Assembly (NCBI GenBank): GCA_011391125.1
Contig: JAABRE010000031.1
Location: forward strand, 1-54,409
DNA length: 54,409 nt
Origin: Synechococcales cyanobacterium S06
Lineage (GTDB): Bacteria; Cyanobacteriota; Cyanobacteriia; Cyanobacteriales; JAABRE01
Direction of reading: 5' to 3'
This document shows positions 1-54,409 of this stretch, piece by piece. The notes beneath the pieces were generated by a model that was not told where the DNA came from, ran no database searches, and worked only from the letters and a program-made list of their open reading frames with translations. The position numbers and the translations under genes were made by a program. The first letter of the stretch is position 1, and every line of letters starts with the position of its first letter.

Positions 1-115
1 TATTGGGGGATTAGGGTATTGGGGGATTAGGGTATTGGGGGATTAGGGTATTGGGGGATTAGGGTATTGGGGTATTGGGGTATTGGGGTATTGGGGTATT
101 GGGGGATTAGGGGAA
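1..115. repeat. G-rich tandem repeat array (left part)
   Basis: Tandem units of about 16 bp built from ATTGGGGG and ATTAGGGT, then shorter TATTGGGG units. The runs of three to five G are spaced 3-6 nt apart, which suits G-quadruplex formation on the plus strand. The array is cut by the window edge, so its full length is unknown. Similar low-complexity arrays are common between genes in cyanobacteria. No coding function is proposed. Confidence 0.9.
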
Positions 116-126
116 CGATATTCTTA

Positions 127-404
127 AATCCCCAACTCCCCAACTCCTTAACTCCCTACCTCCCTAACTCCCTAACTCCCCAACTCCTTAACTCCCTACC
201 TCCCTAACTCCCTAACTCCTTAACTCCCTACCTCCCTAACTCCCTAACTCCTTAACTCCCTAACTCCTTAACTCCCTACCTCCCTAACTCCCTAACTCCT
301 TAACTCCCTACCTCCCTAACTCCCTAACTCCCTAACTCCCTAACTCCCTAACTCCCTAACTCCCTAACTCCCTAACTCCCTAACTCCCTAACTCCCTAAC
401 TCCT
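127..404. repeat. C-rich tandem repeat array (right part)
   Basis: About 280 bp made of CTCCCTAA, CTCCTTAA and CTACCTCC variants. The last third is nearly pure 9-bp units (AACTCCCT plus one base). It is C-rich where the preceding block is G-rich, so the two halves are roughly complementary and could fold together as well as form G-quadruplex or i-motif structures. Its unit differs from the left block (AGGGAGTT on the complement against TTGGGGATTAGGG), so it is a related array rather than an exact inverted copy. Confidence 0.9.
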
Positions 405-660
405 TGTGGGGGGCAAAAAAGGTCCCCTTGGGAAAATTGCTCTTTGCTCATTTTCTGAGCGGGGGACATAATTACCCAGATTTCGCTTTCGGAGGTCAAA
501 TATGACCTAAAAAGTGTTTTAATGGGCTTAATGGCGATTATAAATGCGTTTAAAGCGATGTTTATAGTACCATAGCAGCCATCCTTGTTGGTGTTGGTGG
601 GCATCTTCCCGCCTACAAAAATCTCGAAAATCGACAAATTTAAGGAATTTTACAGGAATT
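405..660. other. Intergenic region upstream of pntB
   Basis: About 255 bp with no gene I can support. A minus-strand open frame here runs into the repeat array and has no recognisable domain. An imperfect dyad, AGGTCA-AATA-TGACCT, lies at about 494-509 and could be a protein-binding site, but this is only a pattern. AGGAATT just before 661 is the probable ribosome binding site of pntB. A pntA gene, expected beside pntB, is not present; it may lie left of the window. Confidence 0.5.
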
Positions 661-2094
661 ATGTCAAATAATCTCGTTACAGTTGCCTATATTGCCGCAA
701 GTGCTTTATTTATCCTCAGTTTGGGTGGTTTAGCGAATCAGGAAAGCGCTCGTAAAGGTAATGTTTATGGTATCGCAGGAATGTTACTTGCTTTTGTGGC
801 CACTGCTTTGAGTGCAGATGTTACCCAATACGGCCTTTTAACTGCGGTAATTATTCCGGGAGCAATTATTGGGGCGATCGTTGCTTCAAGAGTCGCCATG
901 ACTTCCATGCCCGAATTAGTGGCAATTCTGCACAGTTTTGTCGGTTTAGCGGCAGTTTTAGTCGGAATTGGCAATTATCTGCAAGTAGGCCACGGTTTAA
1001 CGGGCGTTGAAGAGACGATTCACCAAATTGAAATTTATCTTGGTGTTTTCATTGGTGCAGTTACCTTTACTGGTTCAATTATTGCATTTGGTAAACTGAA
1101 AGCGATTATTAGCAGTAAACCCCTGATGTTACCAGCGCGTCACTTGCTGAATATCGCAATGTTAGTTGGTTCAGTTGTCTTAGGGGTACAATTTATGGGA
1201 GTTGAATCTCCCGACGGGTTGAAACCACTGTTAATTATGACCGGAATTGCCGGTGTTTTAGGGCTGCATTTAGTCGCAGGTATTGGCGGAGCGGATATGC
1301 CTGTGGTAATCTCAATGTTAAATAGTTACTCAGGTTGGGCTGCTGCTGCTGCTGGTTTCATGCTTTCCAATGACTTGTTAATTATTACCGGTGCTTTAGT
1401 GGGTAGTAGTGGCGCTATTCTGAGTTATATCATGTGTCGCGCCATGAATCGCTCGTTTATCAGTGTAATTTTAGGCGGTTTTGGCGAAGGTGCTGGTAAA
1501 TCTAGCGGCCAAAGTGCGACTCAAGTTACGGGAGAAGCGACTTCCATTGATGTCGAAGGTACAGTCGAGTTACTAAATGAAGCGAAAAGTGTCATTATTG
1601 TACCGGGATATGGAATGGCCGTAGCTCAAGCTCAACACGGAGTTTCAGATATTACGAAAATTTTACGCTCCCGTGGGGTTAATGTGCGTTTTGGGATTCA
1701 CCCCGTAGCAGGTAGATTACCTGGTCACATGAATGTTTTGTTAGCAGAAGCGAAAGTCCCCTACGATATTGTGTTAGAAATGGACGAAATTAACGAAGAT
1801 TTCCCCGAAACTGACGTAGTTTTAGTAATTGGTGCGAATGATACCGTTAATCCTAGTGCTATGGAAGATCCTAACAGCCCGATCGCCGGAATGCCAGTAT
1901 TAGAAGTGTGGAAATCTGGTACAGTAATCGTGATGAAACGCAGTTTAGCGTCAGGTTACGCTGGTGTGGATAATCCTTTATTCTACAAAGAAAATAGCGA
2001 AATGCTCTTTGGTGACGCTAAGAAAAACATTGACGCAATTTTAGGTCGTTTGCGGGAAGAAAGTAGCACTGAAAAAGTATTAGCTACAGTTTAG
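661..2094 (+). CDS. pntB: NAD(P) transhydrogenase subunit beta
   Basis: Beta subunit of the proton-translocating transhydrogenase of the inner membrane, which moves hydride between NADH and NADP+ using the proton gradient. The 477-aa protein is close to the usual family length (about 460-480). Residues 1-290 hold a series of hydrophobic helices (domain II). The C-terminal domain III, from about residue 305, has the NADP-binding Rossmann region with the family signature [14 protein letters not shown], then [20 protein letters not shown] and [16 protein letters not shown] before the ATG is a reasonable ribosome site. The alpha subunit is not in the window, and a tandem repeat array lies directly upstream, so the usual pntA-pntB operon may be split or cut by the window edge. 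Confidence 0.95.
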
Positions 2095-2116
2095 GAGATT
2101 TGTAGAGACATTAAAA

Positions 2117-2148
2117 GTGTAGAGACGTACCATGGTACGTCTCTACAC
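2117..2148. repeat. Perfect 32-bp palindrome (dispersed repeat)
   Basis: GTGTAGAGACGTACCATG and its exact complement form a perfect 32-bp palindrome centred on CCATGG, with further GTGTAG/CTACAC sequence at the edges. An imperfect relative (TGTAGAGACG...CGTCTCTACA type) occurs at 49941-49970, so this is one copy of a dispersed family. It lies 23 bp after the pntB stop and could act as a terminator or mRNA-stabilising hairpin. The ATG inside it is not a credible gene start. Confidence 0.85.
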
Positions 2149-2182
2149 TACACTTTTATCAATACAATTTTCAAATAAAATA

Positions 2183-3130
2183 ATGGATTTTACGGTCGCT
2201 ATTAGAACTTATAATCGGGTTCAATATATTCCTAATTTATTAGAACAACTTAAAGCACAAATTGAGGTTGATCAGATTAATTGGGAAATAATTATTATTG
2301 ATAATAATAGTACCGATAATACAGCAGAAATTATCAAAAATTACCAGGATAATTGGGATAAATCTTATCCTTTAAAATATATTTTAGAAACAAAACAAGG
2401 CGGTTTTTATGCCCGAAAAAGAGGAATTAAAGAAGCGAAAGCGGATTTAATTGGTTTCCTTGATGATGACAATTTACCGGCCTTAAATTGGGTAAAACAA
2501 GCCTATTTATTTGCTCAAGAACATCCCCAAGCAGGAGCTTTTGGTAGTAAAATAATAGGGGAATTTGAGGGAGAAATACCAGAAAATATAGAGGAGATTG
2601 CTGCTTTTTTTCCGATTATTACCTGGCCAGAAACTGTTTGTTTCAATTCTTCTAAACATAAGGGTTTATTACCCCCCGGAGCAGGATTAGTTATTAATAA
2701 AAAAGTTTGGCTAGAAAATGTACCTGAATTTTTAACTTTACAAGGACCAGTAGGAGATAAATTAGAGAGAAAAGGAGAAGATACCGAAGCATTAATCTAT
2801 ATCCAAAGAGCAGGTTGGCAAATTTGGTATAATTCCGAGATGGTAATTCATCATCTTATTGGCAAAAAACGTTTAGAAAAAGAGTATTTGTTAAATTTTT
2901 GTCGTGGTATTGGGATGAGTCGTTTTTATACCAGAAAATTAAGATATAATTCAGGGCAATTTCTTTTAATTTCTCCTATTTATCTCATTAATGATTTAAG
3001 AAAACTGGTTTTTTACTGGTTAAAATACAGAAAAGTTATCCCTAAAGATGTAGTTAGATCTGCTAAAATGGAGTTTTTAAAAGCTAGTTTTTATGGTTAT
3101 ATGACTTTTTTTTGCAAAACATATAAGTAA
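2183..3130 (+). CDS. hpsE: Glycosyltransferase family 2, HpsE-like
   Basis: GT-A fold glycosyltransferase for exopolysaccharide synthesis. The N-terminus reads MDFTVAIRTYNR, followed by WEIIIIDNNSTDNT and the metal-binding acidic motif FLDDDNLPALNWV near residue 100. The PGAGLVI stretch and the C-terminal half match my memory of the hormogonium-polysaccharide glycosyltransferase HpsE, but that name is recognition rather than an alignment. I place the start at ATG 2183; the longer frame begins inside a palindromic repeat and adds 17 residues foreign to the family. It opens a same-strand run of sugar and sulfate transferases reaching 8872. Confidence 0.85.
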   Translation: MDFTVAIRTYNRVQYIPNLLEQLKAQIEVDQINWEIIIIDNNSTDNTAEIIKNYQDNWDKSYPLKYILETKQGGFYARKRGIKEAKADLIGFLDDDNLPALNWVKQAYLFAQEHPQAGAFGSKIIGEFEGEIPENIEEIAAFFPIITWPETVCFNSSKHKGLLPPGAGLVINKKVWLENVPEFLTLQGPVGDKLERKGEDTEALIYIQRAGWQIWYNSEMVIHHLIGKKRLEKEYLLNFCRGIGMSRFYTRKLRYNSGQFLLISPIYLINDLRKLVFYWLKYRKVIPKDVVRSAKMEFLKASFYGYMTFFCKTYK

Positions 3131-3150
3131 TTTTAATAATCAGAAAAAAG

Positions 3151-4335
3151 ATGATTGATTTAGATAATAAAAAACAGCAAAAAAGAATTAAATTAGGAAT
3201 ATTAGCCAATGAATTTTTTGATGTTTCCAAAGGTAGAATAGGCGGTTTTGGTTGGGCTACTCGTCAGACAGCTAATTACTTTAATAATCATCCCGAATTA
3301 GGGGTTGAGGTGGTTTTTTTAGCTGGGGAAACTTATGGTAATCCCAATGAAGCTGATCCTATTATTCATAATACTCCTTTAATTTTGCGTCAAAAAAATA
3401 AATTGGCCTATACTCAAAGGATTTGGCAGGAAAAAATTGATTTAATTTTATCTATTGATTATCGTCCGAATTATCGCAGTTTATTTTGGCTTTTACCTTT
3501 TACTCCAATTATTATTTGGGTAAGAGATCCAAGACCACCCGAAGATATGTCAAAAATAGAAACAGTGAGGATTCCAGCAGAGGAAAATATCCAACCCCAA
3601 GGTTTAAAAACTCCTGATTGTACTTCTTTATTCGGGGTAATAAAAGCATCTAAATTGTTAAATCGTCAGGTATTATTTGCTACAGTAACACCTTTTTTAA
3701 AGGAAAAAATTGCGGGAACTTATGGTTTTAAACCTGATAATGTGACCATTTTACCGAATATTATTGATTTAGAACCAAAAGAAATAATTAAAAGCGAAAA
3801 ACCGACCGTAATATTTTTAGCACGTTTAGATCCCTATAAACGTCCTTGGTTATTTGTGGAAATAGCGCGACATTTTCCCGATGTAGAATTTATCTTTTTA
3901 GGTCAAGGACATTTTCAGGGAGAAGGAGCTTGGTTGCCGACGAATTTACCAGATAATGTTAAACTTATGGGACATATTGATGGGGAGGAAAAAACTCAAA
4001 TTATTGCCTCAAGTTGGATATTAATTAATACTTCCATTCACGAAGGTTTAGCGGTTAGTTTTCAAGAAGCTTTAAGGTGTGAAACTCCACTTTTAAGTTG
4101 TGTTAACCCCGAAAATGTGGTGTCTGAATTTGGCATTTATGTGGGCCGTTATGATGGTAGTGGAATGGAGGGACTACCCAAATTTGTGGCAGGTTTAAAA
4201 ACACTTTTAGAAGATCACGAATTAAGAATTAAATTAGGAAAAGAAGGCCGAAAATGGGTGACAGAAACTCATAATCAAGCTAAATTTAAAGAAGCATTTT
4301 TTAATTTATGTAAACAGGCAAAATTAAACTTATGA
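3151..4335 (+). CDS. Glycosyltransferase, GT4-like (GT-B fold)
   Basis: Retaining GT-B glycosyltransferase of 394 aa. The N-terminal half begins KLGILANEFFDVSKGRIGGFGWATRQ, a donor/acceptor domain start. The C-terminal Glycos_transf_1 domain includes IFLARLDPYKRPWLF, VKLMGHIDGEEK and the nucleotide-sugar motif HEGLAVSFQEALRC with the two glutamates of the E-X7-E signature. It follows the HpsE-like gene by 20 bp, and its last four bases (ATGA) overlap the next start, which indicates cotranscription and translational coupling. Substrate cannot be told from sequence. Confidence 0.85.
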   Translation: MIDLDNKKQQKRIKLGILANEFFDVSKGRIGGFGWATRQTANYFNNHPELGVEVVFLAGETYGNPNEADPIIHNTPLILRQKNKLAYTQRIWQEKIDLILSIDYRPNYRSLFWLLPFTPIIIWVRDPRPPEDMSKIETVRIPAEENIQPQGLKTPDCTSLFGVIKASKLLNRQVLFATVTPFLKEKIAGTYGFKPDNVTILPNIIDLEPKEIIKSEKPTVIFLARLDPYKRPWLFVEIARHFPDVEFIFLGQGHFQGEGAWLPTNLPDNVKLMGHIDGEEKTQIIASSWILINTSIHEGLAVSFQEALRCETPLLSCVNPENVVSEFGIYVGRYDGSGMEGLPKFVAGLKTLLEDHELRIKLGKEGRKWVTETHNQAKFKEAFFNLCKQAKLNL

Positions 4336-4766
4336 CATTAATCGAAATATTAAAAGAAAATCGCCTAATGCGAACCGAACCAGAAATTAATAATTTTGAA
4401 ATTGCATTAGCTGAAATTGCTAATCATCCCAATGAACACGATTTACCAGAATATCATTTAATTTTGGATGATAAATGTCAACAACCCGAGGTAATGTTCA
4501 GTTTAGTCCACTTTCTGGAAACTTTTGAGGTTGAAATCCAACTTGAGGCCTTTATAAAAGTCATTCCCCAATTAATGATTAATGCTCCAGAATGGACAAG
4601 GATTTTGCATAATCGTATTTTAAACGAGCAATTAGCTTGTAATATTTATCAAAAACTTTTACGCTCTGTTAATTTGCAAAAACCTCATTTCATCTATTAT
4701 TTATTAGCAGAAAGTGTAGCTCATCATCTTAACAGAAAATCTAGTAACATATTAGTAGCTAACTAA
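4332..4766 (+). CDS. Imm30-like immunity family protein
   Basis: 144-aa cytosolic, probably all-helical protein with no signal peptide. The pattern LMRTEPEINNFEIALAEI near the N-terminus, EVMFSLVHFLETFEVE in the middle and APEWTRILHNRILNEQ after it recalls the Imm30 family of polymorphic-toxin immunity proteins. That assignment is memory-based. The gene overlaps the preceding glycosyltransferase by 4 bp (ATGA), so it is translated as part of the polysaccharide operon. No toxin gene is adjacent, so it is either an orphan immunity gene or has been taken on for another task. Confidence 0.6.
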   Translation: MTLIEILKENRLMRTEPEINNFEIALAEIANHPNEHDLPEYHLILDDKCQQPEVMFSLVHFLETFEVEIQLEAFIKVIPQLMINAPEWTRILHNRILNEQLACNIYQKLLRSVNLQKPHFIYYLLAESVAHHLNRKSSNILVAN

Positions 4767-4796
4767 AATTTATTAACTTTGGCAAGAGAGAAAACA

Positions 4797-5693
4797 ATGA
4801 CCTTACCTAACTTTTTAATTATTGGTGCTGCTAAATCAGGAACTACTGCACTTTATCATTATCTTAATGCACATCCCCAAATTTATATGAGTCCAGTTAA
4901 AGAACCAAAATTTTTTGCTCTTGAGGGAGAAAAGATAAATTTTGGCGGTCCGAGAGATTATGTTAAAGACTACATTACAGACCTTGAAATATATGAAAAT
5001 TTATTTAATAACGTGCAAAATGAAATAGCAATTGGTGAAGCTTCACCTTGGTATTTACATAGTCCAAAGGCTGCGAAAAGAATAAAATATTATATTCCTA
5101 ATTGCAAATTAATTGCTATTCTTCGTAATCCCATTGATCGGGCCTATTCACAATTTTTGAGTTTAGTTCAGAGAAACTTTGAACCATTGTCTGATTTTAG
5201 TCAAGCACTTAAACTTGAGCAATACCGAAAGGAACAAAACTGGTCCCCTCGTTGGTTTTATAAAGACAGAGGTTTCTATTATGAACAATTAAATCGTTAT
5301 TTTGACAATTTTGAACGAGAGCAAATTAAAATTTATCTTTATGAAGATTTAAAAAATAATTCTCAAAAAGTGGTACAAGATATTTTTCAATTTTTGGAAG
5401 TAAATGATACTTTTAGGCCTAATTTAGATCGAAAACATAATGTAACTTCTATTCCCAAAAATAAAATTTTAGATAATTTATTAAATAATGTAACCATCAA
5501 ATCTATGTTGCGTCCTTTGTTGACACCGAATTTACGTCAGAGCATAACATTGAGGTTAAGAAGTCTTAATTTTCAAGAGAAACCTCCGCTTAAACCAGAA
5601 TTGCGACAAGAATTGATCAATGAATATAGAGAAGATATTTTAAAACTTCAAGACTTAATTCAAAGAGATTTATCGAAATGGTTAACTATCTAG
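4797..5693 (+). CDS. Sulfotransferase domain protein (paralogue 1)
   Basis: PAPS-dependent sulfotransferase of 298 aa. The 5'-phosphosulfate loop IGAAKSGTTALYHYL is at the N-terminus, and the 3'-phosphate-binding stretch LIAILRNPIDRAYSQF lies near residue 105. A C-terminal region follows the Sulfotransfer_1 layout. The start is set at ATG 4797: GAGAG lies 6 nt upstream and the protein then begins MTLPNFLIIGAAK, like its neighbour's MTMPNFLVIGAAK. A TTG 18 bp earlier is less likely. It is a tandem paralogue of the next gene. In this cluster the likely acceptor is a nascent or finished polysaccharide. Confidence 0.88.
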   Translation: MTLPNFLIIGAAKSGTTALYHYLNAHPQIYMSPVKEPKFFALEGEKINFGGPRDYVKDYITDLEIYENLFNNVQNEIAIGEASPWYLHSPKAAKRIKYYIPNCKLIAILRNPIDRAYSQFLSLVQRNFEPLSDFSQALKLEQYRKEQNWSPRWFYKDRGFYYEQLNRYFDNFEREQIKIYLYEDLKNNSQKVVQDIFQFLEVNDTFRPNLDRKHNVTSIPKNKILDNLLNNVTIKSMLRPLLTPNLRQSITLRLRSLNFQEKPPLKPELRQELINEYREDILKLQDLIQRDLSKWLTI

Positions 5694-5711
5694 TAAGGGG
5701 AACTAAAAAAT

Positions 5712-6614
5712 ATGACCATGCCTAATTTTCTTGTTATTGGTGCTGCTAAAGCGGGAACTACAGCACTTTGTCAGTATTTAGCTGAACATCCACAAATTTA
5801 TTTTAGCCCTCAAAAAGAACCTCGTTTTTTTGCCCTTGAGGGTGAAACGATTACTTTTCAAGGTCCTGGAGATTTAACTAGATTTAGATATGTCACAGAT
5901 GTTGAAAAATACGAGCAACTGTTTAAAAATGTCACTAATGAGATAGCTCTTGGTGAAGGTTCGACTTGGTATCTTTATCTACCAAAAGCTGCCGAACGAA
6001 TAAAACATTATATCCCTGATGTGAAGATAATTATTATGCTTCGTGATCCCGTTGAAAGGGCCTATTCAAATTTTTCTGGTTTACAACGAGAAGGAGTTGA
6101 ACCAATTAAAGATTTTGAAGTGGCAATCAGAGAAGAATCGGCCAGAATTAGGAACAATTGGTCCCCAACTTGGCACTATAAACAAAAAGGGTTTTATTAT
6201 CCTCAATTAAAACGATACTTTGATCTATTCGATCACAATCAGATAAAAGTCTCTCTATACGACGATTTTAAGGTTAATTCTAGGATGGTGGTACAGGATA
6301 TTTATCGTTTTTTAGGGGTAGATGATACTTTTAATCCCGATAGCTCTCAAAAGCATAATGTCTCTGGTATCCCTAAAAATCAATTGCTCCATCAATTTCT
6401 CAAACAATCTAATCCTTTGAGGGGTTTTTTGCATTCATTAGTACCGGCAAAATTACGACAACAAGTTAAAAATAATTTGATTAATTTTAATCTTGATAAA
6501 TTGCCTCCACTTTCCTCGGAAGTGAGAAGACAATTAATTGAAGAATATCGAGAAGATATTTTAAAAACTCAAGACTTAATTAATCGGGATATTTCTCAAT
6601 GGCTGAAAACATAA
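5712..6614 (+). CDS. Sulfotransferase domain protein (paralogue 2)
   Basis: 300-aa PAPS-dependent sulfotransferase closely resembling the preceding gene along its whole length. It has the loop IGAAKAGTTALCQYLAEHP, the motif IIIMLRDPVERAYSNF near residue 105, and a shared closing segment (REDILK.QDLI.RD.S.WL). AAGGGGAA 10 nt before the ATG is a good ribosome site. The short 18-bp spacer and the similarity suggest a local tandem duplication followed by divergence, perhaps to sulfate a different position or sugar of the same polymer. Confidence 0.9.
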   Translation: MTMPNFLVIGAAKAGTTALCQYLAEHPQIYFSPQKEPRFFALEGETITFQGPGDLTRFRYVTDVEKYEQLFKNVTNEIALGEGSTWYLYLPKAAERIKHYIPDVKIIIMLRDPVERAYSNFSGLQREGVEPIKDFEVAIREESARIRNNWSPTWHYKQKGFYYPQLKRYFDLFDHNQIKVSLYDDFKVNSRMVVQDIYRFLGVDDTFNPDSSQKHNVSGIPKNQLLHQFLKQSNPLRGFLHSLVPAKLRQQVKNNLINFNLDKLPPLSSEVRRQLIEEYREDILKTQDLINRDISQWLKT

Positions 6615-6626
6615 AAAATCAAGATT

Positions 6627-7595
6627 ATGAATAATTTAACGGAAACTAAAGAATCTGGGCTCAACGGTCCAATTTTTATTGTTGGCTGTGAGAGATCTGG
6701 TAATACCTTATTGCGTTTAATGCTTAATCAAAGTCCAGTCTTGCATATTCCTTCTGAATCTGGTTTTATTACCAAATTAAAAGATCAACAAGAAGTCTAT
6801 GGTGATTTTAGTCATGCTTATCAACGCTGGTTTTTTATCCGTGATTTAGAAACCAATAAGGCCACTTCTAAAACATTTAGTTTTCCTATCTTCAAATTGA
6901 CCAGAGAAGAAGCTGAATTGGTTTTATCTTTGGCCGCTCCAACGGACTATCTAGGAGCCGTTTCGGCCTTATTTCAAGCTTCAGCTATCAAACAAGGTAA
7001 AAAACTGTGGGGAGATAAAACTCCTCGCCATATTTTTGAAATAAAATGGCTAGCATCGGCTTTTCCTAATGCTAAATTTGTTCATATTATTCGTGATGGC
7101 AGAGATGTGGCTGCTAGCGTAATTAAAGCTGGTTGGGTGAATAACTTTCTTAAAGCGGCACATTATTGGCAGGAGCGAGTTGAATCTGGTATCACCAATG
7201 GTAGAGCTTTAGGTAAGGAAAGATACTATGAAGTGCGCTATGAAGAATTAGTAACAGCTCCAGAAAAAATACTACAAGATTTATGTAGTTGGTTACATCT
7301 TGATTATAGTGACACAATGCTAGAATATTATAACAATGCTAACAAGAATATTACTAGAGATTGGAATCTTCATCAAATGTTAACTCAGCCTGTTGATTCA
7401 TCACGTGGTTTTGTTTGGAAAACAAAACTTTCTCAGGAAGAAATTGCCGATTTTGAAAGTGTAGCCTCTAATCTTTTAGAGAAACTTAATTATGAAGTTA
7501 CTGGTATTAAAGTTGCATTCTGGAGGAAAATAAGTCGTTTAGTTGTTGAACTTGTTAAATCTAAGCTAAAAAAAATGTTAGGTTTATCTCGTTAG
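6627..7595 (+). CDS. Sulfotransferase family protein (Sulfotransfer_3 type)
   Basis: A third sulfotransferase, 322 aa, only distantly related to the two before it. It shows the PAPS loop FIVGCERSGNTLLRLML, the second site FVHIIRDGRDVAASVIK near residue 150, and YEVRYEELVTAPEKIL typical of this group. It starts 12 bp after the previous stop, so it is probably in the same transcript. Three sulfotransferases with three glycosyltransferases point to a sulfated exopolysaccharide, as known for the xss (synechan) genes of Synechocystis. The acceptor is unknown. Confidence 0.88.
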   Translation: MNNLTETKESGLNGPIFIVGCERSGNTLLRLMLNQSPVLHIPSESGFITKLKDQQEVYGDFSHAYQRWFFIRDLETNKATSKTFSFPIFKLTREEAELVLSLAAPTDYLGAVSALFQASAIKQGKKLWGDKTPRHIFEIKWLASAFPNAKFVHIIRDGRDVAASVIKAGWVNNFLKAAHYWQERVESGITNGRALGKERYYEVRYEELVTAPEKILQDLCSWLHLDYSDTMLEYYNNANKNITRDWNLHQMLTQPVDSSRGFVWKTKLSQEEIADFESVASNLLEKLNYEVTGIKVAFWRKISRLVVELVKSKLKKMLGLSR

Positions 7596-7699
7596 CAATT
7601 AACGCAAAAATTGTGGTTTCTAATATACTTATCCGGCGTTATTGATATTATAAATTAACCTATTAAACCAAGGGATATAATAAAGTTTATTCAAAAAAC

Positions 7700-8872
7700 A
7701 TGAAAAAAACAATCTTAATTTATCGAGATCAATTATTACCCTATTCTGAGACGTTTATTCCAGCTCAAGTGGATAATTTTTCGGAGTATTCTGGTTATTA
7801 TATCGGTTCATCAAGATTACCAAACTCTGAGTTAATTATTCCGAGAAATAGAAGTATAATTATTGACGATGTGTTAGCTTTTCCTAGTATTTGGAAAACT
7901 GCCTATAAATTATTTAATATTACTAATCCCCACTGGATTAAACAGATTAAAGAGTTAAAACCTGCTTTAATTCATGCTCATTTTGGCTTAGATGGGGTGT
8001 TAGCTTTACCTTTAGCAAAACAGTTAAATATTCCTTTAATTGTAACTTTTCATGGTTATTATGCTACTGCAAATTTAGGGGAAATTGTTAATAAAAACGG
8101 GCTAAAATATGGGCAGGATTATTTATCTCGACGAGGGCAATTTTTTCGGGAATTATATTTAAGAAAAAGGGCGCAATTATTTGACGAAGCTGATTGTTTT
8201 ATTGCGGTTTCTGAATTTATTAAAAATAAGTTAATGGCACAAGGATGTCCAGAAGCGAAAATAAAAGTACATTATATTGGTATTGATGTCGAAAAATTTA
8301 CCCCTGATGCTAACATGGAGTGTCAGAATATTGTCTTATTTGTCGGTAGATTAGTCGAGAAAAAAGGCTGTGAATATTTAATAAAGGCGATCGCCCAAGT
8401 TCAAAAAACCAATCCCGAACTGGAATTAGTGATAATTGGCGATGGAATCTTGCGTCAGAAATTAGAAAAATTAGCGGCTAATTCTCTCAATAAATATCGT
8501 TTCTTAGGAGTACAACCTCCAGAAGCCGTTAAAACATGGCTGAATCAAGCTAAAATGTTAGTTGCACCAAGTATAACTACGGATCAAGGAGAAACCGAAG
8601 GATTACCCATCGTAATATTAGAAGCAATGGCCATGGGATTACCCGTCATAAGTACCATTCATGCAGGTATTCCCGAAGCAGTCAAACATGAAGAAACTGG
8701 TTTTTTAATTCCCGAAAAAGACACAGAAACCATGGCCAAATACATAATACAATTGTATCAAGATAGTAAATTAAGAAAAGAACTAGGAATAGCCGGGCAA
8801 AATCGTATCAAAAGAGATTTTAATCTTAAGATGAATACCATTAAATTAGAAAACATCTACCATCAAATTTGA
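7700..8872 (+). CDS. Glycosyltransferase, GT4 family (GT-B fold)
   Basis: 390-aa glycosyltransferase, last gene of the same-strand polysaccharide run. The N-terminal Glyco_trans_4 domain carries HAHFGLDGVLALPLAK and VTFHGYYA. The C-terminal Glycos_transf_1 domain starts at NIVLFVGRLVEKKGCEYLIKA and contains VAPSITTDQGETEGLPIVILEAMAMGLPV, which holds the paired glutamates of the family. A 104-bp spacer separates it from the third sulfotransferase, so it could have its own promoter. Specificity cannot be assigned; similar enzymes act in colanic-acid-like and exopolysaccharide pathways. Confidence 0.88.
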   Translation: MKKTILIYRDQLLPYSETFIPAQVDNFSEYSGYYIGSSRLPNSELIIPRNRSIIIDDVLAFPSIWKTAYKLFNITNPHWIKQIKELKPALIHAHFGLDGVLALPLAKQLNIPLIVTFHGYYATANLGEIVNKNGLKYGQDYLSRRGQFFRELYLRKRAQLFDEADCFIAVSEFIKNKLMAQGCPEAKIKVHYIGIDVEKFTPDANMECQNIVLFVGRLVEKKGCEYLIKAIAQVQKTNPELELVIIGDGILRQKLEKLAANSLNKYRFLGVQPPEAVKTWLNQAKMLVAPSITTDQGETEGLPIVILEAMAMGLPVISTIHAGIPEAVKHEETGFLIPEKDTETMAKYIIQLYQDSKLRKELGIAGQNRIKRDFNLKMNTIKLENIYHQI

Positions 8873-9178
8873 GCCAATTATACATAGAAAAATTAATCAG
8901 AAACCAATCTAGTCGGTTTTGTGATCAATAAAGATTCTGTTCATTTGATTGAAATTAAATTCGAGACCCCAAATCGGTAATTAAAATATTGCCAAAAACT
9001 AACTTTATATAAGAAAATAACTTAGTTAAGTAAAATTATAATAGGTAGGAGATTATGAATAATTCTGACAATAGATAAAATGTTTATTTTGTAAAGGTTT
9101 ATTATATTTTAAAAAAATCAATTTATTGATTGAATTATTACTTCTTACTTATTACTTGTTACTTATTACTTCTTTATT
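8873..9178. other. AT-rich intergenic region
   Basis: About 306 bp without a supported gene. TATAAT at 9037-9042 is followed by TAGGTAGGAG and an ATG at 9055 that opens only a 7-codon frame (M-N-N-S-D-N-R-stop). This could be a decayed gene start, a leader peptide or chance. Direct repeats of TTACTTATTACTT occupy 9138-9175, directly before the kinase gene, whose own ribosome site is not evident. Confidence 0.4.
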
Positions 9179-11002
9179 ATGCGCTACTGTCGAAACCCGG
9201 CTTGTCCTCACCCTGAAAATCCTGACAGTAATCAATTATGTCACGGTTGCGGCTTGGACTTGACTTTAACTCCCTTATTTCGCAATCGTTACCGAGTGAT
9301 GAAAGTGCTTGGCCAAGGTTCATTTGGTCGCACTTATGGCTCTTTAGATTTAGACTGTATGAATCGGCCTTGTGTAATTAAAAAATTTATTGCTCGGGCT
9401 GAAGGCGAAACTTTACTAAAAGCACAACAGCTATTTGCCCAAGAAGCCCAACGACTTTACGAATTAGACCATCCCCAAATTCCCCAACTTTATGCCTATT
9501 TTGAACAGGATGACTCCTTATATTTAGTTCAAGAATTTATCGAAGGACAAAATTTATTAAAAATCTTTAGAAGTCAAGGGTTTTTTAACGAAAAGCAAAT
9601 TTTAGCGATTTTAAAAGAAATCTTACCGGTTTTAGACTATATCCATGAACATGGAGTGTTACACAGAGACATTAAACCGGAAAATATTATGCGTCGTCTT
9701 CCTTCGGATAAAAATACCAAAAAAGGCAATTTAGTTTTAATTGATTTTGGCGGCGCAAAACAGACCACTGGAACTAATTTAACGGGTATGGGCACGGCCA
9801 TTTATACCCCCGGTTATGCAGCCATGGAACACATGATGGGAAGACCAAATAAAGGCAGTGATATTTATAGTTTGGGAGTCACTTGTATCCGTTTATTAAC
9901 GGGTTGTTTATCCACTGGTACCGTGGCCAAAGTGGCCGAAGATGAATTATATGATGTTCATAATGCTCGTTGGCGTTGGCGAGAAAAGGTTGGTGAAAAA
10001 AATATTACGGTTAACGAACAACTCGGCCAAGTTTTAGACAAAATGCTTGAACCTTTTCTGCAAAATCGTTACCAAACTGCGGAAGAAGTCTTAGCTGGCC
10101 TAGCTCCTAGACGTTCTCAGCCGGTGCAGATGCAGCAAAAAACCATGTTTATTGAAGATCCTCAAGCCGAAATTGAGAAAGAACTTCAACAAATGAAGAG
10201 TTTAAATAAATTTCAGTTTCAAGTGGTGACCGTTAATGGGAAAGGAGAGGAAAAGGAATCTAAAACCATGGAAGCTGAATATAAAACCGAAGATTTAGGG
10301 AAAGGAATTTCTTTGGAAATGGTTTCCCTTTCTGGGGGGGAATTTTTATTTGGTCTTCCACCGGAAAGTAAACAGAAAATTGAACACGATATCCCGCAAC
10401 AACTGGTGAAAGTACCTCCCTTTTATATTAGTAAATATCCCATTACTCAAAATCAATGGGAAGCAGTGATGAATAATAATCCCTCTCGTTTTAAGGCCGG
10501 TAATCGTCCTGTTGAACAAGTCTCCTGGTTTGAAGCAGTTACTTTTTGTCAGAAATTAACCGCTAAAACTGGCAAGGAATATCGCTTACCCACTGAAACT
10601 GAGTGGGAATACGCTTGTCGTGGTGGTACAACTACACCCTTCCATTTTGGTGAAACTATTACCACTGAGTTAGCCAATTATGACGGTAATTGTACCTCTG
10701 GTAACGCTCCTAAAGGTCGCTACCGCCAAAAAACGATCAATGTCGGTAGTTTTTCCCCGAATGCTTTTGGCTTGTATGATATACACGGCAACGTAAGGGA
10801 ATGGTGTGCCAATATTTGGGAACCCGTTTTCAATGGTGAAGAACTCATTGTTGTAGATGTCAATGATTTGCGTTTACGAGCTTTACGGGGTGGTTCTTGG
10901 GCTGATCATCCTTTATACTGTCGTTGTACGACTCGTTATGGTTTAGAACCGAATACCAAAAATTTTATTATCGGTTTTCGCCTTGTTTGTGTTGGTATTT
11001 AA
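9179..11002 (+). CDS. Serine/threonine kinase with C-terminal FGE-sulfatase-like domain
   Basis: 607-aa fusion. Residues 4-24 form a four-cysteine zinc-ribbon-like motif (CRNPAC...CHGC). A Hanks-type kinase follows: glycine loop GQGSFGRTYG, lysine in CVIKKF, catalytic loop HRDIKPENIM, and DFGGAKQT as the DFG segment, so it looks active. From about residue 370 (LEMVSLSGGEFLFG) there is an FGE-sulfatase (SUMF1) domain with PITQNQWEAVM, RLPTETEWEYACRGG, GNVREWCANIWE and GFRLVCVG. This domain is usual in cyanobacterial kinases and may sense a ligand rather than make formylglycine; the CX4C copper-binding pair of true FGE is not apparent near CRCTTRYG. There is no transmembrane segment. Confidence 0.9.
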   Translation: MRYCRNPACPHPENPDSNQLCHGCGLDLTLTPLFRNRYRVMKVLGQGSFGRTYGSLDLDCMNRPCVIKKFIARAEGETLLKAQQLFAQEAQRLYELDHPQIPQLYAYFEQDDSLYLVQEFIEGQNLLKIFRSQGFFNEKQILAILKEILPVLDYIHEHGVLHRDIKPENIMRRLPSDKNTKKGNLVLIDFGGAKQTTGTNLTGMGTAIYTPGYAAMEHMMGRPNKGSDIYSLGVTCIRLLTGCLSTGTVAKVAEDELYDVHNARWRWREKVGEKNITVNEQLGQVLDKMLEPFLQNRYQTAEEVLAGLAPRRSQPVQMQQKTMFIEDPQAEIEKELQQMKSLNKFQFQVVTVNGKGEEKESKTMEAEYKTEDLGKGISLEMVSLSGGEFLFGLPPESKQKIEHDIPQQLVKVPPFYISKYPITQNQWEAVMNNNPSRFKAGNRPVEQVSWFEAVTFCQKLTAKTGKEYRLPTETEWEYACRGGTTTPFHFGETITTELANYDGNCTSGNAPKGRYRQKTINVGSFSPNAFGLYDIHGNVREWCANIWEPVFNGEELIVVDVNDLRLRALRGGSWADHPLYCRCTTRYGLEPNTKNFIIGFRLVCVGI

Positions 11003-11045
11003 AATCATTACTTGATTATCTCACACAAAAGCGCTAAGTTATATT

Positions 11046-11113
11046 GTAGGGTGGGTTAGGTGGCGAAAATTCAGTAACCACCACCCACATTGAACAATCC
11101 ACCGTAACCCACC
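11046..11113. repeat. GTAGGGTGGG-type hairpin repeat
   Basis: About 68 bp starting GTAGGGTGGGTTAGGTGG and ending in CCACCGTAACCCACC, so the ends can pair. It belongs to the family at 19396-19460, 49095-49160 and 52772-52837, though its right end has drifted. It lies between the kinase gene and the ISL3 element and may act as a transcript-end hairpin. Confidence 0.7.
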
Positions 11114-11142
11114 AGCCCCAATTGTTAACTAGACCTCTTGCG

Positions 11143-12383
11143 GGCTCTCTTGGGGTTTTGTGGTAAAATGTAGTATAGGTTACATTTTAGAGAGGTAAGA
11201 CAAATGAATTTACATTTAGATAATTTACTAAATTTAGCGAATGTGACAGTATTTACTTGTTAGAAAAAAGAAGATTTTTATCTGTTAGAATTAGAATGTT
11301 TAAATGAGAAGGTAAAATGTAATTATTGTGATTTTTTGACAGATAATATTCATCAAGATCGTCCAATTTTAGTAAAAGATTTATCAATTTGTGGTCAGGA
11401 AGTTTATTTGAAAACTCCTCGCCGTCAAATTTATTGCCCTGATTGTAAAAAATATTCTACGGAAGAATTAGACTTTGTAGAATCAGGAAAAAAATATACA
11501 GTTAGATATGAACAATATATTTATGAGAGAGTCAAAGAGTTAACAGTGGAACAAGTTAGTTATCAAGAAAAGTTGTCAACAGAGCAAGTGCAAAATATTT
11601 TTAATAGACTTGCTGAAAAAAAAAAGACTGGGGACAACCGACAAGATTAAGTTTAGATGAAATTAGTAGAAAAAAAGGACATAAAAAATTTGTGACCGTA
11701 GTTAGTGATCTGGATAAGAGTTCTTTATTAGAAGTTATAGATTCTCATAAAAACGATGAGATAATAGAAAAACTTAAGGAGATACCAATAGATATTCGAG
11801 AAAATGTTAAGGAAGTTAGTGTAGATATGTGGGGAGGCTTCCCTAGTATTGTTCAAAAAGTGTTTACTAATGCCCGGTTAGTAATTGATAGATTTCATGT
11901 CAGGAAATTAGTTAATAAATCTCTAAATGAACTGAGATTATTAGTGAATCTAAAAGGATTAAAAGCACGTTGTTTATTATTAAAAAATGGCGCTGATTTA
12001 ACAGAGGATGAACAAGAAGAATTAAAAGAATTATTAAATAGTTCCACGGTTTTAAGCATAGCTTATGAATTAAAGGAAAATTTAAGAAATATTTATGAAA
12101 CTACTACTACAGTAAAAATGGGTATCAGAAGATTAACGAATTGGCTAGTTTCAGCAAAACTTATTTTTGGCAAAACTGCTGATACTATTAAAAAGCATTT
12201 ATTAAATATTTGTAATTATTTTCTGAACAGAACTACAAGTGGAGTAATGGAGCGACTTAATAATAAAATTAAATTAATAATTAGACAAGGTTATGGATTT
12301 AAGACCTTTGAATCTTTACGGACTAAACTGTTAGCTTGTCTTTTTAAATAAGTTTTACTTATCACCGAGAGTACGGGAGAGCC
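11143..12383 (+). mobile_element. Degenerate ISL3-family insertion sequence
   Basis: About 1241 bp. The left end begins GGCTCTCTTGGGG at 11143. The right end closes with GTACGGGAGAGCC at 12383. GGCTCTC and GAGAGCC are exact complements, with weaker matching inwards, as in ISL3 terminal repeats. The 8-bp flanks (CTCTTGCG, AATAATTT) do not match, so either the target duplication is lost or the ends are misjudged by a few bases. It contains a single broken transposase gene. The right end lies 9 bp from the brnA stop codon. Confidence 0.7.
11204..12351 (+). pseudogene. ISL3 family transposase, broken
   Basis: The transposase reads from ATG 11204 (MNLHLDNLL...) but meets an in-frame TAG at 11261-11263 after 19 codons. 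It continues in frame with the zf-ISL3 region (CNYCDF, YCPDCKKYSTEELDFVESG) to a second lesion: a run of ten A at 11616-11625 shifts the frame. After the shift it reads WGQPTRLSLDEISRKKGHKKF, then the DDE_Tnp_ISL3 core with VSVDMWGGFPSIVQKVFTNA and VIDRFHVRKLVNK, and ends at 12351. An A10 run can support programmed slippage, but with the early stop as well the gene is very probably dead. Confidence 0.85.
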
Positions 12384-12392
12384 AATAATTTT

Positions 12393-12635
12393 TCAATTAT
12401 TTTTAATATATTCCCGAAGTAAAGTATTAATTTTAGATTGATTTTCTTGTTTATTACTTTTATACCAAGCGACGATATCTTCATCAAGAGATAAAGTAAG
12501 AGTTTGTTTTTGAGGTTTAGATTGAGAACCACGACGAATAATAGCAGTTTTTAACATATCTGGTGTAATTTCTGGACAATCTGAAAAATCGATCTCTTTA
12601 TCTTCGAGAGAATCTACTTTTTCCCAATCAGTCAT
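12393..12635 (-). CDS. brnA: BrnA family antitoxin
   Basis: Antitoxin of the type II BrnT-BrnA system. It neutralises BrnT and normally represses its own operon through a C-terminal ribbon-helix-helix domain. The 80-aa product ends with QTLTLSLDEDIVAWYKSN and INTLLREYIKNN, the DNA-binding part. I choose ATG 12635: it overlaps the end of brnT by 8 bp (ATGACTGA), a normal coupled arrangement, whereas the longer frame would overlap it by 38 bp. The ISL3 element ends 9 bp beyond the stop codon. Confidence 0.88.
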   Translation of the reverse strand: MTDWEKVDSLEDKEIDFSDCPEITPDMLKTAIIRRGSQSKPQKQTLTLSLDEDIVAWYKSNKQENQSKINTLLREYIKNN

Positions 12636-12903
12636 TGAGTTCAGTGAAATAAATTTTTTGTTCATTTTTAGTACCTTTTCTAGCAGATATAATTCTAATT
12701 ATTTCGTTTATTTCTGTGTAAACAACTACGATAATTCTACCGTTTAATAAACCTAATGCAATCCATCTTTGTTCACCATAATTAAAGCGATTATCTTCTA
12801 AAATTACGGTATCATAATCAAAGATTCTCAAAGCATCTACAAAGTCAATACCATGTTTTTCGATATTTATTTGACGTTTATTTTCATCCCATTCAAATTC
12901 CAT
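12628..12903 (-). CDS. brnT: BrnT family toxin (RNase)
   Basis: 91-aa toxin of the BrnTA system, a ribonuclease with a RelE-like fold. The family start FEWDENKRQINIEKHGIDFVDA is clear, followed by LEDNRFNYGEQRWIALGLLNGRIIVVVYTE and the closing IRIISARKGTKNEQKIY. It lies first in a two-gene operon with brnA, the usual order for this family. Both parts appear intact. It sits between an IS remnant and an orphan hicB, in an accessory island. Confidence 0.92.
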   Translation of the reverse strand: MEFEWDENKRQINIEKHGIDFVDALRIFDYDTVILEDNRFNYGEQRWIALGLLNGRIIVVVYTEINEIIRIISARKGTKNEQKIYFTELND

Positions 12904-12967
12904 TTTTATTTTATCTTATTTAATACCAATTCATTCCAAGATACTGGGGTTAATTTGGGCATTTTTA

Positions 12968-13222
12968 TTAAGCAGAAATAAGGGGTTTATTAATTATATT
13001 GAGATCAATTCCGTCAAGAATAGGGATTTCTAATCCTAAACTTAAACGTAAAGCAATCCAATCGCTTAATGCTTCTTGTAATTCATTTCTACATCCTTCT
13101 AATGTCTCATGATTGGCCCAAACTCCTTGAATATTCGGGATTTCTCCCCAATAGCTATGATCATCTTCTATGATTTCATAATTTGCCATTTCCATGGCTT
13201 TTTTTAGGTAAGTTGCTAACAT
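12968..13222 (-). CDS. HicB-like antitoxin (orphan)
   Basis: 84-aa HicB-type protein: partial RNase-H-like fold with YEIIEDDHSYWGEIPNIQGVWANHETLEGCRNELQEALSDW. I start it at ATG 13222, 6 nt after GAGGA; the frame can be opened 4 codons earlier at a TTG that overlaps this ribosome site. No hicA-sized gene lies on either side, so the toxin is missing or elsewhere. Many cyanobacteria carry such solitary HicB proteins. It neighbours brnTA and the methyltransferase-nuclease pair. Confidence 0.82.
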   Translation of the reverse strand: MLATYLKKAMEMANYEIIEDDHSYWGEIPNIQGVWANHETLEGCRNELQEALSDWIALRLSLGLEIPILDGIDLNIINKPLISA

Positions 13223-13312
13223 TTTATTCCTCAAAAAACGATCTTTTTTTATTAATTATAAACTAATTTTGTTTAATTAGTGGGCAAAAAACCCACCCTA
13301 ATTAATTATAAT

Positions 13313-13419
13313 TTAGGCTGTGAAGTATTTAGCCATGGGGTGATAGGCAATAATGGCCGTTGTTGATTGTTCAGGATAAAGTTGCTCGGATTCGTCCATA
13401 GACATCTTAAGGCGATCGC
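13313..13419 (-). pseudogene. Detached copy of the metH 3' end
   Basis: These 107 bp match the last 107 bp of metH (15782-15888) with 7 mismatches. Read on the minus strand they encode the MetH tail from [18 protein letters not shown] to AKYFTA plus the stop codon. Against intact MetH there are only conservative changes (I to L twice, V to M), and the other differences are silent. Homology stops exactly at a HIP1 octamer (GCGATCGC, 13412-13419). The copy has no start codon and is not expected to be translated. With the real metH end it brackets the two-gene cassette at 13435-15684. Confidence 0.92.
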
Positions 13420-13434
13420 CGGAGCAAAAAGCAG

Positions 13435-14328
13435 TTAAAATAAAGTTGCTTGATAAAAAGATTCATCTATTCTTTGTTGAGCCATTTTTTGGTATTTTTC
13501 CACTAATTCTATACCGATAAAGTTACGATTATGTTTTTTGGCAACAACTCCCGTTGTACCTGAACCTGTAAAAGGATCGAAAATAAAATCATTGACTTGA
13601 CTAGAAGCGAGTAAACAAGTTTCGACTAATTTTTCAGGATAAACAGCAAAATGAGTGTCGCGAAACTTACTCAAAGGAATCTCCCAGACAGTTCTTTTAT
13701 TTCTACCATTGGGGTGGAAAGCTTGATCCCATCTACCATTATGTAAATTAGAATTACCGCCATTTTTTCCCAGTTCAGGAGTTCCATTTTTTTTGCCTAA
13801 ATGATTTCTTCCTCCTTTCATTTTTGAGTTTTCTGAAAAGGTAACATGGGGTTCTCTAATGGCATCTGCATCATAAAAATAGTTAGTAGTTTTTGAAAAT
13901 AAAAAAACATATTCATGCTCAATAGTCGGTCTATCTTTAACAGAAGAAGGCATGGCATTAGGCTTTTTCCAGATTATATCACTGCGCAAAATCCAGCCAT
14001 TATTTATAAGAGCAAAAGCTACTCGCCAAGGTACTCCTAATAATTCTTTATTGCGATAAGTATCCCCAAGATTTAACCACAATAAACCCGAATCTTTTAA
14101 CTTAGGTTTAATAACATTAAAACACACTACTAAATTATTAATATACTCATCTAAGGTTTTTTCCCTACCAATTTCATTCTGATTAAACTTTTCTTCTGAA
14201 TATATTCTATGACCAAAATAGGGAGGACTGGTAATAATTGACTGAATAAAATTATCAGGAATAAGATGACATACTTCCCTCACATCACCCAGAAAAATTT
14301 TATTTTTCAAACACATTTTATCGCTCAT
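13435..14328 (-). CDS. Site-specific DNA methyltransferase (beta-type, N4-cytosine or N6-adenine)
   Basis: 297-aa amino-methyltransferase of the N6_N4_Mtase family. The catalytic motif TSPPY is at residues 33-37, and the AdoMet-binding motif DPFTGSGTT comes last, near residues 251-259, giving the circularly permuted beta order. Between them lie [10 protein letters not shown], the [21 protein letters not shown] region and [25 protein letters not shown], common to this group. TSPPY fits either N4-cytosine or N6-adenine chemistry, and the recognition site cannot be read from sequence. It lies downstream of the CoiA-like nuclease on the same strand, which suggests a restriction-modification pair. 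Confidence 0.9.
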
Positions 14329-14409
14329 TTAAAATACTTTCAATATATTTATTTAACTTAATTTGTGATTCATCATCTCTTAAATAATATTCAAAAGAAG
14401 TCCAATGTT

Positions 14410-15684
14410 TTATAACTCAGGGAATAAAGTCTCAAATAATTTATTATATTTGTCATTTTGTTTTAAACCTGCTAATTTGTATTTATGTAATTTATTGCGA
14501 TAAGCTCCTTTTTTATCTTCTTGAAGTACAATTTTTTCAATACCATAATAAGACAAAGCTAATAAAAAGACTTGAGCATATTCTTGACGATATTCTAAAA
14601 TGTGATTAGCTAAACTGATAAAATTTTTATATTTATAATTAATCATTTTCTTATATTTTAAGGAATAAATAGCATCTAATACAGCATTTAACCTTGAATC
14701 GTTAATAGTAAAATTTATGTTTTTAGACTGAAATAAATTTTGAAAATCAAACAATTTACTATTTTTTTCTTCATCTGATAAGGTATTTCTCTCTAACCAA
14801 AAGTTTTCAAAGTCTTTAATAAATCCTTGCTTAAGATAATAGCTTAATTCTTGATATTTTGATTGAGGATCATAATAAAATAGTTTATAATTATTGTAAT
14901 CAAATTTTAAATCATCAAAACATATTTCTTTAACTTCAGGCTTAAATTCAATCGCATTATTCTTAATCAGAACTTCTTGATAATAACATTTAATGATAAA
15001 TTTACCTTCTTTTTCCGATTTTTCGATAGTTTCATCATTAATAAGAAAAGCGTTATTTTTATTAGAGTAAATTATATCTTTTTCTGTAAATTTTTGGCTA
15101 TCAACATCAGGATTAAATTTATTAAAAAACCAGATAATAAACGTTTTATTGTCCCGATAAAAAACTTCTCTTTCGACAATTACACTTAAAAAAGTTGTTG
15201 ATAACTGAACTTCAAAAACAATATCTAACCCTTTAAATTTTGCGGAAACATCTGGTCTTTTCCACTCTTTTGAAAGTCCTTTACTATTAAAATTTTTTTC
15301 GACTTTAAGATCAGAAAATCTCTCATCTTTTTCCAGACAACTTGCGATAAATTCTTTTAACTTTATATGTTCTTCACTTTCTTTTTGCCCATTATACTTC
15401 ATTCTCTCTATTTCCTGTTTACTATATTTATTAGTCGTTTTAATTGGGCAGTCTCCGCTATCATATAAATGGGCAAAGTGCATCGTTTTTTTTCCATTTA
15501 CAAAACCTCTAATCTTAACAGGTTGATAACAATAAGGACACACTAATAACTTTTCTTTTCTTTGATTAGATTCTTCTAGTTTTCTTCTACCTTGAAAAAT
15601 TGTTTCCTCAGATAACGAAAAAAAATAATCTGCTTTAAGAAAGTCACCAGTTTTTATATTTAAAACTTCTTCTATTGTTCTCAT
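14410..15684 (-). CDS. CoiA-like / putative PD-(D/E)XK endonuclease with N-terminal zinc motif
   Basis: 424-aa protein. A cysteine-histidine cluster (CPYC at 49-52, HFAH at 69-72, C79) resembles the N-terminal zinc motif of CoiA-type competence proteins. A nuclease-like core follows: glutamates in KESEEHIKLKEFI, then KRPDVSAKF (D145) and DIVFEVQLS (E158, Q160), a PD-(D/E)XK pattern with Q in place of K, as CoiA-like proteins often have. The C-terminal 200 residues are lysine/asparagine-rich and unrecognised. No competence genes are nearby. Position next to a methyltransferase makes a restriction enzyme plausible, but this is inference. Composition is strikingly AT-rich and no HIP1 site was seen, which fits recent acquisition. 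Confidence 0.7.
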   Translation of the reverse strand: MRTIEEVLNIKTGDFLKADYFFSLSEETIFQGRRKLEESNQRKEKLLVCPYCYQPVKIRGFVNGKKTMHFAHLYDSGDCPIKTTNKYSKQEIERMKYNGQKESEEHIKLKEFIASCLEKDERFSDLKVEKNFNSKGLSKEWKRPDVSAKFKGLDIVFEVQLSTTFLSVIVEREVFYRDNKTFIIWFFNKFNPDVDSQKFTEKDIIYSNKNNAFLINDETIEKSEKEGKFIIKCYYQEVLIKNNAIEFKPEVKEICFDDLKFDYNNYKLFYYDPQSKYQELSYYLKQGFIKDFENFWLERNTLSDEEKNSKLFDFQNLFQSKNINFTINDSRLNAVLDAIYSLKYKKMINYKYKNFISLANHILEYRQEYAQVFLLALSYYGIEKIVLQEDKKGAYRNKLHKYKLAGLKQNDKYNKLFETLFPEL

Positions 15685-15781
15685 TTTTTTTATTTTAATA
15701 TCATTAAATTGTAATTATAAAGCATAGAGAAAATATTTACAATACAGTTTAGCCCTTTATAAACAAAGGGCTAAATGTTTA

Positions 15782-15888
15782 TTACGCTGTGAAGTATTTA
15801 GCCACGGGGTGATAGGCAATAATGGCCGTGGTTGATTGTTCCGGATATATTTGCTCGGATTCGTCCATAGACATCTTAATGCGATCGC
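15782..15888 (-). repeat. Resident copy of the metH 3'-end direct repeat
   Basis: Last 107 bp of metH including its stop codon. Together with 13313-13419 it forms a direct repeat, 100 of 107 positions identical, with starts 2469 bp apart. Both copies begin at the metH stop and end at the same HIP1 octamer. Confidence 0.92.
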
Positions 15889-18800
15889 ATCCTAACAATT
15901 CCAACTGTTTATATTGGTCCTGAATATTAGGACAAGCAGGGTAGCCAAAACTATAGCGCGAACCTTGGTAACGTTGTTGCAAAACATCACGAAGGTTGTC
16001 AGGTTCAAGGTCGCCAAAACCCAACTCGCGTCGAATCAGCGCATGAGTCCATTCCGCCAACGCTTCCGCAGTTTGGACGGCCATACCATGAAAATAGAGA
16101 TAATCGGTGTATTCATTAGCAGCAAAGAGCTTTTGGGCGTATTCCGTGGCAATTTCTCCCACAGTCACCGCTTGCATCGGAAAAACGTCGATTATCCCCG
16201 ATTCTACGGTAGCGAAGAAATCCGCAATACACAATCTCCGGCCGGATTTTTGGCGCGGAAACTCAAAACTAGCCACAATTTCCTTACCGTTGGGGTTTTC
16301 TGGATTGTATATGTGCAGTGTGTTACCTTCCGCTTGACAGGGGAAATAACCATAAATAACAGTGGGTTGCAGTAAACTCAGCGCATGGATGCGTTGCTGC
16401 CAGTCGCTTAAAATGGGTTGCACCTTTTCGGCGATAAACTGGTCATATTCCTCGCGAGACTGCTCTTTTGGCTTTCTAAACTGCCATTGACCGACAAATA
16501 AAGCTTGTAAGTCCAGATAGTTCCACACTTCATCTAAATTAAAAGAATCTGGTGGCAACAATTTTGTTCCCCAAAAAGGAGGAGTTGGTCTCGTAACCTC
16601 TAAACTAACAGCTTCGGAGCGTTTTGTGTCGATAATTTTTGGCTCATTCTTATCAGCTTTACGGCTTTCCTTTGCCTCAATTTTATCTTTTATTTGTTGT
16701 TCTCGAATCGCATTTTCGGCAATTTCGTCTAAAAATCCCTGTAAATCATCCCATTTTTCAGCATTTTTTGCAGGCATTAATTTATCCATAAAATGTAAAT
16801 CAGAAAAAGCATCTTTACCATAAATAACCCTTCCTTGATAGACATTTTGGCAGTCTTCATAAACAAATTTTGGTGTTAATGCTGCTCCTCCTAAAATAAC
16901 AGGAACAGTGATCCCTTTTTCGTTAAAAGTTTCCAAATTATCCTTCATAAATGCTGTTGATTTAACTAGCAGTCCACTCATGGCGATGCAATCAGCTTTA
17001 TGTTCTTGGTAAGCAGAGATAATATTTTCAACTGGTTGTTTAATACCCAAGTTAACCACTTTATAACCATTATTAGAAAGGATAATATCGACTAAATTTT
17101 TGCCAATATCATGCACATCACCTTTAACCGTTGCAATAACCAAAGTACCTTTTCCACTACCATCAGTATCCGCTTTATCCATATATGGTTCTAAAAACGC
17201 AACGGCAGCTTTCATAGTTTGAGCTGATTGTAGAACGAAAGGTAGTTGCATTTGTCCACTACCAAATAATTCCCCAACAACTTTCATTCCATCTAACAGG
17301 AAAGTATTAATAATATGAAGGGGAGGATACTCTTTTAAAGCTTCATTTAGGGCCGTTTCTAAACCTATTCTTTCCCCGTCGATAATGTGTGTCTTAAGTC
17401 TTTCGTCAATGGGCAAAGTTGAGCTATCAACTTTAATTTTCTTGGTAGTTTTTCCCTCGAATAAAGTAGTAAGTTTAGTTAAGGGATCATAAACACAAAC
17501 ATCACCCTCAAATTGTCTTCTATCATAGATTAAATCTAAGCAGATTTGCTGATGTTCTTGATCGATTTTTGCGAGGGGTAAAATTTTATTAGCACTAACA
17601 ATTGCTGCATCTAAACCTACTGCCATTGCTTCATGTAAAAAAATGGAATTTAAGACTTGTCTTGCGGCAGCATTCAAGCCAAAAGAGATATTTGAAACTC
17701 CTAATAAAATATGACAATCGGGTAACTCGTCCCGCATTTGCTTAATCGAATCAATTGTTGCTTTACCATTGTTACGATCTTCCTCAATACCGGTAGAAAT
17801 AGGCAAAGCTAAGGGATCAAAAAAGATTTCATGAGCGGGTATTCCATAAGCTATAGCCTCATTGTAAGCTCTTTTTGCTATGGCAAATTTTTTCTCCGCC
17901 GTGCGACCCATGCCTTCTTCGTCAATCGTACCAACTACGATTCCAGCGCCATATTTTTTGGCAATTTCTAACACTTGAAAAAACCTTTCTTCACCATCTT
18001 CGTAGTTAGTGGAGTTAAGAATACATTTCCCTCCAGCTACTTTTAAACCTGCCTCCATTTTGTTCCATTCTGTGGAATCTAACATTAAAGGAAGGGTGAT
18101 ATTATTAACTAAACGGGAGGCTAATTCGTGCATATCTTTAACACCATTTCGTCCCACATAATCGACATTCACATCTAAAATGTGAGCACCTTCTTTGACC
18201 TGACTTTTAGCGAGGGAAATTAAACCATCCCAGTCTTCACTATTTAGTAATTCCCGACATTTCTTTGAACCACTTGCGTTCAATTTCTCGCCGATAATTA
18301 GGAAGGAATTATCTTGTGTATAATTTTGGGTGCTGTAAATAGAAGCCGCAGCGGGTTCATAGTGGGGATGACGCTCTTTTGGGGTTAAATCTTTAGTAAG
18401 TTCAGCTAATTTTTGAATGTGGTCATAACGAGTACCACAACAACCACCAATTACCTGCACTCCTAAGTCTTCAATGAAGTGCATTAGGGCCATTTTTAGC
18501 TCCATTGGTGTTAGTCGATAGTGTGCTTGTCCGCCTACATTTTCTGGCAATCCTGCGTTAGGAATACAGGAAACAATGAAGGGTGAATTTTCCGATAAAT
18601 ATTTAATATGTTCCTTCATTTGTTCCGGACCTGTGGCACAATTTAAACCCAAAATATCGATATTAAATGGTTCTAAAATTGCTAAAGCTGCCGCAATTTC
18701 TGTTCCTACTAACATGGTTCCCATGGTTTCCATTGTCACCGAAACCATGATGGGTAATCGCTCTTTTTTCTCGCTAAAAACTTCTTCAATTGCGTTTAAA

Positions 18801-19321
18801 GCTGCCTTAATTTGTAATACGTCTTGGCAGGTTTCAACTAATAATAAATCGACTCCCCCGTCAATTAATCCGTTTACTTGTTCAATGTAGGAATTTTTGA
18901 GGGTGTCAAATTCAATGTGTCCTAGAGTTGGTAATTTAGTCCCAGGTCCCATACTTCCAGCGACAAAACGGGGTTTTTCGGGGGTTGAAAATTCATTCGC
19001 TACTTTTTTTGCCAATTCCGCTGCTGTTTTGTTTAATTCGTACGCCCTGGCGGCTAAATCATATTCCCCTAAAACGATGCTTGTACCGCCAAATGTGTCA
19101 GTTTCAATCACATCTGCGCCAGCTTGCAGAAAACCCCGATGTACAGTTTCGACAGCTTGGGGATTAGTAACAACTAAATATTCATTGCAACCCTCATATT
19201 CTGGACCGCCAAAATCAACGGCCGTCAAATTTTGGACTTGCAAATTGGTCCCCATGGCTCCATCAAAGACGATTACGGGACGTTTTGGACTGTTTAGGTG
19301 ATCTAAAAATAGACTTTTCAT
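15782..19321 (-). CDS. metH: Cobalamin-dependent methionine synthase
   Basis: Transfers the methyl group of 5-methyltetrahydrofolate to homocysteine through methylcobalamin. 1179 aa, close to full length for the family. Order: homocysteine-binding barrel (about 1-320) with zinc ligands in LNCATGP and [11 protein letters not shown]; pterin-binding domain (about 340-610; [27 protein letters not shown]); cobalamin cap and binding domains with [14 protein letters not shown] near 750; AdoMet-activation domain to the end (about 930-1179). No cobalamin riboswitch was recognised in the 175-bp leader, which contains a dispersed hairpin repeat. Its 3' end is duplicated at 13313-13419. Confidence 0.97.
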
Positions 19322-19395
19322 AAATCAAAAATTATAGGAGTTTTTTGGTGATGTTAAATGTAATTTAATAGTTTAGCTTATGATGTGGTCATCTG

Positions 19396-19460
19396 GTAGG
19401 GTGTGTCACAATCAAAAATTAATTATGCTACCGATAATTTGTCTATGTGACGCACCTTAC
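19396..19460. repeat. 65-bp GTAGGGTG...CACCTTAC hairpin repeat
   Basis: Ends GTAGGGTGTGTCACA and TGTGACGCACCTTAC pair almost fully around an AT-rich loop. Same family as 49095-49160 and 52772-52837. It lies between metH (start 19321) and the GT39 gene (end 19497), so it would fall in the metH leader or the upstream gene's trailer. Confidence 0.8.
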
Positions 19461-19496
19461 AATCTTTAAAAATTGTATAATTTATCTAAAAATAAC

Positions 19497-21935
19497 CTAT
19501 TCAGGTTTGATTGTGAATAATTGCCACGCTTTGAAAAAACGAAATTTCATCACAGATGCTACACCTTTTAAGGTGTTAATTTCGGCGATGGATTTATCTA
19601 ATTTCTCCCCTTGATTTAACGCTTTTTCTGCTAAGTTTGGTTGAAAATTATAAAGACGAACAAAACCTAAATATAACCAAGAATAGGGATTATTAGAATC
19701 AATTTTGGTCAAAGTATTTAGGGTTTTCAAAAGTGGTTCTACCTTTCTTTGTAAAACTTGAGCCAACATGACAGAATAGAGTAAATCTAATTGGTTCGGA
19801 TTCGCTTTTAAACGATATTCAAATGCGGTTTCGACTTGTTTTAAATAATCCTGTTTAGGATCATATAAATTTAAACTACTTAACTTATTAATTGCCTTTT
19901 CTATTTTACCTTCTCTCACTTGAGAATTTAAGTTATATAATCGTGTTACAAAATCTAATTCTGGTGCTGCTAAAGCCTCTAAATTAGGATTAATATTAAC
20001 AGTAAAATTACTTTCTAAGGGGTAACTTTCCCCTGTTTTACGATTCAAATAAGTTGCTTTAAGCTTGTAAATACCAGCTTCTAGATTTTCAGGCGGAAGC
20101 ATTGCTAAATTTTCAATTACTTGAAAACCTTGAGCTATTGATGGTTCTTGAAAACCGGAAGCAAGGCGATTATTGGCAATCGCATGATCGTGCAACCATT
20201 TATCATTTTTACCTTGCCAAGTTAATAATAAAAGGCCATCTTTTAACTCCGACCAATTGCCAGTTATTTTATAACTAATTGCGACGGGTTTCCCCCTTAA
20301 AATTTCTTGATTTACTTCGACGGATTTTAGTTGTACTTTTGTTAAGTTTTCGTTTAATTTAGTAACTTCAACCGGCGTTTTTTTTCGCTGATAAAGATTA
20401 ATAATATCACCATCTGGTAAAGGCCATTTTTTAGCTAATTTAACCTCTGAACTCTTTGCTAAAATCTCCTTTAATTTAATTTGAGACTCCTTAAGGGTAA
20501 CATTCTTTTCTCTGACTAAATACCATTCAAAAGAGCGAGAATTTTCTTCTATTTTAGCTAAATTATTTTCAGTTTCCCGCGCATAAACTTGAGGATAGTT
20601 TAAACGACCATAAAAATCAAAGGTAAAACTATTAATTTCAGGAGTATTATTAGACAAAACAGCAAGATTATGTTTTAAAAAAGGAGCATTATTAATAACT
20701 TCAGCAATGATTTGTTTATGGGGCCATGGTTTTCCTTGATCGGGTAAATGTTGCTGACTTAATTTCAGATTAAAAGGTAGGGGAAATAAATTAACCAATA
20801 AAAATAATACAGTTAATAATGCTGCTCCTATTCTTAAATATTTACTCCAATTATTGTAAATTAAATTAAGCAAATAAGCACTTAAAATAGCAATTCCTGA
20901 TAAATAGGGTAGGATAAAACGAAAATCTTTATTTGTTCCCAAAGAACAAGTAAAATAGGCCCCCAATATGAAAATTAATAACCAAATTAAATTTTGATTA
21001 ATCGTTATTTTTTTAGTTTTTAAAAACTGTTTACCAAAATTTAAACTTCCTAAACCAAGGGAGGTAATAAATATAGGCCAACCTATCATTTTTGGTAGTA
21101 TTTTTAGATAATATAACCAACCACTTAATGTATTAATTTCGGGATCATTTTCCCTCCTTCCCACTGAGTTAGCATTTAAAGTATTAGTAATAATTAATAA
21201 CCAATTATATTTATATAAATTACCACAAACTAACCAAGCTATCATTAAGATAAAAATACACTGAATTAGTCGATTTAAGTCTTTTTGAAAAATGTATTTT
21301 CCGATTAAAAATAGGCTCGGAAAAAAGATAAATAAAAAACCAGTGGTTTTCGTTAACATTAGTAACCCTAAACTAATACCAAAACCAAAACTATAAACCC
21401 AACTTAATAATGGTTTTTCTGTTAATTTCCAATAGGTTAAAAAGGTAAAACCAAGAGTAACAAATGCTGTCAAACCATAATCCAATAAATAATCAAGTTT
21501 AACCTCAATAAAAGCAGGAAATAATAACACTAAAATGGCTGACCATTTGCCGATATTCGAGTTAAATAAAATTTTACCTAAGTGATAATTACAAACAAAA
21601 ATAATCGTAGTAAAAATAAAGTTAACAAACATTCCTTCTTGATATCCAGGTCCCAATAAATTAAAAATTGGTACTGTGAATATATAGACTAAAGGACCGC
21701 GATAACTACCTTTATTTTGCCAATATTCAAACCACCATTGACCATTAAAAATTTGTGGATTTTGCCACTCTTGCCAAGTACCATAAGCAGAACTTAAATG
21801 AGCAGCTTGATCCCATGCTGGTACTGATTTATCGAGACTAATCCAAAGAGTTTCGATACTAAAAGATAACAGTAAAATAATCGTTAAGAAAACCCAATCT
21901 TTTTGTAAATAGGGTTTTATTTTTTCTATATTCAT
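19497..21935 (-). CDS. GT39/ArnT-like membrane glycosyltransferase with C-terminal helical repeats
   Basis: 812-aa polytopic membrane protein. The N-terminal half has about ten hydrophobic helices and the feature WDQAAHLSSAY soon after the first helix, where lipid-phosphate-sugar transferases of the GT-C fold keep their catalytic acidic residue. Residues from about 520 form a soluble domain with beta-rich sequence (KTGESYPLESNFTVNINPN), and the end looks like tetratricopeptide-type helices (NPYSWLYLGFVRLYNFQPNLAEKALNQGEKL). It probably moves a sugar from a polyprenyl carrier to a glycan or protein. The acceptor is not evident. Confidence 0.75.
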   Translation of the reverse strand: MNIEKIKPYLQKDWVFLTIILLLSFSIETLWISLDKSVPAWDQAAHLSSAYGTWQEWQNPQIFNGQWWFEYWQNKGSYRGPLVYIFTVPIFNLLGPGYQEGMFVNFIFTTIIFVCNYHLGKILFNSNIGKWSAILVLLFPAFIEVKLDYLLDYGLTAFVTLGFTFLTYWKLTEKPLLSWVYSFGFGISLGLLMLTKTTGFLFIFFPSLFLIGKYIFQKDLNRLIQCIFILMIAWLVCGNLYKYNWLLIITNTLNANSVGRRENDPEINTLSGWLYYLKILPKMIGWPIFITSLGLGSLNFGKQFLKTKKITINQNLIWLLIFILGAYFTCSLGTNKDFRFILPYLSGIAILSAYLLNLIYNNWSKYLRIGAALLTVLFLLVNLFPLPFNLKLSQQHLPDQGKPWPHKQIIAEVINNAPFLKHNLAVLSNNTPEINSFTFDFYGRLNYPQVYARETENNLAKIEENSRSFEWYLVREKNVTLKESQIKLKEILAKSSEVKLAKKWPLPDGDIINLYQRKKTPVEVTKLNENLTKVQLKSVEVNQEILRGKPVAISYKITGNWSELKDGLLLLTWQGKNDKWLHDHAIANNRLASGFQEPSIAQGFQVIENLAMLPPENLEAGIYKLKATYLNRKTGESYPLESNFTVNINPNLEALAAPELDFVTRLYNLNSQVREGKIEKAINKLSSLNLYDPKQDYLKQVETAFEYRLKANPNQLDLLYSVMLAQVLQRKVEPLLKTLNTLTKIDSNNPYSWLYLGFVRLYNFQPNLAEKALNQGEKLDKSIAEINTLKGVASVMKFRFFKAWQLFTIKPE

Positions 21936-21947
21936 AAAAAATAAATA

Positions 21948-22511
21948 CTACATTCTCATCATTTCATTAACGGTAAATTCCTCATCCGGAAAACTAAGAC
22001 AGGATATTTTTTCTCCGGAAAAAAGGGTTAATTTTTGTTGATAATTATTCGGAGTAGGATGGCGATAAACCTCTAAAGATTGATTGTTACAATTGATAAT
22101 CCATGTTTCTAAAATACCATGTTTAGCATAGAGAGGAATCTTAATTTCTCGATCAGTTTCTAAAGTGCTATCTGATACTTCTATTAATAAAAAAATATCC
22201 TTTGGTTGGGGATGTTCTTTTTCATAATAATCCTCACGTCTTTTAACTAAAGCAATATCTGGTTGTGGTTGGGAATAAACATTTAATTTGACAGGATTTT
22301 GCACTCTAATTAATATTTTCTTACCTAATTTATCTCGTAATAAATCATTTAATCTGTCTGTATAAGCAGCGTGTTTACTGCCAATTTTTCCCATGTCTAT
22401 AATCTCTCCTTCAATTAATTCTACTCGATCTTCATCTTTAATTATTCCTGTTTCAACCATTTGTTCAAAGTCAGCGAGGGTAAATTTTTTCCTCAGTAAT
22501 TGTGCTGTCAT
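21948..22511 (-). CDS. Uma2 family endonuclease-like protein (DUF820)
   Basis: 187-aa member of the DUF820/Uma2 group, hugely expanded in cyanobacteria, with a PD-(D/E)XK fold. It shows FTLADFEQMVETGIIKDEDRVELIEGEII at the start, then PQPDIALVKRREDYY (the PD) and DIFLLIEVSDSTLETDREIKIPLYAKHGI (E-V and following lysine). The biological role of the family is unclear and no partner gene is obvious. It lies 12 bp before the GT39 gene on the same strand and follows panD. Confidence 0.9.
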   Translation of the reverse strand: MTAQLLRKKFTLADFEQMVETGIIKDEDRVELIEGEIIDMGKIGSKHAAYTDRLNDLLRDKLGKKILIRVQNPVKLNVYSQPQPDIALVKRREDYYEKEHPQPKDIFLLIEVSDSTLETDREIKIPLYAKHGILETWIINCNNQSLEVYRHPTPNNYQQKLTLFSGEKISCLSFPDEEFTVNEMMRM

Positions 22512-22532
22512 TTTTGTTACCTAAAATTATTT

Positions 22533-22991
22533 TTATACGGTTAAACTTGCGCCATTTTTATTAACATTAATGGGAGGAAATGACTCAAAAATTACCTCAT
22601 TATTTGCTCCTGATTTAAGGATTTGATGATAAAATTCTTGACAATTATTCTGCTCGTCAGCTACCATTACAAAAGCTTCATGACCGTTTTTTAAGACCTC
22701 GTGGCGATCGCATTCTTCGTAAGCATAAATAATTAAAATATCCCCGGGTTCACAAAGTAAAGCTGCTCCTCCATTTGGACAAATTTCACCACTACCACGA
22801 GCCCCTGGAAGAGCATAAGTTGACCAACGTTTACCATTATTTAAGTTAACAATATCCACTTCTTCAAGGGGTAAAATGCCTACTTTATCTAATAAATCTT
22901 GGTCAATAGTGATACTACCAATATAATTAACATTAGCTTCGGTAACTCTAACTCGATGTAATTTAGCGTGCATTAATTTAATTTTGCCCAT
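22533..22991 (-). CDS. panD: Aspartate 1-decarboxylase
   Basis: Makes beta-alanine from aspartate for pantothenate and CoA synthesis. It is made as a proenzyme that cleaves itself between G25 and S26 (YIGSITID) to form the pyruvoyl cofactor. Other family marks are [34 protein letters not shown] and [26 protein letters not shown]. The 152-aa length is longer than the E. coli enzyme (126 aa) because of a C-terminal extension. The start at 22991 has GGGAG 8 nt upstream. Confidence 0.95.
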
Positions 22992-23024
22992 TATTTTCTC
23001 CCTAAATTATTTATATTAATTATT

Positions 23025-26000
23025 TTAACAAGATTGAGAATAGCATAACAATAAACGAGGACATAATTCAAGCAAATGATTAAAATTTTCCCTAGATAAA
23101 GTCAAGATTGTGCAGTTAGTCTTAGCTATAATGGTAACAGAAAGAGGAGCATAATCAAATAAGGCAATTTCCCCAAAATATTGACTGGTGTGAAGGTCTT
23201 TAATTTGATTTTCTTGATAAATAACGGCATTTCCTTGATAAATAATAAACAAATCATTAACTAAATGATCACAATTACAGATTGTTTTACCGGCTAAAAA
23301 TTGGGATTCTTCTAAAAACTTATTAACTAATAATAGTTCATCCAAACATAATTTTTCTAATAAATATATTGTTTTTAAAAAGAAAATTCGGGATATGAAA
23401 ACATCTTTTTTGCTGTCAATTAAAGAATTAGTAAAATAATTAGCTACCTCTTTAACTAGAGAATCAGAATTATTAATTAAACTTAAAGGAATATTTTTAT
23501 TTTCCTGAACTAAAACAAAAATAGCCGCAACTTTAAGCCAACTTTGAGAAGTATTAATGATATCTTCTAAAAATTTTTCAGAATTAAAAATAAGATTGTC
23601 TGAGGTAAAATTTTCCCTTAATTGAGTATTGTTATTTTCTAATAGGGGTAAAATAGGTAAGATAAAATCTCGATATTTAAACGAACTAAGGGTTTCAATT
23701 GCATTAGCTCTTAAACGAATATCTTGAGTTTGTAATAGTTGCTGAATATTCGGAAAACTTGCCTTATGATCTAAACGAGAAATCACATATAAAACACGAT
23801 TAACTAATTTTTGTTGATAATCTTCTAGGATAATTTTTATTAAATTCCAAGGATATTGATCCGCTGAAATTTGTTTTAACCAGTACAATGTTTTATTAAC
23901 TAATTGATAGTCTGGTTCTAAATAATTCTCAAGAATTTTTACCGCGCGACGAGTTCTTACTTTCGCAATAACCGCTATAGCTGCTTCCACTACTTCCATA
24001 CGAGACGAATATAAATATTTCTCCGCAATTATTAAACATTTTTCTCCATAATTAGCTAAGGCACTCGCAGCCCATAATCTAACAGCTAAATTGTTATTTT
24101 CTAGGCCTAAAGCAACGTTTTCTAATAAATTAGGATCACGAATTACTCCTAATAATTTAAAAGCTGCTGCTCTCACTAAAGGATCGGAATTAGTAATTTC
24201 TTCTATGGCAATATTTGCTAAATCATTATCTTTAGGAATCGCTAAATTTGCCAAGGTATCTAATCCTTCTATTTTCACATTAGTTGAACTCTGATTATCA
24301 GTTATAAATTGTTTAACTAAGGGAATAAGATTGCGATCGCCTGTCCGTTTAATGGTTCTAATTACCGATAGTTTAGTAGTAGAATCTATTTCTGAATGCC
24401 AAATTAAATTACAAGCTTGATTCAATTCAGAATCATTACTTTCAGACTGACTAATCGCAAGACAAATTAAGGCTTTAAGCTGATTATTAGCTAATAAAAT
24501 AGAGTCAATTTGATTAACTTTTTTAGGTCTTTCTTTACTGTCGATAATTTTATCAAGTGTTCTAATAAAAGTTTGACGCAACAGATGACGTAATTGCTCA
24601 CTTTTGAGAGCATATTTATTAGCAATTAAAGCTTCTAAAGATATTAATTGTAAGAGGTTATTTTCCGAGTTTAATTGTTTAGTTAAATAGAAATTAATCG
24701 TAGGATTAGAAACATGACTGAGAAACTTAATTAAAGCTGTGCGCACAAGTTCATCTTTTCCAAATAATAAACCCTCTATTTGGGGGATAAAAATACTAGA
24801 ATTCGAGACCAGGGTAGCTAATTCTAAACCTAATATTTGGTCATGACGATCACTGCTAGTTAATAAATCTTCAACTTGTTTATTATAGCTCGCAGGTAAA
24901 TTAGATAAACCCTCACTAACTTCATCTAATTTTACCGATCTAGCTTTTAACATAGTAAATAAAGATTGAAGGTAACTTTTGCCCATTAAATAGCGAATAA
25001 ATAGGAATAAAACACTAAAAATTATCCCCAATAAAGTGATTTTAAAAGGGGTAAAAAACCCTTGTAAAATCCAGAGAAAAAAACCAGCCGTTGCTAACCC
25101 AAAAGAGTAAAATAAACCATTACTAATCGCCCGAACTCTACCAACTAAATGATAGGGAACAGCATTATAATTAAGATTATGAATAGGCTGATTAATACTA
25201 TCATCAAAACCATCGGAATTAAGATTAGCAAAAACGGCCATTGGTAAAGTAAAATTAACAGCTAAACCAATAAAACTAAGTAACATAGTGAGAGGATAAA
25301 TTAAATTCATTCTCACCAAACCAAATTTATTAATTAAAGGACGAGTAAATAAATATAAAACCAGAAAAGGTATTAAATTATTAATCATACGCATGATACC
25401 AAGAAAACCAGTTAATTGAGCATCATTCTTAAAAGTTTGAGCATAGATATTAAAATATTGAAATTCAGCCAAAGTATAGAGAAAAATAAACAAAAACGTA
25501 CTACTAGCCAGATAAATTATAATGGGATATTCTGTTAATAATCGCGGTAAATTACTAATATTTTCCCTTAGATTAATCTGAGCAGTATCTTGATTATTAT
25601 CAAGAGGTTTTTCCTGATTTTCCAAAAAAATTAACTGAAAAAAAACAATTAAATAAAAAACAGGTAGAATTAATAAAATATTTTCTGTACTGATATATTG
25701 AGATAATAAACTGGTAATTAAACCTCCCAATAAACCACCAAAAGCAACAGCCATTCTTAAATAAGGAGTATAATTTTTCCAATCCATAGAAGTAAAATAA
25801 TCCGAAACTAAACTAGGAAAAATAACCTCCGTGACTAAAATCCACTGAAAATAAAAACCAATATAAATTGGATAATAAATAGGAGAAAAATCAAGAGTAA
25901 TTAATACCCTTAATAACAGGACAAAAAAGACCGCTAAAATTAACAAACGACGAGCTAACTTCGTTTTACTGGTGTGGTCAACAACTTGAGATAACCAAGT

Positions 26001-26204
26001 ATAAATAGGGATAGAAATTAAGCCCATTAAAGTATAGGAAATAGGCAAAAATTTTGGTCCCACGTGAGTAAGAAAAAGACCACTACCCGTAGTAAAAGCA
26101 ACTACCCCAAAAGCAGTAGTCGAAACAGCTAAAAACAGTAGATGATCAAGTTTAGAATTAGCCCGGAAAAGCCCAGAAACCAACGAATTAATTTGATTAA
26201 TCAT
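23025..26204 (-). CDS. MFS-like transporter fused to HEAT repeats and a cNMP-binding-like domain
   Basis: 1059-aa fusion. Residues 1-415 form about 12 membrane helices of an MFS/ATP-translocase-like transporter. Residues 440-900 are HEAT-like helical repeats (DPLVRAAAFKLLGVIRDPNL, NLAVRLWAASALANYGEK, DIRLRANAIETLSSFKYRD). The last 120 residues resemble a cyclic-nucleotide-binding barrel (LFIIYQGNAVIYQENQIK...YFGEIALFDYAPLSVTIIAK). In that cassette the usual phosphate-binding arginine (RSA after the turn) is replaced by LS, so nucleotide binding is doubtful. Transported substrate unknown. A tiny membrane gene ends one base before its start codon. Confidence 0.8.
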   Translation of the reverse strand: MINQINSLVSGLFRANSKLDHLLFLAVSTTAFGVVAFTTGSGLFLTHVGPKFLPISYTLMGLISIPIYTWLSQVVDHTSKTKLARRLLILAVFFVLLLRVLITLDFSPIYYPIYIGFYFQWILVTEVIFPSLVSDYFTSMDWKNYTPYLRMAVAFGGLLGGLITSLLSQYISTENILLILPVFYLIVFFQLIFLENQEKPLDNNQDTAQINLRENISNLPRLLTEYPIIIYLASSTFLFIFLYTLAEFQYFNIYAQTFKNDAQLTGFLGIMRMINNLIPFLVLYLFTRPLINKFGLVRMNLIYPLTMLLSFIGLAVNFTLPMAVFANLNSDGFDDSINQPIHNLNYNAVPYHLVGRVRAISNGLFYSFGLATAGFFLWILQGFFTPFKITLLGIIFSVLFLFIRYLMGKSYLQSLFTMLKARSVKLDEVSEGLSNLPASYNKQVEDLLTSSDRHDQILGLELATLVSNSSIFIPQIEGLLFGKDELVRTALIKFLSHVSNPTINFYLTKQLNSENNLLQLISLEALIANKYALKSEQLRHLLRQTFIRTLDKIIDSKERPKKVNQIDSILLANNQLKALICLAISQSESNDSELNQACNLIWHSEIDSTTKLSVIRTIKRTGDRNLIPLVKQFITDNQSSTNVKIEGLDTLANLAIPKDNDLANIAIEEITNSDPLVRAAAFKLLGVIRDPNLLENVALGLENNNLAVRLWAASALANYGEKCLIIAEKYLYSSRMEVVEAAIAVIAKVRTRRAVKILENYLEPDYQLVNKTLYWLKQISADQYPWNLIKIILEDYQQKLVNRVLYVISRLDHKASFPNIQQLLQTQDIRLRANAIETLSSFKYRDFILPILPLLENNNTQLRENFTSDNLIFNSEKFLEDIINTSQSWLKVAAIFVLVQENKNIPLSLINNSDSLVKEVANYFTNSLIDSKKDVFISRIFFLKTIYLLEKLCLDELLLVNKFLEESQFLAGKTICNCDHLVNDLFIIYQGNAVIYQENQIKDLHTSQYFGEIALFDYAPLSVTIIAKTNCTILTLSRENFNHLLELCPRLLLCYSQSC

Positions 26205-26205
26205 T

Positions 26206-26352
26206 TTAAAAAACGAGGGGAAAAAGCGTACTAATCGGAGCAGGAATCATTTCCCCGCGAGAGTCTAATAACAATACTAAAATCAAATAAGCAACAGCTA
26301 ATAAAATAGAAATAGCACCAGTAATAATAGCAACCAATTTACCTTGATTCAT
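26206..26352 (-). CDS. Small single-pass membrane protein, 48 aa
   Basis: ATG 26352 to TAA 26206. The product begins MNQGKLVAIITGAISILLAV, has one hydrophobic helix of about 20 residues (4-29), then the polar patch DSRGEMIPAPIS and a short hydrophobic tail. The stop codon is separated by one base from the ATG of the large MFS fusion, so the two are probably cotranscribed. The RGEM.PAP motif feels familiar from small cyanobacterial membrane proteins, but I cannot name a family. It could be a transporter accessory subunit. Confidence 0.6.
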   Translation of the reverse strand: MNQGKLVAIITGAISILLAVAYLILVLLLDSRGEMIPAPISTLFPLVF

Positions 26353-26428
26353 AATCCGTTTAACCTCAAAACTATTAGAAAATAATTGTAACTCCCCTAG
26401 AGTATAACAAACAATAAAAAAGATTAGC

Positions 26429-26455
26429 TTGACAAAACTGATAATTAATTATAAT
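26429..26455 (+). promoter_or_regulatory. Sigma70-type promoter for the ABC ATPase gene
   Basis: Consensus -35 TTGACA at 26429-26434 and TATAAT at 26450-26455, with a 15-bp spacer; TAATAA at 26452-26457 would give 17 bp. Transcription would start near 26462, leaving a leader of about 60 nt before the ATG at 26525. It lies in the divergent gap between this gene and the minus-strand small membrane gene. Confidence 0.6.
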
Positions 26456-26524
26456 AATCATGGACAGCAAAACAAAAAGCAGTTTGCGTAGTAATTAAAA
26501 TTAAAAGATAATTAGCGAAAGATT

Positions 26525-27505
26525 ATGACATTTATCACAGAAACCGATAAACAAACGAGCAACACAGAGCCCCTACCTATTGTACAAACTTGGAATTTAA
26601 GCAAAACTTATCGGACAGGTTTTTGGTTAAATCAAAAGGTAGAATCCCTCAAAAACTGCACCTTAACTGTACATCAAGGAGAAACATTTGGACTTTTAGG
26701 ACCAAATGGCGCCGGAAAAACCACACTTTTAAAAACTTTGTTAAGTATTGTTAAGCCGACTTCCGGTCGGGCAGTCTTGATGGGAAGACCATTGGGCGAT
26801 CGCACAGTCAAGCAAAAAATCGGTTATTTGCCCGAAAATGCCTATTTTTATGATTATTTAACTGGTTGGGAATTTTTAGAGTTTACAGCCGGTCTTTTTC
26901 AGATACCAAAATCATTGCAAAAACAGCGTATTTCCCAGTTATTAGAGTTAGTTGGATTGGATTTAAAAGCGGCGAAAAAAAAGCAATTAAGGCAATATTC
27001 CAAAGGAATGCTACAAAGAATTGGCATGGCTCAAGCATTAATAAATGATCCAGAAGTGGTATTTTTAGATGAACCCATGTCAGGTTTAGATCCCATGGGA
27101 AGATATCAGGTTCGAGAGATTATTTTATCCTTAAAAGCACAGGGAAAAACGATCTTTTTTAATTCCCATATTTTGTCAGATGTTTCCCTAATTTGCGATC
27201 GCATTGCCATTTTAGCAAGGGGTGAATTACTTTGTATGGGCTCTTTAGATGACTTACTAGGAGCGGAAGATCATTATCAAGTAATAGTTAAAACTGATGA
27301 ACCAGAACCTTTAAAAAATTGGCTGGATGATTTATATTTTCAGGATAATTATTTCCATGGAACATTAAACAAAGATACTCAAGAATTTCTGGTTAATCTT
27401 AATAATATGAATGCCAAATTAATAAGTATTAATTTAGCGCGTCCCTCCTTAGAAGATTTCTTTATCCAACAGTTAAAAGAAAGGGGAATTTATACCAGTA
27501 GATAA
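26525..27505 (+). CDS. ABC transporter ATP-binding protein (ABC-2/drug-export type)
   Basis: 326-aa ATPase subunit. Walker A is GPNGAGKTTLLK, the Q-loop region is IGYLPENAYFYDYLTG, the signature is YSKGMLQRIGMAQAL, Walker B is VVFLDEPMSGLDP, and the switch histidine lies in FFNSHILSDV. A C-terminal extension of about 90 residues (HYQVIVKTDEPEPLKNWL...PSLEDFFIQQLKE) is typical of CcmA/DrrA-like exporters. No permease gene lies beside it in the window, so its membrane partner is encoded elsewhere. A good promoter lies upstream. Confidence 0.93.
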   Translation: MTFITETDKQTSNTEPLPIVQTWNLSKTYRTGFWLNQKVESLKNCTLTVHQGETFGLLGPNGAGKTTLLKTLLSIVKPTSGRAVLMGRPLGDRTVKQKIGYLPENAYFYDYLTGWEFLEFTAGLFQIPKSLQKQRISQLLELVGLDLKAAKKKQLRQYSKGMLQRIGMAQALINDPEVVFLDEPMSGLDPMGRYQVREIILSLKAQGKTIFFNSHILSDVSLICDRIAILARGELLCMGSLDDLLGAEDHYQVIVKTDEPEPLKNWLDDLYFQDNYFHGTLNKDTQEFLVNLNNMNAKLISINLARPSLEDFFIQQLKERGIYTSR

Positions 27506-27568
27506 AAAGGTTTGTTGTTGCAGAAGTTGCGCTAAAATAAAGTAAGAAATAACAGGAGAAAAATAAAA

Positions 27569-28165
27569 ATGGATTATCAAGAAATCGAAAAATTACAATC
27601 GGATTTATGGGAAAAAATATCTAGTTTTGAAAATGAACATGAACTGCTTAAATTTGAATTGAAACAACTATCTAAAGAATTGGCTTTCACATTTAATAGT
27701 AGTAGAAAATTTGATATTATGCAACAAATGAAAAAAATAGAAGAGAAAATTAAGCAGGATTTTCAATCTTTGAAAAATCAGCAGGGATATATAGAAAATG
27801 AAAAACGTAAAATAAGAATGCAAAAATATGAAACACAAACAAAAATAGCGATTAATAAAACGGCACAAATTAAAGAACAAATTAAAGAAATACAATCTAA
27901 ACCTCAAGAAATACAAGAGAAAACTCAAGAAATACAAGAGAAAACTCAAGAAATACAAGAGAAAACTCCTGTAGTTATTCCTGAGAGTGAAAATATTAAT
28001 AAAAATCCTGAACCAGAAAATAACTCAACCTTAAAATTTGACATTGAAGAAATTAAAAAACACCCCGATTTTTTATGGGATTTAGCCTTAAATCAAAACG
28101 AAATTTTAATTACAGAAAATGAGCAACCTCTGTTTAAAATTGTTCCCTGTAAGAACAAAAATTAA
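27569..28165 (+). CDS. Coiled-coil protein with QEIQEKT repeats, unknown function
   Basis: 198 aa. Residues 1-130 are charged and probably a long coiled coil (KQLSKELAFTFNSS, MQQMKKIEEKIKQDFQSLKNQQG). Near residues 110-130 the heptad QEIQEKT repeats three times, from a 21-bp DNA repeat (about 27904-27966). The end reads NEILITENEQPLFKIVPCKNKN, reminiscent of the short hydrophobic tail of Phd/YefM-type antitoxins, although no toxin is adjacent. The stop codon overlaps that of the convergent hicB. Possible structural or antitoxin-derived protein; no assignment made. Confidence 0.6.
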   Translation: MDYQEIEKLQSDLWEKISSFENEHELLKFELKQLSKELAFTFNSSRKFDIMQQMKKIEEKIKQDFQSLKNQQGYIENEKRKIRMQKYETQTKIAINKTAQIKEQIKEIQSKPQEIQEKTQEIQEKTQEIQEKTPVVIPESENINKNPEPENNSTLKFDIEEIKKHPDFLWDLALNQNEILITENEQPLFKIVPCKNKN

Positions 28166-28383
28166 GCTACTTCTTCTAAAATACTAGGAATTGGTAAAGG
28201 TTCTCCTGATAGTTGATAATCCTCAATTAATAACTCTAAAACTGCCACCCCATTGTTAACTGCTTCTATATAAGTATCACCATGAGTCCGCCATTCTTGA
28301 CCCGGAAAATCAGGTAATCCTACTAAATAACATTGGTCATTTTCTGACCATTGAATTACCATTTTATCTTGATAATTATTCAT
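28162..28383 (-). CDS. HicB-like antitoxin (orphan)
   Basis: 73-aa HicB-fold protein: MVIQWSENDQCYLVGLPDFPG, then TYIEAVNNGVAVLELLIEDYQ, and a short tail. GGAGAG upstream of the ATG is a strong ribosome site. There is no hicA partner. Its stop overlaps the convergent coiled-coil gene by 4 bp. It differs from the orphan HicB at 12968 and is not a recent copy of it. Confidence 0.8.
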   Translation of the reverse strand: MNNYQDKMVIQWSENDQCYLVGLPDFPGQEWRTHGDTYIEAVNNGVAVLELLIEDYQLSGEPLPIPSILEEVA

Positions 28384-28447
28384 TGATTTCTCTCCTTTTT
28401 ACTTCTTTAATTGCTTTTAAAATTTGGGGGACTTTATTTATTAATAA

Positions 28448-28783
28448 TTATTGCACCGCAAAATCGGTATATTTGCGTCGATTTGGTTTATAATATGCCA
28501 ACACAATATCCTCTTTAGGAACGCCCAATTCTACTAATTCGTTAGCAATTCCTATCTCTGTTCCGTCATGTTGAATCCAAATTTTTTCATTTTTCAAATC
28601 AATTTGGAACACACATCCTCTAATTCTTTCATTGCCATCCCAACCCACATTTAAAAGTTGATAATGATCCCTTTCTCGATCTAAAATTATTTGTACTTCA
28701 ATATCTCCATATTTAGGTTTATATTGGCTATATTCTTCGATAATTTTCTCAACATATTGACGATATTTTGTTATTTTATCCAT
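28448..28783 (-). CDS. xisI: XisI-like protein
   Basis: 111-aa XisI-type protein. It has the family start KITKYRQYVEKIIEEYSQYKP, then DIEVQIILDRERDHYQLLNVGWDG, RIRGCVFQIDLKNEKIWIQHDGTEIGIANELVELGVPKEDIVLAY. XisI was named for its part with XisF and XisH in excision of the fdxN element in heterocyst-forming Anabaena, but xisH-xisI pairs are widespread in cyanobacteria without such an element, and their function there is unsettled. It overlaps xisH by 13 bp. No site-specific recombinase is in the window. Confidence 0.92.
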   Translation of the reverse strand: MDKITKYRQYVEKIIEEYSQYKPKYGDIEVQIILDRERDHYQLLNVGWDGNERIRGCVFQIDLKNEKIWIQHDGTEIGIANELVELGVPKEDIVLAYYKPNRRKYTDFAVQ

Positions 28784-29187
28784 TGTTTGATAACCTCCTT
28801 ATCCACATCATAAACTATTAAATTAACTTGATATTTTAAGATGGCTTCCTGAGCAAATAAAAGTCGAAAAAATGCTTCATAAATATCTTCGGGTACTGCT
28901 AAATATAAGATTCGCTCTGGTTCTTTTTTTTCCAAAATTAAACGATAATTAAGGTATTGTCCTAATGCTGTATGGAATTGAGAAGTTAAAGAAGGTTGGT
29001 TAAAACTTTTTATTTCTACTGCGATTTTGTCGGTATTTTTTTCCGCCGCAATTATTTTTTCTGCTCCTAAATCCACATATAAATCCACTCCACCAAAATT
29101 AAGATATAAAGGATCATCGGTAATTTGCCATCCCTCTTTTATTAAAGCATTTTTAACTAGATTATGAAAAATATCTTTAGCTGACAT
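28771..29187 (-). CDS. xisH: XisH-like protein
   Basis: 138-aa XisH-family protein with a PD-(D/E)XK-like core: GGVDLYVDLGAEKIIAAEK and KIAVEIKSFNQPSLTSQFHTALGQYLNYR (E-I-K). MSAKDIFHNLVKNALIKEGW is the typical start. It precedes and overlaps xisI, the constant arrangement of this pair, which behaves in distribution like a toxin-antitoxin or defence module. The pair is divergent from ureC. Confidence 0.93.
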   Translation of the reverse strand: MSAKDIFHNLVKNALIKEGWQITDDPLYLNFGGVDLYVDLGAEKIIAAEKNTDKIAVEIKSFNQPSLTSQFHTALGQYLNYRLILEKKEPERILYLAVPEDIYEAFFRLLFAQEAILKYQVNLIVYDVDKEVIKQWIK

Positions 29188-29292
29188 ATAATATTTTTTA
29201 TCTTGATAAGAAAATTGGCAAAACTTTTTATTTATTATATAATTTAAAATACCTTATTAACCGTCAAATTTACTTTTTTAGAAGGCAAAATT

Positions 29293-30993
29293 ATGAGTTA
29301 CAAAATGGATCGTCGCGCCTATTCTCAAACCTACGGACCTACCGTTGGAGATCGCCTCCGACTGGCCGACACTGAACTAATCATCGAAGTTGAACAGGAC
29401 TTGAGCACCTACGGCGAAGAAGTCAAATTTGGCGGCGGGAAAGTCATCCGCGACGGAATGGGTCAGTCACCAATTTCGAGAGAAAATGGCGCAGTGGACC
29501 TGGTAATTACTAACGCCCTGATTCTCGACTGGTGGGGCATAATTAAGGCTGATATTGGCATAAAAGACGGCAAAATCGCCAAAATTGGCAAAGCTGGGAA
29601 TCCCTATATTCAAGATAATGTGAATATAATCATTGGACCAGGGACCGAAATTGTCGCTGGAGAAGGGATGATTTTAACAGCCGGTGGCATTGATTCGCAC
29701 ATCCATTTCATTTGTCCCCAACAAATAGAAACGGCGATCGCCTCCGGAATTACCACCATGATCGGAGGAGGGACTGGTCCAGCCACGGGGACGAATGCTA
29801 CAACCTGTACGCCGGGGGAATGGAATATGTATAGAATGTTACAAGCAGCTGAGGCATTCCCCATGAATTTCGGCTTCTTAGGAAAGGGAAATAGTAGCCA
29901 ACCAGAAGGTTTAAAAGAGCAGATCGTAGCTGGTGCAATGGGTTTGAAGCTCCATGAAGATTGGGGAACTACACCTGCTACCATTGACACCTGTCTCAGT
30001 ATTGCGGATGAATATGACGTACAAGTAGCAATTCATACCGACACTCTCAATGAAGCTGGCTTCGTTGAAGATACCATCGCAGCCTTTAAAAACCGCGTCA
30101 TTCACACCTATCACACCGAAGGAGCGGGAGGTGGTCATGCACCTGATATAATCAAGGTGTGCGGCGAAAGCAACGTTTTGCCTTCTTCCACCAACCCAAC
30201 TCGACCTTATACCGTCAACACCCTTGAAGAACATCTCGACATGTTGATGGTTTGTCACCACCTCGATCGCAGTATCCCCGAAGACGTGGCCTTTGCGGAA
30301 TCTCGCATTCGTCGGGAAACCATCGCTGCTGAAGATATACTGCACGATTTGGGCGCTTTCAGCATGATTGCTTCCGATTCCCAGGCCATGGGCAGGGTTG
30401 GGGAAGTTATCATTAGAACTTGGCAAACTGCCCATAAAATGAAGGTGCAACGGGGAACTTTGTCAGGAGATAATGACAATTTACGGGCTAAAAGGTACGT
30501 TGCTAAATATACCATTAATCCGGCGATCGCCCATGGAATAGCAGATCATGTTGGTTCGGTGGAAGAGGGAAAATTGGCGGATTTGTGTTTGTGGAAACCG
30601 GCATTTTTCGGCGTGAAACCGGAATTGGTGATTAAAGGAGGCATGATTGCTTGGTCACAAATGGGCGATGCCAATGCAAGTATCCCTACTCCCCAACCCG
30701 TTTACATGAGACCAATGTTTGGTTCTTTTGGAAAGGCGATCGCGGCCACCTCCTTGACCTTTGTTTCACAGGCTGCGATCAAGGCGGGAATTTCTGCTAA
30801 AATAGGATTAACAAAACCCGTAGTTGCTGTTAGAAATACCAGAAATTTAAGCAAAAAAGACATGAAATTAAATGATTTATTGCCTAAAATAGAAGTAGAT
30901 CCCGAAACTTATGAAGTCAGAGCCGATGGTGAATTATTAACCTGTGAACCAGCGACTATTTTACCCATGGCTCAACGTTATTTCTTATTTTAA
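29293..30993 (+). CDS. ureC: Urease subunit alpha
   Basis: Catalytic subunit of the nickel urease, which hydrolyses urea to ammonia and carbamate in the cytoplasm. 566 aa, normal length. Nickel and active-site signatures are all visible: HIHFICPQQ, the carbamylated lysine in [36 protein letters not shown], the flap histidine region VCHHLD, and SDSQAMGR. ureA, ureB and accessory genes are not nearby; cyanobacteria often scatter urease genes. GC content is higher at its 5' end than in its neighbours. Its stop codon overlaps the next ATG (TAATG). Confidence 0.97.
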
Positions 30994-31193
30994 TGAAAAT
31001 GCCAAAAAAAGACATTATACAAATTAATGAAATAGCGAGAGAATTTAAGATGAATTCAGATCAAAGAAAAGAATTTGGTTACTTTTTAGAAGAAGAAAAG
31101 CGATTAGGATATGGAGGAACAAAAAATGATAGAGGTGATTTTATCTATCAAGAATTAAGAGAAAAAGCGAGAGAATTTTTAGGACTTAATTAA
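30993..31193 (+). CDS. Small protein resembling polymorphic-toxin C-terminal tails, 66 aa
   Basis: Charged, helical 66-aa product: DIIQINEIAREFKMNSDQRKEFGYFLEEEKR then GTKNDRGDFIYQELREKAREFLGL. The pattern of a helical pair ending in (D/N)F.YQELR..A.EF recalls the last residues of several secreted polymorphic toxins, which would make this a detached tail, but this is memory only. The ATG overlaps the ureC stop (TAATG); a second ATG two codons later is possible. It may be coupled to ureC translation without any link to urease. Confidence 0.45.
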   Translation: MKMPKKDIIQINEIAREFKMNSDQRKEFGYFLEEEKRLGYGGTKNDRGDFIYQELREKAREFLGLN

Positions 31194-31204
31194 AGGTAAA
31201 CAAG

Positions 31205-31729
31205 ATGGATTATATAACAAAAAAAATTAAAAAATCAGAAGATTTAGAAGATATTAAGCGAATCCTACAAGGAATGATAGGAGAAATTTGTTGGCAAACA
31301 AGCGTAAGTTATGGAGAAGAATTAGACTTACATATTGGTGATAAAATACCTTATGAAGAAAAGTCTATGAGAGGGAAATTAAAAGGAAGTTGGATATTAG
31401 GGTCAAGATGCACAGATTGGGAATTAAAATTAGGAAATAAACTAATAGTTAATTCTCAATCAGACAAGATAATCGACAAAATTTCAGTGATAGAAAATCA
31501 GACTATTACTGACATTAATATTAGTTATCCCGAGTTAATATTGAGCTTAAAATTTAGTAATCAATGTGAATTTAGCATCTTACCAGACTTAGAAGATGAC
31601 TCAGGAGTTTCTTGTTGGGAATTATTTGCTCCCAACCATAAATTATTACAAATTGAACCGAATTATTTATGGTCTTACTTGCCTTCAGATATACCAATCA
31701 ATTATAATAAATTAACATTAGGAGTCTAA
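31205..31729 (+). CDS. Uncharacterised protein, possible immunity-like protein, 174 aa
   Basis: Soluble protein of mixed composition. The section KLKGSWILGSRCTDWELKLGNKLIVNSQSDKIID and later LILSLKFSNQCEFSILPDLEDDSGVSCWELF suggests a beta-rich fold with conserved tryptophans, a style common in immunity and DUF6188-like proteins. I cannot assign a family. It starts 12 bp after the 66-aa gene, so they could form a small toxin-tail/immunity pair. The next gene follows after 3 bp, indicating one transcript. Confidence 0.5.
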   Translation: MDYITKKIKKSEDLEDIKRILQGMIGEICWQTSVSYGEELDLHIGDKIPYEEKSMRGKLKGSWILGSRCTDWELKLGNKLIVNSQSDKIIDKISVIENQTITDINISYPELILSLKFSNQCEFSILPDLEDDSGVSCWELFAPNHKLLQIEPNYLWSYLPSDIPINYNKLTLGV

Positions 31730-31731
31730 TC

Positions 31732-32595
31732 ATGGCTAAAAACTATTTTACTACCAATAATTCCGAAGAATTGCCGAGAATTAATCGAGAAATTATTAAC
31801 TGGTTTAAAGAAAAACAATACGAAATAGATGCGACAACTTTAGAAGGTAAATATTTTATTCAAGCGAAAAAAACTGGCGCAATTAGAACCTTAATCGGCG
31901 CAAATTTAGCCTTTAAAGTTAGTATATATTGGTCAGATACTTACAGCGTCGAAAGAGAATTTATCATTGAAACAACTATTGGGAAATGGATCACAAATAT
32001 TGCGGGAGCAGGTTTTACTTCGTTATTTTTTGGCGGTATTCCCTTATTTATTGGCGCAGCAAATGCGGGATGGGCTTTAATTTTAGAGAGTGAATTAATT
32101 TCTTATTTAGAAAAGACATTAAACCTGAAAAAAGTAAGTAAAATTGAGACAACTCCCGTTTATAATCCCGAAATTTCATCACCAATAATTGAGGTATCTT
32201 CTAAAAATATTAATGTTTCTAATGCCCGAAAAAAAGCAGAACAAAAATTACAAGAAGACTTGCAAAAAATACAAGAAGCCTTGACAATTGGTTTAATTAG
32301 TGACACCGAATTTAAACAGAAAAAATCGAATTTAGAGGATAGAATAGACGAATATGAAGCCGAATTTTTAATAGATGAAAAGGTAGAACAACTGCAAAAA
32401 GTTTTTGCTGAAGGTATCATAGATACCATTGAATACGAATTAAAACTAAAAGAAATTCATGAAAAAGTAGAAAATGAAATTATTAATAGACGACAAGGAG
32501 AAAAAAAAGCGGTGAAAATTGCTAAATTAAAAGAAGCATTGAATAATGGTATTTTGACCGAAGAAGAATACAAAAATAAAGTAGAACAACTTTAA
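31732..32595 (+). CDS. Membrane protein with SHOCT-like repeats
   Basis: 287 aa. The N-terminal 90 residues form a soluble domain (INREIINWFKEKQYEIDATTLEGKYFIQAKK), then one hydrophobic segment (WITNIAGAGFTSLFFGGIPLFIGAANAGWALIL). The C-terminal half has three SHOCT-like helical units: LQKIQEALTIGLISDTEFKQKK, LQKVFAEGIIDTIEYELKL and LKEALNNGILTEEEYKNKV. SHOCT segments are oligomerisation or binding modules in many membrane-linked proteins. It lies 2 bp after the previous gene and 3 bp before the next. Confidence 0.6.
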   Translation: MAKNYFTTNNSEELPRINREIINWFKEKQYEIDATTLEGKYFIQAKKTGAIRTLIGANLAFKVSIYWSDTYSVEREFIIETTIGKWITNIAGAGFTSLFFGGIPLFIGAANAGWALILESELISYLEKTLNLKKVSKIETTPVYNPEISSPIIEVSSKNINVSNARKKAEQKLQEDLQKIQEALTIGLISDTEFKQKKSNLEDRIDEYEAEFLIDEKVEQLQKVFAEGIIDTIEYELKLKEIHEKVENEIINRRQGEKKAVKIAKLKEALNNGILTEEEYKNKVEQL

Positions 32596-32598
32596 ATT

Positions 32599-32922
32599 AT
32601 GCTTAAATCTCTGTATTTATTAAGTTTAATAACGATGGTAACTGTAAAAACAACCATACCCACAGACACAATAATTAATAATAAAAATACAGAGACTTTA
32701 AGTATCATAAAATATACTAAAACTCAAGTAAATTTAAAAGAAAATTTACAGCAATTTTTAACAGAATTATTTACCAAAGATGGCAGAAAACCAACCGACG
32801 TAGAATTTGTCGATGATGATAGTGAAAAAATGTTAACTAAATACGGATTTTTTTTCCAAATATTTACATTTTTATTTATTTTAATGGCAATTCATAGTCT
32901 ATTTTTTCATAATAAAAAATAA
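32599..32922 (+). CDS. Small membrane protein, 107 aa, unknown function
   Basis: Starts with a hydrophobic helix (LKSLYLLSLITMVTVKTT), carries about 60 polar residues including LQQFLTELFTKDGRKPTDVEFVDDD, and ends with a second membrane helix (YGFFFQIFTFLFILMAIHSLFF) and a basic tail. The polar part would lie between two membrane helices. It ends the operon begun at 30993. A perfect hairpin follows 5 bp after the stop. No family recognised. Confidence 0.55.
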   Translation: MLKSLYLLSLITMVTVKTTIPTDTIINNKNTETLSIIKYTKTQVNLKENLQQFLTELFTKDGRKPTDVEFVDDDSEKMLTKYGFFFQIFTFLFILMAIHSLFFHNKK

Positions 32923-32926
32923 GCAA

Positions 32927-32953
32927 AATCAGATTTTTTCAAAAAATCTGATT
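32927..32953 (+). terminator. Hairpin terminator after the 32599 gene
   Basis: AATCAGATTTTTT and AAAAAATCTGATT are exact complements separated by one base, giving a long AT-rich stem just after the stop codon. The same AATC(C/A)GATTTT style is used at 35210 and 48023, so it is a repeated terminator form in this genome. Confidence 0.65.
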
Positions 32954-32971
32954 ATTACACATTAAAATGTA

Positions 32972-33074
32972 TATAGCAATTTCCGATTAAATGTTATTTA
33001 TCCCTCACCCCCTACCCCCTCATCCCAAAGGGAGAGGGGGAAAGTGAGGTAAAATGTCAAATGAAAATGCTATA
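32972..33074. mobile_element. 103-bp MITE with TATAGCA ends and inner hairpin
   Basis: Ends TATAGCAATTTC and GAAAATGCTATA are inverted copies. Inside is a hairpin CCTCACCCCCTACCCCC...GGGAGAGGGGGAAAGTGAGG. Size and ends match the element at 49918-50021 (104 bp), while the inner hairpin core (CCCTCATCCCAAAGGGAGAGGGG) is shared with the otherwise unrelated MITE at 47209-47387. It lies in the gap before murJ. Confidence 0.7.
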
Positions 33075-33110
33075 ATAAACAGTTACTTTTAACTAAAAAC
33101 TATTTATTAA

Positions 33111-34703
33111 ATGTCAGAAACAAAGGAAAAATCATTAGCTAAAATATCGGGAATTGTCGGAATTGCAACATTAATTAGTAAGCTTTTCGGATTAGTCAGG
33201 GAGCAACTCGTAGCAGCAGCTTTCGGTATTGGTGTAGTTGTCAATGCCTATTCCTACGCCTACGTTATCCCCGGTTTTCTCTTAATATTATTAGGAGGAA
33301 TAAATGGACCTTTTCATAGTGCTTTAATTAGTGTACTTTCAAAGAGGGATAAAAAAGACGCAGCTCCTTTAGTAGAAACTGTCACAACTTTGGTCAGTTT
33401 AATATTAATAATAGTGGCAATTTTGCTGTTTATTTTTGCCGGTATTTCCATTGATATATTAGCTCCGGGTTTACAAAGTGATGTGCGAGAAATGGCCATT
33501 TTACAATTACAAATTATGGCCCCTTTAGCCGTATTTGCTGGCTTAATCGGCATAGGTTTCGGCACATTAAATGCAGCAAATGTTTATTGGCTTCCTAGTA
33601 TTAGTCCCCTATTTTCCAGCGTTACTTTAGTAATTGGAGTCGGCTTTTTATTATGGTTTTTAGGAGATAAAATAGACGCTCCAGAATACGTTAAATTAGG
33701 GAGTGTAGTGCTTGCTGGGACCACTTTAGTAGGCGGAATTTTACAGTGGTTAGTGCAGTTAATTCCCCAGTCAAAAGCTGGTATGGGAAAGCTAAGATTA
33801 AGGTTTGATTGGAAGATTCCCGGAGTCATGGATGTAATTAAAGTGATGGGTCCGGCTACCCTTTCTTCTGGTATGTTACATATTAATGTTTATACTGATT
33901 TATATTTTGCTTCCTATATCGCCAATGCTGCCGCAGCCATGCGTTATGCTAACTTTATTGTGCTGACACCTTTAGGCATAATTTCTAACATGATTTTAGT
34001 GCCTTTTATGCCCATATTTTCGCGTTTAACTGCTCAAGAAAACTGGCCAGAATTAAAATTACGCATTCGTCAAGGATTATTATTAACGGCTTTAACCATG
34101 TTACCTTTAACCGCAATTTTTATCGCTTTAAGTGTACCAATTGTGAAGGTAATTTATGAAAGGGGGATGTTTAAATCAGATGCTTCGGCCATGGTTGCAC
34201 CGGTATTAATGGCCTACGGTGTAGGGATGTTTTTTTATTTAGCAAGGGATGTTTTAGTAAGGGTATTTTACGCGTTAGGAGACGGAGAAACCCCTTTTAG
34301 AATTTCCATTGGTAACATTTTTCTTAATGGTATTCTTGACTATTTATTAGTGGATGCTTTTGCAACTCCGGGGTTAGTTTTTGCGACCATTGGTGTTAAT
34401 GTTGTTTCCCTTATTTTAATGTTAGGAATCTTACATAAACGTTTAAATGGATTTCCTTTGGGAGAGTGGGGAATGGCACTTTTCGGGTTAGTTATTGCCA
34501 CCATAATTTCTGGTTTTGCTAGTTGGGGAGTTAACTTAGGTTTTACCCAATTATTTAACAGCAATAACCTGTTTTTACTATTAATACAATTAGGAATATC
34601 AACCTTAGTTGCCTTAGTTATTTTTGCCCTAATTGCCCTGCAATTAAAATTACCAGAAGTGGAAATGTTAGCAACTCGTATTCGGCAAAAATTAAGGCGA
34701 TAA
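33111..34703 (+). CDS. murJ: Lipid II flippase MurJ
   Basis: Moves lipid II across the inner membrane for peptidoglycan synthesis (formerly MviN). 530 aa with about 14 membrane helices, the normal size. The N-terminus SGIVGIATLISKLFGLVREQLVAAAFGIG is characteristic, as are the loops YERGMFKSDASAMVAPVLMAYGVGMFFYLARDVLVRVFYALGDGETP and the conserved arginines there. It stands alone, between repeat-rich spacers. Confidence 0.95.
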   Translation: MSETKEKSLAKISGIVGIATLISKLFGLVREQLVAAAFGIGVVVNAYSYAYVIPGFLLILLGGINGPFHSALISVLSKRDKKDAAPLVETVTTLVSLILIIVAILLFIFAGISIDILAPGLQSDVREMAILQLQIMAPLAVFAGLIGIGFGTLNAANVYWLPSISPLFSSVTLVIGVGFLLWFLGDKIDAPEYVKLGSVVLAGTTLVGGILQWLVQLIPQSKAGMGKLRLRFDWKIPGVMDVIKVMGPATLSSGMLHINVYTDLYFASYIANAAAAMRYANFIVLTPLGIISNMILVPFMPIFSRLTAQENWPELKLRIRQGLLLTALTMLPLTAIFIALSVPIVKVIYERGMFKSDASAMVAPVLMAYGVGMFFYLARDVLVRVFYALGDGETPFRISIGNIFLNGILDYLLVDAFATPGLVFATIGVNVVSLILMLGILHKRLNGFPLGEWGMALFGLVIATIISGFASWGVNLGFTQLFNSNNLFLLLIQLGISTLVALVIFALIALQLKLPEVEMLATRIRQKLRR

Positions 34704-34818
34704 ATTCTCCTAATTTAAAAATCAGATTTAAAAAAATCAGATTTTTAAACCCTTTTTAAGGATTACCAATTATGCCAAATATTTTCGCCAATCCTCCTAA
34801 AATGGCCACAATTAAAAT

Positions 34819-34859
34819 GATGTACCCCCCTACCCCCCCTTGAAAGGGGGGAAGTTACC
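34819..34859. repeat. 41-bp palindromic insertion with GAT duplication
   Basis: A hairpin unit (TACCCCCCTACCCCCCCTTGAAAGGGGGG type) bounded by GAT on both sides (34819-34821 and 34860-34862). Removing 41 bp restores an open frame on the minus strand from 35126 to a stop at 34756. Similar C/G-run palindromes occur at 47182-47208 and 47388-47453. Confidence 0.75.
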
Positions 34860-35126
34860 GATTAAAACTCCACGATTAACAAACTCTTGAAACTCCATTC
34901 TTTTTCCAATTCTTTCCACCTTTTCTTCGACTATTTTAACTTCACCTTTTAAGTCAGTTTCAACCCGTTTAATTTCACCTTCTAAACGAATTTGACCAAT
35001 TTTTAAATCGGTAATATCCTCCTGCATTTTTTCTAATTTTTGGTCAATTTTATTAAACCTTTGTTCAAAACTCGAAAATTTCTGATCTAGATATTCTTTT
35101 AAATCCTGTTCAATGGTGACTGACAT
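34830..35126 (-). CDS. Coiled-coil protein, C-terminus truncated by a repeat insertion
   Basis: 98 aa as it now reads. Residues 1-82 form a coiled coil with heptads FEQRFNKIDQKLEKMQEDITDLKIGQIRLEGEIKRVE and the family-like end EFQEFVNRGVLI. The last residues (GNFPPFKGG) come from a 41-bp palindromic insertion that brings a stop codon. Beyond the insertion the minus strand continues ATC ATT TTA ATT GTG, encoding IILIVAILGGLAKIFGIIGNP and a stop at 34756. The original protein therefore carried a C-terminal membrane anchor, now lost. Expression of the short form is uncertain. Confidence 0.7.
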   Translation of the reverse strand: MSVTIEQDLKEYLDQKFSSFEQRFNKIDQKLEKMQEDITDLKIGQIRLEGEIKRVETDLKGEVKIVEEKVERIGKRMEFQEFVNRGVLIGNFPPFKGG

Positions 35127-35209
35127 CTGTTAAACTCCTCTTAGTATTCTTTTTGGATCTAGGTTAAATCCTTCTCCTTTTCTTATTTTATCTTAATTAC
35201 TTAAATTAA

Positions 35210-35238
35210 AAATCCGATTTTTTAGCAAAATCGGATTT
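35210..35238. terminator. Hairpin between convergent/adjacent genes
   Basis: AAATCCGATTTT, loop TTAGC, AAAATCGGATTT: a perfect 12-bp stem with T-rich flanks. It lies 9 bp past the stop of the DUF2839 gene on the minus strand and is suited to terminating it. The same stem with loop TTTAC occurs at 48023-48051. Confidence 0.75.
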
Positions 35239-35246
35239 CCACACTT

Positions 35247-35459
35247 TTAATCAACGTTCCACCAACCAAAACCTGGTCCAATTACCCTGACAGTTAACCA
35301 GAGAATGACCATTGCACCAATGCCAAGCCAAGCGCCTTTCGTGGTAATCTCGTAAAATTGTTGCCCTTGGGTTTTCGTAATTGGTAACCAAGAATAAACC
35401 CTTTCTTCTTTACCGTAATCTTCGCCTAAATTTGTTTTTCTTCGTTTTGCTTCGCCCAT
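35247..35459 (-). CDS. DUF2839 domain-containing protein
   Basis: 70-aa cyanobacterial protein. It opens with MGEAKRRKTNLGEDYG, a SecA-tail-like metal-binding start, then WLPITKTQGQQFYEITTKGAWLGIGAMVILWLTVRVIGPGFGWW with one membrane helix near residues 42-62. DUF2839 is conserved across cyanobacteria but its function is not known to me. A perfect hairpin terminator follows the stop codon. Confidence 0.92.
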   Translation of the reverse strand: MGEAKRRKTNLGEDYGKEERVYSWLPITKTQGQQFYEITTKGAWLGIGAMVILWLTVRVIGPGFGWWNVD

Positions 35460-35551
35460 ATTTGCTGTTATGATAAATGAGGATTTTGATTAATTATAGT
35501 TTATCAAAGTTAGCTTAATCCTTAAAAAATATCGTAAAAAAATTAATAATT

Positions 35552-36340
35552 ATGAACAAATTTAAAATTTCCGCCAAAAAACTGCTCACTTCTTTAAGTA
35601 AAATCAACCAAAAATTAATGATAAAAACCTTAATTATTTTATTAATTGGGTTAATTAGTTATACCGGTTTAGCTTACGCTTCCGTTAAAATTGATGCCGA
35701 TTTTGAGGCTAAAGTTTTGCAAATTATTAAAGATAATCCCCAAGCAATTCTCGATTCTGTGAATAATTATCGACAACAACAAGAGCAAAAAACTGAGCAG
35801 GAAAAACAATCTTTTTTACAGGAATTAACCAAAAATCCAAGTCAATTAATTGGTAATTCTCCCACCAAAGGAGCTAAAAATAATAAAATTATCTTAGCAG
35901 AATTTTCTGATTTTCAATGTCCTTTTTGTGCTAAAGCTGCTCTAACTTTAGATGAATTTATGGCGAAACATGGCACTGAAGTTACCTTAGTTTATAAACA
36001 TTTTCCCCTAGTACAAATTCATGAACAAGCAATTCCCGCTGCTCAGGCTTCTTGGGCGGCCTATCAACAAGGCAAGTTTTGGGAATACCATGACGCACTT
36101 TTTAAGGAGCAAAATAAATTAGGAGAAGACTTTTATTTAGACTTAGCAAAATCCTTGAATTTAGATTTACAAAAGTTTAATTTCGATCGCCAAAAAGCTC
36201 CCCAAGAAATTATCAAAGATGTGGAAATTGGTAAGAAATTAGGAATTAATGGTACACCCTTTTTTATTATTAATGGTAAAACTTTTTCTGGTGCTTTAAA
36301 TTTAGAAGATTTGGAAGAGATTTTAGCAAAAGTTAGATAA
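35552..36340 (+). CDS. DsbA family thiol-disulfide oxidoreductase
   Basis: 262-aa membrane-anchored, periplasmic or lumenal thioredoxin-fold protein. An N-terminal helix (IKTLIILLIGLISYTGLAYAS, about residues 27-47) serves as anchor or signal. The catalytic motif CPFC sits in LAEFSDFQCPFCAKAALTLDEF, followed by LVYKHFPLVQIHEQAIPAAQASWAAYQQGKFWEYHDALF and the cis-proline loop GINGTPFFIINGKTFSG. This is the Thioredoxin_4/BdbD-like layout. It probably forms or exchanges disulfides outside the cytoplasm. No DsbB/VKOR partner is adjacent. Confidence 0.9.
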   Translation: MNKFKISAKKLLTSLSKINQKLMIKTLIILLIGLISYTGLAYASVKIDADFEAKVLQIIKDNPQAILDSVNNYRQQQEQKTEQEKQSFLQELTKNPSQLIGNSPTKGAKNNKIILAEFSDFQCPFCAKAALTLDEFMAKHGTEVTLVYKHFPLVQIHEQAIPAAQASWAAYQQGKFWEYHDALFKEQNKLGEDFYLDLAKSLNLDLQKFNFDRQKAPQEIIKDVEIGKKLGINGTPFFIINGKTFSGALNLEDLEEILAKVR

Positions 36341-36365
36341 TTAATAAACTAAGTTTGTAGTTATA

Positions 36366-36489
36366 TAGTAATTCCAATTAAGATTAGAACAGTTAAAAAA
36401 TAGGTTCGTAGTTGCGCTTTAGCGCTTCTTAGGACTAAAGTCCAACAACAAACTAAAAACTTTTGTTTAATTTTTATTTGGAATTACTA
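36366..36489. mobile_element. 124-bp MITE, copy 1 (inverted relative to copies 2 and 3)
   Basis: Bounded by TA and by TAGTAATTCCAA / TTGGAATTACTA. The middle holds two adjacent palindromes, GCGCTTTAGCGC and GGACTAAAGTCC. It is the reverse complement of the copies at 38029-38152 and 54172-54295, all 124 bp with few differences. TA borders suggest mobilisation by an IS630/Tc1-mariner type transposase, which is not encoded in the window. Confidence 0.85.
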
Positions 36490-36560
36490 GAATAGCCATG
36501 TTATCTAATCAGCTAAAATAGTAGTAAACTGGAGTTAAACATTATCAATCGTCTCCAAAA

Positions 36561-36674
36561 ATGAATTGTTTAACTCCTACTCAAGTTGATTGCAAATTTT
36601 GCTACCATCCCAAAACCCTAGCAGAATGGGCAGACCAAGGGAAAATAGAGTATAATAATTTATATTATTACTGA
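36561..36674 (+). pseudogene. Remnant of an IS607-type TnpA (MerR-like HTH end)
   Basis: A 37-codon frame, MNCLTPTQVDCKFCYHPKTL, then AEWADQGKIEY, stops at 36672. The arrangement 'LTP.QV....F.Y.PKTL..WAD.GKI.Y' fits the winged-helix start of IS607 serine recombinases, which continue with a TPGGHRRY segment that is missing here. It lies 19 bp before tnpB, where tnpA belongs. The recombinase has therefore lost its catalytic domain. Confidence 0.5.
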
Positions 36675-36693
36675 GTTGAAAAGCAATTAAATT

Positions 36694-38031
36694 ATGGCTC
36701 GTTATCAAAAATCAAAAGACAAAATTATAGTGACTAGAATTGCCAACCTTGGCAATCTGAAGCTTAATGTTTGTAAAAGTAACGAACTTGATTTGATTGC
36801 TTTTCGTTTGGGCAAATTAAGGAAGGAGATTTGGCAAGAATTTGGGTCATTAAAAGCTTGGGGAATTTCCGAGTATGAAATTGATAAAACTCTAAGACCA
36901 AATAATAAAAAATATCAATTACCGGCTAAACTTTGGGAGGCAACTCTTTATGATGTCATCGGAGATATTCATTTAGCTCAAGCTTCTTGTATTGAAAAGG
37001 TATTAGCTAAACTGGATATTTCTTATCAAAAATTTAAAGCCAAAAAGTCTCCTACTCAAATCACTTTAGAAGGTAGAGATTGGTTAAAGGATTCCTATTT
37101 ATCAAGAATAGTTCGAGATTTTTGGTATAGAGGACACACCAATGTTAATAATCAAATTGTTATCAAACAGTATGATTGTTTAACGGATAAAGATGGCATT
37201 GTTTGGCTAAAATTTGGTGGATTAACTAAAGGAAAACCGCTAAAAATACCTACTACTTTACCCTTGGAAATCAAAGGACAAATTCGTTTAATTAAACGTA
37301 ATGAAAAATGGTATATCCATTACACTACAGAGATGCCAATCTTACCTAAAAAGGAAACTGGTTTGACTATTGGTGTAGATAGAGGTTATTCTGAAGTTTA
37401 TGTTACCAGTTCAAATGACGATACTAGATTTATCGGTTCAGATTTTGGCAAAATCCAAACTCAAGAATCAGATTATCGTAAAGAAAAAGGTGTTAAACGA
37501 AATAAAATAAGAGACCTAGCTAGAAAAGCTAAAAAGAAAGGTAATCATGCCAAAGCTGACAGAATTAAATCGAATAATCTCGGTAGAAAAAAGTGGAATA
37601 AACGAGAACAAAAGTTTAAAGGGAGAGTAAAAACCTTAGTTTTTACGGCTACTAAAGAATTAATGCGTGAAGAAATTAAAACAGTAGCTTACGAAGATTT
37701 GACCCAACAATTCACTTCAAAAAAGAGAAGGTCAAAATGCATGAAACGCAATCTCAACTCATGGTGTAAAGGGATTGTTCGTGATGCGTTATTACAAGTT
37801 TCAGCCCGTGTAGGTTGCACGGTTGCAGAAGTTAATGCTTGCTATACCTCACAACTTGACTCTCGATTTGGCATTCTTTTAGGTGTCAGAAAGGGGGACC
37901 AGTTGATCGGACATGACGGGGTGGTATTACAAGCAGACATTAATGCTGCTGACAACGTTTTAGCAAGATTGAGTGATGCTGAAATCACTCTTTTCACAAA
38001 GCACACAGTTGCTAAAGAAATCTTGTTATAG
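36694..38031 (+). CDS. tnpB: TnpB-family RNA-guided nuclease without zinc-finger cysteines
   Basis: 445 aa. The RuvC-like triad is intact: D229 in LTIGVDRGYSE, E334 in TVAYEDL and D415 in LQADINAADNV. A basic helical stretch (KRNKIRDLARKAKKKGNHAKADRIKS) lies between. Where TnpB normally carries two CxxC pairs between the TS motif and the last aspartate, this protein has YTSQLDSRFGILLGVRKGDQLIGHDG, with no cysteines except C383. A 124-bp MITE begins at the stop codon and supplies the bases TAG, so the original 3' end, where the guide RNA is usually encoded, is interrupted. A TnpA remnant lies just upstream. Confidence 0.85.
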   Translation: MARYQKSKDKIIVTRIANLGNLKLNVCKSNELDLIAFRLGKLRKEIWQEFGSLKAWGISEYEIDKTLRPNNKKYQLPAKLWEATLYDVIGDIHLAQASCIEKVLAKLDISYQKFKAKKSPTQITLEGRDWLKDSYLSRIVRDFWYRGHTNVNNQIVIKQYDCLTDKDGIVWLKFGGLTKGKPLKIPTTLPLEIKGQIRLIKRNEKWYIHYTTEMPILPKKETGLTIGVDRGYSEVYVTSSNDDTRFIGSDFGKIQTQESDYRKEKGVKRNKIRDLARKAKKKGNHAKADRIKSNNLGRKKWNKREQKFKGRVKTLVFTATKELMREEIKTVAYEDLTQQFTSKKRRSKCMKRNLNSWCKGIVRDALLQVSARVGCTVAEVNACYTSQLDSRFGILLGVRKGDQLIGHDGVVLQADINAADNVLARLSDAEITLFTKHTVAKEILL

Positions 38032-38152
38032 TAATTCCAAATAAAAATTAAACAAAAGTTTTTAGTTTGTTGTTGGACTTTAGTCCTAAGAAGCGCTAAA
38101 GCGCAACTACGAACCTATTTTTCAACTGTTTTAATCTTAATTGGAATCACTA
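38029..38152. mobile_element. 124-bp MITE, copy 2
   Basis: Starts TAGTAATTCCAAATAAA and ends TTGGAATCACTA (one mismatch in the terminal repeat). Contains GGACTTTAGTCC and GCGCTAAAGCGC. Its first TAG is the stop codon of tnpB. It is inverted relative to copy 1 at 36366-36489, so tnpB is flanked by facing copies. Confidence 0.88.
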
Positions 38153-38162
38153 TATTTTCAAT

Positions 38163-38227
38163 GTAGGGGTAGGGCTTGTCCCTACCCTATCAGCGTTTCG
38201 GGGGCAACCACAAGGGATTGCCCCTAC
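38163..38227. repeat. Short repeat with two nested hairpins
   Basis: GTAGGGGTAGGGCTTGTCCCTACCC forms one hairpin; the outer GTAGGGGT also pairs with the closing GCCCCTAC after CGGGGGCAACCACAAGGGATT. This is a common form of cyanobacterial intergenic repeat. It separates the MITE at tnpB from the end of the DinG-like gene. A short plus-strand frame runs through it but is mostly repeat sequence. Confidence 0.6.
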
Positions 38228-38311
38228 AATTTCATCTCAGAGTCATGCAACGCCGAAAATATGGTTAACACCCTCAGAGAAATTTATCGCCTAATTTTAA
38301 ACCAACATAAA

Positions 38312-39805
38312 TTAATCAATGGTTAATTTTTCAAAGTAATTTATTCTGACATAAGGTTCAAGGGCAGAGAGGATTTTTTGGCCGTAACTACGGTGATTAA
38401 TTCTATTGTCTAATATGGCGACAATACCAGCAGATTGCCTAACACTAATCACGGAACGTTGTATTTCTCGTAAAGCGGTGGGCAGGAGATAATGACGAAA
38501 CCAATCTCGATGATTACGTTTATAATAAGCTACTTTACTTGCTACTAAAGGGTTTTCCAGGGAAGGAATCGGTAAAGTTGCTATGACTAACAAGCCAGGA
38601 GCAGGGAAATTTTCTTGGTTTTGATGCCAAAATTGTGCTCCTGTGACTAAAATACTGTCAGCTAAAAGGTTTTTTGTCTCAACTTGAACCCTTGTACCAA
38701 ATTGGGCGGCGAGATTTGCTCCTACTTGGTTTTTTAAGGGCGTATCTTCCACTAATAAAACGATAAATCCGGGGATTTGATGACGGAGAATGAAGTTAAT
38801 TTCGTTAATTAAAGCGTTTTGAAATTCGGGGGTGTTGGGAAAAGGAAGACGCTCACGAAGGTATAATTGTATTTGCTCAGTTTCGCGACTGTGTGAAAAT
38901 TTTAAACAGAGCAATTCCCCAATCCCTATTTGTTGGCGATAAACGTCAGCCGATTTTTGCGAATCTAAAAATCGGCCAATAATGACAAAAGGTTGTTGTA
39001 ACCAAAGGGGTGTAAGACGCGAAGATAATTCCACCGGGGTAATCTGTAAAGTAAATTCACCTTTTTCGCGATTAATTGACACCCAATGTAAGAAGTTAGG
39101 ATTCGGCCAATTTTGCCAAAATTGCTCTAAAGAATTTGCTGGGTTTAATTGTTCAAATAAGGGCTGGAAAATTTCTTGCTCTGGTTGGTCAAGTAAATGA
39201 CATTGATAGGGATTGGGGGGATGAGCAAAAACAGCTTTGGTTAATTGAGTTTTAATATTAAGAATTAACTCCCTTTTTTGGGGATAATTATCCCTTAATT
39301 TATGCCAATCTGACGGCGAAAAAGTGGAGGTAAGTTGCTCGATGGCCCATTCTTCTAAATAATCTGCTTCATCAATAATTGTCGGTATATTAGGGGGGAA
39401 ATTCGATTTATTGTCGAGAAAATTTTGTAACCAATTTTGGGGAGTGGTTAAGATAATACCTTCAAAATCAGGAGGAATAGAATCTCCTGTAATTACCTGT
39501 TTATTTGTTTTTAACCATTGTTGTAATTGCGGAATATCTTGTGTTAATAATTGATTTTGTTGTGGTTTTGGTATGACAATAATTATGGGCGAATTAGTTA
39601 ATAAAGCCGCAGTTAAATAACTTAAATGATAGGGTATTGTTGAGACTGAATTTCCTTTTCCCACTCCCGTTTGTATTAATGCTGATTTCCCCAAACGTAA
39701 AGCACGAGCAACTAATCTTCCCATGGTAAGATGATGAGGCCAATAGGGACGATCGTGTTGTCTAATAAAAGCTAGTAATTTGGTATGAACTTCAGCTTCA
39801 ATCAC
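38312..39805 (-). CDS. DinG-like superfamily 2 helicase with altered Walker A
   Basis: 497-aa member of the cyanobacterial DinG-like helicase group, starting at GTG 39805 (IEAEVHTKLLAFIRQHDRPYWPHHLTMGRLVARALRLGKSALIQTG). The Walker B motif is IIDEADYLEEWA (DEAD). The nucleotide loop reads TGVGKGNSVS instead of the GxGKT/S form, so ATP binding may be changed. The end, PSLENPLVASKVAYYKRNHRDWFRHYLLPTALREIQRSV and ILDNRINHRSYG, fits the C-terminal DinG/XPD helicase part. It lacks the iron-sulfur cysteines of canonical DinG. Confidence 0.75.
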   Translation of the reverse strand: MIEAEVHTKLLAFIRQHDRPYWPHHLTMGRLVARALRLGKSALIQTGVGKGNSVSTIPYHLSYLTAALLTNSPIIIVIPKPQQNQLLTQDIPQLQQWLKTNKQVITGDSIPPDFEGIILTTPQNWLQNFLDNKSNFPPNIPTIIDEADYLEEWAIEQLTSTFSPSDWHKLRDNYPQKRELILNIKTQLTKAVFAHPPNPYQCHLLDQPEQEIFQPLFEQLNPANSLEQFWQNWPNPNFLHWVSINREKGEFTLQITPVELSSRLTPLWLQQPFVIIGRFLDSQKSADVYRQQIGIGELLCLKFSHSRETEQIQLYLRERLPFPNTPEFQNALINEINFILRHQIPGFIVLLVEDTPLKNQVGANLAAQFGTRVQVETKNLLADSILVTGAQFWHQNQENFPAPGLLVIATLPIPSLENPLVASKVAYYKRNHRDWFRHYLLPTALREIQRSVISVRQSAGIVAILDNRINHRSYGQKILSALEPYVRINYFEKLTID

Positions 39806-39901
39806 AATTAATAATTAATAATTAACAATTAATAATTGACAACTGTCAACTATTAATTATCTCAGGTCAACTATCAATTATCAACTATCAACTATCAACT
39901 G
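39806..39901. repeat. Short AT-rich tandem repeats
   Basis: AATTAATAATTAATAATTAAC followed by many CAACTATCAATTAT and CAACTGTCAACT units, filling the whole 96-bp gap between the pentapeptide gene and the helicase gene on the minus strand. Slippage-prone. Nothing else seen in it. Confidence 0.8.
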
Positions 39902-41464
39902 TCAACTCTCAATGGATAAATCGGCAATAATAAATTGAATTAGGGTTTGTAGAGAAGGTAGTTGGATTTTGCTAGTGATTTCAAGTTCCTCTTTTTGATC
40001 GAGTTGAGACTCTGAATTTAGCAATAAATGTCGGCCAAAATCTGGATGGTGGTAAACTTCTAAGGGTTGTCCCTGGGAGTTGATTAATATGGTCTGGGTT
40101 GGAGCTTGAAAAAAGCGGGCAGTTTCCAGGGGGAAAGACTCTAGGGGTAAGGGTTTAACCGGTGCAATTCGGCTGATTACTTCGTTGAGAGTTATTTTTA
40201 ATTCTTGTATCCTTTGTCGATCAATGAGGTTTAGTTGTTTATAATCATCGACTTTAAGGCTTTTTAATAATTTTATCAGATAACGCTGAGTTAAAGTGCG
40301 ATCGCTAAAGGGAAAAATCCCTAAATAAGCGGCCGGAAATAATTGGTCATTATGGTCAACGCTAAAAGTAAGAATAGTACGACGGGGTTTAACGTCTATA
40401 CTCGGAGGTAGTTTAATCAGAGGGTAACTTTTGGTTATTTTTTCATAGACAGTGGCTAAAACTAAGTTACTTTTGAGATTTAAAGGAGCTTCAATGGTAA
40501 TTTTAATTTGGGGAGCAATTTCATTAAAAAATTTCTTCAGAGTTTGTGGATTTAAATCATAGATTTTACTACGATCGCCTTCGGAGCTAAGATCTACCCA
40601 ATCGCAAATCGTATTTTTTGCCTTAATACCAAAACGAGAAGTACCGTAAAGTTTAACACCGGTTAAAATCGTGCGAGTTAAATCCACACCAAACCATTCA
40701 ACCTTAATTAAATTAGCTTGACTTAAATCCGCAGTAGTCAAATTAGCCTCGGCTAAATTAGCTTGACTTAAATCGGCTTTAATTAATTTAGCACCAGTTA
40801 AATTAGCATTACGTAAATCAGCACCGCGCAAAGATGCACCGCTTAAATCAGCACCCCTTAAATCGGCATTTCTCAAATCGGCTTGAGCTAAATTAGCTTT
40901 AGTCAGATTAGTTTGTACTAATTCGGCCTCTTGTAAATTAGCCTCCTGTAAATTAGTTTGAGATAAATTCGCTCCTCGCAAATTCACTTTAATTAAAATA
41001 GCTTTATCTAAAATAGCAGCTCTGAGATTGGTTTCACTGAGATTAGCAAAACTCAAATTAGCTGATGTCAAAATGCCTTCCCTTAAATCCGAGCCTTGCA
41101 AATCCGCCGCTTTCAAGTTAGCCTTAGTTAAATTGGCCCGAATTAATTCCACCTTAACTAATTTAGCTTCCGTTAAATCCGCCTTTTTCAAATTAGCACG
41201 AATCAAATTAGCGACATTGAGCAAAGCATAATTTAACTTAGCTTCCTCTAGGATAGCCCCACTGAGTCGAGCGACATTTAACTGGGCAAAATTTAAGTTA
41301 GCACGAGTCAAATTAGCTTCACTTAGGTTTGTGACACTCAATTTCGCTCCACTGAGATTTACTCCGGTGAGATTAATCCCGGTAAGGTTGATTTCCGCTA
41401 GGTTAATACCACTAAAATCCCTGATTCCAGCAGCGTATTGCTCAGAAAGTTGGCTAATATCCAT
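39902..41464 (-). CDS. Pentapeptide repeat protein with C-terminal domain
   Basis: 520 aa. Residues about 15-270 are some 50 consecutive A(D/N)LXX pentapeptides (for example LAEINLTGINLTGVNLSGAKL and RNADLRGADLSGASLRGADL), which build a right-handed quadrilateral beta helix. The last 240 residues are a separate domain (NPQTLKKFFNEIAPQIKITIEAPL, RTILTFSVDHNDQLFPAAYLGIFPFSDRTLTQRYLIKLL) and end in SLQTLIQFIIADLSIES. There is no signal peptide, so it is cytoplasmic. Role unknown; the domain order is common in cyanobacteria. It is divergent from tyrA. Confidence 0.9.
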   Translation of the reverse strand: MDISQLSEQYAAGIRDFSGINLAEINLTGINLTGVNLSGAKLSVTNLSEANLTRANLNFAQLNVARLSGAILEEAKLNYALLNVANLIRANLKKADLTEAKLVKVELIRANLTKANLKAADLQGSDLREGILTSANLSFANLSETNLRAAILDKAILIKVNLRGANLSQTNLQEANLQEAELVQTNLTKANLAQADLRNADLRGADLSGASLRGADLRNANLTGAKLIKADLSQANLAEANLTTADLSQANLIKVEWFGVDLTRTILTGVKLYGTSRFGIKAKNTICDWVDLSSEGDRSKIYDLNPQTLKKFFNEIAPQIKITIEAPLNLKSNLVLATVYEKITKSYPLIKLPPSIDVKPRRTILTFSVDHNDQLFPAAYLGIFPFSDRTLTQRYLIKLLKSLKVDDYKQLNLIDRQRIQELKITLNEVISRIAPVKPLPLESFPLETARFFQAPTQTILINSQGQPLEVYHHPDFGRHLLLNSESQLDQKEELEITSKIQLPSLQTLIQFIIADLSIES

Positions 41465-41529
41465 GTTTCATTGCTCGGTTTTTTTTGGTTAAATTGATTA
41501 TTATTAAACATTCTATTATGGTCACATAA

Positions 41530-42363
41530 ATGAAAATTGGTATCATTGGTTTAGGCTTGATTGGTGGGTCATTAGGTTTAGATTTGTCTGAGCAAGGTTT
41601 TCAGGTTGTCGGAGTTTCCCGTCGTCAAACCACCTGTGACATCGCTGTTTCCATCAAAGCCGTTTCAGCTGCTAGTCTTGATTTTGAGATTCTGGCCGGC
41701 GTTGAACTTTTGTTTATAGCTACCCCCATCGGAGCAATTTCCGCCACCATTAAAGCAGTCATACCCTACCTTTCCCCTGATACCATTATCACTGATGTCG
41801 CCTCCGTTAAACAACCCATTGTCGAGGAGATTACCCCTTTATATCCTAACTTTGTTGGTGGCCATCCCATGGCTGGAACAGCCGATCAAGGTATAGAATC
41901 CGCTTTACGCCATTTATTTCACCATGCTCCCTATGTCTTAACGCCCACGGAATCAACCCCCCTGGAGGCGATCGAAAAAGTCAAACAAATTGTCAACATT
42001 TTGGGTAGTAAACTCTATTTTGCCACACCCGAACAACATGATCAGGCTGTTGCCTTAATTTCCCACGCTCCCGTAATGATTAGTGCAGCCTTAATTGAGA
42101 CTTGTTGCGGTAATTCAGAATTGTTGGAATTGGCTCAGAATTTAGCTAGTTCAGGGTTTCGAGATACCAGTAGGGTGGGGGGTGGCAATCCCGAATTAGG
42201 GGCAATGATGGCGAAATATAACCGTAATGCGGTGCTATTTGCCCTTAAGCAGTATCAGCAAAATTTAGCACAAGTTATTAGCTATATTGAACAGGAGAAT
42301 TGGCCTTCTTTAACACAATTTTTGGAAGATTCTCAGTTACATCGGCCTTCTTTTTTATCATGA
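41530..42363 (+). CDS. tyrA: Prephenate/arogenate dehydrogenase
   Basis: Tyrosine-pathway dehydrogenase of 277 aa. The Rossmann start KIGIIGLGLIGGSLGLDLSEQG is followed by FIATPIGAISATIKAV, DVASVKQPIVEEI, the catalytic FVGGHPMAGTADQGIESA with the active histidine, and SHAPVMISAALIETC. Cyanobacterial members are generally arogenate dehydrogenases using NADP; that substrate choice is inferred from the lineage. There is no ACT or chorismate mutase domain. Confidence 0.93.
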   Translation: MKIGIIGLGLIGGSLGLDLSEQGFQVVGVSRRQTTCDIAVSIKAVSAASLDFEILAGVELLFIATPIGAISATIKAVIPYLSPDTIITDVASVKQPIVEEITPLYPNFVGGHPMAGTADQGIESALRHLFHHAPYVLTPTESTPLEAIEKVKQIVNILGSKLYFATPEQHDQAVALISHAPVMISAALIETCCGNSELLELAQNLASSGFRDTSRVGGGNPELGAMMAKYNRNAVLFALKQYQQNLAQVISYIEQENWPSLTQFLEDSQLHRPSFLS

Positions 42364-42385
42364 TTATAAGGATTAACAGGATGCT

Positions 42386-43174
42386 ATGTTTTTTAAGGAG
42401 AAAATAGCTTTTTATTTGGATGATTTTGAGACGACAATTGGCCAATCTATTAATCTATTTATTTTGGGCTTAATTTTGGTTTCTTCGGGAATTTTTGTCG
42501 CTGAAACTTTTAGTTTGTCAGAGCAAATTCTTTTTTGGTTAAATAAGGTTGATTTATTTATTTTGATTATTTTTAGCTGTGAATATTTGCTGAGAATTTG
42601 GACTTCAGAATCGAAAATAAAGTTTATTTTTAGTCTGATTTCTTTGGTAGATTTTTTGGCTATTTTACCTCTTTTTATTGGTTGGTTAGATGTACGTTTT
42701 TTGCGAATTTTTCGTGTTTTTAGAATTTTGCGATTAATTCGATTTCTTCAGTTTGAAATCTTTCTCTTTAAAATAGCGAGAAAAGATAATGTTATTTTAA
42801 CTCGCATTCTTTTAACTTTATTTACCCTAATTTTTATTTCTTCTGGTTTAATTTATCAGTTTGAACATCAAGTTAATCCACAGGTTTTTAGAAATTTTTA
42901 TGATGCTTTTTATTTTGCCATTGTTACCATGACTACGGTGGGTTTTGGCGATTTAGCTCCCATTTCTGAGGAGGGAAGATTGGTAACTTTGTTAATGATT
43001 TTAACTGGAGTTACCATCATTCCTTGGCAGTTGGGAGAATTAATTAAACAATTAGTTAAAACTACTCCTCAAAATAATGCTAAAATTTGCCACTCTTGCG
43101 ATTTATCTCACCATGATTCTGATGCTATTTATTGTAAATTATGCGGACAAAAATTAACAATTAATAATTGCTAA
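42386..43174 (+). CDS. Voltage-gated potassium channel-like protein with C-terminal zinc ribbon
   Basis: 262-aa six-helix channel. The S4 voltage sensor is [20 protein letters not shown], with arginines every third position. The pore loop has the selectivity filter [12 protein letters not shown]. After S6 ([25 protein letters not shown]) the cytosolic tail carries a four-cysteine zinc ribbon ([21 protein letters not shown]). It follows tyrA by 22 bp. Its stop overlaps that of the convergent serS by 4 bp. Confidence 0.92.
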
Positions 43175-44460
43175 TTGCTAATTGTTACTTTTTTTAAGTA
43201 GGGTTGTAAAACTTCGGGAACTTTAATGCTACCATCTGGTTGTTGATAGTTTTCCAAGATAGCAGCCATTGTACGACCAATTGCCAATCCTGAACCATTT
43301 AAGGTATGGACAAATTGTGTACCTTTTTTGCCACTTTCTTTAAACCGAATGTTACCCCGTCTCCCTTGAAAATCTTTAAAATTAGAACAACTGGAAATTT
43401 CGCGATAGGTTTTAGCTGAAGGTATCCACACTTCTAAATCGTAACATTTGGCCGCTCCAAAACCGATGTCTCCGGTACACAATTCTAACACTCGATAAGG
43501 TAATTTTAAGGCTTGTAAAATAGCTTCTGCATTGTTCACTAACGCTTCATGTTCGCTTTCTGAGGTGTCAGGATGCACGAATTTAACTAATTCTACTTTG
43601 TTAAATTGGTGTAATCTAATTAATCCTTTGGTATCTTTACCATAACTCCCAGCTTCCCTACGAAAACACGGTGTATAAGCACAATGATAAATGGGAAGTT
43701 GGTTTGAGTCTAGGATTTCATCCCGATATAAATTGGTGACTGGTACTTCAGCCGTGGGAATTAACCATAAATCATCATCGCCGCATTTGAAACTTTCCTC
43801 TGCAAATTTGGGAAGTTGCCCGGTGGCGGTTAAGGATGTACTATTAACTAATATCGGAGGCATGATTTCTGTATAACCCGCCGCAATTTGTTGGTCTAAC
43901 ATAAAGTTAATTAAAGCACGTTCGAAAGCTGCTCCTACCCCGATTAAAGCGACAAATCGACTTTGTGCTACTTTAACCCCTTTTTCAAAGTCCAAAATAC
44001 CTAATTTTTTCCCGATTTCATCATGGGGTAAAATGTCAGGGTTGGTCGGAATATATTCATCTCCCCAACGTCTAATTTCTACGTTTTCCCTTTCGTCTTT
44101 ACCCACGGGAGTCGTCTCGGAAGGGAGGTTGGGAAGGCCTAATAAGATTTCCTCAATCTTATTTTTTAATTCCTTTTCCTCTGGTTCTAATTCCCATAAT
44201 TTTAATTTCAGGTCATTCCCCTCGTCTTTTAAGGCCTGTATTTCTTCACCTTTAGAATCAACTCCTTCCCGAATTTTTACCCCAATCAGTTTCCCGATTT
44301 CGTTACTCCGAGTTTGAATGTTGGTTCTGATAATTTCTAATTCCCGTTGTTGTTGATCTAAGTATAAAATTGGTTGAATCTCATATTTACCAACTCCTCG
44401 ACGGTTTAATAATTCTTGCACTAAAGTAGGATTTTCGCGAATTTGCTTAATATCTAACAC
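43171..44460 (-). CDS. serS: Serine-tRNA ligase
   Basis: Charges tRNA-Ser. I place the start at GTG 44460: AAGGA lies 8 nt upstream and the protein then begins [22 protein letters not shown], the normal start. The open frame extends 9 codons further to a TTG, which is less likely. 429 aa. The N-terminal coiled-coil arm covers about residues 30-100. Class II motifs follow: [17 protein letters not shown] (motif 2), [23 protein letters not shown], and [20 protein letters not shown] (motif 3). Convergent with the channel gene. Confidence 0.95.
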
Positions 44461-44563
44461 TGTAATATCCTTTAATTCCGTGATCAAATTTTTATTTTAT
44501 GGGGTTTTGGTTGCCAATTTTTGAGATCGTCTTAACTTTGTTATGGATTGTTACCTTGTTATG

Positions 44564-44569
44564 TATAAT
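44564..44569 (+). promoter_or_regulatory. Possible -10 element upstream of dnaN
   Basis: TATAAT at 44564-44569, preceded directly by TG, lies 68 bp before the dnaN ATG. TTATGG at 44541-44546 is a weak -35 candidate at a 17-bp spacing. A reasonable but unproved promoter in the divergent serS-dnaN gap. Confidence 0.4.
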
Positions 44570-44636
44570 AGTTAATTCGGCTCAATTTTTGAGTCCGCTT
44601 AATCCCCTAAAATTAAATTAATTATAAGTCGTAAAA

Positions 44637-45821
44637 ATGAAAGTAATCTGTAGTCAGTCTGAGCTAAAAGCAAATCTATCTTTAGTAAGTCGAGTTGTTC
44701 CTTCTCGCCCAACTCACCCCGTTTTGGCTAATGTCTTATTAGAGGCCGATATGGAATCAGGAAGGATAACTTTAACGGGTTTTGACCTAAGTTTAGGTAT
44801 TTGTACCAGTTTAGATGCCCAAATCCTTGAATCAGGCAAGCTGACTATACCGGCAAAACTGATGAATGAGATTGTTAGTCGTCTTCCTGAAGGCGAAATT
44901 ACCCTCATCAATGATGATGAAGACGAAAGCAAAGCTTTTATTTTAGAGATTCAATCAGCTTCTGGTAGTTTTCAAGTTCGAGGTTTAGGAGCAGACGAAT
45001 ATCCTGAATTACCCACCATTGAGGATGGAGATACCCTGAGTTTACCCATTGAAGCACTAATGGAAGGTTTAAAAGGTACTGCTTTTGCCGCTAGTACCGA
45101 TGATACCAAACAAGTATTAACCGGAGTACATTTTATTGGTAGTCAGGATAGTTTAGAAATGGCTGCTACTGATGGTCATCGTTTATCTATGATTCAAACC
45201 ACGGTGGAATCTGGGGACGAGGATGAAGACGATGATGAAGAAAGTACCGGTAGCACTTTTGATTTAAAGGATTTTGAGGCGACTATTCCCGCAAGAGCTT
45301 TACGAGAAGTGGAAAAAATGCTTTCCGGTGCCCAAGATGGTGAGCAATTAATTCTTCATGTTGATGAAAGTCAGGTGATTTTTGAATTAGGTCGTCAAAG
45401 GTTAACCAGTCGTAAATTAGAAGGCACTTATCCAGCTTATCGTCAGTTAATTCCCACTCAATTCAAAAGACAGATGACGGTGGACCGCAAAAGATTGTTA
45501 AATGCTTTAGAATTAGTCGCTGTCTTAGCTGACCAAAAAAATAACATCGTCAAATTCTCTCTTGATAGCGAGAAGGAGCAGTTATCTCTCTCGGTGGATG
45601 CTAAGGATGTTGGTTCTGGAAAACAAACTTTGCCAGCGGAAATTACGGGAGAAAATCTCCACATTGGTTTTAATGTTAAGTATTTGATGGATGGTTTAAA
45701 AGCTCTTGGTTCTGAAGAAATCACCATGCACTTAAATGAGTCAACTCAACCCGTTATTTTTAATCCTTTGGGTGGTGTCAAGATGACTTACTTAGTTATG
45801 CCCGTTCAATTGAGAGATTAA
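44637..45821 (+). CDS. dnaN: DNA polymerase III subunit beta (sliding clamp)
   Basis: 394-aa clamp. It starts KVICSQSELKANLSLVSRVVPSRPTHPVLANVLLEA and has the three-domain repeat with FAASTDDTKQVLTGVHF, ATDGHRLSMI and the closing YLVMPVQLRD. A very acidic insertion (about residues 192-206: GDEDEDDDEESTGS) makes it slightly longer than many clamps. No dnaA or recF lies beside it, consistent with the scattered replication genes of cyanobacteria. It therefore does not mark an origin here. Confidence 0.96.
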   Translation: MKVICSQSELKANLSLVSRVVPSRPTHPVLANVLLEADMESGRITLTGFDLSLGICTSLDAQILESGKLTIPAKLMNEIVSRLPEGEITLINDDEDESKAFILEIQSASGSFQVRGLGADEYPELPTIEDGDTLSLPIEALMEGLKGTAFAASTDDTKQVLTGVHFIGSQDSLEMAATDGHRLSMIQTTVESGDEDEDDDEESTGSTFDLKDFEATIPARALREVEKMLSGAQDGEQLILHVDESQVIFELGRQRLTSRKLEGTYPAYRQLIPTQFKRQMTVDRKRLLNALELVAVLADQKNNIVKFSLDSEKEQLSLSVDAKDVGSGKQTLPAEITGENLHIGFNVKYLMDGLKALGSEEITMHLNESTQPVIFNPLGGVKMTYLVMPVQLRD

Positions 45822-45900
45822 GAAATTTTCCTTTTGTGTCTTTAATGTTTATATCACCAAGATGCAAAGGGGATTTTTTACTTGAGAGATTCGCCCCTAG

Positions 45901-45989
45901 CAAATAGGTAATAGGTAATAGGTAATAGGTAATAGGTAATAGGTAATAGGGAATAGGTAATAGGGAATAGGTAATAGGGAATAGGTAAT
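45901..45989. repeat. Tandem TAGGTAA repeat array
   Basis: About 89 bp of the 8-bp unit AATAGGTA, with AATAGGGA variants near the end. It lies in the 394-bp dnaN-hemC gap. A minus-strand frame through it (repeating YYLLPIT) is an artefact of the repeat. The remainder of the gap holds no gene, but TAGACCTCTTGCG occurs in reverse at 46041-46053, the same 13 bp as at 11130-11142. Confidence 0.85.
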
Positions 45990-46201
45990 TGATAACTGAA
46001 ATGACGCTTTCTGTAGGAAAATTGATTTTATTTTTGGTTTCGCAAGAGGTCTAATATAAGTATTTTTGATTCTCAAAAGTACAAGAAACCGGTTTATTAC
46101 CTTTGCAGTTAATAAGATCAAGCCTTGGCAAATAGTTTAGCTAATCTTGCTTAAATGTCAAGACTGCTATAACCTAGATCAAGTCGTTTAATTTAATTTA
46201 A

Positions 46202-46207
46202 TATAAT
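46202..46207 (+). promoter_or_regulatory. Possible -10 element very close to hemC start
   Basis: TATAAT at 46202-46207, only 8 bp before the hemC ATG at 46216. If used, transcription would start at about 46213-46215 and the mRNA would be nearly leaderless. The -35 region (TCAAGT at 46179-46184) is weak and no ribosome site precedes the ATG. Confidence 0.35.
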
Positions 46208-46215
46208 CTGATTAT

Positions 46216-47166
46216 ATGAGTTCTACTACTGTTCGCATTGGTACTCGAAAAAGTCAATTAGCTTTGGTCCAAACTTATTGGGTCCAATCTGTTTTAGAAA
46301 AGAATTTCCCGAAAATTACCTTTGAAGTGGAAAAAATGAGCACTCAGGGCGATAAAATCCTTGATGTTCCTTTGGCTAAAATTGGCGATAAGGGCTTGTT
46401 TACCAAGGAGTTGGAAGTTGGTATGCTAAACAAAGATACTGATTTGGCTGTCCACTCTTTGAAGGATTTACCGACTAATCTCCCCGAAGGTTTGATGTTG
46501 GGTTGTGTTACCGAAAGGGTTAATCCCGCCGATGCTCTGGTAGTCAATGAAAAGCATAAGGATAAACAATTAGATACTTTGCCGGAAGGTTCAGTGATTG
46601 GCACTTCTTCTCTAAGAAGGTTGGCTCAATTGCGTTACCACTATCCCCATTTTCAATTTAAGGATGTTCGCGGTAATGTGAATACTCGGTTAGCTAAGTT
46701 GGATGCTGGTGAGTATGACGCAATTATATTGGCTGTTGCTGGTTTGCAACGCCTTGATTTTGGCGATCGCATTCATCAAGTTATACCTTCTGAGATTAGT
46801 TTACACGCAGTGGGGCAAGGAGCTTTGGGAATTGAGTGTCGCGATGGTGATACGGAAATCCTCAATTTACTTAAGGTTTTAGAACATTCTGAAAGTCGCG
46901 ATTGTTGTTTTGCTGAACGGTCTTTTTTGCGGGAATTAGAAGGTGGTTGTCAAGTTCCCATTGGTGTTAATACCAATATTGAGGGAGATACCCTTACTTT
47001 AACGGGTATGGTTGCTAGTTTGGATGGTAAACGCTTGATTAAGGATACAGTTAAGGGCGATCGCACCAAGGCAGAACAATTAGGCATCGAGTTAGCGACT
47101 ACCTTGAAAAATCAAGGCGCAGGCGAAATTTTAGCGGAAATATTTGCTCAAATTCAAAGAGATTAA
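46216..47166 (+). CDS. hemC: Hydroxymethylbilane synthase (porphobilinogen deaminase)
   Basis: Polymerises four porphobilinogens into hydroxymethylbilane for haem and chlorophyll. 316 aa. Family marks: [18 protein letters not shown] at the start, [36 protein letters not shown] and [24 protein letters not shown]. The cysteine that holds the dipyrromethane cofactor is in [14 protein letters not shown] near residue 255. Complete and not in an operon here. Confidence 0.96.
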
Positions 47167-47181
47167 TAAATAATGTCTGAA

Positions 47182-47460
47182 TCCCCCCTAACCCCCCTTA
47201 CTAAGGGGGGCTGTTTCAAAGTCGAGAGCAAAATTTGAAGACCCTCACCCCCAACCCCTCATCCCAAAGGGAGAGGGGAGCATATTTCCTAATATTTAAA
47301 ACCTGTTTTTTAAGTATTAGGAAAAAGGTATTTAAACTCATATTTGGCAAGGGGTTCAAAAAGAGCAAATTTTACTTTGAAACAGCCCTGCCCTTACTAA
47401 GGGGGGGATTCGGAGTTCTTCTAACCCCCCTTACTAAGGGGGGACTAAGGGGGGATAATT
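47182..47460. repeat. Cluster of CCCCCCTTACTAAGGGGGG palindromes
   Basis: The C-run/CTTACTAAG/G-run palindrome occurs at about 47192-47210, again at 47389-47408 after the MITE, and twice more at 47425-47453. The first and second copies look like one palindrome array split by the MITE at 47209-47387. A plus-strand open frame through this region (47235-47474) is repeat-derived and not counted as a gene. Confidence 0.75.
47209..47387. mobile_element. 179-bp MITE with GGCTGTTTCAAAGT ends
   Basis: Perfect 14-bp terminal inverted repeats, GGCTGTTTCAAAGT (47209-47222) and ACTTTGAAACAGCC (47374-47387), with AAATTT next to both. The interior holds the hairpin core CCCTCATCCCAAAGGGAGAGGGG (47256-47278) also found in the MITE at 32972. 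It has no coding capacity. Confidence 0.8.
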
Positions 47461-47518
47461 CACAAATTATCTGAATTATTTTAAAGATAATTTATCAATT
47501 GTTTTTTAGGATTTAAAA

Positions 47519-48016
47519 ATGGAATTTTCAATGTATTTAAAATGGTCAGGAATTTTGACTATTGCTCTTTTTGTATTTACGATTATCGCTTTTATTTTTA
47601 ATTGGGGTTTCCGTTTTCGTTTCGTAGGAATTACCAGTTTTATGGTGGTTTTAACAGTGGGAATTTTTGGTTTAAGTTTAGGTTTTTTTGCGAGAACTAC
47701 TATTCCTGATGCTGTACGTTATGGTTTAGTCTATGATAATGCGGCTAATTTAACTGTAGTGAATGTTGCACCTACGATTACGAAAAATCAGGTAGAACCA
47801 ACTTTGAAACAGGTTGCTAGTGATTTATTTTCTCCCGGAAGAATTGGCCTTGGTGATACTAAAATGACGGTGAGATTACGCACTTTAATTCACCCGAAAG
47901 AAGGCATTACTGAACCATTATATTTAGGACAAGTTAGACGATCTTTAACGGATCGAAATGATGACAATTTGGCAATCGAAATTTATTCCCAAAATGTGAA
48001 AAAGTTACCTAGTTAA
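47519..48016 (+). CDS. ycf51: Ycf51 family protein
   Basis: 165-aa protein conserved in cyanobacteria and some algal plastids (DUF2518). Two membrane helices near the N-terminus (WSGILTIALFVFTIIAFIFNWG and VGITSFMVVLTVGIFGLSLGF) precede a soluble part with TTIPDAVRYGLVYDN, APTITKNQVEPTLKQVASDLFSPGR and RTLIHPKEGITEPLYLGQV. AGGAT 6 nt before the ATG supports this start. Function unknown to me. A strong hairpin terminator follows. Confidence 0.9.
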   Translation: MEFSMYLKWSGILTIALFVFTIIAFIFNWGFRFRFVGITSFMVVLTVGIFGLSLGFFARTTIPDAVRYGLVYDNAANLTVVNVAPTITKNQVEPTLKQVASDLFSPGRIGLGDTKMTVRLRTLIHPKEGITEPLYLGQVRRSLTDRNDDNLAIEIYSQNVKKLPS

Positions 48017-48022
48017 TAATAG

Positions 48023-48051
48023 AAATCCGATTTTTTTACAAAATCGGATTT
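48023..48051. terminator. Hairpin terminator after ycf51
   Basis: AAATCCGATTTT, loop TTTAC, AAAATCGGATTT followed by TTTT: a perfect 12-bp stem with a T tract, 7 bp past the ycf51 stop. It lies between convergent genes and may serve both. Confidence 0.8.
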
Positions 48052-48069
48052 TTTGGTAAAACAGACAAA

Positions 48070-48933
48070 TTAAGGTAAATTTAGCTTTAATTCTTCTACC
48101 GTTTCCTGTGACAAACCAGTAATCATGGCCACAAAATCAATACTTAAATCTTGTTTGAGTAACTTAATGGCAATTTCGCGTTTTTCTTCTAGTTTACCTT
48201 CCATTTTCCCTTCTAGTTTTCCTTCCATTTTCCCTTCTAGTTTTCCTTCTAGTTTTCCTTCTAGTTTTCCTTCTAGTTTCCCTTCTTCAAGGATTTCTTG
48301 ATAAGTAACAGACTCTTTCATAATATCTCTCCTTAAAATTTTTCTCATAATGTCCTGCTTTAATACTAACCCACCTAAAATATAACTGGCAGCTGTGACA
48401 TCCGCTTGAATTTTTCTTGAGTCAATTGTGTCTATTTTCTTGGCTATTTTCTGTAATACTTCCTCCTTATTTTCTTGCTTGGTTAATATTGCAAAAGGCA
48501 ATAATCCCGGTGTTTTTAAGAATATGTCGGTTGGTTGTTCCCATAATCTGATTACCTCAAATTCATGGCTAAAATTGGTTAATTTAAAACTATTTTGATA
48601 GACTAATTCTGACTTACTTTTTCTCAAATATACCACAAATTGACGCATTTCTTTATGAGGAAAACGACGATATACCCTTAAACGATAATCGGCCATTCTT
48701 AAGGGGATTTCCTCATCAGGAGAGGTTTGAAATTCGATGTGTAAAATTAAGTTAATAGGGAGTTCGCACTCCTCATCATCTGACTGTAAGAGGATTAAAC
48801 TATCAGCTCTAATCGGTTCATTAGATAATTCTTTTGGACTTAATTGAGTTAATTTAATTGGTTTTCCTAATAACCAACTGGCAATATCTTGGCTAAAATG
48901 TTCCGCTATATACTTACAAATGTTATCATACAT
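48070..48933 (-). CDS. Rpn/PD-(D/E)XK nuclease family protein with GKLE repeats
   Basis: 287 aa. A nuclease-like core has IRADSLILLQ (D) and INLILHIEFQTSPDEEIPLRMADYRLRVYRRFP (E-F-Q), the Rpn/transposase_31-like pattern. Residues about 231-258 are seven tandem GK(L/M)E units coded by a 12-bp DNA repeat (about 48195-48285), followed by a short helical end (LSIDFVAMITGLSQETVEELKLNLP) resembling the C-terminus of many cyanobacterial members. Such proteins are numerous in cyanobacteria and are thought to promote recombination. The repeat length probably varies between strains. Confidence 0.85.
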   Translation of the reverse strand: MYDNICKYIAEHFSQDIASWLLGKPIKLTQLSPKELSNEPIRADSLILLQSDDEECELPINLILHIEFQTSPDEEIPLRMADYRLRVYRRFPHKEMRQFVVYLRKSKSELVYQNSFKLTNFSHEFEVIRLWEQPTDIFLKTPGLLPFAILTKQENKEEVLQKIAKKIDTIDSRKIQADVTAASYILGGLVLKQDIMRKILRRDIMKESVTYQEILEEGKLEGKLEGKLEGKLEGKMEGKLEGKMEGKLEEKREIAIKLLKQDLSIDFVAMITGLSQETVEELKLNLP

Positions 48934-49094
48934 AATTAATTTTTTATTTTAATGGGTTGGGTTTTTGTTTATGAAACCTAACTTTTTTTTGAGGTTTCTT
49001 TGCATTGGTTTACAACAAAGATTATAGTTGCTAACTTTACCAATAACAATTATAACTCATAATTAATAAATTTTAATGTTTATAGAGTTAATTC

Positions 49095-49160
49095 GTAGGG
49101 TGGGCAACTATGACAAGATATAATGTTAACTTACTGGCTCATTTTAGTTGCCCACCTTAC
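49095..49160. repeat. 66-bp GTAGGGTGGG...CCCACCTTAC hairpin repeat
   Basis: GTAGGGTGGGCAACT and AGTTGCCCACCTTAC form a near-perfect terminal stem around an AT-rich loop. Family members also lie at 19396, 52772 and, degraded, 11046. The remaining 48934-49223 gap holds nothing else I can support. Confidence 0.85.
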
Positions 49161-49223
49161 CATTCGAGAATAACTTATGTTATAATTTTATTACTAATTT
49201 AATACTAACTTAACAAAAATAAA

Positions 49224-49460
49224 ATGAACACAGTTATTGAAGCTATTTTTAATGGACAGGTTTTTGAACCGACAGAATTTGTCGAAATTAAAGCCAATAC
49301 AAAAGTTAAGCTGACCATTGAAGCGGAAATTAAAGAGGAAGTCAATCAAGATTATAGTTTTTTAAAAACTGCACGCTCCCTTAAAATAAATGCTCCAGCT
49401 GATTTTTCCGAGAATATTGATAACTATTTATATGGTGATGAAACTGAAAATGAACAATAA
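49224..49460 (+). CDS. DUF104/AF2212-like antitoxin
   Basis: 78-aa antitoxin-type protein with a short SH3-like start, TVIEAIFNGQVFEPTEFVEIKANTKVKLTIE, and a flexible acidic end that would wrap the toxin. It is typical of antitoxins paired with PIN-domain toxins in cyanobacteria. It overlaps the toxin gene by 11 bp. The toxin is frameshifted, so this antitoxin is probably an orphan now. Confidence 0.85.
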   Translation: MNTVIEAIFNGQVFEPTEFVEIKANTKVKLTIEAEIKEEVNQDYSFLKTARSLKINAPADFSENIDNYLYGDETENEQ

Positions 49461-49918
49461 ATTATTTTTAGATACTTCTTATGTTATTGCTTTAGTTGCC
49501 CCTCAAGATAATTATCATCAAAAAGCTATTAAAATAGCAGAAATTATTGAAACAAAATATATTAATCTAGTCACAACTCAAGCTATTCTATTAGAAATAG
49601 GCAATGCTTTAGCAAAAATAAAATATCGCCAAGTTTCTATTTCTTTATTAAAAGCAATGGAAAATGATCCTCAAATAAGAGATAATTTCTATTTCAAATA
49701 AGTTATATCAAGACGCATTTAATCTATATTGTCAACGTTTAGATAAGCAATGGGGATTAGTTGATTGTCTGTCTTTTATTACCATGAAAAAATATAATAT
49801 TACTGAAGCTTTAACTGCTGATATTCACTTTCAACAAGCCGGTTTTAAAGCATTATTTAAGAGAAGAATTTTAACTATTATCTACAGAAAAATTGATAAT
49901 TTAGATTTATTTTGGTAA
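49450..49918 (+). pseudogene. PIN-domain (VapC-like) toxin, frameshifted
   Basis: Begins ATG 49450 (MNNKLFLDTSYVIALVAPQDNYH), with the first PIN aspartate in LDTSYV and a glutamate in LEIGNALAK. The first frame stops at 49701. The second frame continues SNKLYQDAFNLYCQRLDKQWGLVDCLSF, MKKYNITEALTADIHFQQAGF (the LVDC and TADxHF acid sites) to TAA 49916-49918. A shift near 49675-49685 separates them. The stop codon also touches the end of a MITE (49918-50021), so the last residues may be new. Confidence 0.85.
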
Positions 49919-50021
49919 TATAGCAGTCCTCTGTTAGTTGTGTAGAGACGTTGCATGCAAGGTCTCTACAGTAAGGGTTTAGTGAAAACAATTTTTTACA
50001 ACCTATTTAGGAGTGCTATAT
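49918..50021. mobile_element. 104-bp MITE with ATATAGCA ends and inner palindrome
   Basis: Terminal inverted repeats ATATAGCAGTCCT (49918-49930) and AGGAGTGCTATAT (50009-50021), one mismatch. Inside, 49941-49970 is a palindrome TGTAGAGACGTTGCATGCAAGGTCTCTACA type, related to the perfect one at 2117-2148. The outer ends match the 103-bp element at 32972, whose inner hairpin is different. Confidence 0.75.
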
Positions 50022-50097
50022 AACACTTAATCGTAAAACGCTATATCGGATGAGTAATTTTCACAAATTCTAATAAATATCCACCCTATCCTTAACC

Positions 50098-50129
50098 TGT
50101 CTAAAAATTAAGATTTTAAACATATTTCT
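50098..50129 (-). pseudogene. Remnant matching the 3' end of the GUN4 gene
   Basis: Thirty of 32 bases agree with 52073-52104, the end of the GUN4-domain gene and its immediate downstream sequence; on the minus strand both spell E-(M/I)-C-L-K-S-stop. Beyond this the similarity fades. It suggests a decayed tandem paralogue or a recombination scar with the outer-membrane gene in between. The rest of 50022-50264 shows no gene. Confidence 0.5.
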
Positions 50130-50264
50130 AGGGAGAGCGGACAATTATTTATAGAATAAAAACAGGAGAAAATGAAACAAATTGGGCTAAAAAAATAGGA
50201 CTTAATTACTATTTTTTCTGTCTGGTCATTCGATGTTTTAAGATCACTTTACCAATCCACCAAT

Positions 50265-51602
50265 TTAAAAGCGGAAAGAGAAATCTAAATATGGTCCATT
50301 TTGATTCAAAGTTAGCCCAAAATCCTTACCACTATCCAAATCTTTGTTGTAGTTGAGATAACTAAAGCGGTATCCAATTCCGACGGAGGTGTCTCCAGCA
50401 AACATCCAATCTATACCTGTTCTAGCACTCCACTTCGTCAGTCCACTAATACCGAAACCCGAAAATGATCCTGCAGTCACTGCTGCCCATTTCGGAGCAA
50501 AATTCCATTGCACACGTCCTCCGACTAATGGCGAAACAATCGTTTTACCACGGTCGAAATTTGCTGTTCCCCCCAAGTTGGTACTCAGATCGAGATTCAG
50601 ATTGACACTGGTAATGTTCATTCCACCAATAACGTCGAATAAAAGAGGACCTAAATCATGTTCTGTCGATACTCCTTTGGGATTGACCTTTGTTTTATCA
50701 TAAAAGCGATAAGAGGCGGCCAAATCCCCAGACCAGACTTCGCTATCTAAACTGGCTTTCAACTCTGTAGGTACGTAATCGGCTAGACCGGGGTTGCGGA
50801 CTGGCCTCGTCAGGGTGACATCAGTTGATGCGGATAAATAATCTATATTGGCAAGGAATCCCAAATGATAATCGGGTCTCCAAGCTTGGAAATCTCCGAA
50901 AAACAAGAAATTCAATTTTTCATCAATAAAAGTTTTAATCTCGTCAAAACCAATATCAATATCTCCACCACTATTTCCACTACCACTTCCACTACCATTT
51001 CCACGAAGCTTTCCAACCGTTGTATCACCATAAATAGTGATGGGGAGATAGACATAAGGCTGAAACATGAAATGCCAACGATTCGACTCGGATGCGGAAG
51101 TCTGAGACTCGTTGGTATTAGGGGTTTCTACCGGAGTCTCCTCCGTGTTGGTATTAGTGTTGGTATTGGGGGTTTCTACCGGAGTCTCCTCCGTGTTGAG
51201 ACTGGGAAATTCGATGGGTTTGTCCTGAGTATTGTTCTGTTTTAATGCAGAGGCATTCGTCACCGTGGCTTGAGATAATTCCCCAACTGATGTATGCAAT
51301 GGAGTCAGTTCTTTGTTTTGTGCTATTGTTTTAAAGTTCAGTGATGGTTGCAACTCGGCGGTTTCGATTGGCGAGGAAATCGTATCTGCGGCGATTGAGG
51401 ATTCAATCGAGGAAACGGAGGAAGCAGAAGAACCTTCCACGCCTTGTAATTCAAGGGATGTAGTCACTTCTGATCCCAATGTCAAATCGGGATTCGCCGT
51501 TTTACCGATCTCCGCGAGACTGGGGGAAATACTGGCAACTAGAGTCAGCCCCAAGATGCTGGGTGGGACTAGCAAAGCTTGCCAAAGCACTTTTGTTAAC
51601 AT
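50265..51602 (-). CDS. Outer-membrane beta-barrel protein, secreted
   Basis: 445 aa from ATG 51602; this ATG has GAGGAG 6-7 nt upstream, whereas the in-frame ATG 15 bp earlier overlaps that site. A signal peptide (LLVPPSILGLTLVASISPSLA) is followed by about 130 low-complexity residues with a duplicated TEETPVETPNTN segment (a DNA repeat at about 51117-51200). From FMFQPYVYLPITIYG a barrel-like pattern continues (FGDFQAWRPDYHLGFLANIDYLSAS, GDLAASYRFYDKT, VGGRVQWNFAPKWAAVTAGSFSG) and ends in the aromatic terminus YLDFSFRF, the BAM recognition form. GSGSGSGNSGG is an internal glycine-serine loop. Confidence 0.7.
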   Translation of the reverse strand: MLTKVLWQALLVPPSILGLTLVASISPSLAEIGKTANPDLTLGSEVTTSLELQGVEGSSASSVSSIESSIAADTISSPIETAELQPSLNFKTIAQNKELTPLHTSVGELSQATVTNASALKQNNTQDKPIEFPSLNTEETPVETPNTNTNTNTEETPVETPNTNESQTSASESNRWHFMFQPYVYLPITIYGDTTVGKLRGNGSGSGSGNSGGDIDIGFDEIKTFIDEKLNFLFFGDFQAWRPDYHLGFLANIDYLSASTDVTLTRPVRNPGLADYVPTELKASLDSEVWSGDLAASYRFYDKTKVNPKGVSTEHDLGPLLFDVIGGMNITSVNLNLDLSTNLGGTANFDRGKTIVSPLVGGRVQWNFAPKWAAVTAGSFSGFGISGLTKWSARTGIDWMFAGDTSVGIGYRFSYLNYNKDLDSGKDFGLTLNQNGPYLDFSFRF

Positions 51603-51617
51603 CGACGCTCTCCTCAT

Positions 51618-52082
51618 TACAAATAATAATTTTAATTGTAAAACAATTACAGCGTAATGTCGATAATTTTATAATTCTTTTGTCAAACCAAATCCTAATT
51701 AGTTGGCAAGATTGGTAAGATAAATTAGTCTAAATATTGTCTTAAGGCCGCTTTTATAAAGTTGATAATCAGCCTAAAATCATTAGGTTAAAAACGAATA
51801 AATAACTTGTTTTGAAGTAATTATTTAATAATATATCTACCAAAAATAAGTAATAATTAAAGGTAAATATTTAAAAAATTAAGTAATTATAGAAAAATCT
51901 AGTGAATTTAGGTAACTTTATTTGTTGAGATTAGTCCTATTTTAGAAGCGGCTAAAATTATTTTTATAAAAAAATAAGATTAGCTTTCTTCTCAAATTAA
52001 ATAATTACTTGGATTGCTAATTTTTGGGATAAAAAAGTTTTGCAAATTACCCCATTTAATTTATACTTTAATTGTCTAAAAA
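51618..52082. other. AT-rich intergenic region
   Basis: About 465 bp, very AT-rich, between the outer-membrane gene and the GUN4 gene (both minus strand). I see no gene, hairpin repeat or clear terminator in it, only scattered TATAAT-like strings. It likely contains the promoter and leader of the outer-membrane gene. Confidence 0.5.
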
Positions 52083-52661
52083 TCAAGATTTTAAACACAT
52101 TTCTGCGGGTGACATAGACGGTAAAAAATACCAAACTAACCAACCATTAGATAACAAACCGGCACGAGATACGGAAGGTAAATGACCAAGAGGTGCATCA
52201 GTAGTATAACTTAAATCATCAGTAGATAACCATTTATTATTTTTACGCCATCCAACTTGATTGCCAAATTTCTCATTATTGCCAACAGTTAGATAAATTT
52301 TTTTTTGTTGACTAAATCCGAATTTACCATCACTGTAATCTTGCCATAATTTGTCTATTATTAAAATATCTTGACAAGATATTTTAATAATGCTATTCTT
52401 ATCTATCCATCTATCTTCTTGAGTATTACTAAGTTTAAGCATTAATTTTCTAGTCGCAACATCAGCTTGATAAAAGTCTTTTGAAGCTAAAAAAGTTTCC
52501 AATTCTTCAAATTTTATATCGATGGGAGCTTCGGAGAATTGATTATTATTTTCTATTTGGTAACTGTTAAATAATTTAACACCTAAAATAATAAATAAGG
52601 CAAGTAGGATTGATGATCCGATTAAACTTAATAACAGAATTTTTGTTTCTTTTGGTGACAC
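52083..52661 (-). CDS. Membrane-anchored GUN4 domain protein
   Basis: About 193 aa from GTG 52661, chosen because AAGGA lies 9-10 nt upstream; an ATG at 52715 would add 18 residues. One membrane helix near the N-terminus (ILLLSLIGSSILLALFIILGV) is followed by a GUN4 domain: LETFLASKDFYQADVATRKLMLKL, CQDILIIDKLWQDYSDGKFGFSQQKKIYL, VGWRKNNKWLSTDDLSY and APLGHLPS. GUN4 domains bind porphyrins and in Gun4 itself stimulate Mg-chelatase, but anchored multidomain forms have other, unclear tasks. Remnant of its 3' end at 50098. Confidence 0.85.
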   Translation of the reverse strand: MSPKETKILLLSLIGSSILLALFIILGVKLFNSYQIENNNQFSEAPIDIKFEELETFLASKDFYQADVATRKLMLKLSNTQEDRWIDKNSIIKISCQDILIIDKLWQDYSDGKFGFSQQKKIYLTVGNNEKFGNQVGWRKNNKWLSTDDLSYTTDAPLGHLPSVSRAGLLSNGWLVWYFLPSMSPAEMCLKS

Positions 52662-52771
52662 TATATTTTTTCCTTTTCTGATAGAATGTCTAATTATACC
52701 AATAATTAAGGGCATCAAATAATTTTTTGTCAGTTTATAACAGTTTATCTACAATTAAACTACCTAAAAAT

Positions 52772-52837
52772 GTAGGGTGGGCAAATAGGTAAATTAGGGC
52801 AAATAGGGAAAATTTGGTTTTAATTTGCCCACCTTAC
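52772..52837. repeat. 66-bp GTAGGGTGGG...CCCACCTTAC hairpin repeat
   Basis: GTAGGGTGGGCAAAT and ATTTGCCCACCTTAC (with a short direct repeat of AAATAGG inside) form the terminal stem. Same family as 19396-19460 and 49095-49160. It lies in the divergent gap between the GUN4 gene and the alcohol dehydrogenase gene; nothing else was identified there. Confidence 0.85.
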
Positions 52838-52988
52838 CAACAAGATGGTTTATCCATTTGAAAAGCGATCTTCTTGAGAAGATAAAACCAAATTTTAAGG
52901 TAGCACTAAAGCACAATAACAAACCTGTGCTTATGGGTGTCAATTCTACAAATATTTGAGTATAATTATCTATAATTTATCGTTGCTA

Positions 52989-54134
52989 ATGTCTATGGAA
53001 ACACAAGTTACCTCCGAATTATCTACCCAAAATTATCTTCCGATTCTCCTTTCTCCTGCTCTGATTTTACGGGGTAAAGGAATTTTATCTCAATCTGGTA
53101 AGGAAATTTCTCGTTTCGGTAATCACCCTTTATTATTAGGAGGAAATCATACCTTAAATTTAATTAAACCCTTACTTGAACCTATTTCTCAAGAATATAA
53201 TTTAACTCTTTCTTCTGCTAATTATTCCCCTGATTGTTCGGAAAATTCCTTAAAATTATTACGCCAAATCGTGAAATCAAATCACTGTGATTTTATTATC
53301 GGTGTTGGTGGTGGTAAAGCTTTAGATACTGCGAAATTACTCGCTTTTCAATGCAATTTACCCATAATTACCATACCAACTTCGGCAGCAACTTGTGCGG
53401 CTTGGACGGCTTTGTCAAATATATATTCAGATCAAGGTGCTTTTCTCTACGATGTTGCTTTAAGTCGCTGTCCTGACCTGCTAATCCTTGATTATACCTT
53501 GATTCTATCCGCTCCAAAACGCACTTTAGTCGCCGGAATTGGTGATGCGATCGCCAAATGGTATGAAGCATCAGTCAGTAGCGGGCATTCCAACGCAACC
53601 TTAGTCATTGCGGCAGTTCAACAGGCGCGAGTTTTACGGGATATATTGCTGCAAAAAAGCATGGTTGCGTTAAATAACCCCGGTGGTGAAGATTGGCGCG
53701 AGGTGGTTGATGCGAGTGTCTTATTAGCGGGAGTGATCGGTGGTTTAGGAGGTGCAAATTGTCGCACCGTGGCCGCCCATGCTATCCACAATGGATTAAC
53801 CCATATAACCGCTTGTCATGACGTTTTACACGGGGAGAAAGTGGCTTATGGTATCCTGGTACAGCTAAGGTTGGAAGAGTTGGTACAGGGCAATCAATTA
53901 GCGGCTACAGCGAGACAACAATTATTGAAGTTTTACACTGAAATTGGCCTACCTTGCACATTAGAAGATTTAAGCCTACAAAATGTGAGTTTAAGTGAAT
54001 TACGTCACGCTGCCGAAATTGCCTGCAATCCCCAATCAGATATTCATAGATTACCCTTTAAAGTATGTCCAGAACAACTAATGGCTGCCATGGTTTCTAC
54101 TACTTTACCCGTGGAAATTAAGCTTAAAAATTAA
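52989..54134 (+). CDS. Iron-containing alcohol dehydrogenase / glycerol-dehydrogenase-like protein
   Basis: 381 aa from ATG 52989 (MSMETQVTSEL); an upstream TTG adds 11 residues without support. The NAD-binding region includes FIIGVGGGKALDTAKLLAF and PIITIPTSAATCAAWTALSNIYSD. Metal ligands fit GDAIAKWYEAS (aspartate), VAAHAIHNGLTH and CHDVLHGEKVAYGILVQL (histidines), the GldA-like layout. The physiological substrate is unknown. A hairpin terminator and then a 124-bp MITE follow it. Confidence 0.88.
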   Translation: MSMETQVTSELSTQNYLPILLSPALILRGKGILSQSGKEISRFGNHPLLLGGNHTLNLIKPLLEPISQEYNLTLSSANYSPDCSENSLKLLRQIVKSNHCDFIIGVGGGKALDTAKLLAFQCNLPIITIPTSAATCAAWTALSNIYSDQGAFLYDVALSRCPDLLILDYTLILSAPKRTLVAGIGDAIAKWYEASVSSGHSNATLVIAAVQQARVLRDILLQKSMVALNNPGGEDWREVVDASVLLAGVIGGLGGANCRTVAAHAIHNGLTHITACHDVLHGEKVAYGILVQLRLEELVQGNQLAATARQQLLKFYTEIGLPCTLEDLSLQNVSLSELRHAAEIACNPQSDIHRLPFKVCPEQLMAAMVSTTLPVEIKLKN

Positions 54135-54137
54135 GTC

Positions 54138-54165
54138 AAATTAGCCTATAAAAGTAGGCTAATTT
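54138..54165 (+). terminator. Hairpin terminator after the dehydrogenase gene
   Basis: AAATTAGCCTA, loop TAAAAG, TAGGCTAATTT followed by AATTT: an 11-bp perfect stem beginning 4 bp after the stop codon. Confidence 0.75.
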
Positions 54166-54171
54166 AATTTA

Positions 54172-54295
54172 TAGTAATTCCAAATAAAAATTAAACAAAA
54201 GTTTTTAGTTTGTTGTTGGACTTTAGTCCTAAGAAGCGCTAAAGCGCAACTACGAACCTATTTTTTCACTGTTCTAATCTTAATTGAAATTACTA
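54172..54295. mobile_element. 124-bp MITE, copy 3
   Basis: TAGTAATTCCAAATAAA ... TTAATTGAAATTACTA, with inner GGACTTTAGTCC and GCGCTAAAGCGC palindromes. Same orientation as copy 2 (38029-38152) and very close to it in sequence. Borders are TA. Confidence 0.88.
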
Positions 54296-54311
54296 TAATC
54301 TTGAGATAATT

Positions 54312-54409
54312 AGGGCTTGCTGAATAAGTGAACGAAAAAACAAACAGTTTTGATAAATTAATAAATAAAAAATAAGTATAATTTTTATTTATCAGATTTT
54401 ATCTTTTAT
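54312..54409. mobile_element. Possible left end of an insertion sequence, cut by the window edge
   Basis: AGGGCTTGCTGAATAAGTGAACG at 54312 resembles terminal sequences I associate with cyanobacterial insertion sequences of the GGCTTGCTGAA type. The following 80 bp are AT-rich without a start codon in good context. No transposase is visible before the window ends, so this is tentative. Confidence 0.35.

Follow-up and report, generated by a model that had tools for sequence, protein, structure and literature searches.

We describe here a small palindromic repeat from the genome of Synechococcales cyanobacterium S06, whose history is probably that of a recent repeat family which entered a family of paralogous genes once and then spread by copying to the corresponding site in further members, with loss of a predicted membrane anchor. 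With a 37-bp core and a net insertion of 40-41 bp, the unit would be a small, non-coding palindromic repeat whose family has undergone a recent expansion within this lineage of cyanobacteria, and its point of entry would have been one of a set of paralogues encoding short coiled-coil proteins anchored at the C-terminus, at a fixed site directly before the anchor codons. Onward copying into the equivalent position in other paralogues would most likely have involved gene conversion or recombination among them, each filled copy coming to carry a stop within the unit and losing the predicted anchor. The data below show the insertion and its edges relative to empty paralogues, the truncated reading frame, the recency of the unit compared with the paralogues, the privacy of the repeat family and in-frame copies in other genes; we infer the route of copying, a location in the membrane, and a product of the filled genes that is soluble or dead.

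A palindromic unit at the end of a coiled-coil gene

The window, that is the whole analysed stretch of 54,409 nucleotides, carries an open reading frame (35126-34830, minus strand) placed between murJ and the DUF2839 gene (Table 1), the 3' end of which falls within a palindrome made of C and G runs. Such a frame ending in a palindrome, with an anchor-like stretch out of frame behind it, had been pointed out in the original prediction, and both are seen in the window. No Pfam match of the gene exceeded the curated cut-off: a weak XhlA signal of 20.7 bits (cut-off 34.7) could be an effect of the coiled coil. In 8 relatives, neither a coiled-coil gene nor a DUF2839 gene was found adjoining murJ within 3 kb flanks.

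Table 1. Features around the palindromic unit, with positions in the window
Feature	Position	Strand	Remarks
Truncated coiled-coil gene	34830..35126	minus	98 aa; ends in ...NRGVLIGNFPPFKGG and a stop; TAG comes from the unit
Out-of-frame remnant, predicted membrane anchor	34756..34821	minus	reads IILIVAILGGLAKIFGIIGNP and a stop
41-bp unit	34817..34857	no strand	delimited against the six unit-free paralogues
37-bp core GATG...AAGT	34819..34855	plus	common to dispersed copies across the genome
Palindrome CCCCCCTTGAAAGGGGGG	34834..34851	no strand	predicted fold: 7-bp stem, 4-nt loop
Neighbour: lipid II flippase MurJ	33111..34703	plus	Pfam PF03023
Neighbour: DUF2839 protein	35247..35459	minus	Pfam PF10999

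Used as a DNA query against its own genome (4.81 Mb in 168 contigs), the window gene returned 67 matches, corresponding to paralogues and to dispersed copies of the unit; this genome holds 19 or more recognisable paralogues, the window gene among them. The alignment was built from the window gene and 19 pieces taken from 15 genome stretches, and came to 19 rows after removal of L021c, a dead fragment; low-similarity relatives in the same genome (C11:40611, C11:41982, C89:54849, C31, C134, C130:18369 and C113:44620) lie outside it. The unit is found in 11 of the 19 aligned paralogues, window gene included, always at the identical position. Six (L017, L020, L021a, L021b, L022, L023) are empty, and their frame continues into a hydrophobic C-terminus. 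The two others carry longer inserts at the same site: in L018 the unit is split by a MITE-like piece, and the right side of the L019 insert falls outside the alignment. L013 features an additional stop upstream, and in L020 the start codon is replaced by ATA.

Since six paralogues are unit-free with a hydrophobic tail and eleven are filled at one site, the unit has been inserted and the predicted anchor is real. This comparison, together with homologues having intact tails in other genomes, supports the proposal that a live gene was hit by the unit and thereby lost its predicted membrane anchor. According to the same proposal, unit-free homologues should continue into the anchor sequence, as the six paralogues of this genome do. 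The hydropathy peak (19-residue mean) was measured in two unit-free paralogues, where it is 2.2, and in the truncated window protein, where it is 0.2. Homologues of the coiled-coil protein were detected in at least 26 of 59 other genomes; under a loose pattern, a C-terminal hydrophobic motif is present in 16 of the 28 foreign loci inspected, 11 of which differ at no more than 8 of 23 residues, and absent from the other 12.

Comparison with the six unit-free paralogues also bears out the 41-bp size proposed for the window copy. On the gene strand, this copy reads TAACTT...CATCAT (34857-34817), as the host sequence restarts after ...ATCGG; in empty copies, the host sequence is ...GG to the left and TTTTATT to the right of the site. 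Filled paralogues share the layout TAACTT-CCCCCC-loop-GGGGGGG-TA-GGGGGG-TACATCA(T) and terminate inside the unit, at GGG GGG TAG, the C-terminus of the truncated proteins being NFPP(F/C)KGG (...IGNFPPFKGG in the window gene). The unit is 41 bp long in eight of them and 40 bp in three (L012a, L012b, L015), and three types of right junction are recognised. Its ends are GATG and AAGT, with a GTAG lying internally, on the 3' side of the stem when read along the gene strand. The predicted hairpin of the palindrome has a z score of -1.89 relative to shuffles.

Other details of the original prediction have to be corrected. Removal of the unit had been proposed to join LI to ILI; unit-free paralogues give LIG-F-I, and the peptide restored by the join is IGF rather than IIL. 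A 3-bp duplication had also been proposed, but the left triplet is ATC in 3, ATT in 7 and ATG in 1 of the 11 filled copies, and the right ATC belongs to the unit, being invariant in filled copies and present in the dispersed copies elsewhere. The left GAT, considered as target duplicate, is host sequence found in just 3 of the 11 filled copies. At this site, a 3-bp duplication is thereby refuted.

Age of the unit and its probable spread among paralogues

On average, filled copies are 98.4% identical to each other within the unit, 83% over the 60 columns on its left and 81% over the anchor region. Over 40 bp, the unit is identical in 9 of the 11 filled copies, the C26 pair differing by 2 loop bases; with this pair excluded, variable columns among the nine copies are 0 of 40 in the unit versus 12 of 40 in the nearest flank (p 0.0002). 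Synonymous differences in the anchor amount to about 0.49 per site between filled paralogues, a figure that would imply a much greater divergence of the unit, had the insertion been old and vertically inherited. Judged from sequence divergence, the paralogues are older than the unit they carry. A general constraint on the loop is not indicated, since loops differ across the wider unit family (TCGCGA, TTGGTAA, TTTAAA and others). In a weakly resolved tree, filled and empty copies are interleaved, with at least 4 changes between the filled-or-insert and the empty state, 2 of which are forced by well-supported branches.

A single entry with subsequent copying is a better fit than a series of hops, because units of the coiled-coil family share one loop type: TTGAAA is found in 9 of 12 of them versus 2 of the 24 remaining exact-core units (p 0.0001; the counts take in all 36 exact-core units, and C100, a cut-off unit, is scored as not TTGAAA). 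The 40-bp junction type is common to L012a, L012b and L015, as is the adjacent RQGF block; the N-terminus of L012b differs from those of the two others, a combination that looks like block exchange. Against conversion, filled copies disagree at the bases immediately next to the unit (ATC, ATT or ATG before GG), and long conversion tracts are disfavoured, since they would have homogenised these bases. A test for conversion tracts, measuring the filled-empty minus the filled-filled distance, gave 0.043 for near (p 0.108) and 0.003 for far positions (p 0.404). Neither a clean target duplication nor a dedicated transposase was found, which also counts against one entry with copying, as does the wide scatter of anchor pN/pS between individual filled/empty pairs.

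Repeated targeted insertion is kept as a serious rival, because unit-touching bases differ and the tract test is not significant, but we consider it unlikely. A mobilising enzyme would have hit one target again and again, the 11 filled copies representing many separate transpositions. In agreement with this, invariance ends at the unit edges, where adjacent bases differ; right junctions are of three types; a near-identical pair, at 3% divergence, has L010 filled and L020 empty; and a methyltransferase family, described below, features two unlike unit types near one loop. Targeted insertion is harder to reconcile with a coiled-coil family that drew mostly one loop type from a varied genome pool (the 9 of 12 versus 2 of 24 above), and with dispersed copies whose target sequences are unlike one another.

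Much less credit is given to a phase switch, in which the G7 run before the stop would let replication, transcription or the ribosome slip, the anchored protein being sometimes made and the anchor selected. With the run altered by one, the frame can indeed continue through the anchor (123 aa), and the anchor stretch remains open, out of frame, in the 11 filled copies, where it is as constrained as in empty ones (pN/pS 0.19 filled versus 0.21 empty). However, the three filled copies with a 40-bp insert would need another shift, and the run is of seven in 11 of 11 copies, while a switch should give length variants. Equal constraint in filled and empty copies is, moreover, what is expected of a recent truncation, and recency is the simplest explanation of the intact anchor codons. 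Marginally less probable still is that the unit acts as a spreading switch, which would promote its own copying between paralogues, for example via strand breaks or four-stranded G structures starting recombination, and whose G7 run would flip its carriers between anchored and unanchored forms. An assembly artefact due to collapsed repeats is the least credible reading: the genome is in 168 contigs, some of which end at element ends beside units, but filled copies with distinct gene bodies lie on eight contigs beyond that of the window.

Copies of the unit elsewhere in the genome

Exact matches to the 20-base core GATGTACCCCCCTACCCCCC number 36 genome-wide, rising to 42 when up to 2 mismatches are allowed; a reversed control has none. 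In 147 relatives, all of the same order only and none closer, 8 two-mismatch core sites were found in 7 genomes, no more than with the reversed control. By this count, the repeat family is private to its own genome.

In WecB the unit lies in frame and corresponds to exactly 14 extra residues, which are missing from 11 of 11 aligned relatives; a WecB match was found in 17 of 19 other genomes searched, and the best PDB homologue is also without residues at the insert position. The window locus had been put forward as direct evidence of mobility. Mobility of the unit as such is supported by the in-frame WecB insert, but a hop into the window gene was overclaimed, because eleven paralogues share the unit and its position and recombination with a paralogue is possible; the window copy may have acquired its unit by this route.

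Two methyltransferase paralogues (C85, C154) carry the same in-frame unit, and two others (C89, C137) have another type of C/G unit in roughly that loop; at this loop, neither unit was found in ten own and eight foreign homologues, in a count that leaves out L173. These sites give no clean edge, since both replacement and insertion separate filled from empty copies. A helicase gene on C132 contains two units. For both types of gene, the label is one that we assume from conserved motifs in the translations. Genic copies are mostly found where the frame survives, the coiled-coil family being the truncating exception. Differing in-frame C/G units also lie near one loop in a large methyltransferase-like family (L171, L172, L161, L162), and in L120, equally methyltransferase-like, a second site carries a C/G unit.

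Head-to-tail arrays of three units occur in L054 (C146:33374-33479) and L064 (C44:24682-24780), with spacings of 43 bp and 39-40 bp, respectively. In L069 (C130), L051 (C78) and L060 (C107), units are centred in longer inverted repeats (GTCAATAA...TTATTGAC; TTTTCC...GGAAAA). At 47183-47450 of the window, a MITE-like piece of about 180 bp (CTGTTTCAAAG...CTTTGAAACAG) is found inside a C/G palindrome, with CCCTTACTAAGGGGGG on either side; its end sequence has 33 genome sites, and is also present at the unit's site in L018 and L019. Another element end, GTGTTTTCATTCTCAAAATT, has 15 genome sites, and lies close to contig ends at C53:147, C80:187, C84:59477, C116:33444, C142:186, C145:76 and C78:66808, adjoining a half unit on C80 and C116. 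This pattern would fit an assembly broken by a long multi-copy element that has lodged in C/G units.

Relation to known small repeats

The SDRs of Nostoc and relatives (Elhai et al. 2008) are reportedly hairpin-forming sequences of 21-27 nt that are apparently mobile, occupy defined sites and occur nested among other repeats. The unit is similarly a very small, hairpin-forming and apparently mobile cyanobacterial repeat, with defined sites and nesting of its own, but its 37-41 bp of C and G runs exceed the size reported for SDRs. SDR5 occurs in HIP1 (PMC4390886), whereas the empty site described here contains no HIP1 octamer.

GTAG REPs are palindromes of 20-40 bp, present in cyanobacteria, sometimes within ORFs or longer palindromes, and often providing a TAG stop (PMC3733652). 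The unit is likewise a palindrome of this size in many copies (37-bp core, 36 exact 20-base cores, predicted hairpin), and the units of L069, L051 and L060 within inverted repeats resemble the GTAG REPs inside palindromes of that account; however, GTAG, terminal in those REPs, lies beside the stem, inside the unit. GTAG REPs are also associated with RAYT transposases; here, the genome has 7 Y1_Tnp matches, counted irrespective of their linkage to units.

Rickettsia palindromic elements are palindromic repeats, about 150 bp long and located in frame in unrelated genes (PMC10969869). In-frame gene insertion is shared by the unit (WecB, helicase, methyltransferases), but its 40-42 bp of net insertion come to roughly one quarter of their length, and the Rickettsia elements extend proteins, whereas the unit truncates them in the coiled-coil family. 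MITEs are, like the unit, short, non-coding and dispersed, but the length given for them is 70-300 bp (PMC3733652), above that of the unit; nor is a target-site duplication, as expected of MITEs, found in the comparison of six empty and eleven filled copies, the one base-exact site.

No description of the unit was found in a literature search by title and abstract, which left most subscription papers outside reach. As it behaves like the known kinds, but departs from each in a tested defining feature, the unit is a new family of the general REP/SDR/RPE-like kind.

To our knowledge, mobility of very small bacterial repeats is usually inferred, exact empty sites being seldom available. Here, because one genome holds eleven filled and six empty copies, along with in-frame inserts checked against relatives, it becomes possible to measure how old a 40-bp element is, where it ends and how it has spread, and a small repeat can be seen to alter the predicted protein topology throughout a gene family.
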